A program made the translations under genes and the position numbers. From IMG/VR virus record IMGVR_UViG_3300046777_000949, positions 1-35,508 of that record: a DNA stretch of 35,508 nucleotides, one strand, 5' to 3'. This stretch comes from a virus. The notes under the pieces were generated by a model. The model worked only from the letters and a program-made list of their open reading frames with translations, searched no databases and had not been told where the DNA came from. Every line of letters begins with the position of its first letter. Positions within the stretch are counted from its first letter, which is position 1. This document shows positions 1-35,508 of the stretch, one piece after another.

Positions 1-127
1 TATACGGGCACGTTCTACGCTGTTTGTTAAAAACAGCATTGGCGCATTCATTTCATTGGATATATATAGTGAATCATCACTTGCACCATAACCATAATAC
101 CCTTTGCGACCTGTTGTGTCGTAAAGA
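1..127. repeat. Contig-end overlap, copy 1 (identical to 35382-35508)
   Basis: The first 127 bases are identical to the last 127. The repeat lies inside the tail fibre reading frame, and the frame continues without a stop across the join. The exact length of 127, a common largest assembly k-mer, points to a circular assembly cut at an arbitrary place. A real terminal repeat would more likely lie next to the terminase or early region. Confidence 0.9.
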
Positions 128-678
128 CCAAAATAACCATTGCCACTACCACGGGCTGTACTAGTTCTAAAACGAGCAATTTCACCAGAACTAGATACAT
201 CTAATTTACTAGCGGGGCTTGTAGTGCCAACACCCAAATTCCCACTAGCATCCAGAGTCATTGCCTGAGTAAAGGTAATGGCGTTTCCTGCTGTGCCTGA
301 TGGGGCTGTGTACCAAAGGTGAGAGCCAGCACCTTGTAAATAGCGTGTAGCATAACCATTAGCTATGTAAACATCTGAGCCGTTATATAAGTAATTTTGC
401 GATAAACCTGTATAACCAGAATAGTCGCCAAATGCCGCACCATTGGTCATTTGTAAAATTTTGCGACCGCTACCCCAAGCACTAGGAGTAACTCCCAAGC
501 CAATATTATTAGGAAACTGCGAAGGATTAGTCCCAAGCTCAACGACACTACCTCCAGAGTCCTTCGTATAAAGTCTCTTGTCGGTTACGTTAACAGCTAA
601 CTCACCTTGAGTGAGAGAGCCAGCCGAAGGCACAGAGGAAGCTGTGCTACTGTTTTTAGTGATGATAGTTGAAGGCAT
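1..678 (-). CDS. Tail fibre protein, N-terminal 226 codons (continues at the right end of the window)
   Basis: I translated this stretch by hand from the ATG at 678 and found no stop down to base 1. It joins in frame to the reading frame that ends at 34827, giving a 410-residue protein. The N-terminal part carries short motifs common in phage fibres (LTQGELAVNVTDKRLYT near residues 23-37, then GNLGVGTTSPASKLDV near 140-155), which form beta-rich shaft segments. The start overlaps the stop of the upstream fibre shaft gene as TAATG, so the two are probably translationally coupled. The C-terminal half is described at 34827-35508. The likely role is receptor binding at the tail tip; the receptor is unknown. 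Confidence 0.85.
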   Translation of the reverse strand, partial: MPSTIITKNSSTASSVPSAGSLTQGELAVNVTDKRLYTKDSGGSVVELGTNPSQFPNNIGLGVTPSAWGSGRKILQMTNGAAFGDYSGYTGLSQNYLYNGSDVYIANGYATRYLQGAGSHLWYTAPSGTAGNAITFTQAMTLDASGNLGVGTTSPASKLDVSSSGEIARFRTSTARGSGNGYFGLYDTTGRKGYYGYGASDDSLYISNEMNAPMLFLTNSVERARI

Positions 679-1580
679 TAGTAAGTCCCACCGTTAATAG
701 TTCCGTTAAGAAGAGAAGAAGCTGATGCAGCCGCTGCCGTAGCACTAGCTGCTGCCGCTGTAGCCGATGAAGCAGCATTAGTAGCTGACGTAGCCGCTGC
801 ACTGGCTGATGAAGAAGCGTTACTGGCTTGTGTTGTAGCTGTAGAAGCTGAAGTAGCAGCTGAGCTAGCAGATGTAGACGCACTTGTAGCAGAAGTACTG
901 GCTGCTGAGGCTGAAGAGGCAGCATTCGAAGCTGATGTGCTAGCCGCTGAAGCTGAACTTGCAGCGTTGGTAGCCTGTGTACTTGCTGTAGATGCTGAAG
1001 CAGCTGCGTTAGTTGCTTGTGTGCTAGCTGTTGAAGCACTTGAAGCTGCATTGGTAGCTGAAGTACTAGCAGCACTTGCTGAGTTAGACGCACTGGTTGC
1101 TGAACTAGCAGCTGCTGTAGCTGAGTTAGCTGCGTCAGTCGCAGCAGTTGCTACGCTGGCTGCACTGGCTGCTGCGTTGGTTGCTGATGTTGCAGCCTCT
1201 GAAGCTTTAGTCGTTGCAGTTGATGCGCTTGTTGATGCACTACTGGCTGAAGAAGCAGCTGCAGTGGCTGACGTAGAAGCTTCACTAGCCTTAGTAGTTG
1301 CAGTGCTAGCCGATGCTGCAGCGTTAGTAGCCGATGTAGAAGCTTCTGAAGCTTTAGTTGTAGCAGTACTTGCAGATCCTGTAGCAGACGTAGCAGCTGA
1401 TGAAGCTGTTGAAGCTGAGTTAGCAGCACTGGTGGCTGATGTAGAAGCTGCAGAGGCAGATCCTGCAGCATTGGAAGCTGACGCTGCAGCCTCATTAGCT
1501 TTCTGAATAGCTATGACAGCTTGACTACTAGCGTCATTCGTAGCGTCTCCAGCACCTCCCGGGCCTCTATAAATTGACAT
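678..1580 (-). CDS. Heptad-repeat fibre shaft protein (Ala/Ser/Thr-rich)
   Basis: This is a 300-residue protein. The N-terminus MSIYRGPGGAGDAT resembles the short adaptor that begins many aquatic phage fibre proteins. Almost all the rest is Ala, Ser and Thr in seven-residue steps, with 21-residue (three-heptad) units containing TATTKASEASTSAT repeated three times around residues 70-140. Such heptads form a trimeric coiled-coil shaft, as in lambda Stf and the phage fibre repeat family. The protein ends in NGGTY, whose GGT GGG codons supply the ribosome binding site for the next gene, the fibre with the chaperone tip. I infer that this protein is the shaft or adaptor and the 410-residue protein is the tip, encoded as two chains. 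Long open frames on the other strand here are side effects of the repetitive codons. Confidence 0.75.
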   Translation of the reverse strand: MSIYRGPGGAGDATNDASSQAVIAIQKANEAAASASNAAGSASAASTSATSAANSASTASSAATSATGSASTATTKASEASTSATNAAASASTATTKASEASTSATAAASSASSASTSASTATTKASEAATSATNAAASAASVATAATDAANSATAAASSATSASNSASAASTSATNAASSASTASTQATNAAASASTASTQATNAASSASAASTSASNAASSASAASTSATSASTSASSAATSASTATTQASNASSSASAAATSATNAASSATAAAASATAAAASASSLLNGTINGGTY

Positions 1581-1583
1581 TAT

Positions 1584-2939
1584 TTAAGCTCCATATTGAG
1601 AGTTGTACCATTTTGCTAAGGGTGTTGCAACATCCCTAGGAGCTGCCGGTAGTAATGCGTTATAATTCTGTTGAATAGCTTTAAAGTAATCTTCACTATT
1701 CAATGGGATACCCTGTGTAGGCAGTCCTCTAGGAGCTGAAGCAGCGCCACCGCCACCGCTTGACATAGCCTTACCAAGACCTAGAGCACCAAACAACCCT
1801 GCAGCACCGTTAATGAGACTAGATAATTGTGCTGGAGTGAGATCGCTTAAAGGATTACTACTAGCTGCTGTTTTTGTTGTGGTAGGAGCTCCTGTAGTAG
1901 GATCAATACCTGTTGTACTTGCACCACTAGGGTTTACACCTGTGTTTACAGCTCCTGAGCCAAGGCCAGTTATTCCTGTCGATACACCTGTATTTAAAGC
2001 ACCAGCACCTACGTTGGCAGCATTGGTTAATCCTGTAACTCCACCAACTGTTGCAGCTGTATTTGCACCAGTACCTAAAAGTTCTGCACCGAGAGTTGAT
2101 CCACTTAAAACACCAGTACCAACCAAAGGTGTTGTAGATGTTGTACCAAGCAAGCCAGCGCCTAACTCAGAACCAGCTAAAATACCAGTACCAGTTAGAC
2201 CTGCCAAACCTGAACCAGTACCCAACAAACCTGTTCCTAAAGAGGAGCCAGTAAGAACACCCGTTCCGGTTAATCCTGCACCTGTGCTAAGTGAGCCTAG
2301 ACCTGCACCGGCTGCATTTAATCCCAATCCACTAGCACCTGCTGATAAACCTGTACCGCCACCCATTCCAGCAATAGTTCCAAGTTCTCCTGCTGTTGCT
2401 AATCCGGCTCCAGTAGCACCAGTAGCTCCTGCTGCACCCGTAGCAGCCCCACCTGTTGCAGCGCCTGCACCTAAAGCCTCTAGGCCACCAATGCCAGCAG
2501 CCAACAAAGCCATCTGTGCGAAAGGTTTGAGGATCTCACCAGCATTAGAGCTAGATGCTCCTGTAGTGTAGAAAACTGGAGTACCTTCAGGAGTGAAATC
2601 TACTCGATAACCTGTGTTACCTTTACCTTTAAAAGTACCACCGAAAGCATTGCCTGTTTGACGCTCACTGTAAGTAACTGGAACAGCTTGACCAGTTATC
2701 TTATTTCCAAAGGTTTTCTCTTCTTGAGTTTGATAGATCGGAGTGCCGTCTACACCTTCACCCATGTATATCTCAACTTGCTTGGTTACAGGGCCAAACT
2801 GGTTAATGTCTGTAATACCAATACTATTCAAGATACGAGCCATATCCTCAGCTGCAGCATCCGCACCAACGCCTCCTGTCCACTTGTCAGTAGTACCTTG
2901 AGCTTTAATTTGCTTTATCAGATTATCTATTGCAGCCAT
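1584..2939 (-). CDS. Glycine/alanine-rich virion-associated protein of unknown function
   Basis: This 451-residue protein lies between the small virion proteins and the fibre genes. The first 130 residues are ordinary and end near YRVDFTPEGTPVFYTT. Residues of about 140-180 are hydrophobic and Ala/Gly-rich. A low-complexity part with three imperfect repeats of the type GTGVLTGSSLGTGLLGTG follows (around 220-300). The C-terminus (from about 385) is again ordinary, with a Gly run followed by PRGLPTQGIPLNSEDYF. Proteins with this kind of N-terminus and a variable glycine-rich middle occur next to fibre genes in uncultured aquatic phages. I infer a structural role, perhaps tail-associated; no enzymatic motif is visible. 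Confidence 0.6.
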   Translation of the reverse strand: MAAIDNLIKQIKAQGTTDKWTGGVGADAAAEDMARILNSIGITDINQFGPVTKQVEIYMGEGVDGTPIYQTQEEKTFGNKITGQAVPVTYSERQTGNAFGGTFKGKGNTGYRVDFTPEGTPVFYTTGASSSNAGEILKPFAQMALLAAGIGGLEALGAGAATGGAATGAAGATGATGAGLATAGELGTIAGMGGGTGLSAGASGLGLNAAGAGLGSLSTGAGLTGTGVLTGSSLGTGLLGTGSGLAGLTGTGILAGSELGAGLLGTTSTTPLVGTGVLSGSTLGAELLGTGANTAATVGGVTGLTNAANVGAGALNTGVSTGITGLGSGAVNTGVNPSGASTTGIDPTTGAPTTTKTAASSNPLSDLTPAQLSSLINGAAGLFGALGLGKAMSSGGGGAASAPRGLPTQGIPLNSEDYFKAIQQNYNALLPAAPRDVATPLAKWYNSQYGA

Positions 2940-2941
2940 GC

Positions 2942-3274
2942 TTATTCGCCTTTTCTGTATAGCTCAAATGTATTTACAGCGTTCATTGTTGATCCAGATT
3001 CAGATTCCAATCTAACCTGATCACCTTCTTCCAGTACAACATAAGCACCATCGTTAAACTTAATAAACTGCGTAGGGCTTAAAACATAATTATCTAATAT
3101 ATGAATTTCAGTAGATGTACTAGAATCATACCACAAAGCATCAATAGCTTTATTATTACCAGTAGTATTTACAACGTAGCATAATACCCACTTAGCGTAA
3201 TAACCTGTAGGTACTGTATAAACTGTTGTCTTAGTTGCTGCTGTTAGAATCGTCCCCGTTGACACTGCTTTCAT
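2942..3274 (-). CDS. Small putative virion surface protein
   Basis: This 110-residue protein is predicted to be all beta (alternating Thr/Val/Tyr, as in TKTTVYTVPTGYYAKWVLCY). It follows the capsid gene and precedes the glycine-rich virion protein. Its start lies 44 bases inside the end of the upstream small gene, with AAGG about 11 bases ahead. Its size and position fit a head decoration or head fibre protein, but no diagnostic motif is seen. The role is inferred from context. Confidence 0.6.
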   Translation of the reverse strand: MKAVSTGTILTAATKTTVYTVPTGYYAKWVLCYVVNTTGNNKAIDALWYDSSTSTEIHILDNYVLSPTQFIKFNDGAYVVLEEGDQVRLESESGSTMNAVNTFELYRKGE

Positions 3275-3446
3275 TTGTTTTCACAGCCTTTTTGCTTGAT
3301 GATGATGTTGATGTTGTTTGTTTAACTACAGGAGCTGCTTCTACTACTACTTCAGTATAGCCTCCATGTTTACGCATTTCAGCAATTTCATGCTCCTGCA
3401 AAAACTCAATGACATTGCCGGACTGATTACATTTAAATTTAGCCAT
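3231..3446 (-). CDS. Small head-region protein downstream of the capsid gene
   Basis: This 71-residue protein starts at the ATG at 3446 (MAKFKCNQSGNVIEF), which has AAAGG about 12 bases upstream. A longer frame to 3503 would begin inside the capsid terminator and is unlikely. The N-terminal half, with HEIAEMRKHGGYTEV, looks conserved. The C-terminal half is a Ser/Thr/Lys-rich tail that is probably disordered. Similar short proteins often follow the capsid gene in aquatic podoviruses. The function is unknown. Confidence 0.6.
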   Translation of the reverse strand: MAKFKCNQSGNVIEFLQEHEIAEMRKHGGYTEVVVEAAPVVKQTTSTSSSSKKAVKTNESSVNGDDSNSSN

Positions 3447-3488
3447 GATATTTGTTAACCTTTCTGATATGCTTAATAGAAGCACATT

Positions 3489-3524
3489 AAAAAGGCTCCC
3501 CACACCTTATGAGTATGGAGAACC
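3489..3524 (-). terminator. Intrinsic terminator after the major capsid gene
   Basis: On the minus strand, GGTTCTCCATAC (3524-3513) pairs with GTGTGGGGAGCC (3505-3494) over 12 positions, allowing G-U pairs, with a 7-base loop. Five T residues (3493-3489) follow. The stem starts 11 bases after the capsid stop codon. It should stop or reduce transcription after the capsid gene, leaving less message for the tail genes. Confidence 0.85.
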
Positions 3525-3535
3525 TAGTCAGTTAC

Positions 3536-4495
3536 TTAAACTGGAACCACGAGGGCAACGCCACCGTAGTTACGCAACTCGGACACGCCATACAGAGTGT
3601 CAGCAGTAAACAATGTACCGAGGTACTCTTGCTTGTACTGAGTCTGTGAGCGAACACCAACTTGCTCAACCAACACCATAGAGTCTTTGTGAGCCATCAA
3701 GCACACACGACCCAAGCTAGTGCCAGAACCGTCAGCAGCAGACTTAGCTGTACCAGCATTGGTTGTAACATAAACTGGAACACCGTAGATGTCACCAATC
3801 ATACCGTTACGAATGCTGTTAGCAGAACCGGCTTCACCAACGCTATTGAAGGTAGTGAATTCAGACAAGCCCAAGATTGTGTTACGCACATTTGGGGGAA
3901 TCAAGAAGAAACGGTTGTCCATAGGAACATCGTTGTCATCAAGACGCTGAATTGTACGACGAATACCAGCAGCTGTCAAAGCAGAAGCGTTACCAGCATT
4001 GGTGTTAGCTGTGTAGTCAAAAGCTGTAGAACCGTCACCACCGATGAAAGCACCAGCGTAGCGGAAGTTACCAGCGCCAGCTGTGGCAACGTTGAACTGT
4101 TGACCAACATTCACGAGGTCTGTATCAACTTGCTTACCCAAAGCGTAACCAGCATCATCAGTGTAGAACTGACGCAGGCTAGACAAAGCTTGAGCTTCAA
4201 CGATATCCTCGATCAAACGTGAATATTCGTAGTGCTTGTCGATAGCAACTGTCACATCACCTTCAGTAGCTGCGATCAAAGTCACTTGGCTGTTAGCTGC
4301 CTTGACAGAAGCTGAACCACGGTTAGGTGAAGGAATGTGAACGGTGTCACCTTTCTTACCCTTGAATGACATCTTCTTAACGAGGTTAGCTGCTACCAAG
4401 CTCTTTTTATAGGCCGCTACAATCTCATCACTCCATACTTCTGGAATAAACGATGCTGCGGTTGTGGTTGTTACGTTATTAGTACCTAAAGGCAT
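3536..4495 (-). CDS. Major capsid protein
   Basis: This 319-residue protein is directly downstream of the scaffold gene, the usual place for the coat protein. The N-terminus FIPEVWSDEIVAAYKKSLV and the segment KGKKGDTVHIPS, followed by a long helix-rich part and a C-terminal beta part (GVPVYVTTNAGT, then GTLFTADTLYGV), match the HK97-fold coat proteins common in aquatic podoviruses. It has AGGAG 9 bases before its ATG. It is bracketed by the promoter at 5930-5902 and the terminator at 3489-3524, which suits a protein needed in hundreds of copies. The family assignment is from recognition, not from a search. Confidence 0.88.
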   Translation of the reverse strand: MPLGTNNVTTTTAASFIPEVWSDEIVAAYKKSLVAANLVKKMSFKGKKGDTVHIPSPNRGSASVKAANSQVTLIAATEGDVTVAIDKHYEYSRLIEDIVEAQALSSLRQFYTDDAGYALGKQVDTDLVNVGQQFNVATAGAGNFRYAGAFIGGDGSTAFDYTANTNAGNASALTAAGIRRTIQRLDDNDVPMDNRFFLIPPNVRNTILGLSEFTTFNSVGEAGSANSIRNGMIGDIYGVPVYVTTNAGTAKSAADGSGTSLGRVCLMAHKDSMVLVEQVGVRSQTQYKQEYLGTLFTADTLYGVSELRNYGGVALVVPV

Positions 4496-4529
4496 TTTAT
4501 AAATCTCCTGATTATGATTAAATTAAAAA

Positions 4530-5333
4530 TTACTTCACTCGACCTTCAGAGTATGCAGCCATAATTTCTGGTTGTAAGGCTTCATATCGGTCGGGATCAG
4601 TCATGCGTAACCGGATAAGGTCGGTACGACGATATACTTTCTTAGAAGACTCTCCAGTTCCTCCAACATCGACACCAGCTGCTTTAAGGTTCTGTTTGCG
4701 AACAGCGTTACCTGCATCAGTAGTTTGTTGTGTCTTAGATGTACGAATCTGTTTGAACGTAGTAATCAGTTCATCAGCTGCGTTGAAATCATAGTTAGCA
4801 TCAGCCATTGCATAGATATTAAGCCTCACTGGGGAAGCTTTAACCCACTCAATAAACTCACCATCACGTACAACATCTACAAAGTCAGGATGCTTCTTGT
4901 TGAGCATTGCTTGTGTCTGAATCTGTTTAAGTTGCATTGAAGCTTGTTTAGCTGCCAATACGTCTGGATGATTCGCTACTGCACGATTAACGTGACTCTG
5001 CGGATCTTCAAAGAAGTCGATCTCTGGTTGTGTCTCTTCTTTTGGTTGTGTCTTAGTGTTGTTCTGAGCTAAGGATTGCTTCAGTAGTTCATCAGCTAAA
5101 CGCCTAACTTCACCAACTTCCTGAGCTTGCCTTCCAATAAGCTTTTCAGCCTCTTGGTGCATACGAACAATATCTTCGAGATTCTTCCCTTTGTATTTCT
5201 CAGGGATCTCAGCCGCTTGTTCCGCTGGTTGTTGATGCTGTTCAGTTTGGACTTGAGAAGACTGTTGTTTAAAGTCTTCAGCTTCGATCTCACTGCCGCT
5301 ACCACCTAGTTCCTCATTATCAATTAAAGCCAT
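4530..5333 (-). CDS. Capsid scaffolding protein
   Basis: This 267-residue acidic, Gln/Glu-rich, mostly helical protein is encoded just upstream of the capsid gene. The start at 5333 (MALIDNEELGG) is preferred because AAAGG lies 6-9 bases upstream; the frame extends to 5354 without a better site. The segment PEKYKGKNLEDIVRMHQEAE near residue 45 and the coiled-coil part after it are typical of scaffold proteins of aquatic podoviruses. The basic C-terminal segment (YRRTDLIRLRMTDPDRYEAL) is the usual coat-binding end. It should guide procapsid assembly and then leave or be cut before packaging. Confidence 0.8.
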   Translation of the reverse strand: MALIDNEELGGSGSEIEAEDFKQQSSQVQTEQHQQPAEQAAEIPEKYKGKNLEDIVRMHQEAEKLIGRQAQEVGEVRRLADELLKQSLAQNNTKTQPKEETQPEIDFFEDPQSHVNRAVANHPDVLAAKQASMQLKQIQTQAMLNKKHPDFVDVVRDGEFIEWVKASPVRLNIYAMADANYDFNAADELITTFKQIRTSKTQQTTDAGNAVRKQNLKAAGVDVGGTGESSKKVYRRTDLIRLRMTDPDRYEALQPEIMAAYSEGRVK

Positions 5334-5400
5334 ACCTAACCTTTCCCTGTCCACATGGGATTACAGGATATTTATAATATACATCTATGGGTTGCCTGAA

Positions 5401-5637
5401 CTAGTCAGATCCTCTTTTTTGTTCATGCTTAAGCTTTTCAGCCCTTGCATTGGCCCACTTAGCTGTAGCACCGGGAAAGTCGCCTGATATGACGTCTAAA
5501 CTGATACTAGGCGCTGAGATAAGCCTGATAGCGTCCTTACTACATACCTTACATTTAGCTGTGGTATGATCACTATCAACGAACGACTCAGTTACATGGT
5601 CATTAGGGCATTTGAAGTCATACAAACGTTTACTCAT
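5401..5637 (-). CDS. Small zinc-ribbon protein (FmdB-like)
   Basis: This 78-residue protein starts at the ATG at 5637 (MSKRLYDFKCPNDHVTE); its start overlaps the stop of the upstream gene. It has a knuckle C-P-N-D-H and a second pair C-K-V-C followed by RLISAPS, the layout of FmdB-type zinc ribbons that are common just upstream of scaffold genes. In aquatic phages such proteins are conserved, but their role is unknown. Zinc binding is inferred from the cysteines. Confidence 0.65.
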   Translation of the reverse strand: MSKRLYDFKCPNDHVTESFVDSDHTTAKCKVCSKDAIRLISAPSISLDVISGDFPGATAKWANARAEKLKHEQKRGSD

Positions 5638-5863
5638 CTTGTAAGTCCTCAAATACCTTCTCACATGTAGCCTTACGTCCTAAAACTAATTCAATAATAT
5701 CCAACTGTCCTTTGCGATAATATAATGTTTGTGTATCGATGACAGTGGAAATATCACTCAAACTAGCTTTAATCTCTTCGAAGTCCTCAATAAGGAATTC
5801 CCAACCCTTAGTACTCATCGTATTAAAGGTTTCTTCGTAATACTTTTGTAAATCAGGGGCCAT
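5630..5863 (-). CDS. Hypothetical protein, first gene of the capsid transcription segment
   Basis: This 77-residue protein, predicted to be helical (MAPDLQKYYEETFNTMSTKGW at the start), is the first gene after the promoter at 5930-5902. A strong GGAGGG lies about 10 bases before the ATG. It overlaps the next gene, the zinc ribbon. Small proteins with this N-terminus occur between portal and scaffold genes in related phages. The function is unknown; it is not clearly structural. Confidence 0.6.
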   Translation of the reverse strand: MAPDLQKYYEETFNTMSTKGWEFLIEDFEEIKASLSDISTVIDTQTLYYRKGQLDIIELVLGRKATCEKVFEDLQDE

Positions 5864-5901
5864 TTGGCTTATCCCTCCATTAATATTTAAACAATAGTGT
5901 T

Positions 5902-5930
5902 ATTGTAGCATAAAAACAACACTTTGTCAA
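5902..5930 (-). promoter_or_regulatory. Sigma-70 promoter for the capsid segment
   Basis: On the minus strand, TTGACA (5930-5925) is followed after exactly 17 bases by TACAAT (5907-5902). A TG one base ahead of the -10 box makes an extended -10. It lies in the gap between portal and the next gene, 39 bases before the ATG at 5863. A single mismatch to consensus in both boxes makes this a strong host-type promoter. Confidence 0.8.
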
Positions 5931-5947
5931 GCTTTTTGTTAACTATT

Positions 5948-7966
5948 TTATCGTTTCGTAGCTCTAGTCATCATTTGAAGGCTTGCAATACGCTCATTTG
6001 AGGCAATATCAGCAGCTTTAAGATTAACTTGCTTCTCTTTTAGCAACATGTCAGCTAGTTTTAGGCGCTTTTCAAAGTCATCGCCATTATCTAGATTAGT
6101 TGCAGCTGCTTGAACAACCTTAACACGGTGCTCTTCAGGTATCATTTGAGCTTCAACCATGGTTTTCTGAGCTTCAGCTTGTTGTTTCTGAGCTTTAGAC
6201 TGCAGGTCTGCCACTTGAGCGGATGTCAACTGCATCTGAGCCATCTGTTGCTCTTGCTGAGCCTTCTGAGCTTCAGGATTAGGCTGTGACATCTGATCCA
6301 AAGCTTGCATCAATTCACCACGATTAGACAGAGAACTGTTCTGTAGGATACCTTTCAAGATCAAAGGCAGTACAGGTGTGTTGGGGCCCAGTGTCTGCAA
6401 TAGACCAATCATCTGTTGCTGCTCAAACTCTCGTGCCAAGATACCCAAAGTAGCTGTAGGCACAAACGTCATGTCAACTGTAGGATAACGCTCACTGTCA
6501 AACTGCATGTATCTAAAGGCAGCTTTGTTGATGAACGGGATCATGAAGTCTTCTTGGAAGTTACTCAAGGTACGCTTGTACTTCTTGATGATACCTGCCA
6601 TAGCCATAGACATTCCACCAGCGGTAGCATCGCGAGGAACGCTAGAAGGCAAGCCTGCGCTGTCAACCGTTCCTGTAGCCTGTAGCAACATACGCTCAAA
6701 GTTCTGCGCTGCAGCTGCTGCGTTATTATCTGTTTGACCGAACTTAAAGGGATACAAGATCTCAGAAGGAGCACCGTTGGTCAAGATAGCCTTACCGGGC
6801 TTAATCTCAAACTTAGCACCACGAGGAAGTCTTGTAGCATCCATGGCAATCATGGGAGCTGTGGTCAATGCCAAAGAATCCATGTGAGCACGAAGCTGAC
6901 CATCAATAGCCTTCTGCATGTTGTAAGCCTTCTCAGCTGTACCACGGCCCCAGAAGCGTCCGGGAACTGTATCATCTTGATAGGCAATAACTGGACGATC
7001 CTTCATCATGTAAGGATTTGCCTCAGCCTTTAAAAGGATCGAATCGTTGGCAATAACAATAATAGCTTCTACCAAGTCAGCATACTCTTCAGCTGCTGAG
7101 CCTTCAGGGAACAGATCGGCATACTCTTCTGAGTCCTCACCATCCAAGTATTCTTTAGGAACTAGGCCGTAATAAGTGATCAGCTTAACCTTATCATCTT
7201 GATAAGTCTGTAGATCCTGTGTTGGCTCTAAGTCTTCATCCTCCGAAGCAGTGGTGATGTCGACCTTCTTATAAATGCCTCGCTCAATCCCCTCCACAAC
7301 CTTGTGAATGGATACATACTTCTCGATAGCAACACCAAGAGCATCGTCAATGGAATCAGCATTAGGATCAATAAGAAAGTTTTTAGGGTTAACTGGTTTA
7401 ATCTTGACCGCAACTCTATCTTTTTCTTCAACACCAATAGCGGCTGCATTAGCAATACCGGGAATTGCTTGAGTCTTAGGAACGTATTCCTTCTCAGTCT
7501 TAACAATAAGCTCGCCAATGCCTGTACCATAAATCTCAGCCATCAATTCAATCTGATCAATGGACTTCTTAATCTTATCTTTCTTGAAGTCTTCCATCAG
7601 TTGAAGTTTAATCTTTTCAACATCAAATGAATTACCGTCTACATCTTGAAGGTCATCTTCGATGTCAAAGAATTCACCCTGACCAAAGATAGCTTCCATG
7701 ATCTCAGCGTGGCGAGTCTCAATAGCTTGCTGAGTGGCTGGGGAGATAATACGTGAGCGTTCACTCTCACGAGTCTTATCCTCAGCAGCCCAGATACCTC
7801 TGAAGACACGCTCATACTCCAACCACAAGTCCATGTAGTTAGCGTCACGGTGATCACGCCAGCGAGTAATGTGCTGAGTCACCCACGAGGTAAGCTCTTT
7901 CTCAGCCTCTGTAGGTTCCTCAAATGAGCTTTCATCCTCATTGAACTTATCATTAGTAATAGCCAT
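5948..7966 (-). CDS. Portal protein
   Basis: This 672-residue protein is encoded between the terminase and scaffold genes. The start at 7966 (MAITNDKFNEDES) has AAGGA 6 bases upstream and is preferred to the ATG at 7984. The N-terminal part (WVTQHITRWRDHRDANYMDLWLEYERVFRG), the central RFWGRGTAEKAYNMQKAIDG and the following AHMDSLALTTAPM resemble large podovirus portals. A Gln-rich, helical C-terminus (residues of about 560-620) fits a portal barrel. Twelve copies form the DNA entry ring and the terminase docking site. The family is recognised from pattern and position. Confidence 0.85.
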   Translation of the reverse strand: MAITNDKFNEDESSFEEPTEAEKELTSWVTQHITRWRDHRDANYMDLWLEYERVFRGIWAAEDKTRESERSRIISPATQQAIETRHAEIMEAIFGQGEFFDIEDDLQDVDGNSFDVEKIKLQLMEDFKKDKIKKSIDQIELMAEIYGTGIGELIVKTEKEYVPKTQAIPGIANAAAIGVEEKDRVAVKIKPVNPKNFLIDPNADSIDDALGVAIEKYVSIHKVVEGIERGIYKKVDITTASEDEDLEPTQDLQTYQDDKVKLITYYGLVPKEYLDGEDSEEYADLFPEGSAAEEYADLVEAIIVIANDSILLKAEANPYMMKDRPVIAYQDDTVPGRFWGRGTAEKAYNMQKAIDGQLRAHMDSLALTTAPMIAMDATRLPRGAKFEIKPGKAILTNGAPSEILYPFKFGQTDNNAAAAAQNFERMLLQATGTVDSAGLPSSVPRDATAGGMSMAMAGIIKKYKRTLSNFQEDFMIPFINKAAFRYMQFDSERYPTVDMTFVPTATLGILAREFEQQQMIGLLQTLGPNTPVLPLILKGILQNSSLSNRGELMQALDQMSQPNPEAQKAQQEQQMAQMQLTSAQVADLQSKAQKQQAEAQKTMVEAQMIPEEHRVKVVQAAATNLDNGDDFEKRLKLADMLLKEKQVNLKAADIASNERIASLQMMTRATKR

Positions 7967-7977
7967 TGTATTCCTTG

Positions 7978-8232
7978 TTACCATTTAACTTTGTTCGACC
8001 AGTAGGCCGCTGACATCTTACCTTTAGCTATGTTCTTAGCGTGCCTAGCCTTAAAAGCTTCGTTACGTTTAGAACCATCTGGACTTCCTGTAACACCTTG
8101 CTGTCCAAAGCGAATCAACTTAACATCTTCACCTTCTTTTGCTAAGACTGCATGGCTCTTACTTGGATGTCCGGGAGTTCTCTTAGGTTTGTTATAACCT
8201 TGGAATTCTTCACTACCTCTTTTAATAGCCAT
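7978..8232 (-). CDS. Small basic conserved phage protein
   Basis: This 84-residue, strongly basic protein lies between the large terminase and portal genes. The start is placed at the ATG at 8232 (MAIKRGSEEF) because the upstream in-frame part overlaps the terminase gene and looks like leader sequence. Motifs KRTPGHPSKSHAVLA, IRFGQQGVTGS and FKARHAKNIAKGKMSAAYW are characteristic of a small protein family found in many marine and freshwater phages. The function is unknown. Its place in the packaging segment and its charge suggest DNA or capsid binding. Confidence 0.7.
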   Translation of the reverse strand: MAIKRGSEEFQGYNKPKRTPGHPSKSHAVLAKEGEDVKLIRFGQQGVTGSPDGSKRNEAFKARHAKNIAKGKMSAAYWSNKVKW

Positions 8233-8248
8233 ATGTGTAGTATCCTTG

Positions 8249-9523
8249 TTAATATCCACTGATAACATCTAAGACTTCGTAGTCATCATCTTCGTAGTCT
8301 TGGTTGTAACTTGTAATAGCTAACTGGTCGATGTAACTTAAAGCATCTACCAAGTCATCGTGTACACCTGCTGTAGGGAACATAACTAACTGATCTTTAA
8401 ACTCACTCCAGTCTTCCTTCTCATTGAAGGACACCCTTCCATGTTCCATACGACCTTGTAAGCTCCAGACAACCCTATCAGTTTTCTTCTTATTCCCGTG
8501 AGTTAAGTCCTGTATGTGAGCGTAGATGTTATTCTTTCTCATCAAGTCATTCAGGTATGGCAGGACTGCATTCTTCAATGCTCCTCTCTCAATACCAATG
8601 CTTGTAGGTTCAAAGTCTCTGATCACCTTTAAGATGTTAACTGCAGTCTCTCTAATATCCCATCTACCATGCTGGATCTTGTGCACCCACCAATCACCGT
8701 TATCTTCTAACTTAACAACTGCAATAGCTGTCTCGTCTAACCTCTTCTTAGAAGCACCTGCATTCTTACCAACCTCTTCAAAACCTGCTAAGTCAATGGC
8801 TACAATGTAACTACCGTACTGAGGTTCTTCAGCTAGCTTAAACCATTCCTCTTTAAAGACATCAGCTCCTGCAGTGTCGAAACTAGACAAGTACTCCTGC
8901 TTGAATGCAAAGGAACTGAGTGTACGCTTTGCAGCCTCAATCTCCTTAGGATCAATGGTCTCGTTATCCTGCGTAGTGAAGTGCCATGACTTCCACTCAT
9001 CGTCACTGCGTGACTGCTCATCTTCAAACTGTCCTAACTTAAAGACATCGTAGAACCAATTACGACCTGAAGGAGTTGAAATGAATAAAGCTCTACCCTT
9101 CTTATCTGACAGTGAAGCCCTGATGATCTTCTGCCATACATCTTCCTTGATAAAGGCACATTCGTCCATCACTACGTAGACTAACGATACACCTCGAAGA
9201 CTATCTGGATTATCAGCTCCACGTACTAAGATCTTCCTACCATTGATCAAGGTAATCTCTAAGTTATTCACGTGGCTAGACTTAATCACAGGCCTACCTA
9301 GCTCGTGCAGTAAGTCCCACATAATCGTTCTAGCTTGTCCTAAGGTAGGTGCTATGTACATCACAGCTGAACCATCAGGACAGTTAAGACCTTCAATCAG
9401 TAACGATACTGCTGATAGTCTAGACTTACCACAACGTCTACCTGCAGCGACTACTTTAAAGCGAGTGGTATCTTTAAAGACACTCTGCTGCCACTTAAGC
9501 AGTTGGAAGTTAAGTTCAGACAT
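8249..9523 (-). CDS. Terminase large subunit
   Basis: This 424-residue DNA-packaging motor has an ATPase and a nuclease. The Walker A motif is AAGRRCGKS (residues 26-34), Walker B is VYVVMDE (D120, E121), and STPSG (149-153) is the coupling motif. The nuclease has D244 (VAIDLAG), E312 (GIERGA) and HDDLVDA (388-394), the expected acidic metal-binding set. Its length is normal for the family. The start overlaps the end of the small subunit gene by 8 bases. It should pump the DNA through the portal and cut the concatemer. The cutting mode (headful or fixed ends) cannot be told from the sequence alone. Confidence 0.93.
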   Translation of the reverse strand: MSELNFQLLKWQQSVFKDTTRFKVVAAGRRCGKSRLSAVSLLIEGLNCPDGSAVMYIAPTLGQARTIMWDLLHELGRPVIKSSHVNNLEITLINGRKILVRGADNPDSLRGVSLVYVVMDECAFIKEDVWQKIIRASLSDKKGRALFISTPSGRNWFYDVFKLGQFEDEQSRSDDEWKSWHFTTQDNETIDPKEIEAAKRTLSSFAFKQEYLSSFDTAGADVFKEEWFKLAEEPQYGSYIVAIDLAGFEEVGKNAGASKKRLDETAIAVVKLEDNGDWWVHKIQHGRWDIRETAVNILKVIRDFEPTSIGIERGALKNAVLPYLNDLMRKNNIYAHIQDLTHGNKKKTDRVVWSLQGRMEHGRVSFNEKEDWSEFKDQLVMFPTAGVHDDLVDALSYIDQLAITSYNQDYEDDDYEVLDVISGY

Positions 9524-9890
9524 TAGTGGACTCCACGTCTATCACCTCATCATTGTTAGTACTGATTGTAGGTGACGTTAAACCTGTAATGTTAATCGAC
9601 ACAGTAGGAGTATTATTACCAGCCTTCTGAGCTTCAAACACACTGACAGGTACAATCCTATCGACAATTAACTTCCATGCTGCAGCTTGATTCTTATGCT
9701 CATCATTAAGAGCTGCATCATAAATAGCTTCTAGAACCTTAGCACTCTTAGGTGAGTTAAGCATTCTAAGCTTATACTCATTGATAATAGCTGCATCACC
9801 CTTAGGTCTACCGACACTACGATTTTCAGTGATAGCTTTTAGTTCCCTTTTAGAGGTACGTCCTACTTTATTACCTGTTGGTTTAGTCAT
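9516..9890 (-). CDS. Putative terminase small subunit
   Basis: This 124-residue protein is the first gene of the leftward unit and overlaps the large subunit start. The basic N-terminus (TGNKVGRTSKRELKAI, then SVGRPKGDAAIINEYK) and the helical middle ending in AAWKLIVDRIVPVSVFE resemble DNA-recognition small terminase subunits. The C-terminus is acidic and probably binds the large subunit. Identification rests mainly on position, size and overall pattern. It is preceded by a leader of about 280 bases from the promoter at 10207-10179. Confidence 0.65.
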   Translation of the reverse strand: MTKPTGNKVGRTSKRELKAITENRSVGRPKGDAAIINEYKLRMLNSPKSAKVLEAIYDAALNDEHKNQAAAWKLIVDRIVPVSVFEAQKAGNNTPTVSINITGLTSPTISTNNDEVIDVESTNV

Positions 9891-9944
9891 GATCTCGTCT
9901 TTGTCCTTTATAGGGAGACTTTTAAGTGGAGTACTATAAAGTAC

Positions 9945-10080
9945 CTAAGACATTAACATAAATGTTATATAGACATAAATATTATAAGTACTTATATAAG
10001 TATTATTAATATTAATTACTTTATAAGTAACATTAACAGTAATAACTTATAATAATTATCTTTAATAGTGTATTTAACTT
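9945..10080. repeat. AT-rich stretch with perfect palindromes in the leftward leader
   Basis: The stretch is very AT-rich and contains the perfect palindromes TACTTATATAAGTA (9989-10002) and ATTAATATTAAT (10005-10016), plus many AAGTA/TACTT words. It lies inside the untranslated leader of the terminase transcript. It could act as a DNA unwinding element of an origin or as protein binding sites. The AT content alone does not tell which. Confidence 0.5.
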
Positions 10081-10125
10081 CTATGTTCCCCTACTAGGGT
10101 GTACAGATTAGCCTTAGAAGTCAAC

Positions 10126-10151
10126 CTAAGAAGTGGGGTCAGGCTTCTTAG
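10126..10151 (-). promoter_or_regulatory. Hairpin near the 5' end of the leftward transcript
   Basis: CTAAGAAG (10126-10133) and CTTCTTAG (10144-10151) form a perfect 8-bp stem with a 10-base loop. With transcription starting near 10172 the hairpin begins about 20 bases into the RNA. No T tract follows on the minus strand, so it is more likely to stabilise or regulate the message than to terminate it. Confidence 0.5.
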
Positions 10152-10178
10152 TAAACACAATTATTTCCTATGTAGAAT

Positions 10179-10207
10179 ATTATACACTATGTTTGTCTAT
10201 TTGTCAA
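10179..10207 (-). promoter_or_regulatory. Perfect sigma-70 promoter for the leftward (packaging and virion) unit
   Basis: On the minus strand, TTGACA (10207-10202) is followed after exactly 17 bases by TATAAT (10184-10179), a full match to consensus in both boxes and spacing. It points at the terminase genes with a leader of about 280 bases. No other strong promoter is seen upstream of 9890. The capsid promoter at 5930-5902 has the same architecture. Confidence 0.85.
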
Positions 10208-10241
10208 GTCTTTTCTTACTTATTTTACTTTTTTGTTCACT

Positions 10242-10259
10242 TTAGAGTCTACACTCTAA
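10242..10259. repeat. Perfect 7-bp inverted repeat upstream of the leftward promoter
   Basis: TTAGAGT, four bases, ACTCTAA. It is centred about 46 bases upstream of the -35 box of the leftward promoter, a place where an activator or repressor could bind. The binding protein is unknown. Confidence 0.4.
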
Positions 10260-10505
10260 TTTCTAAGGTAACTTTAAAGTCACTTTGTAGTTCCCCTTTC
10301 CAAGGGTATTCTTAAAAGTCTGTACTTGTTAACTTTTATTAACATAATCATATAGTTATCTTCTATAACTACTTAAGTCTATTTTACCCTTTTTGTGTAC
10401 TTTGTAGGCTCCCACAAAAGTAATCACTAAGCAGTACCTCTCCCCCCCGTACCTTTGCAGTCACACCGAAGTAAGTACTCACTTACATGTTACTCTGTAG
10501 GCTAA

Positions 10506-10546
10506 GGTGTCGGAATATTGACACTAGAGGTGTCGGAAAAGCGACA
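10506..10546. repeat. Two TGT-N10-ACA inverted repeats (possible enhancer sites)
   Basis: Site 1 is TGTCGGAATATTGACA (10508-10523) and site 2 is TGTCGGAAAAGCGACA (10531-10546). Both share the direct word GGTGTCGGAA and are spaced 23 bp centre to centre. The TGT-N10-ACA layout is that of NifA upstream activator sites, and dyads of this kind are typical of sigma-54 enhancer-binding proteins. They lie about 200-230 bases ahead of the expected rightward start site. That they are bound by such a protein is an inference. Confidence 0.5.
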
Positions 10547-10565
10547 TGTGAGGGACGATGTAGCA

Positions 10566-10598
10566 CCCTCTGAAGTATTTTTGAAGCCCTCTGAAGTA
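10566..10598. repeat. 12-bp direct repeat pair, 21-bp period
   Basis: CCCTCTGAAGTA occurs at 10566-10577 and 10587-10598, start to start 21 bp, which is two turns of the DNA helix. The same period is used by the repeat array just downstream. Confidence 0.6.
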
Positions 10599-10616
10599 CT
10601 CAGGGTTTACCCTTAC

Positions 10617-10674
10617 AGCGGCAATATTTGCCTATGTAGCGGCAAAATTTACCATAGCACCGGCAATATTTACC
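10617..10674. repeat. Three 16-bp iteron-like repeats, 21-bp period
   Basis: AGCGGCAATATTTGCC (10617-10632), AGCGGCAAAATTTACC (10638-10653) and ACCGGCAATATTTACC (10659-10674) are spaced exactly 21 bp apart. The core GGCAAWATTTRCC is nearly palindromic, so each copy could bind a dimer on the same face of the helix. The array sits roughly 70-125 bases ahead of the expected rightward start, fitting an upstream activating sequence. It could equally be a set of replication iterons or operators. Confidence 0.7.
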
Positions 10675-10715
10675 GTTAGAGTATTCTAATTGAATATAGA
10701 AGTATTACAAAAAAG

Positions 10716-10733
10716 CTGGCATGCGAGTTGCAT
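10716..10733 (+). promoter_or_regulatory. Sigma-54-like (-24/-12) promoter for the rightward early unit
   Basis: CTGGCATGCGAGTTGCAT contains GG at 10718-10719 and GC at 10730-10731 with the obligatory 10 bases between, inside TGGCATG-N4-TTGCA. It agrees with the known sigma-54 consensus (TGGCACG-N4-TTGCW) at all key positions except C to T in the -24 element. It points at the first early gene 41 bases downstream. I see no sigma-70 promoter with good boxes in the 250 bases before 10774. Upstream repeats sit where enhancer-binding proteins act. Activity is unproven. Confidence 0.55.
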
Positions 10734-10773
10734 GTATAAAGTATCTCAACCAACCAACTAAGGACAAACAATC

Positions 10774-11010
10774 ATGACAAACACTGTTCAATTAGAAGTA
10801 ACAGAGCAAGAACTAGCATCTATCTTGTATGCCTTACAAGATCGTTCTAATGCGATCCTTGAGCGTATGCGAGCTAATAACCTTCATTCGAGTCTTAAGG
10901 AAAGTAAGCGAGTAGATATAAACATAATCCTTGAAAGACAGTTCAAAGAAACTACTAATGCACTTGCTCAAGTAGAAAAGACAATCGAAACCTCTTACAG
11001 TTATAACTAA
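10774..11010 (+). CDS. Hypothetical early protein, first gene of the rightward unit
   Basis: This 78-residue, helical, charged protein (QLEVTEQELASILYALQDRS near the start) probably contains a coiled coil. AAGGA lies about 9 bases upstream of the ATG. As the first gene behind the presumed early promoter it is likely to be expressed at once on infection and is a candidate host-takeover factor. No known family is recognised. Confidence 0.65.
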   Translation: MTNTVQLEVTEQELASILYALQDRSNAILERMRANNLHSSLKESKRVDINIILERQFKETTNALAQVEKTIETSYSYN

Positions 11011-11022
11011 GGACATAACACC

Positions 11023-11223
11023 ATGAAAGAACAACTCATTCACATCACCTACAAAGACCAATACGGTATTCATTCATATTCATTAGAAGGCTTTGTAGAT
11101 GGTGACTTTGTAGGCTTTGCAAGTGCATCTAAGGACAGAGTTCAACATGAGCTTGCATGGTATCAAGAGAACTTCAAAGGCTTGCCAGTAACATTCACCA
11201 CAATTACAGAGGAATTAAAATGA
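11023..11223 (+). CDS. Hypothetical early protein
   Basis: This 66-residue protein has aromatic residues and the pattern GFVDGDFVGFASASKDRVQHE. AAGGA precedes its ATG by 7-8 bases. Its stop overlaps the ATG of the next micro-gene (ATGA). The function is unknown. Confidence 0.6.
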   Translation: MKEQLIHITYKDQYGIHSYSLEGFVDGDFVGFASASKDRVQHELAWYQENFKGLPVTFTTITEELK

Positions 11224-11315
11224 TGGATAAGATTATAGATGTATGCTTCGCAGTAGCAATTGGTCTAATGCTCTGTATCGGTGCATTGGCTTACTTCGAT
11301 GTGTTAGTCGCCTAA
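11220..11315 (+). CDS. 31-residue single-span membrane micro-protein
   Basis: This short frame begins MMDKIID and has one hydrophobic stretch of about 19 residues (FAVAIGLMLCIGALAYF). It has AGAGGA 6 bases upstream and overlaps the previous stop as ATGA, both signs of real translation. It would insert in the host inner membrane. The function is unknown. Confidence 0.55.
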   Translation: MMDKIIDVCFAVAIGLMLCIGALAYFDVLVA

Positions 11316-11331
11316 GTGACAGCCTATTGTG

Positions 11332-11389
11332 TAGCAGTGTGACAGACTGCTATGCACTGCACTGTTGCAGTAACTCAAGGCCACGGCCT
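11332..11389 (+). ncRNA. Three consecutive hairpins in an early intergenic gap
   Basis: In the 88-base gap 11316-11403 the RNA can form three stems. TAGCAGT/ACTGCTA (11332-11352) is a perfect 7-bp stem with loop GTGACAG. ACTGCA/TGCAGT (11356-11371) is a perfect 6-bp stem with a 4-base loop. AGGC/GCCT (11378-11389) closes a tetraloop. The loop word GTGACAG also occurs at 11316-11322. There is no T tract, so this is not a classical terminator. It could be an RNase processing site, a translational control element for the next gene or a small RNA. Confidence 0.4.
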
Positions 11390-11403
11390 CCATTTAAGGA
11401 AAC

Positions 11404-11727
11404 ATGATTATGACTAAAGAAAACTTTGTGCAACACATTGCTGACACTCTCACCAATGGCTTCGGTGAAGATGAATTAAACGTTGACGGTGAGCCAATGA
11501 CAGCCTTTGATTACTTAGGCGATGCTTTAGACATTGAATACATTGTAAATAGTAAGGCTGAGTATTTAGGTGCACGTGTACTGGTGGCCTTCGGAGGGCC
11601 TAATATTTGGATCAACACACGTACAAACACCGTAGAGGGTCACTGGTGGGCTGACTCATGCAAGGCAACATTCACTGACAATATTGGCCTTGATGAAGCC
11701 CTTGAAGAACTTTGGAATTGCCGTTAA
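11404..11727 (+). CDS. Conserved-looking early protein of unknown function
   Basis: This 107-residue acidic protein has either ATG 11404 or ATG 11410 as start; AAGGA is 3-9 bases ahead. The central motif VAFGGPNIWINTRTNTVEGHW, followed by an acidic C-terminal helix (GLDEALEELW), resembles a small protein seen in several phages and prophages. The function is unknown. It is preceded by the hairpin-rich gap at 11316-11403. Confidence 0.65.
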   Translation: MIMTKENFVQHIADTLTNGFGEDELNVDGEPMTAFDYLGDALDIEYIVNSKAEYLGARVLVAFGGPNIWINTRTNTVEGHWWADSCKATFTDNIGLDEALEELWNCR

Positions 11728-11753
11728 TCTGTACTATATAGGGAAACAGTAAA

Positions 11754-11921
11754 ATGACTTATTATGATTATGAATTCAAGAGGCTGGGTGACAATGCTCA
11801 AAAGGCCGATCTCAAGCTTATCTCAGATAAAGGTGAAACTAGATGGCTGACTGTATCGGCTGATAAGGTCAAGGCTATATTGGCAATTCTTAATATTGAT
11901 GAAGAGGATATAAACAAATGA
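11754..11921 (+). CDS. Hypothetical 55-residue protein
   Basis: The frame begins MTYYDYEFKRLG and includes TRWLTVSADKVKAILAIL. GGGAAAC lies a few bases ahead of the ATG, and the stop overlaps the next ATG (ATGA). It is predicted to be a small alpha/beta protein. The function is unknown. Confidence 0.6.
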   Translation: MTYYDYEFKRLGDNAQKADLKLISDKGETRWLTVSADKVKAILAILNIDEEDINK

Positions 11922-12133
11922 ATACTAAACATTCACAGATTATTGAATGTGCCGAAGAGTTAGGATATATCTTAGAACCTGCAGACGCTGAGGATGTTCT
12001 ATCAGGCTCGTTTGATGGTGAGACTGTCTACGGGGCAGTCACAGATTGGCTCAATGCTTTTGAAACATGTGCCGACTTTGATGCACCTAAATATAAACAA
12101 ATTAAGATTAAATGGGAGATGGTTACAAAATGA
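11918..12133 (+). CDS. Hypothetical 71-residue acidic protein
   Basis: The protein is mainly helical and acidic (EPADAEDVLSGSFDGETVYG in the middle). It overlaps both neighbours by four bases (ATGA), so it is a coupled member of the early operon. No family is recognised. Confidence 0.6.
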   Translation: MNTKHSQIIECAEELGYILEPADAEDVLSGSFDGETVYGAVTDWLNAFETCADFDAPKYKQIKIKWEMVTK

Positions 12134-12546
12134 TTAAACACTTTAACGTTGAAGTAAACAAACACAAACTAGAACTGATTGTCGATTTAGAGCGCAATCA
12201 TTGGTATGTTTTATTTCCTAAATACGGGCAATACGCTAGTGGAGACATTGGGCACGGTAGTTTTGAACGTAACCATAATTTTCTAATGATTGGCAAACGT
12301 GAATATTCGCTTGTCTTTGATTGTGACGATAAACGCAGGCATTGGGAGGGATGGTCATTCTTTGATGAGGCTAAGCAGGATTATTTACCCGATACTGGAA
12401 GGCTTGACGGAAAGTCAGTGTGGAAGGTCTACAATGACAAGGGAAAGCTGATTCACACGTTGTTTTCAGAGGAACAAGCAGAATTTCAGGTTCTTTTTGA
12501 GAAACAACAAGGTAAAACTGTCACATTTAAAAAGGTTAAGCAGTAA
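12130..12546 (+). CDS. Hypothetical 138-residue early protein
   Basis: The start is taken at 12130 (MIKHFNVEV), overlapping the previous stop, with GGAG 11 bases ahead. A start at 12112 is possible but overlaps more. The protein is rich in aromatic and charged residues (NHWYVLFPKYGQYASGD, then RRHWEGWSFFDEAKQDY) and looks like a beta-rich globular domain. The function is unknown. Confidence 0.6.
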   Translation: MIKHFNVEVNKHKLELIVDLERNHWYVLFPKYGQYASGDIGHGSFERNHNFLMIGKREYSLVFDCDDKRRHWEGWSFFDEAKQDYLPDTGRLDGKSVWKVYNDKGKLIHTLFSEEQAEFQVLFEKQQGKTVTFKKVKQ

Positions 12547-12547
12547 C

Positions 12548-12700
12548 ATGTACAAAATTGTCTCAATATCCTCAGGGATTGTCGTTGCAACCTTTAATAA
12601 GTTATCATTTGCTCAGGATTGGCTTGCTGATAATAACAACCTTAACGGTGAGCCTGCTAACCTTTATCAACTGATCATAAATAGGAAACCTAAACCATGA
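12548..12700 (+). CDS. Hypothetical 50-residue protein
   Basis: The start is taken at ATG 12548 (MYKIVSISSGIVV), directly after the upstream stop. The pattern VVATFNKLSFAQDWLADNN suggests a small alpha/beta fold. The ribosome binding site is weak, suggesting re-initiation. The next gene overlaps by four bases. Confidence 0.5.
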   Translation: MYKIVSISSGIVVATFNKLSFAQDWLADNNNLNGEPANLYQLIINRKPKP

Positions 12701-12954
12701 GCACTTATAAATTCAATACTTTATTGGCTGACAGTAGAGCTTTGGTCACTGTCACATGTGAAATTGACTTAGATGACGATTATGTAGACTTCAAAGATGT
12801 GGTCTATGAGGGCAATAGTGTCTTTGACGTACTGTCTGACAATCAATGGACTGAACTTGAATGGGATGCTTTAAAGTCCTACAAAGAAGAGTTAGTTGAA
12901 CAACAGACCATTGACTACGATCTAAGTATCGAAGATACGGAAAACCATGCTTAG
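12697..12954 (+). CDS. Hypothetical 85-residue acidic protein
   Basis: The protein is very acidic (CEIDLDDDYVDFKDVVYEG, C-terminal SIEDTEN). Such acidic early proteins are often DNA mimics or inhibitors of host enzymes, but nothing here proves this. It contains DALKSYKEEL, whose codons are partly repeated 91 bases downstream (see 12947-13009). Confidence 0.6.
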   Translation: MSTYKFNTLLADSRALVTVTCEIDLDDDYVDFKDVVYEGNSVFDVLSDNQWTELEWDALKSYKEELVEQQTIDYDLSIEDTENHA

Positions 12955-13009
12955 AAGGGCTTTAAAGTCCTATTTAAGACGACTTATTCAACATTTAATA
13001 GCGAGGTAG
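12947..13009 (+). CDS. Possible 20-residue basic leader peptide
   Basis: This short frame starts inside the end of the previous gene, ends 2 bases before the next ATG and encodes a strongly basic amphipathic peptide (six Arg, one Lys). Fourteen bases (GCTTTAAAGTCCTA, 12959-12972) repeat those at 12868-12881 in the same frame (ALKSY). No strong ribosome binding site is present. It may be chance or a coupling peptide. Confidence 0.2.
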   Translation: MLRRALKSYLRRLIQHLIAR

Positions 13010-13011
13010 CT

Positions 13012-13227
13012 ATGTTATCAGAAATTGACTTAAAAGACTGGAATGAACAACCTTCAAAGCCCTTGTACGATGTCCCTAATGAGACACCTATAAAGACTCA
13101 CGTTGGTCTGTTATGGTTCAAGCACATAGACGGGATGTACAGTCTCTGCTATGATGCTGATGGCAAAACTGTGCACTTAGCAGCTTGGAGTACAGTTAAC
13201 CCCTTTAAAAGGAAGGATAAACAATGA
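13012..13227 (+). CDS. Hypothetical 71-residue protein
   Basis: The protein begins MLSEIDLKDWNEQPSK and has THVGLLWFKHIDGMYSLCYD in the middle. It overlaps the next gene by four bases. No family is recognised. It belongs to the coupled early operon. Confidence 0.55.
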   Translation: MLSEIDLKDWNEQPSKPLYDVPNETPIKTHVGLLWFKHIDGMYSLCYDADGKTVHLAAWSTVNPFKRKDKQ

Positions 13228-13460
13228 AATGCTTATGTTGCGATAGACTACTGACTGACTTTGAAGCTACCCGTAAACATGCAGTTACCGGTATGTTTAT
13301 AGACCTATGTCAACAATGCTTTAAAACTGTACAGATGGACGCTAACCTACCTACAAAGGATAGGAGAGACTTGATCTCAGAGGATGACATCGATGATAGT
13401 GTTGAAGATGAAGACAGTGATAGTCACATTGGTGACAACATTGACAGGGAGGGCTATTGA
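13224..13460 (+). CDS. Small zinc-finger-like protein with acidic tail
   Basis: This 78-residue protein has CLCC at residues 3-6 and a second CQQC pair near residues 29-32, forming a likely zinc ribbon (C-x2-C ... C-x2-C). The C-terminal third is nearly all Asp, Glu and Ser (DDIDDSVEDEDSD). Small zinc ribbons of this kind are common in early regions of T7-like phages; an interaction with host transcription is possible but unproven. It is the last gene before the structured gap at 13461-13660. Confidence 0.6.
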   Translation: MKCLCCDRLLTDFEATRKHAVTGMFIDLCQQCFKTVQMDANLPTKDRRDLISEDDIDDSVEDEDSDSHIGDNIDREGY

Positions 13461-13485
13461 CAATCTGTACAAAGTATGCTACCCT
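13457..13485 (+). promoter_or_regulatory. Possible sigma-70 promoter before the second early block
   Basis: TTGACA (13457-13462) is followed after 17 bases by TACCCT (13480-13485), with the extended word TATGC in front as in the capsid promoter. The -35 is perfect and the -10 is weak (3 of 6). It would give extra transcription of the 13661 gene and the primase. Confidence 0.35.
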
Positions 13486-13486
13486 T

Positions 13487-13605
13487 ACTTTAAAGTAACT
13501 ACTGAGTAACTATGATGTTTCATAGAAGTTACATAGTAGTTAAATACACTATTAAAGTACCTTTATATATTTACTTATAAAGTAACTTTAAAGTGCCGAA
13601 GGCAC
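13487..13605. repeat. Structured intergenic region upstream of the primase block (possible origin)
   Basis: The gap 13461-13660 has no gene. It contains a long imperfect hairpin at 13496-13542: TAACTACT pairs with AGTAGTTA, GTAACT with AGTTAC and ATGA with TCAT, interrupted by a 2x2 internal loop and a 3-base bulge. The 10-bp palindrome ACTTTAAAGT flanks it at 13487-13496 and 13585-13594 and occurs again at 10271-10280 in the main control region. A second small hairpin (GTGCC GAA GGCAC) is at 13593-13605. The sequence is AT-rich. A replication origin or a regulator site is possible. Confidence 0.5.
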
Positions 13606-13660
13606 GGAAAGTGTAGTAGGACTGTAAACATTAGACACTAACCCATTGAAAGGATAATTT

Positions 13661-13855
13661 ATGTCTATAGAACTAATGGTTGATGATGATGATATGGATG
13701 TCGTTAAGTATGAATGTTGGTATTGGTCTGTCATTGACAGTATGGCTGACTTAATCATGAACAATGGACGTGATAAGGTCATGGCTGATGTAGCTGAAAC
13801 TGTACTTAAGCGCTTAGGTGAAGGTTATGTCTTACCCGTGGATGAACATCCATGA
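13661..13855 (+). CDS. Hypothetical 64-residue acidic protein
   Basis: AAAGGA lies about 8 bases before the ATG. The N-terminus contains a run of Asp (VDDDDMDVV) and is followed by an aromatic CWYWSVIDS and a helical C-terminus. It is the first gene after the structured gap. The function is unknown. Confidence 0.55.
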   Translation: MSIELMVDDDDMDVVKYECWYWSVIDSMADLIMNNGRDKVMADVAETVLKRLGEGYVLPVDEHP

Positions 13856-13914
13856 TGATGATGACATTGTTTGTCGTTATAGTAACTTTAATTAAACTGA
13901 TTGTGAGCAAGTAA
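13852..13914 (+). CDS. 20-residue membrane micro-peptide
   Basis: The frame starts with four Met codons and continues with a purely hydrophobic stretch (TLFVVIVTLIKLIV). It overlaps the previous stop (ATGA) and the next start (TAATG), filling the gap exactly, which argues for translation. It would be a single-span inner membrane peptide. Confidence 0.45.
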   Translation: MMMMTLFVVIVTLIKLIVSK

Positions 13915-14117
13915 TGGACATTGACCCAAACAAACCGTGGCCCTTCCCGTCTGTACCTTTGGGAGGTGACAGTAGCTTAAAAGCCTTAGCTGATACTTTA
14001 TCGATGCTGGAGGATTTCACAGCTTTTCAGCTCAGAGGGGACATCTACTATGGATACCCTGATAAAAAGGCTCTAAAGACCATTGAAGGCCTTAGAAAGG
14101 TACTAAATGAAGCTTAG
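13914..14117 (+). CDS. Hypothetical 67-residue protein
   Basis: The protein begins MDIDPNKPWPFPSVPLGG and has a helical C-terminal half. It ends inside the first codons of the primase/helicase gene. The function is unknown; the coupling suggests a replication-linked role. Confidence 0.55.
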   Translation: MDIDPNKPWPFPSVPLGGDSSLKALADTLSMLEDFTAFQLRGDIYYGYPDKKALKTIEGLRKVLNEA

Positions 14118-15735
14118 CATAGTACGCAAACCTAAGCCTGAGTCAAAGTTTGTAAAGCATATACCCTGTGAGTACTGCGGTAGCTCAGATGCAGGTGCTT
14201 TATACGATGACAATCACACCTATTGCTTTAACTGCCATGAAACACATCATGAGAATGAATATGATGATTTCACAGTTAAGCAAGATGCAGTTAAACCTAG
14301 GAAAACTCAGATGCTAGACATCAAGGGACAGATTAAAGCGATACCTGACAGAGGTATCAGTCAACAAACATGTGAGAAATATGGAGTAACTCAAGAAAAT
14401 GGACAACACTTTTATCCTTACACTGACGATGCCGGAGGAGTTGTTGCAGCAAAACTTAGAAGAGTGGCAGACAAAACTTTCAGTATTCTTGGAACATTCA
14501 CGAATGCTCGGTTATTCGGTCAACAGCTCTTTCACGCTGGTGGCAAGGCCGTCACCATCACTGAAGGAGAACTTGATGCTCTAGCAGCTTTTCAGATGAA
14601 TGGTAGCCTCTACCCTGTGGTGTCGGTCAGGAACGGTGCACAGGCAGCATTGAAGGACTGCAAGGCACAGTATGAGTGGCTAAACAGCTTTGAATCAATA
14701 GTGATCTGCTTCGATGCTGATGAACCGGGTAAGAAGGCCGCTAAAGAGGTAGCTGAACTGTTCGGTCAGAAGGCTAAGATTGTGAAACATTTGAGTGGCT
14801 ACAAAGATGCCTGTGACTACCTCATTGCTGGCGCTACCAAAGAGTTTGTGAACGAGTGGTGGAGAGCTGAGGTTTACATTCCAGATGGGATCATTAATGC
14901 AGCTTCACTGTGGGAGGAAGTGATTAAACCTGAGGCTAAGGCTGAGGCTATGTACCCTTGGAAGGGCTTGAATAAGCTTCTCTACGGTATGAGGCCATCG
15001 GAGTTAGTGACAGTCACTGCTGGCTCAGGACTAGGTAAGAGTCAATTCTTACGTGAGATCTTGTTTAACATTCTGAACACTACGAAGTGGAACATTGGAG
15101 GGTTATTCCTCGAAGAGTCAACACGTAAGACAGCTAGAAGTATCATGAGCTTACATGCCAACAAACTGTTACACCTGCCTGATACACCAACAACTGAAGA
15201 GGAGCTTAAAGATGCATTTGACAACACTCTTGGATCTAACCGCATTTACCTTTTCGATCATTTCGGTAGTTCTGATGTGGATAATATTACTAACAGAATA
15301 CGGTACATGGCAAAAGCGTGTGACTGTCGTGTGGTTTTTCTCGACCATATCTCTATCGTGGTTAGTGGGCAGGATCTTGGAGATGAGCGTAAGGCTATTG
15401 ATAACATGATGACGAAGCTTCGCACACTGGTTCAAGAGTTGGAGATCACTCTGATCTGTGTGAGTCACCTTCGTAGGCCTCAAGGCAATGCAGGACACGA
15501 GGATGGACAATCAGTATCGTTGTCTCAGCTCAGAGGTTCAGGATCAATTGCTCAGCTGTCAGATGCTGTGATTACATTGGAACGTAATAGCATGGCTGAG
15601 GATGAGAATGAGAGACACATGACTAAGATTGCAGTGGCTAAGAATCGTTACAATGGCTATACAGGCCCAGCGTGTACTTTGAAGTACGACATGGAGACTG
15701 GACGTATGATGGAGATACAAGATGAGACGCTTTAG
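14107..15735 (+). CDS. T7 gp4-type DNA primase/helicase
   Basis: This 542-residue, full-length bifunctional protein has an N-terminal zinc-binding primase motif (C21, C24, C40, C43). The TOPRIM domain follows, with E153 (TITEGELDA) and D203/D205 (ICFDADEPG). The RecA-like hexameric helicase has Walker A GSGLGKS (306-312), Walker B FLDH (D413) and H454 in CVSHLRRP. It unwinds DNA 5' to 3' at the fork and primes the lagging strand. The start overlaps the preceding stop, with AAAGG 6 bases ahead. All catalytic residues are present. Confidence 0.95.
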   Translation: MKLSIVRKPKPESKFVKHIPCEYCGSSDAGALYDDNHTYCFNCHETHHENEYDDFTVKQDAVKPRKTQMLDIKGQIKAIPDRGISQQTCEKYGVTQENGQHFYPYTDDAGGVVAAKLRRVADKTFSILGTFTNARLFGQQLFHAGGKAVTITEGELDALAAFQMNGSLYPVVSVRNGAQAALKDCKAQYEWLNSFESIVICFDADEPGKKAAKEVAELFGQKAKIVKHLSGYKDACDYLIAGATKEFVNEWWRAEVYIPDGIINAASLWEEVIKPEAKAEAMYPWKGLNKLLYGMRPSELVTVTAGSGLGKSQFLREILFNILNTTKWNIGGLFLEESTRKTARSIMSLHANKLLHLPDTPTTEEELKDAFDNTLGSNRIYLFDHFGSSDVDNITNRIRYMAKACDCRVVFLDHISIVVSGQDLGDERKAIDNMMTKLRTLVQELEITLICVSHLRRPQGNAGHEDGQSVSLSQLRGSGSIAQLSDAVITLERNSMAEDENERHMTKIAVAKNRYNGYTGPACTLKYDMETGRMMEIQDETL

Positions 15736-15756
15736 TCGAATGAAGGAGGATATGTT

Positions 15757-15996
15757 ATGAGACAAGATGAAATCATTGAGATGGCTAAACAAGCCACTAT
15801 AGGTGGGGATGAGATTGCTGTATTTACAGTGTCTGAACTTATGAAGTTTGCCAAGTTAGTAGCGCAACACGAGCGTGAGGCGTGTGCAAAGGTGTGTGAG
15901 GAAATGCGAACCTATGTTGGCAGAAATAATGCTGTTACTCAGTCATCCGCCCAAGATTGCGCCACCGCCATCCGAGCAAGGGGACAATCGTTATGA
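15757..15996 (+). CDS. Small accessory protein (EREACAKVCEEM type)
   Basis: This 79-residue protein has an excellent ribosome binding site (AAGGAGG). The C-terminal half, with EREACAKVCEEM and DCATAIRARG, is a pattern I recognise from many phages and prophages of Betaproteobacteria, where it occurs with other small accessory genes. The function is unknown. Its presence is one hint about the host group. Confidence 0.6.
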   Translation: MRQDEIIEMAKQATIGGDEIAVFTVSELMKFAKLVAQHEREACAKVCEEMRTYVGRNNAVTQSSAQDCATAIRARGQSL

Positions 15997-16139
15997 GCGC
16001 ATGGTTAATCGCTGTAGTAGGGGTAGTCTACACTGTTGTAGCTATTGACCTACTCGTTAAAGGTAACACTGGCTTAGGTATAGCCTTCGTAGGTTATGCT
16101 CTAGGGAATGTAGGATTATATCTGGAGGCTGCAAAATGA
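15993..16139 (+). CDS. Small membrane protein, two spans
   Basis: This 48-residue protein starts at ATG 15993 (MSAWLIAVVGVV), overlapping the previous stop. It has two hydrophobic segments separated by LLVKGNTGLG. It is too short for an enzyme. The context does not suggest a lysis role, and membrane-based superinfection exclusion is one possibility. Confidence 0.55.
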   Translation: MSAWLIAVVGVVYTVVAIDLLVKGNTGLGIAFVGYALGNVGLYLEAAK

Positions 16140-16429
16140 CAGGTACTATACCTAAGTGGATGCAAAGGATGATGGACATTGGAGTTTCTCCAGAAGTCAT
16201 TGAAGAGAGAGCTAATCGTAGACGCATGAAGGAACGTGAGTGGGCTCAGAGGAATAGAGACATCAAAGCTGCACATAAAAGAGCTTACAGGGCTAAGAAG
16301 AATAAAACTGTAGGGACTGAATCGGGAACTGTTGGAGTAGCTATTAAGTATACCTACCGTCCTAATTGGAAGGAAGCTCCTGTGTATCAATGTACTGAGT
16401 TGAACTATAGAGGGAAACAAGCATCATGA
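16136..16429 (+). CDS. Hypothetical 97-residue basic protein
   Basis: The protein is rich in Arg and Lys, with a long basic helix (ERANRRRMKEREWAQRNRD) in the middle, and probably binds nucleic acid. GGAGG precedes its ATG, which overlaps the previous stop (ATGA). No family is recognised. Confidence 0.6.
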   Translation: MTGTIPKWMQRMMDIGVSPEVIEERANRRRMKEREWAQRNRDIKAAHKRAYRAKKNKTVGTESGTVGVAIKYTYRPNWKEAPVYQCTELNYRGKQAS

Positions 16430-16836
16430 CTAAAGACCAAGTACGAAGTACTGAAGAAGCATTACGCCTTGCATTGGAGGCGTTGGAATATGAAGCACAA
16501 AAAGGAAATGACAATGCTTATCAGTTTGAAAGAGAAGCCATTAAAGCCGCACTAGAAGCGAAGGATGAGCCTGTGGCGTGGATGCGTACAAGTGGAACTG
16601 GGTCGCCTGTTGTGACAGAAGCATTGTTGGCTGAAATGCCAGAGATGCGATGGAATTTTCAACAGCCCCTTTACACCACCCCACCACAGCGGCAATGGGT
16701 AGGGCTGACTGATGGGGAGATAGAAGTAATAGAGGCTTTAAAAGCACCGCCAGTACATCCTGATTTTATTGATTGTGATGATTGGATGGATTTTGCCAGA
16801 GCCATTGAAACCAAATTAAAGGAGAAAAACACATGA
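16426..16836 (+). CDS. Accessory protein (EPVAWM ... PLYTTPP type)
   Basis: This 136-residue protein has an N-terminal acidic helix (EEALRLALEALEYEAQKG), then DEPVAWMRTSG, QQPLYTTPPQRQWVGLTDGE and a C-terminal helix. This modular layout is familiar from small accessory genes of phages infecting Burkholderiales-type bacteria; its role is unknown. The region is visibly richer in G and C than its neighbours. The last five residues (KEKNT) are encoded by the ribosome binding site of the next gene, and the same ending occurs in the next protein. Confidence 0.6.
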   Translation: MTKDQVRSTEEALRLALEALEYEAQKGNDNAYQFEREAIKAALEAKDEPVAWMRTSGTGSPVVTEALLAEMPEMRWNFQQPLYTTPPQRQWVGLTDGEIEVIEALKAPPVHPDFIDCDDWMDFARAIETKLKEKNT

Positions 16837-17027
16837 AATACTCACAGTCCAAACCGCTTGTTGAAGAGTTGATGAGTGTTGCAATACTGTTTCATGGAAG
16901 CCCAACCATGTTGCGCGAAAGAATAGCGGACGCTGTTGACAGGCATATCCCTGACCTTGACCCCGCGTGTATGGAGCGTGGTTGCCCCTGCATTGAAACA
17001 TTCCCACCAAAGGAGAAGAACACATGA
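16833..17027 (+). CDS. Hypothetical 64-residue protein
   Basis: The protein begins MKYSQSKPLVEELMSVAI and contains DLDPACMERGCPCIETFPP, with three cysteines. It ends in KEKNT like its upstream neighbour, because both junctions share AAAGGAGAARAACACATGA. It may bind a metal. No function is known. Confidence 0.55.
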   Translation: MKYSQSKPLVEELMSVAILFHGSPTMLRERIADAVDRHIPDLDPACMERGCPCIETFPPKEKNT

Positions 17028-17230
17028 TTCACACCGATGAAGACGATGAGTTCGAGCGTATTGAGCGTGAGAATGCTATGAAGGGTCAGCCTTATCACTT
17101 TGAGATTTATGTTTCTCCTTCTCAAAGAAACGAAGTATTAGAGGAAGTGGCTAAAGAGTTTGACAAGATGAAAGCGTTTGGCACTACCGCTGAATCATTC
17201 GCTGTATTTGTAAGAGGCATGAAAAAATGA
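17024..17230 (+). CDS. Hypothetical 68-residue protein
   Basis: The protein is acidic and helical (HTDEDDEFERIERENAMKG at the start). It has a strong AGGAG site and four-base overlaps on both sides. The function is unknown. Confidence 0.55.
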   Translation: MIHTDEDDEFERIERENAMKGQPYHFEIYVSPSQRNEVLEEVAKEFDKMKAFGTTAESFAVFVRGMKK

Positions 17231-17409
17231 TTGACTTAGATAAGATAGCGGGTAGAATGTTGGACTTGGAAACGAAGTACTATGAACTTCAAGATAAGTA
17301 TCAATTACTGATCCATCACTATGAAGACCTAAAGGCAGAGTATGAAGCGTATTGTGTTAGACATCGAGACAACATTAGATCACAACACGATCTGGATGGT
17401 AGTAACTAA
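17227..17409 (+). CDS. Hypothetical 60-residue coiled-coil protein
   Basis: The protein is almost entirely a charged helix with a heptad-like pattern (LETKYYELQDKYQLLIHHYE). The last 68 bases overlap the start of the DNA polymerase gene in another frame. This long overlap leaves some doubt about the C-terminus, but the start overlaps the previous stop in the usual way. Confidence 0.5.
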   Translation: MIDLDKIAGRMLDLETKYYELQDKYQLLIHHYEDLKAEYEAYCVRHRDNIRSQHDLDGSN

Positions 17410-19063
17410 AGACATTGATACTGGAGAAGTTAACGTATGGAAAGCAGCAAGCAACCTCGTGGAGTATTTAAAGGACACTACGTTGATAGTAGCCCACAAC
17501 GGCATAAGCTTCGATTTTCCGATATTGAACAAGCTTTGGAGTACGAAGATTCGCTTGAGCCAAGTGTACGATACACTGATAGCGTCAAGGTTGTTAAATC
17601 CCTCAATAGAGAACGGGCACAGCTTAGACGCTTGGGGCGAGAGGATGAAGACACTCAAGAAAGTTGACTACAAAAGGATCTGGTTATGGTTAATGGACAA
17701 ACAACAAGAGGAGTATAAAGGTGAGTGCTTTGATGTTCCTCACATGGCTCTTCTGGAGTATTATTGCATTAGGGACGTTGAGGTCACTTGCAATCTTTAT
17801 AAGCATCTTACTGATGAATTTACTAAGAAAGGCTTTTCACAAGAAAGCATTGATCTTGAACATAAGGTAGCTTCTATCATATCTGAACAGGAACGTAATG
17901 GCTTCAAACTTGACTTACCCTTCGCAACCTGCTTACTTGCTGACATCAAAGGAAAGATGGCAGGAATATATGAGCAGATGCAAGAGAGATGGCCTCCCGT
18001 TGTCACTCCAAGGTTCCACAAGACCCATGGAAGACCTATCCAAGATTCCGTTGATACTTTCAATCCCGGAAGCAGGAAACAGATCGGAGAAAAGTTGATG
18101 GAGTTGGGATGGAAGCCAAAGGACTTTACTGAGAAGGGTCAACCTATTGTCGATGAGACAGTCTTAGCTAATGTTAAGATTCCTGAGGCTCAGATGATCG
18201 CTGAATACTTGATGCTACAGAAACGTGTAGCTCAGATTGAAAGCTGGTTAGAAGCTGTAGGCAAGGACGGTAGAGTTCATGGTAAGGTTATAACGAATGG
18301 AGCTGTTACAGGTAGGATGACACACAGTAGTCCTAACATGGCACAGATTCCTAATTCAGGTAGCATCTATGGAAAAGAATGTAGAGAATGTTGGACTGTG
18401 GAAGGCGGTAACGTATTGGTTGGTTGTGACGCTAGTGGCCTTGAGCTTCGGATGCTTGCACATTACATGAAAGATGAGAACTATGTTAAAACAGTCACGG
18501 AAGGTTCCTCCAAGGACGGCACTGATGTACATACGCAGAATCAGAAAGCTGCGGGGCTTCAAACAAGGGATCAAGCAAAGACCTTTATTTACGCCTTCCT
18601 ATACGGTGCAGGGCCAGCTAAGATTGGTTCCATTGTCGGTGGTAATGCTAAGGCGGGACAGAAGCTTATTGATTCCTTCCTTGCAAACACACCTGCCTTA
18701 CAGCGTCTTAGAAGTACGGTTGGTAGATATGCGGGTAAGGGCTTTGTACCGGGGCTTGATGGTCGTAAGATATGGGTCAGGTCGGAACATGCTGCCCTCA
18801 ATTCGCTCCTTCAAGGGGCTGGTGCTATCGTAATGAAGAAAGCTTTAGTACTATTTTATGATAAGACTAAGGCAAATAAGTGGCCTGTGAAGCTAGTAGC
18901 TAATGTTCACGATGAATTTCAGCTTGAAGTTCCTAAGGAATATGCTACAATAGTAGGTGAGGCTGCTAAGAGAAGTATCGTTGAAGCTGGGGAGTACTTT
19001 AAGCTTCGTTGTCCACTAGACGGGGAGTATAAAATTGGTGCAAACTGGCGTGAAACACACTAA
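17342..19063 (+). CDS. DNA polymerase, T7/PolA family with 3'-5' exonuclease
   Basis: The protein has 573 residues. The exonuclease motifs are DIET (D7, E9), AHNGISFDFP (D58) and YCIRD (D145), so proofreading should work. Polymerase motif A is GCDASGLELR (D363), motif B is RDQAKTFIYAFLYGAG (R409, K413, Y417) and motif C is NVHDEF (D524, E525). It is about 130 residues shorter than T7 gp5 (704), probably lacking the thioredoxin-binding loop. Tyr417 is at the position of T7 Tyr526 (E. coli Phe762). The start at 17342 is set by the exonuclease motif right at the N-terminus and AAAGG 8 bases ahead. It replicates the phage genome with the primase/helicase and SSB. Confidence 0.94.
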   Translation: MKRIVLDIETTLDHNTIWMVVTKDIDTGEVNVWKAASNLVEYLKDTTLIVAHNGISFDFPILNKLWSTKIRLSQVYDTLIASRLLNPSIENGHSLDAWGERMKTLKKVDYKRIWLWLMDKQQEEYKGECFDVPHMALLEYYCIRDVEVTCNLYKHLTDEFTKKGFSQESIDLEHKVASIISEQERNGFKLDLPFATCLLADIKGKMAGIYEQMQERWPPVVTPRFHKTHGRPIQDSVDTFNPGSRKQIGEKLMELGWKPKDFTEKGQPIVDETVLANVKIPEAQMIAEYLMLQKRVAQIESWLEAVGKDGRVHGKVITNGAVTGRMTHSSPNMAQIPNSGSIYGKECRECWTVEGGNVLVGCDASGLELRMLAHYMKDENYVKTVTEGSSKDGTDVHTQNQKAAGLQTRDQAKTFIYAFLYGAGPAKIGSIVGGNAKAGQKLIDSFLANTPALQRLRSTVGRYAGKGFVPGLDGRKIWVRSEHAALNSLLQGAGAIVMKKALVLFYDKTKANKWPVKLVANVHDEFQLEVPKEYATIVGEAAKRSIVEAGEYFKLRCPLDGEYKIGANWRETH

Positions 19064-19229
19064 TGTAAAACAGATTATCTTTGACGTTGAAGGAGAGAAC
19101 TTTAAGGTCAAGATGGTAGGTGACATGGATCTTGAAGAGGTATACACCATACTGGTATCAGCGGTGATGTACTTAGAAGACATGGCACAAGGGCTTTCAG
19201 TTCACCCTTCATCAAATGAACTACACTAA
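19035..19229 (+). CDS. Hypothetical 64-residue protein, TTG start
   Basis: The protein contains KQIIFDVEGENFKVKMVGD and an acidic, helical C-terminus (LEEVYTILVSAVMYLED). No ATG is available. TTG at 19035 has GGGGAG 7 bases ahead, inside the end of the polymerase gene; GTG at 19050 is the alternative. The function is unknown. Confidence 0.5.
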   Translation: MVQTGVKHTNVKQIIFDVEGENFKVKMVGDMDLEEVYTILVSAVMYLEDMAQGLSVHPSSNELH

Positions 19230-19240
19230 AGAGGAGTATA

Positions 19241-19399
19241 ATGGTATTTAACCTAGAACCTAATGAAGCTGCTTTCATTGTTCGTGTGGTTGGACAACTT
19301 CCTACAGAGTCAGGTGCATTCCCGTTGCATCAGAAGCTGGTGGAGCAGTTCCAAGCTCAAGACAAACAACAAGAAGTAGCACCTGTAACAGCTGAGTAA
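19241..19399 (+). CDS. Small conserved phage protein, 52 residues
   Basis: AGAGGAG lies 6 bases before the ATG. The sequence EPNEAAFIVRVVGQLPTESG, followed by FPLHQKLVEQFQAQ, is a pattern I recognise from short proteins in replication regions of many phages. Its biochemical role is not known. Confidence 0.65.
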   Translation: MVFNLEPNEAAFIVRVVGQLPTESGAFPLHQKLVEQFQAQDKQQEVAPVTAE

Positions 19400-19427
19400 A
19401 TTTAAACATTAACTAAAGGAAAATGAA

Positions 19428-19862
19428 ATGAGTATTGATAGCATCAAACCCGTAAAAGTCGCTGGTGAACTGTACTGGAGTAACTGGATGAAAGAGTACA
19501 ACAAGAAGTTCAACGAGGCTAACGATAAGTATGAGTGCACATTGGGACAATTGAGTGATGCAGCCTGTGCTAAGCTGGAAGAGCTTGGTATCAAGTTGAA
19601 AGATAAAGACACAATGGGTAAGTACATTGTCGGTAAATCTAAGTTCTTGTTTGAGCCTGTCGATGAAGAGGGCAACCCTGTAGATATCTCTAAGATTGGT
19701 AACGGTACTAAGTGTTATGCACTGGTGTCCTCATACCGCCACAAGATGTCAGCTAAGTTCGGTGCTGCACCATCTATTAAGAAGCTGGTGATCACTGAGT
19801 TGAAAGTTTACTCTCCTGAGGGTTCACCTGAGGAACAAGAAACAGCGGATGATGTCCTCTAA
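19428..19862 (+). CDS. Single-stranded DNA-binding protein, T7 gp2.5-like
   Basis: This 144-residue protein lies between the polymerase and the exonuclease. The N-terminal region with KVAGELYWSNWMKEYN, the central KSKFLFEP and the end of the domain at VITELKVYSPEG fit a DUF2815/gp2.5-like OB fold. The acidic C-terminal tail (EEQETADDVL) is characteristic of SSBs that contact polymerase and helicase. The assignment is from pattern and position. Its end overlaps the next gene by 14 bases. Confidence 0.7.
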   Translation: MSIDSIKPVKVAGELYWSNWMKEYNKKFNEANDKYECTLGQLSDAACAKLEELGIKLKDKDTMGKYIVGKSKFLFEPVDEEGNPVDISKIGNGTKCYALVSSYRHKMSAKFGAAPSIKKLVITELKVYSPEGSPEEQETADDVL

Positions 19863-20568
19863 TCAGGATAGACCTACAGAAGCCATCGTTGATGCTGATT
19901 TTTTAGTATACAAGGTTGGCTTCTCCAATGAGGACGAAGAGGAACGGTGGGCACTAAATCGACTCACAGAGTGGTTTACCGACATAATCTATATGCGCTT
20001 GAAGTGTGATGACTACAGAGCTTGGATTACAGGTAAGACTAACTTTAGATTTGAGATAGCTACCACAGTTCCTTACAAGGGGAATCGTAAAGATGCTCCT
20101 AAGCCTAAGCACTATGATGCTCTTCGCAAACATCTAATGAAGCTCGGTGCTAAGATGTCAGAGGGTGAAGAGGCTGATGACGCTGTAGGCATAGCATCCA
20201 CTGAAGGTAACTATTGGATCGTACACGTAGATAAGGATCTCGATCAGTTACCGGGATGGCACTACAATCCTGTAAAGGATGAAGAATACTATGTTACTGA
20301 GTTTGAAGGTTTGTACAGTTTCTACAAACAGATACTGACAGGCGATAGGGTTGATAACATAGAAGGTATCAGAGGTATTGGCCCTGTAAAGGCTGATAAG
20401 ATATTGAAAGATTGTACAACTGAAAGGGAACTATATGAAGCTTGTATCAAAGCTTATGACGGCAATACTGACAGGGTACTGGAGAACGGTCAGCTCTTAT
20501 GGTTAAGAAGGCAACCAAACCAAACGTGGCAGCCTCCTTCAGTCTCGCAGGAGCCGTCTGGACAGTAG
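19849..20568 (+). CDS. 5'-3' exonuclease, T7 gp6-like
   Basis: This 239-residue protein of the FEN/PIN family has acidic metal ligands D15/D17 (AIVDADF), E108/D110/D111 (GEEADD) and D128/D130 (HVDKDLDQLPG). D166/D169 follow (LTGDRVDNI), directly ahead of the helix-hairpin-helix segment IRGIGPVKADKIL (174-186). YKGNR (76-80) is the helical arch entry. It removes RNA primers and degrades host DNA. Its start overlaps the SSB gene; the first Met codon is doubled. Confidence 0.9.
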   Translation: MMSSNQDRPTEAIVDADFLVYKVGFSNEDEEERWALNRLTEWFTDIIYMRLKCDDYRAWITGKTNFRFEIATTVPYKGNRKDAPKPKHYDALRKHLMKLGAKMSEGEEADDAVGIASTEGNYWIVHVDKDLDQLPGWHYNPVKDEEYYVTEFEGLYSFYKQILTGDRVDNIEGIRGIGPVKADKILKDCTTERELYEACIKAYDGNTDRVLENGQLLWLRRQPNQTWQPPSVSQEPSGQ

Positions 20569-20786
20569 AGTTTGTTAACCACTTAGATGATATGGGTAAG
20601 TGTGATTCTGAGAAGCAGACCATCTCAATTCGAAGTGGTATGAATAAACAAGCTACTGAGCAAACCTTCTATCATGAGTTAGTACATGCCATTATGTTCA
20701 CAATGGGTAAGCTAAATCACGATGAAGAGTTTACAGATGCCTTTGGAGCTTTGCTGCATCAGTATCAAAGGACTAAAGTAGTATGA
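20499..20786 (+). CDS. Small zinc metallopeptidase-like protein (HExxH)
   Basis: This 95-residue protein has the motif HELVH (H59, E60, H63) within TFYHELVHAIMFTMG, and a second acidic helix (NHDEEFTDAFG) that may give the third ligand. It resembles the short phage proteins related to SprT/ImmA-type peptidases that occur next to replication genes. The beginning overlaps the exonuclease gene by 70 bases in another frame. The substrate is unknown; host regulatory proteins are possible targets. Confidence 0.65.
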   Translation: MVKKATKPNVAASFSLAGAVWTVEFVNHLDDMGKCDSEKQTISIRSGMNKQATEQTFYHELVHAIMFTMGKLNHDEEFTDAFGALLHQYQRTKVV

Positions 20787-21220
20787 AGCCTAAACGTAAA
20801 AAACCACTATCAGTTAGACAAGTAGCTTTAAAGCATGGCTTTAGATCTGGCTTAGAAGATAAGATAGCTGAGAACTTAACCAATCTAGGTATTCCATTTG
20901 AGTATGAGAAGCTTGTGATTGATTATGTTCAACCAGCTAAGGCTAGAAAGTACACTCCTGACTTTGTACTTCTAAACAACGGTATCATCATTGAAAGTAA
21001 GGGAAGATTCTTAACAGCGGATAGACAGAAACACCTAATGATTCAAGATCTGTATCCTGAGTTAGATATTAGGTTTGTCTTTAGTAACTCTAAAGCTAAG
21101 CTTTCAAAGCTAAGTCAGACAACATATGGTATGTGGTGTGATAAGCATGGGTTCAAGTACGCTGATAAAGATATTCCTATATCATGGTTAAACGAACGAG
21201 GAACTAAACATGTTAAATAA
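20783..21220 (+). CDS. Endonuclease I, T7 gp3-like Holliday junction resolvase
   Basis: This 145-residue protein is close to the 149 of T7 gp3. The catalytic set is E25 (SGLEDKI), D60 (YTPDF), E71 and K73 (IIIESKGRF), the PD-(D/E)xK layout of this family. It cuts branched DNA to resolve concatemers and degrades host DNA with the exonuclease. The start overlaps the previous stop. Confidence 0.92.
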   Translation: MKPKRKKPLSVRQVALKHGFRSGLEDKIAENLTNLGIPFEYEKLVIDYVQPAKARKYTPDFVLLNNGIIIESKGRFLTADRQKHLMIQDLYPELDIRFVFSNSKAKLSKLSQTTYGMWCDKHGFKYADKDIPISWLNERGTKHVK

Positions 21221-21476
21221 TTTGATTAAAGCAATGGAAAGCTCTCAAGAACTTCAATGGGCTTGGGAAGAGTTTACAGATGCTATTATCGTAGATAAAC
21301 TTAAAGAGACTTACATCACTCACTACAATGGAGACTTTAGTGGACACCCTGAAGATGTACAGTTCAGTAAAGAACTTGCAAAGGCTTGTGATTTAGTTCT
21401 AAGCTACTACATGGTTTCATTCGATCATCAGCAGTTCATTGAAGAGGTCAAGAAACATGAACGTAGACCTGATTAA
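21210..21476 (+). CDS. Hypothetical 88-residue protein
   Basis: The protein is acidic and helical, beginning MLNNLIKAMESSQELQWAWEE. It overlaps its neighbours on both sides. It is conserved-looking but unidentified. Confidence 0.55.
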   Translation: MLNNLIKAMESSQELQWAWEEFTDAIIVDKLKETYITHYNGDFSGHPEDVQFSKELAKACDLVLSYYMVSFDHQQFIEEVKKHERRPD

Positions 21477-21639
21477 AGAGCATGAAGATGGTAGTGCTAC
21501 TTTTCAGTTTGACTTAACAGCTGATGAAGCTCAGGCACTCTTAAGCTACGGCATCCTAGAAGCTATCAAAGCTGGTATACGTAGTGGTGAGAAGATAACT
21601 GTTGAAGGAGTTGATCTTGAAGATATTAGTGATACCTGA
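21457..21639 (+). CDS. Small conserved phage protein, 60 residues
   Basis: The start is taken at 21457 (MNVDLIKEHEDGSATFQFDL) with AGAGG about 10 bases ahead. The sequence LTADEAQALLSYGILEAIKAG matches a short family that often neighbours the metallophosphoesterase and DUF3310 genes in phages. The function is unknown. Confidence 0.65.
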   Translation: MNVDLIKEHEDGSATFQFDLTADEAQALLSYGILEAIKAGIRSGEKITVEGVDLEDISDT

Positions 21640-22378
21640 TTGTCAAGTTAAAGAGGGCGTACCTTTAGAGCACCTGACATGGGCTGGTAAAGCTATTGTC
21701 GATTACAAGCCTGATGTAGTTGTTAACCTAGGTGACTTTGCTGACATGCCAAGCCTTAGTAGTCACGACATCAAAGGAAGTAAGTACTTTGAAGGTCTAC
21801 GCTACAAGAAGGACATTGAAGCTGCTAAGGAGGCCATGAAGTTGTTGTTAGCTCCTTTGAGAGAAGCTCAGAAAACTCAGAAGGAATCCAAACACAAGGT
21901 ATACAAGCCTCGTATGGTGATGACTCTAGGGAATCATGAGAACCGTATTGATAGAGCTGTTAACAATAACCCAACTCTAGAGGGTTTGATCTCAACTAAG
22001 GATTTAGACTATGAGAAAGACTGGGAAGTACATGGCTTCTTACATCCTGTTTTTATTAATGGGGTGGGTTTTAATCATTACTGGCCTGTTGGGGCTATGG
22101 GACGACCAGCTGGGGCAGCTAGTGCCATTATTAACAAGTTACATATGTCTTGTGTCGCTGGGCATCAGCAGGGCAAGCAAATTGCCTATGGAAAGCGAGC
22201 TGATGGCAAACCTATTTGTGCTATCATTGTGGGCAGTTACTATCTACACGATGAGTCTTATATGGATCAGCTTAGTAACCGTCATTGGCGTGGCTTACTG
22301 ATGATGAATGAAGTACAAGATGGTCACTTCGATGAAATGTTCTTAAGTGTTGAATACCTTGGGAGGAAATATGGATAA
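21617..22378 (+). CDS. Metallophosphoesterase, TTG start
   Basis: This 253-residue protein is a calcineurin-like phosphoesterase, with metal motifs VIPDCQ (D8), NLGDFAD (D40), LGNHENR (N106, H107) and a later GHQQGKQ. The usual DxH of the first motif is DxQ here. The start is TTG at 21617 because AAGGAG lies exactly 6 bases ahead and the protein then begins MKILVIPD; a TTG at 21602 lies ahead of that site. The substrate is unknown. In phages the gene goes with nucleotide metabolism and DNA processing. Confidence 0.82.
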   Translation: MKILVIPDCQVKEGVPLEHLTWAGKAIVDYKPDVVVNLGDFADMPSLSSHDIKGSKYFEGLRYKKDIEAAKEAMKLLLAPLREAQKTQKESKHKVYKPRMVMTLGNHENRIDRAVNNNPTLEGLISTKDLDYEKDWEVHGFLHPVFINGVGFNHYWPVGAMGRPAGAASAIINKLHMSCVAGHQQGKQIAYGKRADGKPICAIIVGSYYLHDESYMDQLSNRHWRGLLMMNEVQDGHFDEMFLSVEYLGRKYG

Positions 22379-22772
22379 CAATGACAATAAAAAATGTAAG
22401 ACTTGCTTTTACAGTGAACTATATGGCGGTATTCATCCGTGTGTAGATTGTTTTAACTATGATAAATGGGTTAAACGTGACATCTACATTCGTGATGCAG
22501 CTCAGCCTTTAAGTGAAGCTGTTAAGGAATGGGTTGACTCAGACCAAAGTGAATGGGCTAATGATAATGTTCATAAGCCTAAACACTATACTGAGCATCC
22601 CTCAGGTATTGAATGTATCCAAGTTACAGAACACATGGGCTTTAACTTAGGTAATGCAATCAAATATATCTGGCGCTGTGACTTGAAGAAAGATGCCATT
22701 GAAGACCTTAAGAAGGCCAAGTGGTATATTGACAGAGAGATCAACAAACGTGAACGCAACAATAACATTTGA
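22371..22772 (+). CDS. DUF3310 (SaV-like) protein with N-terminal zinc knuckle
   Basis: This 133-residue protein starts at ATG 22371 (MDNNDNKKCK), with GGGAGGA 4-5 bases ahead. It has C-K-T-C and C-V-D-C pairs (residues of about 9-30) and then VHKPKHYTEHPSGIECIQV, followed by NAIKYIWRCDLK and a helical end. This is the typical DUF3310 core, widespread in phages next to nucleotide metabolism genes. The function is unknown. It overlaps the metallophosphoesterase end and the next gene. Confidence 0.82.
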   Translation: MDNNDNKKCKTCFYSELYGGIHPCVDCFNYDKWVKRDIYIRDAAQPLSEAVKEWVDSDQSEWANDNVHKPKHYTEHPSGIECIQVTEHMGFNLGNAIKYIWRCDLKKDAIEDLKKAKWYIDREINKRERNNNI

Positions 22773-22911
22773 AGAACTGAAAGAGGCTCTCAAACGTTTA
22801 GATGAGATCACACTCTTGGAACTGCTTGGACTCCAGAGTGATGATCTTGTCGAAAGATTTGATGATGTAATTGAAAAGAAACAAGAATACTTAACAAAGG
22901 AAATAGACTAA
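22750..22911 (+). CDS. Small conserved phage protein, GTG start
   Basis: This 53-residue protein starts at GTG 22750, with AGAGAGA about 9 bases ahead. The in-frame ATG at 22693 lies deep in the previous gene. The sequence EELKEALKRLDEITLLELL, followed by DLVERFDDVIEKKQEYL, is familiar from short phage proteins beside DUF3310. The function is unknown. Confidence 0.6.
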   Translation: MNATITFEELKEALKRLDEITLLELLGLQSDDLVERFDDVIEKKQEYLTKEID

Positions 22912-22912
22912 T

Positions 22913-24817
22913 ATGACAGCTGTAATGACACCCTACCAAGAATACATCGGTAAAAGCCGTTATTCACGTTACTTGGATGATAAAGGCCGTAGAGAGCACT
23001 GGCCTGAGACTGTTACCCGCTACTTTGACTTCATGACTAAGCACTTGAAAGACAAGCACAACTACGACATCCCTGCAGATCTAAAGTCTGAGCTTACATC
23101 TGCTGTGACTAACCTTGAAGTGATGCCTTCAATGCGTAGCATCATGACAGCTGGTGACGCGCTTGAACGACAGAATGTGGCAGGCTATAACTGTTCATAC
23201 TTACCTATTGATGATCCTAAAGCATTCGATGAGGCTATGTATATTCTCCTGTGCGGAACTGGTGTAGGCTTTAGTGTGGAGCAAAAGTATGTATCTAAGT
23301 TACCTGAGATCCCAACTGAGTTGTACAATAGTGGCACTGTCATTAATGTTAAGGACTCCAAAGAGGGATGGGCTAAGGCTCTCCGACAAGTTATTGCCTT
23401 GCTATACGCTGGAGAAGTGCCTAAGTGGGATGTTTCGAGTGTACGTCCAGCAGGTACGAGGCTTAAAACTTTCGGAGGCAGAGCGTCAGGACCCGAGCCG
23501 CTTGTCGACCTTTTCAAGTATGTGGTTGCAAAGTTCCGTGGAGCGGTTGGACGGAAGCTCACCTCGCTTGAGGCACATGATATTCTATGTAAGGTCGGAG
23601 AGGTCGTGGTTGTCGGTGGTGTACGACGATCAGCGATGATCTCACTGTCTGATTTGAGTGATGATCGTATGGCTCACGCTAAAGCTGGTAACTGGTGGGA
23701 CGGTAATGGTCAACGTGCTTTGGCTAACAACAGTGCCATCTACGAAGTTAAACCTGACGTAGGTAAGTTCATGCGTGAATGGTCAAGTATTTATGAATCA
23801 CACTCTGGAGAGCGAGGTATTTTTAATCGTTATGCAAGTGAACTTCAAGCAGCTAAGAATGGACGTAGGGAATTGGGTAAAGAATGGGGTACAAACCCTT
23901 GCAGTGAGATTATCCTTAGACCTTATCAATTTTGTAATCTGTCTTCTGTTATTGTTCGGAGCGATGATAGTGTGGATACTCTACGCAATAAGGTGCGCTT
24001 GGCTACTATTCTGGGGACTTTTCAATCGACAATGACTCACTTCCCGTACCTTCGTAAGGTGTGGCAGACGAACACTGAAGAGGAGCGTTTGTTGGGTGTG
24101 TCAATGACAGGTATCTTGGATAATGTATTGTTGAATGACCCTGATAACGCTGAATTACCAGCTATCTTGGAAGGACTTAAGAATGTGGCTATTGATACTA
24201 ACGCTGAGTTTGCTGACGCTATTGGCATTAATCGAAGTGCTGCCATTACTGCAATTAAGCCCGAGGGCACTGTCTCTCAGCTTACAGGCACTGCTAGTGG
24301 CATCCACCCTCAGCACAGTCAGTACTTTATTCGTCGTGTACGGTCTGATAACAAAGATCCTCTGACTGACTTCTTGAAAGCTCAAGGATTTCCTGCTGAG
24401 CCTTGTGTTATGAAGCCTGAAAGTACTACGGTGTTCAGCTTCCCAATGCGAGTTGAGAAGGGTGCTGTACTGCGTGAGGACTTGAATGCTATTAAGCACT
24501 TGAGACTGTGGTTATTGTTCCAGCGTCACTACTGTGAGCATAAACCATCAGTGACTATCTCAGTGAATGAGACTGAGTGGCCTGAAGTTGGGGCTTGGGT
24601 GTGGAATAACTTTGATGAGATTACCGGTGTGAGTTTCCTACCTATGGATGGAGGCACATACAGACAAGCTCCTTATGAGTCCATGAACGAGTTTGAGTAT
24701 CACGACATGGTGTCTAAGATGCCTTTAGGTATTGACTGGGATAAGTTCATTGAACGTACCGATAACGTTGAAGGTGCTCAACAGCTAGCTTGTGTAGCAG
24801 GTGTCTGTGAGATATGA
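22913..24817 (+). CDS. Ribonucleotide reductase, class II, adenosylcobalamin-dependent
   Basis: This 634-residue enzyme is of the monomeric RTPR type. The key residues are C94 (GYNCSY) and C341 as the active-site redox pair, C330 in NPCSEI as thiyl radical carrier with E332, and C627/C632 as the C-terminal shuttle pair (CX4C near the last residue). It makes deoxynucleotides from ribonucleotides using vitamin B12 and a host thioredoxin-type reductant. There is no separate radical-generating subunit gene, which fits class II. The gene is near the end of the rightward operon and supplies substrate for replication. The host must have or take up cobalamin. Confidence 0.93.
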   Translation: MTAVMTPYQEYIGKSRYSRYLDDKGRREHWPETVTRYFDFMTKHLKDKHNYDIPADLKSELTSAVTNLEVMPSMRSIMTAGDALERQNVAGYNCSYLPIDDPKAFDEAMYILLCGTGVGFSVEQKYVSKLPEIPTELYNSGTVINVKDSKEGWAKALRQVIALLYAGEVPKWDVSSVRPAGTRLKTFGGRASGPEPLVDLFKYVVAKFRGAVGRKLTSLEAHDILCKVGEVVVVGGVRRSAMISLSDLSDDRMAHAKAGNWWDGNGQRALANNSAIYEVKPDVGKFMREWSSIYESHSGERGIFNRYASELQAAKNGRRELGKEWGTNPCSEIILRPYQFCNLSSVIVRSDDSVDTLRNKVRLATILGTFQSTMTHFPYLRKVWQTNTEEERLLGVSMTGILDNVLLNDPDNAELPAILEGLKNVAIDTNAEFADAIGINRSAAITAIKPEGTVSQLTGTASGIHPQHSQYFIRRVRSDNKDPLTDFLKAQGFPAEPCVMKPESTTVFSFPMRVEKGAVLREDLNAIKHLRLWLLFQRHYCEHKPSVTISVNETEWPEVGAWVWNNFDEITGVSFLPMDGGTYRQAPYESMNEFEYHDMVSKMPLGIDWDKFIERTDNVEGAQQLACVAGVCEI

Positions 24818-24969
24818 CACTAGAGTTTGAAACTAAAGCAGGCCTAGTGTTTGGCTTAGAAGCTGATCAACTATTCCTTATGGATGAACAAGACAATCTA
24901 AGTGAGGAAGCTGTGCCGGTTATCTATCTGCACATAGGATTTATCTCCTTAGCATTTATCCTTGATTAA
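24814..24969 (+). CDS. Small conserved-looking protein, last gene of the rightward unit
   Basis: This 51-residue protein starts at ATG 24814, overlapping the reductase stop (ATGA). The N-terminal KAGLVFGLEADQLFLMDEQD and the hydrophobic end YLHIGFISLAFILD are patterns seen in short phage proteins at this position. The function is unknown. Transcription ends at the terminator 35 bases downstream. Confidence 0.6.
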   Translation: MTLEFETKAGLVFGLEADQLFLMDEQDNLSEEAVPVIYLHIGFISLAFILD

Positions 24970-25003
24970 TCGTCACAGTGTGAAGGATATACAAGGATAA
25001 CTA

Positions 25004-25037
25004 AAAAGCCCCAAAGGATCACTCCTAAGGGGCTTTT
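25004..25037. terminator. Bidirectional terminator between the converging units
   Basis: AAAAGCCCC (25004-25012) and GGGGCTTTT (25029-25037) form a perfect 9-bp stem, with a further AGGA/TCCT pair inside (25015-25026). A-rich and T-rich flanks on both sides give a T tract on each strand (AAAAA at 25003-25007, TTTTCTTTT at 25034-25042). It ends the rightward unit and, in the other direction, the leftward unit after the endolysin. Confidence 0.88.
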
Positions 25038-25040
25038 CTT

Positions 25041-25469
25041 TTAAGTATATGCTCTAGTACCTTGTTTATCTATAATCAGTACTTGCTTTCTAGGCTCCAT
25101 ATTAGGTCTACTAGGAATACTAACGTGAGTCCATCTATCAAACTCACGTATCAGCTGATCATAAGGCAGACCTGCGGCTACAATTGTCTTAACTACTTCA
25201 TCAGGAGTTAGTTGAGGTACTCGGATGTCCACAGCACAACCACTACGATGCTGGCTAGTATCTTTAGAGCCAACAGCGTCATTGACTTGCTTACTTCTAA
25301 AAGCCGAGTTAACCATAACTGGTCTTCCTCCCAAAGCAGATTTGACTTCTTCGAGGAAGGCTGCAAGTCTCTTGAGGTTTTCAAGCTCTTGTTCGTTTGG
25401 TGTGTTGTCATACTGTCTATGATCCGTATGAGTTAGTTCTTCTAATGTAAAGTGTGGTGTTAGATTCAT
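25041..25469 (-). CDS. Endolysin, peptidase M15 family
   Basis: This 142-residue protein is a D-Ala-D-Ala peptidase-type lysin. The N-terminus HFTLEELTHTDHRQYD is typical. The zinc ligands are H74 and D81 in SQHRSGCAVDIR and H115 in WTHVS, and the acidic catalytic residue is probably E109 or D111. There is no signal peptide, so it needs a holin. It is the last gene of the leftward unit and overlaps the holin by four bases. Confidence 0.88.
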   Translation of the reverse strand: MNLTPHFTLEELTHTDHRQYDNTPNEQELENLKRLAAFLEEVKSALGGRPVMVNSAFRSKQVNDAVGSKDTSQHRSGCAVDIRVPQLTPDEVVKTIVAAGLPYDQLIREFDRWTHVSIPSRPNMEPRKQVLIIDKQGTRAYT

Positions 25470-25873
25470 TTCTTAACCCTATCTGCAATCTTCTCCATTG
25501 TACGACCACCGAAGTAGAACGACATCACTAACATACCCCACTGACCGAGCAGCTCCACATAAGCACCACGAGTCTCATACTCAAAGATAGAGGCAATTGC
25601 AAAGCCTGAATAAGCTACTAACAGGAATACTAAAGTCAACGGACGTATATTCTTAGACATCCATGAGTCACTAGCCATGTCAGCTTTAACTCGTTCTGTA
25701 AGATTATTCTGTTCAGTCTCATAGAGTTTAGTTTCATTAGCCATCTTAGCTAACTCACCCTCTTGAGCCATCCTTTGTAGTTCTAACTGAGCCTTAGCTT
25801 TCTGTTCAGGATCTGGTATTAACTTGTCAATGAGTTTACCACCAACGTTCAACAGTGCGTCTAGTCCTATCAT
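25466..25873 (-). CDS. Holin, three-span type (GTA holin-like)
   Basis: This 135-residue protein has an N-terminal amphipathic segment (LLNVGGKLIDKLIPDPEQKA), a coiled coil and a C-terminal membrane part (RPLTLVFLLVAYSGFAIASI, then LLGQWGMLVMSFYFGGRTMEK). This matches the GTA_holin_3TM/DUF3154 type that precedes lysin genes. It should form the inner membrane holes that release the endolysin. It overlaps both neighbours by four bases. Confidence 0.8.
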   Translation of the reverse strand: MIGLDALLNVGGKLIDKLIPDPEQKAKAQLELQRMAQEGELAKMANETKLYETEQNNLTERVKADMASDSWMSKNIRPLTLVFLLVAYSGFAIASIFEYETRGAYVELLGQWGMLVMSFYFGGRTMEKIADRVKK

Positions 25874-26148
25874 TTTGTGTCCTTTTTAGTGTCTTCATTC
25901 TGCATGAGTTTGATACCACTCAGGAATCCAATCATGCCTCCGATAAGAGTAGAAAAAGCGGGTGAAATCATTTTGAATATCTCTCCGTTGTCCACTTCCT
26001 TGGCCCACAATCCAAGGATGAACGCCCCGACCATAGCCAAAACAGAGATGCACAGGGTCGTGCTTACCATTAGTGTGACGTATAGCGTCAGCTTTTCTTT
26101 CGTATCTGGAATCGGTTGCTTTGGTTTGCGTATCGGCTTTTCCATCAT
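25870..26148 (-). CDS. Two-span membrane protein, lysis cassette (holin or antiholin)
   Basis: This 92-residue protein has a basic N-terminus and two hydrophobic segments (LYVTLMVSTTLCISVLAMVG and FSTLIGGMIGFLSGIKLM), then a charged tail rich in Lys and Asp. Its place directly before the holin and endolysin and its topology suggest an antiholin or second holin. No family is recognised with certainty. Confidence 0.6.
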   Translation of the reverse strand: MMEKPIRKPKQPIPDTKEKLTLYVTLMVSTTLCISVLAMVGAFILGLWAKEVDNGEIFKMISPAFSTLIGGMIGFLSGIKLMQNEDTKKDTK

Positions 26149-26154
26149 GTGTCC

Positions 26155-26394
26155 TCATACAAAAATCTGAAATCTTCTACGATCCTCAAACATACCCAAT
26201 TCAATGGTGTTCTGTCTGGCCCGTTTATCGTAGAGTTCGACTTCCAATTCCCGTGTCTTAAACTCAATTTTGTTTGCTTCCAAGGCTTCTTTGTATTCTG
26301 CTTGAACACGCTCCACAGCCTTCTCAAAAGCTACTTGCTTCACATCATATTGAGTAGGGTAAACAAGTGGATACCACCTATCTAAAGTAATCAC
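26155..26394 (-). CDS. Hypothetical 79-residue helical protein, GTG start
   Basis: The protein starts with GTG at 26394 (overlapping the previous stop), with GGGAGG 7 bases ahead. Its middle is a charged helix (EKAVERVQAEYKEALEANK). There is no membrane segment, so it is not a classical inner-membrane spanin. The function is unknown. Confidence 0.5.
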   Translation of the reverse strand: MITLDRWYPLVYPTQYDVKQVAFEKAVERVQAEYKEALEANKIEFKTRELEVELYDKRARQNTIELGMFEDRRRFQIFV

Positions 26395-26681
26395 TTCTTA
26401 GCCTCCCTTAAAATAGCCTTATCATATTCGTGTATGATCCTCGCTCTTAAAGCTGCACTGTCTGATGAACCTGTCCAATTATTTAAGTTATTCCATATAA
26501 CGTTTAAATCAGTTGTATTGCATTCATATATTGACAGAATCTTTAAGAGTTGCTGGTGTCTCTCTGTAGGATTATGAAGTGTTTGAGAGATTAAATAGAA
26601 TTCTCTTGAACAGTTCGTCGGAGGAGTTTGAGCTGAGGCTAACAGCCCTAGTATTAGTAGGGCATATATTAGCTTTCTCAT
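26391..26681 (-). CDS. Secreted 96-residue protein, lysis region
   Basis: The first 17 residues (MRKLIYALLILGLLASA) look like a signal peptide with cleavage after ASA. The rest is soluble, with two Cys residues (C24 and C54) that could form a disulfide. There is no clear lipobox, so it is not a typical outer spanin. Its place ahead of the holin genes suggests a periplasmic role in lysis. Confidence 0.55.
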   Translation of the reverse strand: MRKLIYALLILGLLASAQTPPTNCSREFYLISQTLHNPTERHQQLLKILSIYECNTTDLNVIWNNLNNWTGSSDSAALRARIIHEYDKAILREAKK

Positions 26682-26686
26682 GATAG

Positions 26687-28564
26687 TTACTTAGTAGGTA
26701 TCGCAGACCAATTGACTTCACTTGTAGGCTGTCCAAACATACCTGTATCTCCAGATTCGTTTGAAGGCCCAAAGAAGTTAGCCAGAGGTTCTACAACCAA
26801 CTTAGTGAATGCTGTAGGACTACCAAGCTTATCTTTTGCTTGTGATAGATATCCAATAGCTTTAGCACCTTTAGGGTCAGCCATAATCTTAGCCAGCTTA
26901 CGTTGACTCAAGATAAGACCACCACCTGCAATACTTGCTTCAACAAAATTATCTTTAATCTTCTGTTGTTGCTCAGGGCTTAACAAGAAAGCATAACCAG
27001 TACCTACAGCCAAAGCAGGAGCACCAATGTTAGCCACCGCAGCACCTGTACGTAGGTTTAGACCCGGTTGTCTTTCAACAGATACTAAGCCTTTCTTAGC
27101 AGCCTCATTCATTGCCAAGATAGCGTTGTATTGAGGAGTACCTCCAAACAAGGCTTTAAAGGTATTCTGAGTTGCTTTATTCTGTTCTATCTCAGTGGCA
27201 AACTTAAGCATATTCTCAGGGGTATGAGTAAGTGCATCAAGATAACCAACACGAAGAGAATCTAATACTTCCTTAGATGACTTCTTAGACAATGTACCAG
27301 CTGCAGCTACAGACTTATAAAGCTGAGCGATAGGTGTTTCTTTACCTGAAGCAAACAAGAAAGCCCCTACCTCTTCAGGATTCTTAGACATGGCTTGTTG
27401 AATAGCATCTGTCTGTAAACCTTGAATACCTTCACGATATGTCTTAGTTACTTTCTTATATTCAGATAGAGTCTGAGGGTTCAATGATTTATTGGCTGCA
27501 AAGTCCATAGCTTCATCAAACTTATCAACCAACTGACTGATAGTAGATGATGCACGAGAGTCTTTCTCAGAACCTAAAGCATTTGAATACTTATCACGGT
27601 TCTCAGCAAGCCAGCGTGAACGAAGCTGATGAATTAGATTAACATCTACCTGAGGAGGCAGTGTGTTGATCTCTTTCAAGATACTTCTTTGTCCTGCTGT
27701 TAACTTTGCAGGATCAGACAGTTCCTTTTGTGCCCACTGTCTAACACCAAACATTGATACACGAGAATCAGTATCTTTAAAGATATTCTTATAGATAGGA
27801 TCTACAGCTTCACTGAGACTTTGTTCACCTTGCTTGATAAAGTTCTGTAAGACTTCACCTGAAGCCTTCTGAGCTGAGGAGCCACTACGAAGTGCCTGTT
27901 CAAACTCAGGAGTCTTAGAGAAGCTTAAGATCAGATCCTTCTGACCTGTCTGCAAAGCATCAGAGATCTCTTGTTGTTTCTTCTTAAAGATATCAAAGGT
28001 AGCAGGTGTATAGACAAAGCCTTCAATGGCATCGTCTATGTTACTTCCAGTACGTGCTGCAAGGGGTAATGAAGAACCATACTTAGTAAGGAAATCTTGA
28101 GCAGCTTGATTAGCGTCAGGGATTTCTTTCTTGGTAAAGCCTAACTTATCAGCTCCGAATCGGAGTGTCTTAGCAGCTCCTTTGAGTACCAAGTTACCGG
28201 CAGCATCCCAAGCGGCCTCTTCAAAGCCAGCCTGAGCAAGGCGATTACCTGAAGCAGGTTCACCACGTACAAACTGTTCAATACCTTCTCCGATAGCTCC
28301 ACCTACGCCAGCACCTAAAGTACCAAGACCAGCGGAAACTGCAGGGCCACCGGGAGCACCTGCAATAAGTCCACCTATTCCTCCAACTAAGCCACCAATC
28401 TCTTGACCTCCTAAGATACCACGAGGACGATATTCAGGACTTAATACAGACCTAGAAGTTAATGCATCAGACTTAGCAGCTACCTGCGCTGCCTGACGTT
28501 CTGCAAGATACTTGTTAGCTGCTTGCATTTGTTCGCCTTCAACAGGCACAGTGCTCCAATCCAT
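26687..28564 (-). CDS. Internal virion / DNA ejection-type protein
   Basis: This 625-residue protein has a glycine-rich hydrophobic segment (GLVGGIGGLIAGAPGGPAVS, residues of about 58-80) that can insert in membranes, followed by long helical stretches. A second hydrophobic segment lies near residues 510-530 (GAPALAVGTGYAFLLS). Proteins of this design are ejected from the capsid to form a channel in the host envelope, as in T7 gp15/16 or P22 gp16/20. The assignment rests on size, design and position after two similar genes, not on a sequence match. Confidence 0.6.
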   Translation of the reverse strand: MDWSTVPVEGEQMQAANKYLAERQAAQVAAKSDALTSRSVLSPEYRPRGILGGQEIGGLVGGIGGLIAGAPGGPAVSAGLGTLGAGVGGAIGEGIEQFVRGEPASGNRLAQAGFEEAAWDAAGNLVLKGAAKTLRFGADKLGFTKKEIPDANQAAQDFLTKYGSSLPLAARTGSNIDDAIEGFVYTPATFDIFKKKQQEISDALQTGQKDLILSFSKTPEFEQALRSGSSAQKASGEVLQNFIKQGEQSLSEAVDPIYKNIFKDTDSRVSMFGVRQWAQKELSDPAKLTAGQRSILKEINTLPPQVDVNLIHQLRSRWLAENRDKYSNALGSEKDSRASSTISQLVDKFDEAMDFAANKSLNPQTLSEYKKVTKTYREGIQGLQTDAIQQAMSKNPEEVGAFLFASGKETPIAQLYKSVAAAGTLSKKSSKEVLDSLRVGYLDALTHTPENMLKFATEIEQNKATQNTFKALFGGTPQYNAILAMNEAAKKGLVSVERQPGLNLRTGAAVANIGAPALAVGTGYAFLLSPEQQQKIKDNFVEASIAGGGLILSQRKLAKIMADPKGAKAIGYLSQAKDKLGSPTAFTKLVVEPLANFFGPSNESGDTGMFGQPTSEVNWSAIPTK

Positions 28565-28567
28565 ATA

Positions 28568-29869
28568 TTAAACTCCTAGTTCTTGTTGAAGTTTCTTAGC
28601 TTCTTCAACTTCAGCTTTAGTCATTGTCTGTCCGGGCTGTAGTGTTCTGGCTTTATTTTCAAGAGCACGATAACGCTTCAGTTTAGTAAAGTTCTGACCT
28701 GTTAACAAGTTCAAGTCTTTAGAGTAACGCTCAGTCTCTGGCAGTTTAGCCAGTTGTTCGTAGCTCTTAGTTCCAGCTTCAATTTCAGTTTGTAGATCAC
28801 TCAAAATACGTGCAATAGTCTTGATCTGCTGTGGGCTGCTAAACTTACTCTTAACCAACTGATCCATCTCTTTAACAGCCAATGAACCGGGGAAGTTACG
28901 AGCAATAGTTTGTAGCACTTGTGAAGACACACTATTCATGTATTCAGTGTTAGACAATTTATTCTCATCAACAGGTACACCGAAGGCTGACAATGCCTTA
29001 CCAAACTGCAGCGCTGTCTCAGAGAACGCACCTGTAAATGTTGCTGGAAGATTAGCTTTAACCTCCTTAAGCTTCTCAATCATAGGCACTTGTGTCTTAT
29101 AAGCCTCACCAGCAGCTTTCCAAGCTTCTGCCTTACCTTTGATGTCTTCCTTAGTACCAATATCTTTGATAATAGCAGCTACATCTACAGGCTTACCTGC
29201 ACCTGCTTTAGCTTTTGTTACGTTACGTGCTTCTAACAAAGTATCAATAACAGCAGCTTCCTCTTGTGTCAACTCAGAGAAGTTTTTACCGTACTTAGCT
29301 TTAGCGGCTCTATCAGCCTCAGCACCATAGCTAGTCTTACCTTCTGGTTTCTCAATAAGTTTCAAGTCTATTGGATTACCTGTCCTTTGAAACTCAGCAA
29401 GACTTTCAGTGGTGTACTTACCTGCTTGTAATAGTTTTTGGAATGGATCTGCAGACTCTTTCTCACGCTCACGTTGTGTGGTAAGAGCTTTCTCAGAACC
29501 AATCTTAGCTTGAGACAACTCCAAAGCCTGCGCACGTTGCATGATTTGATAACCAAGCTCAGGATCAGTTCCTTGAAGTGCTGAAGCCATCTGACGCAAG
29601 CCTTCAGGAGTAGAAGTGTCGTACTGTGAGGCTAGTTGTCTGAGCATAGTAGCTCTTCGAATAGCAGGATCTTGTACATCAACACCCATTACACCTGCTA
29701 AGCCACGTCCTAGATTCCTAGTGTTCTTAAAGATGTTATAGGACATCTGTTGTTGAGGAGACATACTAGCAAACTGACGAGCTTGTTGTTCTACAGCCTG
29801 TTGTTGCATTTCATCAGGAGTACCTACTCCTCCAAATAAACCTTGCATAGATTGTTGTGTCGCCATCAT
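28568..29869 (-). CDS. Putative internal virion protein
   Basis: This 433-residue, Gln-rich, mainly helical protein begins MMATQQSMQGLFGGVGTPDE and contains NIFKNTRNLGRGLAGVMGVD. Helical parts alternate with charged linkers. It overlaps the upstream gene by four bases and lies between two other candidate internal proteins. The function is inferred from context. Confidence 0.6.
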   Translation of the reverse strand: MMATQQSMQGLFGGVGTPDEMQQQAVEQQARQFASMSPQQQMSYNIFKNTRNLGRGLAGVMGVDVQDPAIRRATMLRQLASQYDTSTPEGLRQMASALQGTDPELGYQIMQRAQALELSQAKIGSEKALTTQREREKESADPFQKLLQAGKYTTESLAEFQRTGNPIDLKLIEKPEGKTSYGAEADRAAKAKYGKNFSELTQEEAAVIDTLLEARNVTKAKAGAGKPVDVAAIIKDIGTKEDIKGKAEAWKAAGEAYKTQVPMIEKLKEVKANLPATFTGAFSETALQFGKALSAFGVPVDENKLSNTEYMNSVSSQVLQTIARNFPGSLAVKEMDQLVKSKFSSPQQIKTIARILSDLQTEIEAGTKSYEQLAKLPETERYSKDLNLLTGQNFTKLKRYRALENKARTLQPGQTMTKAEVEEAKKLQQELGV

Positions 29870-31173
29870 GACTCCATCATATAGTTGTTGTAGTTTGTAA
29901 GGTAAGGATCAAAGTACTGTTGAGGAGTCGTTTGAAGGACTTGTTGAGGAGCCATAAACGATGCCATTGTTTGAGGCATTTCAAAGGTTGGCATTGCCAC
30001 TGGTTGTGGCTGAGGAGCCATCGGAGGAGGAGTAAAGTAGGTCTCTGGCGTTATGGTTATGTATGAAGGAGCCTCCGGAGCTACTTGATAATAAGGAGCA
30101 GGCGCTTGAGGAGCAGGCGCTTGAGGAGCAGGCTCAGGAGACTGAGAGAACAGCGAAGCAGCCCCGGCAGCAGCAGCGGCAGGAGCAAAGTAAGGATTAG
30201 TTACAGCAGCTGCATTAGCAGAATTATTAGAAGATGAACCTCCAGCCAAACCACCAATCAACTGACTGATAGGATCTGCAAGACCACCAACAATAGCGTT
30301 GTTACGTTGCATCTTCAACTCAGCTGCTTGTTGAGCTGCTTGGTTTTGAATGCGAGCTGCAGCAGTTGAGCCAGCTGTGATGGATGAGCCTAAGGCAGCA
30401 CCTTGAGTCAAAGCATTCATACCTTGATTCTCAATATTAGTAGCACCTTGCATGTAGTTGGCGTAAGGACTCATAGCTTGTGTTTGTAAGCCATAACCAG
30501 CACTTTGGAGACCCAAGCCACCTGTCATCAAGCCCTGACCAAACTGTACTTGTTGCTGACCAGCTTGTTGAGCCTGTGCAGCCAATTGAGCATCTTGCTG
30601 TGCTCTAGCGTTGTACATGGCAGCCATTTGAGGATTAGTAGCTGCCAAGCCGGGAGCACCTGCTGAGTAGCCAGCTGAAGTACCACCAACGGCTAGACCT
30701 AAACGACCTTGCTGTTGTTGTTGGTTAGTCAGTTGAGCCAGTTGTTGTTCACGACCGGGAGCCAATAGCTGTTGCTGTTGATTCATCCAGTTTTGAGCTA
30801 CATCTTGAGGGTTCTGACCAACATAGCTTTGACCTAAATTAAACAGGCCTTGACCGGCTTGATTAATACCGGCTTGCTGGGCTTGAGCTTGCTGAGCTTG
30901 GCCTAAACCAGTACCAGCCATGCCCATTAAACCCTCTCGCATAGCCGCTACGTCAGGGGCTACCTGATATCCAGCACCAGTTAGTTGTCCTGAGGAAGGA
31001 TCATACTGAAAGCCTGACTTACCAAACCGTGTAGTGATGCCTACAGGTCGAAACTGCGAAGCTTGTGCAGCTTGATTAGCAGCGTTGGTAGTAGCACTAG
31101 CAGCTTGATTCGCTGAATAAATACTACCAGCAGTGCCCAATAATGGGCCAATTAAATCTGTAAAACTAGCCAT
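29866..31173 (-). CDS. Putative internal virion protein, Gln/Ala-rich
   Basis: This 435-residue protein begins MASFTDLIGPLLGTAGSIYS, a hydrophobic helix start seen in ejection proteins such as T7 gp14. It then has many Gln- and Ala-rich repeats (QAQQAQAQQAG) and a Pro-rich C-terminal third with a short tandem repeat (QAPAPQAPAP, from 15-base repeats near 30098-30130). Composition and position fit a DNA ejection protein; there is no sequence proof. Confidence 0.6.
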   Translation of the reverse strand: MASFTDLIGPLLGTAGSIYSANQAASATTNAANQAAQASQFRPVGITTRFGKSGFQYDPSSGQLTGAGYQVAPDVAAMREGLMGMAGTGLGQAQQAQAQQAGINQAGQGLFNLGQSYVGQNPQDVAQNWMNQQQQLLAPGREQQLAQLTNQQQQQGRLGLAVGGTSAGYSAGAPGLAATNPQMAAMYNARAQQDAQLAAQAQQAGQQQVQFGQGLMTGGLGLQSAGYGLQTQAMSPYANYMQGATNIENQGMNALTQGAALGSSITAGSTAAARIQNQAAQQAAELKMQRNNAIVGGLADPISQLIGGLAGGSSSNNSANAAAVTNPYFAPAAAAAGAASLFSQSPEPAPQAPAPQAPAPYYQVAPEAPSYITITPETYFTPPPMAPQPQPVAMPTFEMPQTMASFMAPQQVLQTTPQQYFDPYLTNYNNYMMES

Positions 31174-31174
31174 C

Positions 31175-31663
31175 TTATTCCTTAAAAGTATTGTATTTAC
31201 TTAAATTATGTTGAGCTATCAGTATTTGTAAATTATTCTCAACATGAAGCCCACAAACATTTTTATTTTGCAGTGGAATAATATGGTCTACATGATGTTT
31301 CACAAAACCACCGCTAATAAAATCAAAGTAAGAAGCAAGACGATACTTATAGTCTATTTCTTCTTTGTTGGCCCAAGAAGGGGTTGCTTTTAATTTGAAA
31401 GCACGTCTAAATCCGGAGTAAGCAGCACAGTATTCTTTATTCTCTTTTCGCCACTTAGAAGCATAGTTTAAATAATGTTCTTTTTTAAGATCATAATTTT
31501 TACGTTTACTAGTTGCTACTTGATATTTATTATTATCTCGATAGTTATTAGTTCGAATTTTATCACAAGCTTTACACCACTTTTGTTTTTTATCTGCAGT
31601 GTCTTGCCGATTAAAAAATAAAGACAGTTCTTTTTCTTGTTTACACTTAGAGCAGGTTTTCAA
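31175..31663 (-). CDS. HNH homing endonuclease
   Basis: This 162-residue protein has C4, C7, C30 and C33 forming an N-terminal zinc finger, and the HNH core HHVDHIIPL (H123-L131) with N143/N144 and H152. The start codon is TTG at 31663, overlapping the previous stop (TTGA), with GGAGGG 5 bases ahead. That site lies in the last codons of the upstream gene. The ribosome binding site of the following gene (AAGGA) lies in its own last codons. It interrupts the virion gene cluster as a free-standing mobile endonuclease; the target site is unknown. Confidence 0.82.
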   Translation of the reverse strand: MKTCSKCKQEKELSLFFNRQDTADKKQKWCKACDKIRTNNYRDNNKYQVATSKRKNYDLKKEHYLNYASKWRKENKEYCAAYSGFRRAFKLKATPSWANKEEIDYKYRLASYFDFISGGFVKHHVDHIIPLQNKNVCGLHVENNLQILIAQHNLSKYNTFKE

Positions 31664-31890
31664 TATGACCCTCCGTCAAGTGTTCCTGTAAATGATCCTG
31701 ACATGGTTATATCTGCCGCTGTCAGTGTTCCTGTGAATGTTGGGCCTGCTTTATCAGCCTTTGAGTTAACAGCTGAAGAGATAGCATTAAATTCAGTATC
31801 AATCTCAGTGCCTTTAACAAGCTTACTAGGATTACCTGTGGCTAGTGCATCTTTAACTGCAAAGTCAGTACTCTTTGTATAATTAGACAT
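31660..31890 (-). CDS. Small fibre-like protein ending in DGGSY
   Basis: This 76-residue protein begins MSNYTKSTDFAVKDALATGN, then has PSKLVKGTEIDTEFNAISSAV and TFTGTLTAADITMSGS. It resembles the start of fibre proteins in many aquatic phages but stops after one domain. It ends in GTLDGGSY, similar to the NGGTY end of the shaft protein at 678-1580. It is a likely minor tail component. It overlaps the tail nozzle-like gene start by one base and the HNH gene by four. Confidence 0.6.
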   Translation of the reverse strand: MSNYTKSTDFAVKDALATGNPSKLVKGTEIDTEFNAISSAVNSKADKAGPTFTGTLTAADITMSGSFTGTLDGGSY

Positions 31891-33431
31891 TATCGTGTCC
31901 TTCCTGCTTTAACATAGCAATCAAGTTTTTGTAAGGATATTTCAAAATCATCTACATCCGTTTCTATTCCAATTTGTAAGGTATTACCAGAACCCCCAGC
32001 ATCGATCTTCTTATTGTCATATACAACACCTGCTGTGTATTGTGCTATGTTATATTCAGATATGCCATACTCAGATATTGAAACACCTCCTAATTCAACA
32101 ATCCTTGAGGAGTAACTAGGGCTAAAATCAAAACCGTACTTAACTACAACGTTAGCTCCGTTACCACCAATAAAAGTTAAATTAACTTTCTTAAGAATCT
32201 TTAAAGATGTTGGAGAACCGAAGTCAAAGTAATTAGTATAGTATTTTAACTTATAAGTAGCTGTATTGTCAATATAATTCTGATATTTTCCAATATAACT
32301 TGTCTTTCCTAGCAATAGTTCCTTATTACGAGTGTAGAAGAAAGCTGTAGGAGTGATATTATCCCAAGTAGTAGTCTTAGCAGCTCCATTTGGAAGTTGA
32401 CTACGCATGTCAAAGCAGTACACTACATTGGCTGTTGGTAGAGAAAGTAAATAGAAAGCATTCTTATCTGAGTATACTGATTTTATGTCAGAAGCTGTTT
32501 CGTACTGTAAGTCACCGATTAGACTGTCTTTAACATTCAAACTCAACTCTCTCATAGGAGCTGACTTTTCTTGAATGGTTCTCATCAATGACTTTACACC
32601 GGTATCTGACAAGAAGACAATATCACTACCTGTCTTAGATACAGAGTCTCTAGCGAAACAACCTACACCTGTAATGGAGTCAGATAGTGTCAGGTTATTA
32701 GGATCTGTAGCATTAGCATAGATTAATATCTGTCTACGACCAAAGATAATTAAGAAGTTGTTATGTGCAGCTAAGGCAATAATTTCATCAGCACCATTAG
32801 GCCACACCTGAGATACATCTAAAGTACCTGAAGTACCTGTATTCAAGATGTGACCAGATAGCAGGTCTGAGAACTGCACAGTATTTTTAACTGAAGAGCT
32901 GTTAGCACTCCATGTACGACCATAGGCACTGATAACACAGTTGTTATTCTGTACAGTACCTAAGTAGCCTGACTTTTCAGAGATACGCTTATAAGTGGTT
33001 GTACTGACCGCAGGATCGAACACTAGAGGTGAATGACCTGTCTGATAGATGTACATACAGCCATTCAAAGGAGCCATCTGCCAGTTATCGTCTGTAATGG
33101 TAGGAGCTGTACCGCCCCCTCCATAAGTAAGCTCAGTTAAAGTAGAGCCTACCAGTTTAAATAACTTATTATGTCCAGAAGCTAAGATGAAAGAGTTACC
33201 TGAATTGTCAATCAACTCACCAATACATTTAACATCATAACCTGTCAAAGCAGCTAATGCAGTATGCGCTGGAGCCCATCCTTGACGAGCACCAATACGT
33301 CCGAACTTATCAATAACACAGTTAGTAGCTACAGTAGCGTAGCCATTCTCAAGACTCACTGAAGAGTCCTGTAAGTTTAGCCCCATAAAGCCGGGAGCTT
33401 GAATGGTTGTTGTTAGTAGTTGTTCTGACAT
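31890..33431 (-). CDS. Tail nozzle / DNA stabilisation-type protein
   Basis: This 513-residue, all-beta protein begins with TTIQAPGFMGLNLQDSSVSL and ATVATNCVIDKFGRIGARQG, the start I associate with P22 gp10-like stabilisation and nozzle proteins. Repeated blades (SFILASGHNKLFKLVG, NFLIIFGRRQILIYANAT) suggest a beta-propeller. It is directly after the adaptor gene, as in P22-like tails, and would close the tail channel and carry the fibres. The assignment is by pattern. Confidence 0.7.
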   Translation of the reverse strand: MSEQLLTTTIQAPGFMGLNLQDSSVSLENGYATVATNCVIDKFGRIGARQGWAPAHTALAALTGYDVKCIGELIDNSGNSFILASGHNKLFKLVGSTLTELTYGGGGTAPTITDDNWQMAPLNGCMYIYQTGHSPLVFDPAVSTTTYKRISEKSGYLGTVQNNNCVISAYGRTWSANSSSVKNTVQFSDLLSGHILNTGTSGTLDVSQVWPNGADEIIALAAHNNFLIIFGRRQILIYANATDPNNLTLSDSITGVGCFARDSVSKTGSDIVFLSDTGVKSLMRTIQEKSAPMRELSLNVKDSLIGDLQYETASDIKSVYSDKNAFYLLSLPTANVVYCFDMRSQLPNGAAKTTTWDNITPTAFFYTRNKELLLGKTSYIGKYQNYIDNTATYKLKYYTNYFDFGSPTSLKILKKVNLTFIGGNGANVVVKYGFDFSPSYSSRIVELGGVSISEYGISEYNIAQYTAGVVYDNKKIDAGGSGNTLQIGIETDVDDFEISLQKLDCYVKAGRTR

Positions 33432-34082
33432 TTAGACTGAATCCCAAGTCATCTCTTCTTCGTAGTGATTACGCTCAATAGCCACAGCATCTGCCAAAGC
33501 AAGTTTGTACATCTGATAAGCTTCTGAAGAGAGTAAGCCAGAGTCTTCACCACGCTCAGCAATAGCTTTAGAGTGAGCTAACATACTCACTAAGTGTGAT
33601 GGAACTAAAATACGATCACCATCATTAACAAGATCAGCCTGAGGGATAACCATGTTAAATCTTAACGTATAAGCACCGTCAGGAATGGGATATAGATCAA
33701 CCTGAGTATCACCGTTAGCATCTACACCGTTAAAGTTGTAATACATAGGTGAGTTTCTCTGTTGAGTAGTCAACATGAACTGTCTATCCATCCAAGTGGT
33801 AGCAGCGTACTGCATAGGATACAACTTGGTAGTGTTCAATACATCAATCATTCTAAAACGAGTTTGAGATCCTACCAAAACATAGTTGAAGATCTCAGCT
33901 GTAGTTTCAGCTGTCAGAGTAGTTGATAAAGCATTCCAGTCGTAGGCATCCTCAACCTCTCGCTTAGCATCGTTAACAAACACACCTAACATTGAAGAGT
34001 AGTCTGTGTCGTTAACAGAGGACACAACAGGCTCACGCAAGCGTCTGAGCACATTGTTCACAACGTCTAAATACGTAGCCAT
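33432..34082 (-). CDS. Head-to-tail adaptor protein
   Basis: This 216-residue protein has an N-terminal helical part (YLDVVNNVLRRLREPVVSSV, then FVNDAKREVEDAYDWNALS), a beta middle (YYNFNGVDANGDTQVDLYPI) and a C-terminal helix (SSEAYQMYKLALADAVAIER). This is the layout of podovirus adaptor/tail tube A proteins (T7 gp11, P22 gp4 functional class). Its stop is directly followed by the nozzle start. Confidence 0.72.
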   Translation of the reverse strand: MATYLDVVNNVLRRLREPVVSSVNDTDYSSMLGVFVNDAKREVEDAYDWNALSTTLTAETTAEIFNYVLVGSQTRFRMIDVLNTTKLYPMQYAATTWMDRQFMLTTQQRNSPMYYNFNGVDANGDTQVDLYPIPDGAYTLRFNMVIPQADLVNDGDRILVPSHLVSMLAHSKAIAERGEDSGLLSSEAYQMYKLALADAVAIERNHYEEEMTWDSV

Positions 34083-34093
34083 TTATATATCCT

Positions 34094-34273
34094 TTATTTA
34101 CGTGTTTTCTTTTTAGCTTTGTTTGCCTCACTCAAAGCAATTGCGATGGCTTGTTGACGAGACTTAACTACAGGGCCACCCTTACCGCTATGTAGAGTAC
34201 CTTCTTTGTACTCACCCATGACTTTCTTCATCTTATTCTTAGCTGTACGCTGTCCTCTTGTTGGCATAACCAT
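34094..34273 (-). CDS. Small basic protein, DUF6496-like
   Basis: This 59-residue protein has ATG at 34273 with GGGAG 7 bases ahead. It begins MVMPTRGQRTAKNKMKKVMG and continues EYKEGTLHSGKGGPVVKSRQ, then QAIAIALSEANKAKKK. Almost identical patterns occur in short proteins of bacteria and phages (family DUF6496, name from memory). It is very basic and could bind DNA. The role is unknown. Confidence 0.65.
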   Translation of the reverse strand: MVMPTRGQRTAKNKMKKVMGEYKEGTLHSGKGGPVVKSRQQAIAIALSEANKAKKKTRK

Positions 34274-34276
34274 ACA

Positions 34277-34510
34277 TTAACTCCCGTGTAGTTTATTATT
34301 AATAGCTAACCAAATAGCTCCAAAGAAAGCACCTATGACAATGAGAGGCTTAACAGCTTTAGCTATCCACTCAAGAACTTGAAAAGCACCTGCAGCTGCA
34401 TTGAATGCCTTTACAACCTCTTGAGTATTCTTGTCTATACTGTCTACTTTAGCCTCTACAGCTAACAACCTGTCATAGATATGCTCGTGAGTAACTTCCT
34501 TGTTGTCCAT
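34277..34510 (-). CDS. Small membrane protein with coiled coil (possible extra holin)
   Basis: This 77-residue protein has an N-terminal acidic coiled-coil part (HEHIYDRLLAVEAKVDSIDK) and one membrane segment (PLIVIGAFFGAIWLAI) near the C-terminus. This layout is similar to small one-span holin-like proteins. It lies between tail genes, not in the lysis cassette, so the role remains open. Confidence 0.55.
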   Translation of the reverse strand: MDNKEVTHEHIYDRLLAVEAKVDSIDKNTQEVVKAFNAAAGAFQVLEWIAKAVKPLIVIGAFFGAIWLAINNKLHGS

Positions 34511-34515
34511 AGTAC

Positions 34516-34818
34516 TTATTCAGCAGGTGTCCAAGGTGTACCAGTAGCCTTAACAGGGTTCTTCTGCAGCTCAATTAGAGCACCAAGAGAAGCCTCTGTA
34601 GCTTCCTTATCAACAGATTCCCACACCCATGCCAATACTGCGGCTTCTGTGAGGTTTGCGTAGGGAATCGTAGGAGTGCCTTCAGCCCATGAGACTGTTG
34701 CGTAGGCAGAGGCAGAGTGTTCTCCGTCTACTGCTGTGCAATTCCAATGGGCGCAGTCCACATAACCTGTTGCTACGTTTCTGTCCATTGTCGAGATCGA
34801 CCAGTTAAATGTTGTCAT
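34516..34818 (-). CDS. Small fibre-associated phage protein (DUF7936-like)
   Basis: This 100-residue protein begins MTTFNWSISTMDRNVATGYV and contains AHWNCTAVDGEHSASAYATV and LTEAAVLAWVWESV, ending in a Pro-rich tail with TPWTPAE. This pattern (name DUF7936 from memory) is common right after tail fibre genes in aquatic phages. It may be a fibre assembly factor or minor virion protein. It starts 9 bases after the fibre stop. Confidence 0.62.
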   Translation of the reverse strand: MTTFNWSISTMDRNVATGYVDCAHWNCTAVDGEHSASAYATVSWAEGTPTIPYANLTEAAVLAWVWESVDKEATEASLGALIELQKNPVKATGTPWTPAE

Positions 34819-34826
34819 ATTATTCC

Positions 34827-35508
34827 TTACAGGTTAGCGGCATCTAAACGAGCCTTGAGTGATTCAATGATTGCTTGTTGCTCTTGCAAAGCCTTGAGCA
34901 ACATAAACGGCAAAACAGAAGTCTTAACTTCTTTGAATGTTTCTCCGTTTTCGTTTGGAATACCATCCTGTACAAGATTAGGAAATACTTGTTCAACTTC
35001 TTGGGCAATCCAACCAAGTTCTTTAGGCGAGCCATCTGCTTGATCGTTCCAGTTGTATTTGACAACCCTTAATTTACACAAGTCTTCAGCGTAACCATCA
35101 CGGGTTGTTTCAATGTTCTTTTTTAAGTTCTGGTCTGACGCATTGCCAGATGTTCCGTTTCCGTAAACATAGAAGCGTGTCGCTCCATTGGTGGCGGTAA
35201 GAATGTGGTACGAACTAGTGTTGTCTGTATTTGCGCCAAGTGTTGAAACAATAGATATATTTCCACTTGTTGCATTAGTATTGATAAAACGAGCAGTCTG
35301 ATTTGTGTTTGTGGTGATGTTTAAACGCTCGTTGTTTCCTGAGCCACTCGTAGTCCCCACCAGCAAGTTACCGCTTGAGTCTATACGGGCACGTTCTACG
35401 CTGTTTGTTAAAAACAGCATTGGCGCATTCATTTCATTGGATATATATAGTGAATCATCACTTGCACCATAACCATAATACCCTTTGCGACCTGTTGTGT
35501 CGTAAAGA
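34827..35508 (-). CDS. Tail fibre protein, C-terminal part with peptidase S74-type chaperone domain
   Basis: This is the C-terminal continuation of the fibre that starts at 678 (410 residues after joining the circle). About the last 100 residues match the intramolecular chaperone (peptidase S74) domain. They begin at the self-cleavage motif SDQNLKKNIE, with the presumed catalytic Ser at about residue 308 of the joined protein. The motif KYNWNDQADGSPKELGWIAQ and a C-terminal helical part follow. In this family the domain trimerises and folds the fibre and then cuts itself off, so the mature fibre should be about 307 residues. The start of this gene is not in this part of the window. Confidence 0.85.
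   Translation of the reverse strand, partial: LYDTTGRKGYYGYGASDDSLYISNEMNAPMLFLTNSVERARIDSSGNLLVGTTSGSGNNERLNITTNTNQTARFINTNATSGNISIVSTLGANTDNTSSYHILTATNGATRFYVYGNGTSGNASDQNLKKNIETTRDGYAEDLCKLRVVKYNWNDQADGSPKELGWIAQEVEQVFPNLVQDGIPNENGETFKEVKTSVLPFMLLKALQEQQAIIESLKARLDAANL
35382..35508. repeat. Contig-end overlap, copy 2 (identical to 1-127)
   Basis: This is the second copy of the 127-base overlap. Removing one copy gives a circular molecule of about 35,381 bp and restores a continuous 410-codon tail fibre gene. Confidence 0.9.

Follow-up and report, generated by a model that had tools for sequence, protein, structure and literature searches.

The early gene unit and the elements in front of it

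The DNA analyzed here (the window, 35,508 nucleotides) comes from an uncultured, water-borne phage and forms a circular virus record whose terminal repeat measures 127 bp. Its rightward genes begin with two small genes of unknown function, the first coding for 78 amino acids (10774-11010, + strand) and the second for 66 (11023-11223, +). Homologues of the first lie behind the same promoter core in the relatives L019, L040 and L085, and the second accompanies the sigma-54-type promoter in relatives. The remaining rightward unit (11404-24817, +) carries genes for a primase-helicase (14107-15735), a DNA polymerase (17342-19063), an endonuclease I (20783-21220) and a ribonucleotide reductase (22913-24817), all on the + strand; dependence of the whole unit on a single promoter is not shown. 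On the leftward side lie the genes for terminase, portal, major head protein and tail fibres. A sigma-70 promoter with perfect TTGACA-17-TATAAT boxes, at 10179-10207 (- strand), points toward these structural genes and was present in 17 of the 37 relatives compared.

The ORFs scanned, in which small ORFs were incompletely covered, included no single-subunit RNA polymerase or sigma factor, and host RNA polymerase therefore presumably initiates transcription. No ORF exceeded 678 amino acids and no RNA polymerase family was detected in the scanned ORFs, so the phage-encoded polymerase expected with promoters of the T7/SP6 type was lacking among them. The sequence GTTAAATACACTATTAAAG occurs in two identical copies, at 13539-13557 (+) toward the primase genes and at 10078-10060 (-) toward the leftward genes; it resembles an SP6-type promoter, although none of the genes seen codes for a phage RNA polymerase. 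The host could not be identified: a search of genome contigs with the primase-helicase gave no match, and a search through isolate phages gave only distant ones, the nearest primase-helicases (from Pelagibacter, Roseobacter, cyanobacterial and other phages) being only about 43-51% identical.

The + strand at 10716-10733 reads CTGGCATGCGAGTTGCAT, the sequence for which the initial annotation had proposed a sigma-54-type promoter. Within it, the putative -24/-12 core TGGCATGCGAGTTGCA (10717-10732, +) has GG at 10718-10719 and GC at 10730-10731, separated by 10 bases in the TGGCAC-N5-TTGC context typical of sigma-54 promoters, and differs from TGGCACGNNNNTTGCW at one position only (T for consensus C). 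The spacing, the single departure from the consensus, and the strand and position given in that annotation were thus confirmed, the site ending 41 nt before the first rightward ORF. It is the sole match with at most one mismatch on either strand of the window. Chance would supply 0.22 such matches per window on both strands, in keeping with the earlier estimate of well under one per genome; since 19% of simulated windows also held at least one (P about 0.19), the lone match is suggestive, not decisive. The absence of a good sigma-70 promoter nearby was likewise upheld, as no sigma-70-like site scoring at least 9 of 12 was found on the + strand between 10357 and 10773, and no TTGACA/TATAAT-like boxes near the gene start were conserved at the core. 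The use of TTGCAT as a -35 box or TATAAA as a -10 box was ruled out because neither is conserved in relatives, and a terminator on the - strand was ruled out because its 5-bp stem is absent from L040 and L085.

At sigma-54 promoters transcription usually starts some 12 nt past the GC of the -12 box. On this geometry the transcription start is predicted, not mapped, at 10742-10744 (+). The ribosome-binding site TAAGGA (10759-10764, +) lies in a conserved leader, AACCAACCAACTAAGGA, which is common to many relatives with the sigma-54-type promoter.

A sigma-54 promoter requires an enhancer-binding protein. Upstream of the core we observed three enhancer-like palindromes of the form CGGCAA-N3-TTRCC on the + strand, GGCAATATTTGCC (10620-10632), GGCAAAATTTACC (10641-10653) and GGCAATATTTACC (10662-10674), each with a C before it, with centres 91, 70 and 49 bp before the -24 box. 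They are spaced exactly 21 bp apart, or two helical turns. Although two of the three carry one mismatch (TTACC), they are the only sites in the window with at most one mismatch to the palindrome (0.88 expected), and a pair at 21 bp appeared in 0 of 300 simulations. The palindromes are kept in L014, L033, L040 and L049, and the third site reads GGCAATATTTGCC in four relatives. The more distant L247 and L248 have similar arrays, and their cores, TGGCACGGGGTTTGCA and TGGCACGGGAGTTGCA, fit the full consensus. Upstream sites of the enhancer type, which a sigma-54 promoter should possess, are therefore present here as phased palindromes and in sister phages as NtrC boxes, without binding data for either.

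Further upstream, at 10508-10546, are two palindromes of the form TGTCGGAA-N-TTGACA-like (TGTC-N8-GACA), 23 bp apart, which also occur in two or three copies in L040, L095 and L099 and form a further regulator array whose reader is unknown. Two TGT-N10-ACA stretches in the same interval were not used as NifA-type sites, not being conserved across group A.

Conservation and replacement of the promoter in relatives

Relatives were collected from virus contigs, 80 through the primase-helicase and 22 loci through the second early gene. Where the module is retained, YTGGCAY-N5-TTGCA stands at the corresponding position, but the spacers vary and the flanks belong to several kinds that are unrelated to one another. 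Among seven representatives TGGCA and TTGC were identical in all pairwise comparisons, whereas agreement was 33% in the flanks and 40% in the spacer. The motif itself had served to find some of the comparison phages; in this set this holds for L117, L154 and L247, whose agreement in the core is thus partly a product of selection. L085, L102 and L075 were found by protein, and the window site had been picked in the initial annotation. The motif scan that yielded L108-L211 mixes likely promoters with chance matches and was not counted as evidence.

Thirty-five relatives had a readable region, of which 8 carried the sigma-54-type core, 25 another arrangement, none both and 2 neither. The other arrangement, upstream of the first rightward gene in L002, L012, L013, L038, L058 and 20 others, consists of an 11-bp direct repeat TGTAAGGTTCG-TGTAAGG with a GATAAT-like box after it. 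It is sigma-70-like and resembles promoters activated by regulators of the OmpR/PhoB family. Conservation of GG-N10-GC in close relatives, on which the earlier reading had been made to depend, held in part: the core is retained amid diverged flanks in 8 of the 35, as expected of a sigma-54 promoter, while in 25 the GG and GC are missing. Since in these the whole promoter has been replaced by one of another type, the loss reflects module exchange, not decay. Judged from the sequences, the promoter is exchanged between close relatives as a module.

Putative flagellar- and nitrogen-type enhancers

Bacterial and archaeal genomes were scanned for GGCAA-N3-TTGCC followed after 40-70 nt by TGGCACR-N4-TTGCW. 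The scan gave at least 120 matches, those listed including many in alphaproteobacteria and some in betaproteobacteria. The downstream protein, taken as the largest ORF within 1.6 kb, was obtained for 109 of the matches listed, and at least 40 of these 109 proteins were flagellar by Pfam (FlgE/F/G D1 domain 27, flagellin 5, FlgD 5, FlgI 3). Among the matches listed, the host palindromes preferred a C before and a G after, their distances to the -24 box clustered at about 52, 57-63 and 69-74 bp, and second sites were most often at -21 bp. All three window palindromes have the C, one stands at 70 bp, and the spacing is 21 bp; the window thus has the palindrome and the like spacing in common with host flagellar sigma-54 promoters. 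In three genomes examined more closely, the palindrome was lacking at exact sigma-54 boxes before a pilin-like and a transporter-like gene, and flagellar sigma-54 boxes had it in exact form in some cases and not in others (few cases, genes named by eye). Class-wide genome searches with the pattern could not serve as a control because they gave too few matches (4/240 and 2/185).

FlbD is an RpoN-dependent flagellar activator acting at ftr sites (PMC3930126), and FlrC and FleR have a similar role in Vibrio and Pseudomonas (PMC7064773). Because the same palindrome and core, with the same spacing and flanking C, precede mainly flagellar genes in hosts, the window is better read as having a flagellar-type promoter than a nutrient switch. 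Most likely the phage has acquired a sigma-54 promoter of the host's flagellar (FlbD/FlrC-type) kind, an inference made without binding data and without a scrambled-palindrome control in the genome scan.

The published NtrC box is TGCACCAnnnTGGTGCA (PMC8743547). In 14 relatives (group B) ATCACCAACATGGTGCA is found at -174, with two weaker copies at -143 and -122. It has two mismatches to the published box, and two or fewer were reached in 0 of 2000 simulated regions of equal length. The group B sequences are mutually related and do not represent fourteen independent events. Weaker copies are also present in L075, at -115, -94 and -74; this is an 80% relative that had been retrieved through its primase. 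The same core is, at the level of DNA sequence, joined to a nitrogen-type enhancer in close relatives. In the window, the upstream box that marks NtrC-activated promoters was not found (best match 5 mismatches), and NtrC boxes were ruled out as its activator sites. The suggestion of the initial annotation that early expression is tied to nutrient state accordingly does not suit the window, with its flagellar-type sites, but fits the sister phages, where three NtrC boxes replace the flagellar-type array.

Group B, L247 and L248 also carry two to five DnaA-box-like TGTGGATAAC repeats between enhancer and promoter. Together with a GC-skew minimum or turn near 10-11 kb in the window, these repeats suggest a replication origin in this region.

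The NtrC box followed after 50-80 nt by the core was found in 30 virus contigs of about 15 kinds (by eye), two of them with the match ahead of terminase-looking genes; a scrambled NtrC box gave 4 matches of two kinds. In L223 and L229 an NtrC box and sigma-54 core lie a few hundred bases ahead of terminase-like genes (named by eye), an arrangement that would place packaging genes under nitrogen control. The flagellar-type array and core are present in L246, whose genes, including terminase and portal, have no similarity to those of the window, and also in the likewise unrelated L371 and L373; motif matches in L372, L374 and L375 look like coincidences inside genes. An early protein of L371 is homologous to one behind an NtrC-type promoter in L215, L232 and L238, and hence an enhancer swap seems to have occurred in a second lineage. 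It is fairly probable that unrelated phages use host sigma-54 promoters to run their replication or early genes, the enhancer modules (flagellar- or NtrC-type) being exchangeable. If so, a phage lineage could switch the host state it awaits through the exchange of a short DNA segment. The virus contigs L209 (12 sites in 10.4 kb), L185, L153 and L244 contain numerous perfect TGGCAY-R-N4-TTGCW boxes, often arranged in tandem or pointing toward one another.

Proposed control of the replication genes and known systems

The reading of the site as a sigma-54-type promoter is supported by comparison, the core being kept amid diverged flanks and activator-type palindromes lying upstream; transcription and rpoN dependence are inferred. 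We propose, with a probability of roughly three in four, a sigma-54 promoter core for the rightward replication genes, worked by a host activator of the flagellar kind on the three palindromes, in the absence of transcript or binding data and with the host unidentified. Host RNA polymerase with sigma-54 (RpoN) would bind the -24/-12 core, and a host enhancer-binding protein of the FlbD/FlrC/FleR kind would bind the three 21-bp-phased CGGCAA-N3-TTGCC palindromes and open the promoter complex with ATP. Both binding steps and the timing are inferred, and neither rpoN nor the regulator is proven in the host. The phage would thereby have its replication genes read like a host rod, hook or flagellin gene, and their expression should therefore track the activity of the host flagellar regulator. 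In sister phages, NtrC boxes in place of the flagellar-type array would make these genes follow nitrogen state. The usual view is that phages begin early transcription at promoters of the sigma-70 type that are constitutively active. If a promoter instead remained closed until a host activator driven by ATP came on, infection would depend on motility or nitrogen state, and host physiology could be linked, at the level of sequence, to the outcome of infection in natural waters.

The array could instead be read by another NtrC-family protein such as NtrX, the promoter remaining sigma-54-dependent and the signal being nitrogen, redox or envelope state. The motif CAAN3-5TTG, bound by NtrX in Brucella and Sinorhizobium (PMC9223101), is contained in GGCAA-N3-TTGCC, and many of the host matches listed were not flagellar by our crude downstream test. 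However, that motif is shorter and its spacing varies, whereas the full palindrome with its outer GG..CC and C..G goes with flagellar genes, and we consider this possibility unlikely. That the core is a chance match, and the genes are started from a sigma-70 promoter further upstream, is hardly credible. Weak sigma-70-like sites do exist several hundred bp upstream, most close relatives have a sigma-70-like arrangement, and the 0.22 matches expected per window leave room for coincidence; conservation of the core, despite diverged flanks, in relatives that were not collected by the motif, the palindrome array, and the lack of a conserved -35/-10 in this promoter group all speak against it.

The repeats might also be iterons or DnaA-linked origin elements, with the TGGCA/TTGCA core a site for a replication protein or repressor. 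Direct repeats of 21 bp are typical of iterons, the GC-skew turn and the DnaA-box-like repeats of relatives fall in this region, and the core contains a short inverted repeat, CATGC-N5-GCATG. This inverted repeat is not kept in relatives, though, and the core is asymmetric in all of them; moreover, array and core recur in unrelated phages and before bacterial flagellar genes, which are no origins. We regard this explanation as very doubtful and retain the flagellar-type sigma-54 promoter.

The initial annotation knew of no well-established phage system of this kind. We also found no phage early promoter of the sigma-54 and enhancer kind in the literature searched, but subscription literature lay mostly outside the search and novelty is unproven. 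The nearest text describes a Pectobacterium phage with a sigma-54-like protein for which support is weak (PMC7693777). The phage shock (psp) operon, under PspF and sigma-54, links phage infection to sigma-54 (PMC3844500). Unlike the window site, psp belongs to the host, as an operon of its response, and is no phage promoter. In cyanophages, promoters that carry host NtcA or PhoB sites likewise place phage genes under a host nutrient regulator, but they act with sigma-70-type polymerase, while in the window phage the activator would be obligatory and of the sigma-54 kind. NtrC-activated promoters such as glnA resemble those of the group B sisters, which have three TGCACCAnnnTGGTGCA-like boxes upstream of the same core, and differ from the window, which has no NtrC box. 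The closest likeness is to flagellar promoters under FlbD (alphaproteobacteria) or FlrC/FleR (gammaproteobacteria), which like the phage combine a -24/-12 core with CGGCAA-N3-TTGCCG upstream, the palindromes being helically phased at about 50-75 bp with a second site at 21 bp; the phage differs from these in having three sites instead of one or two and in driving replication genes.
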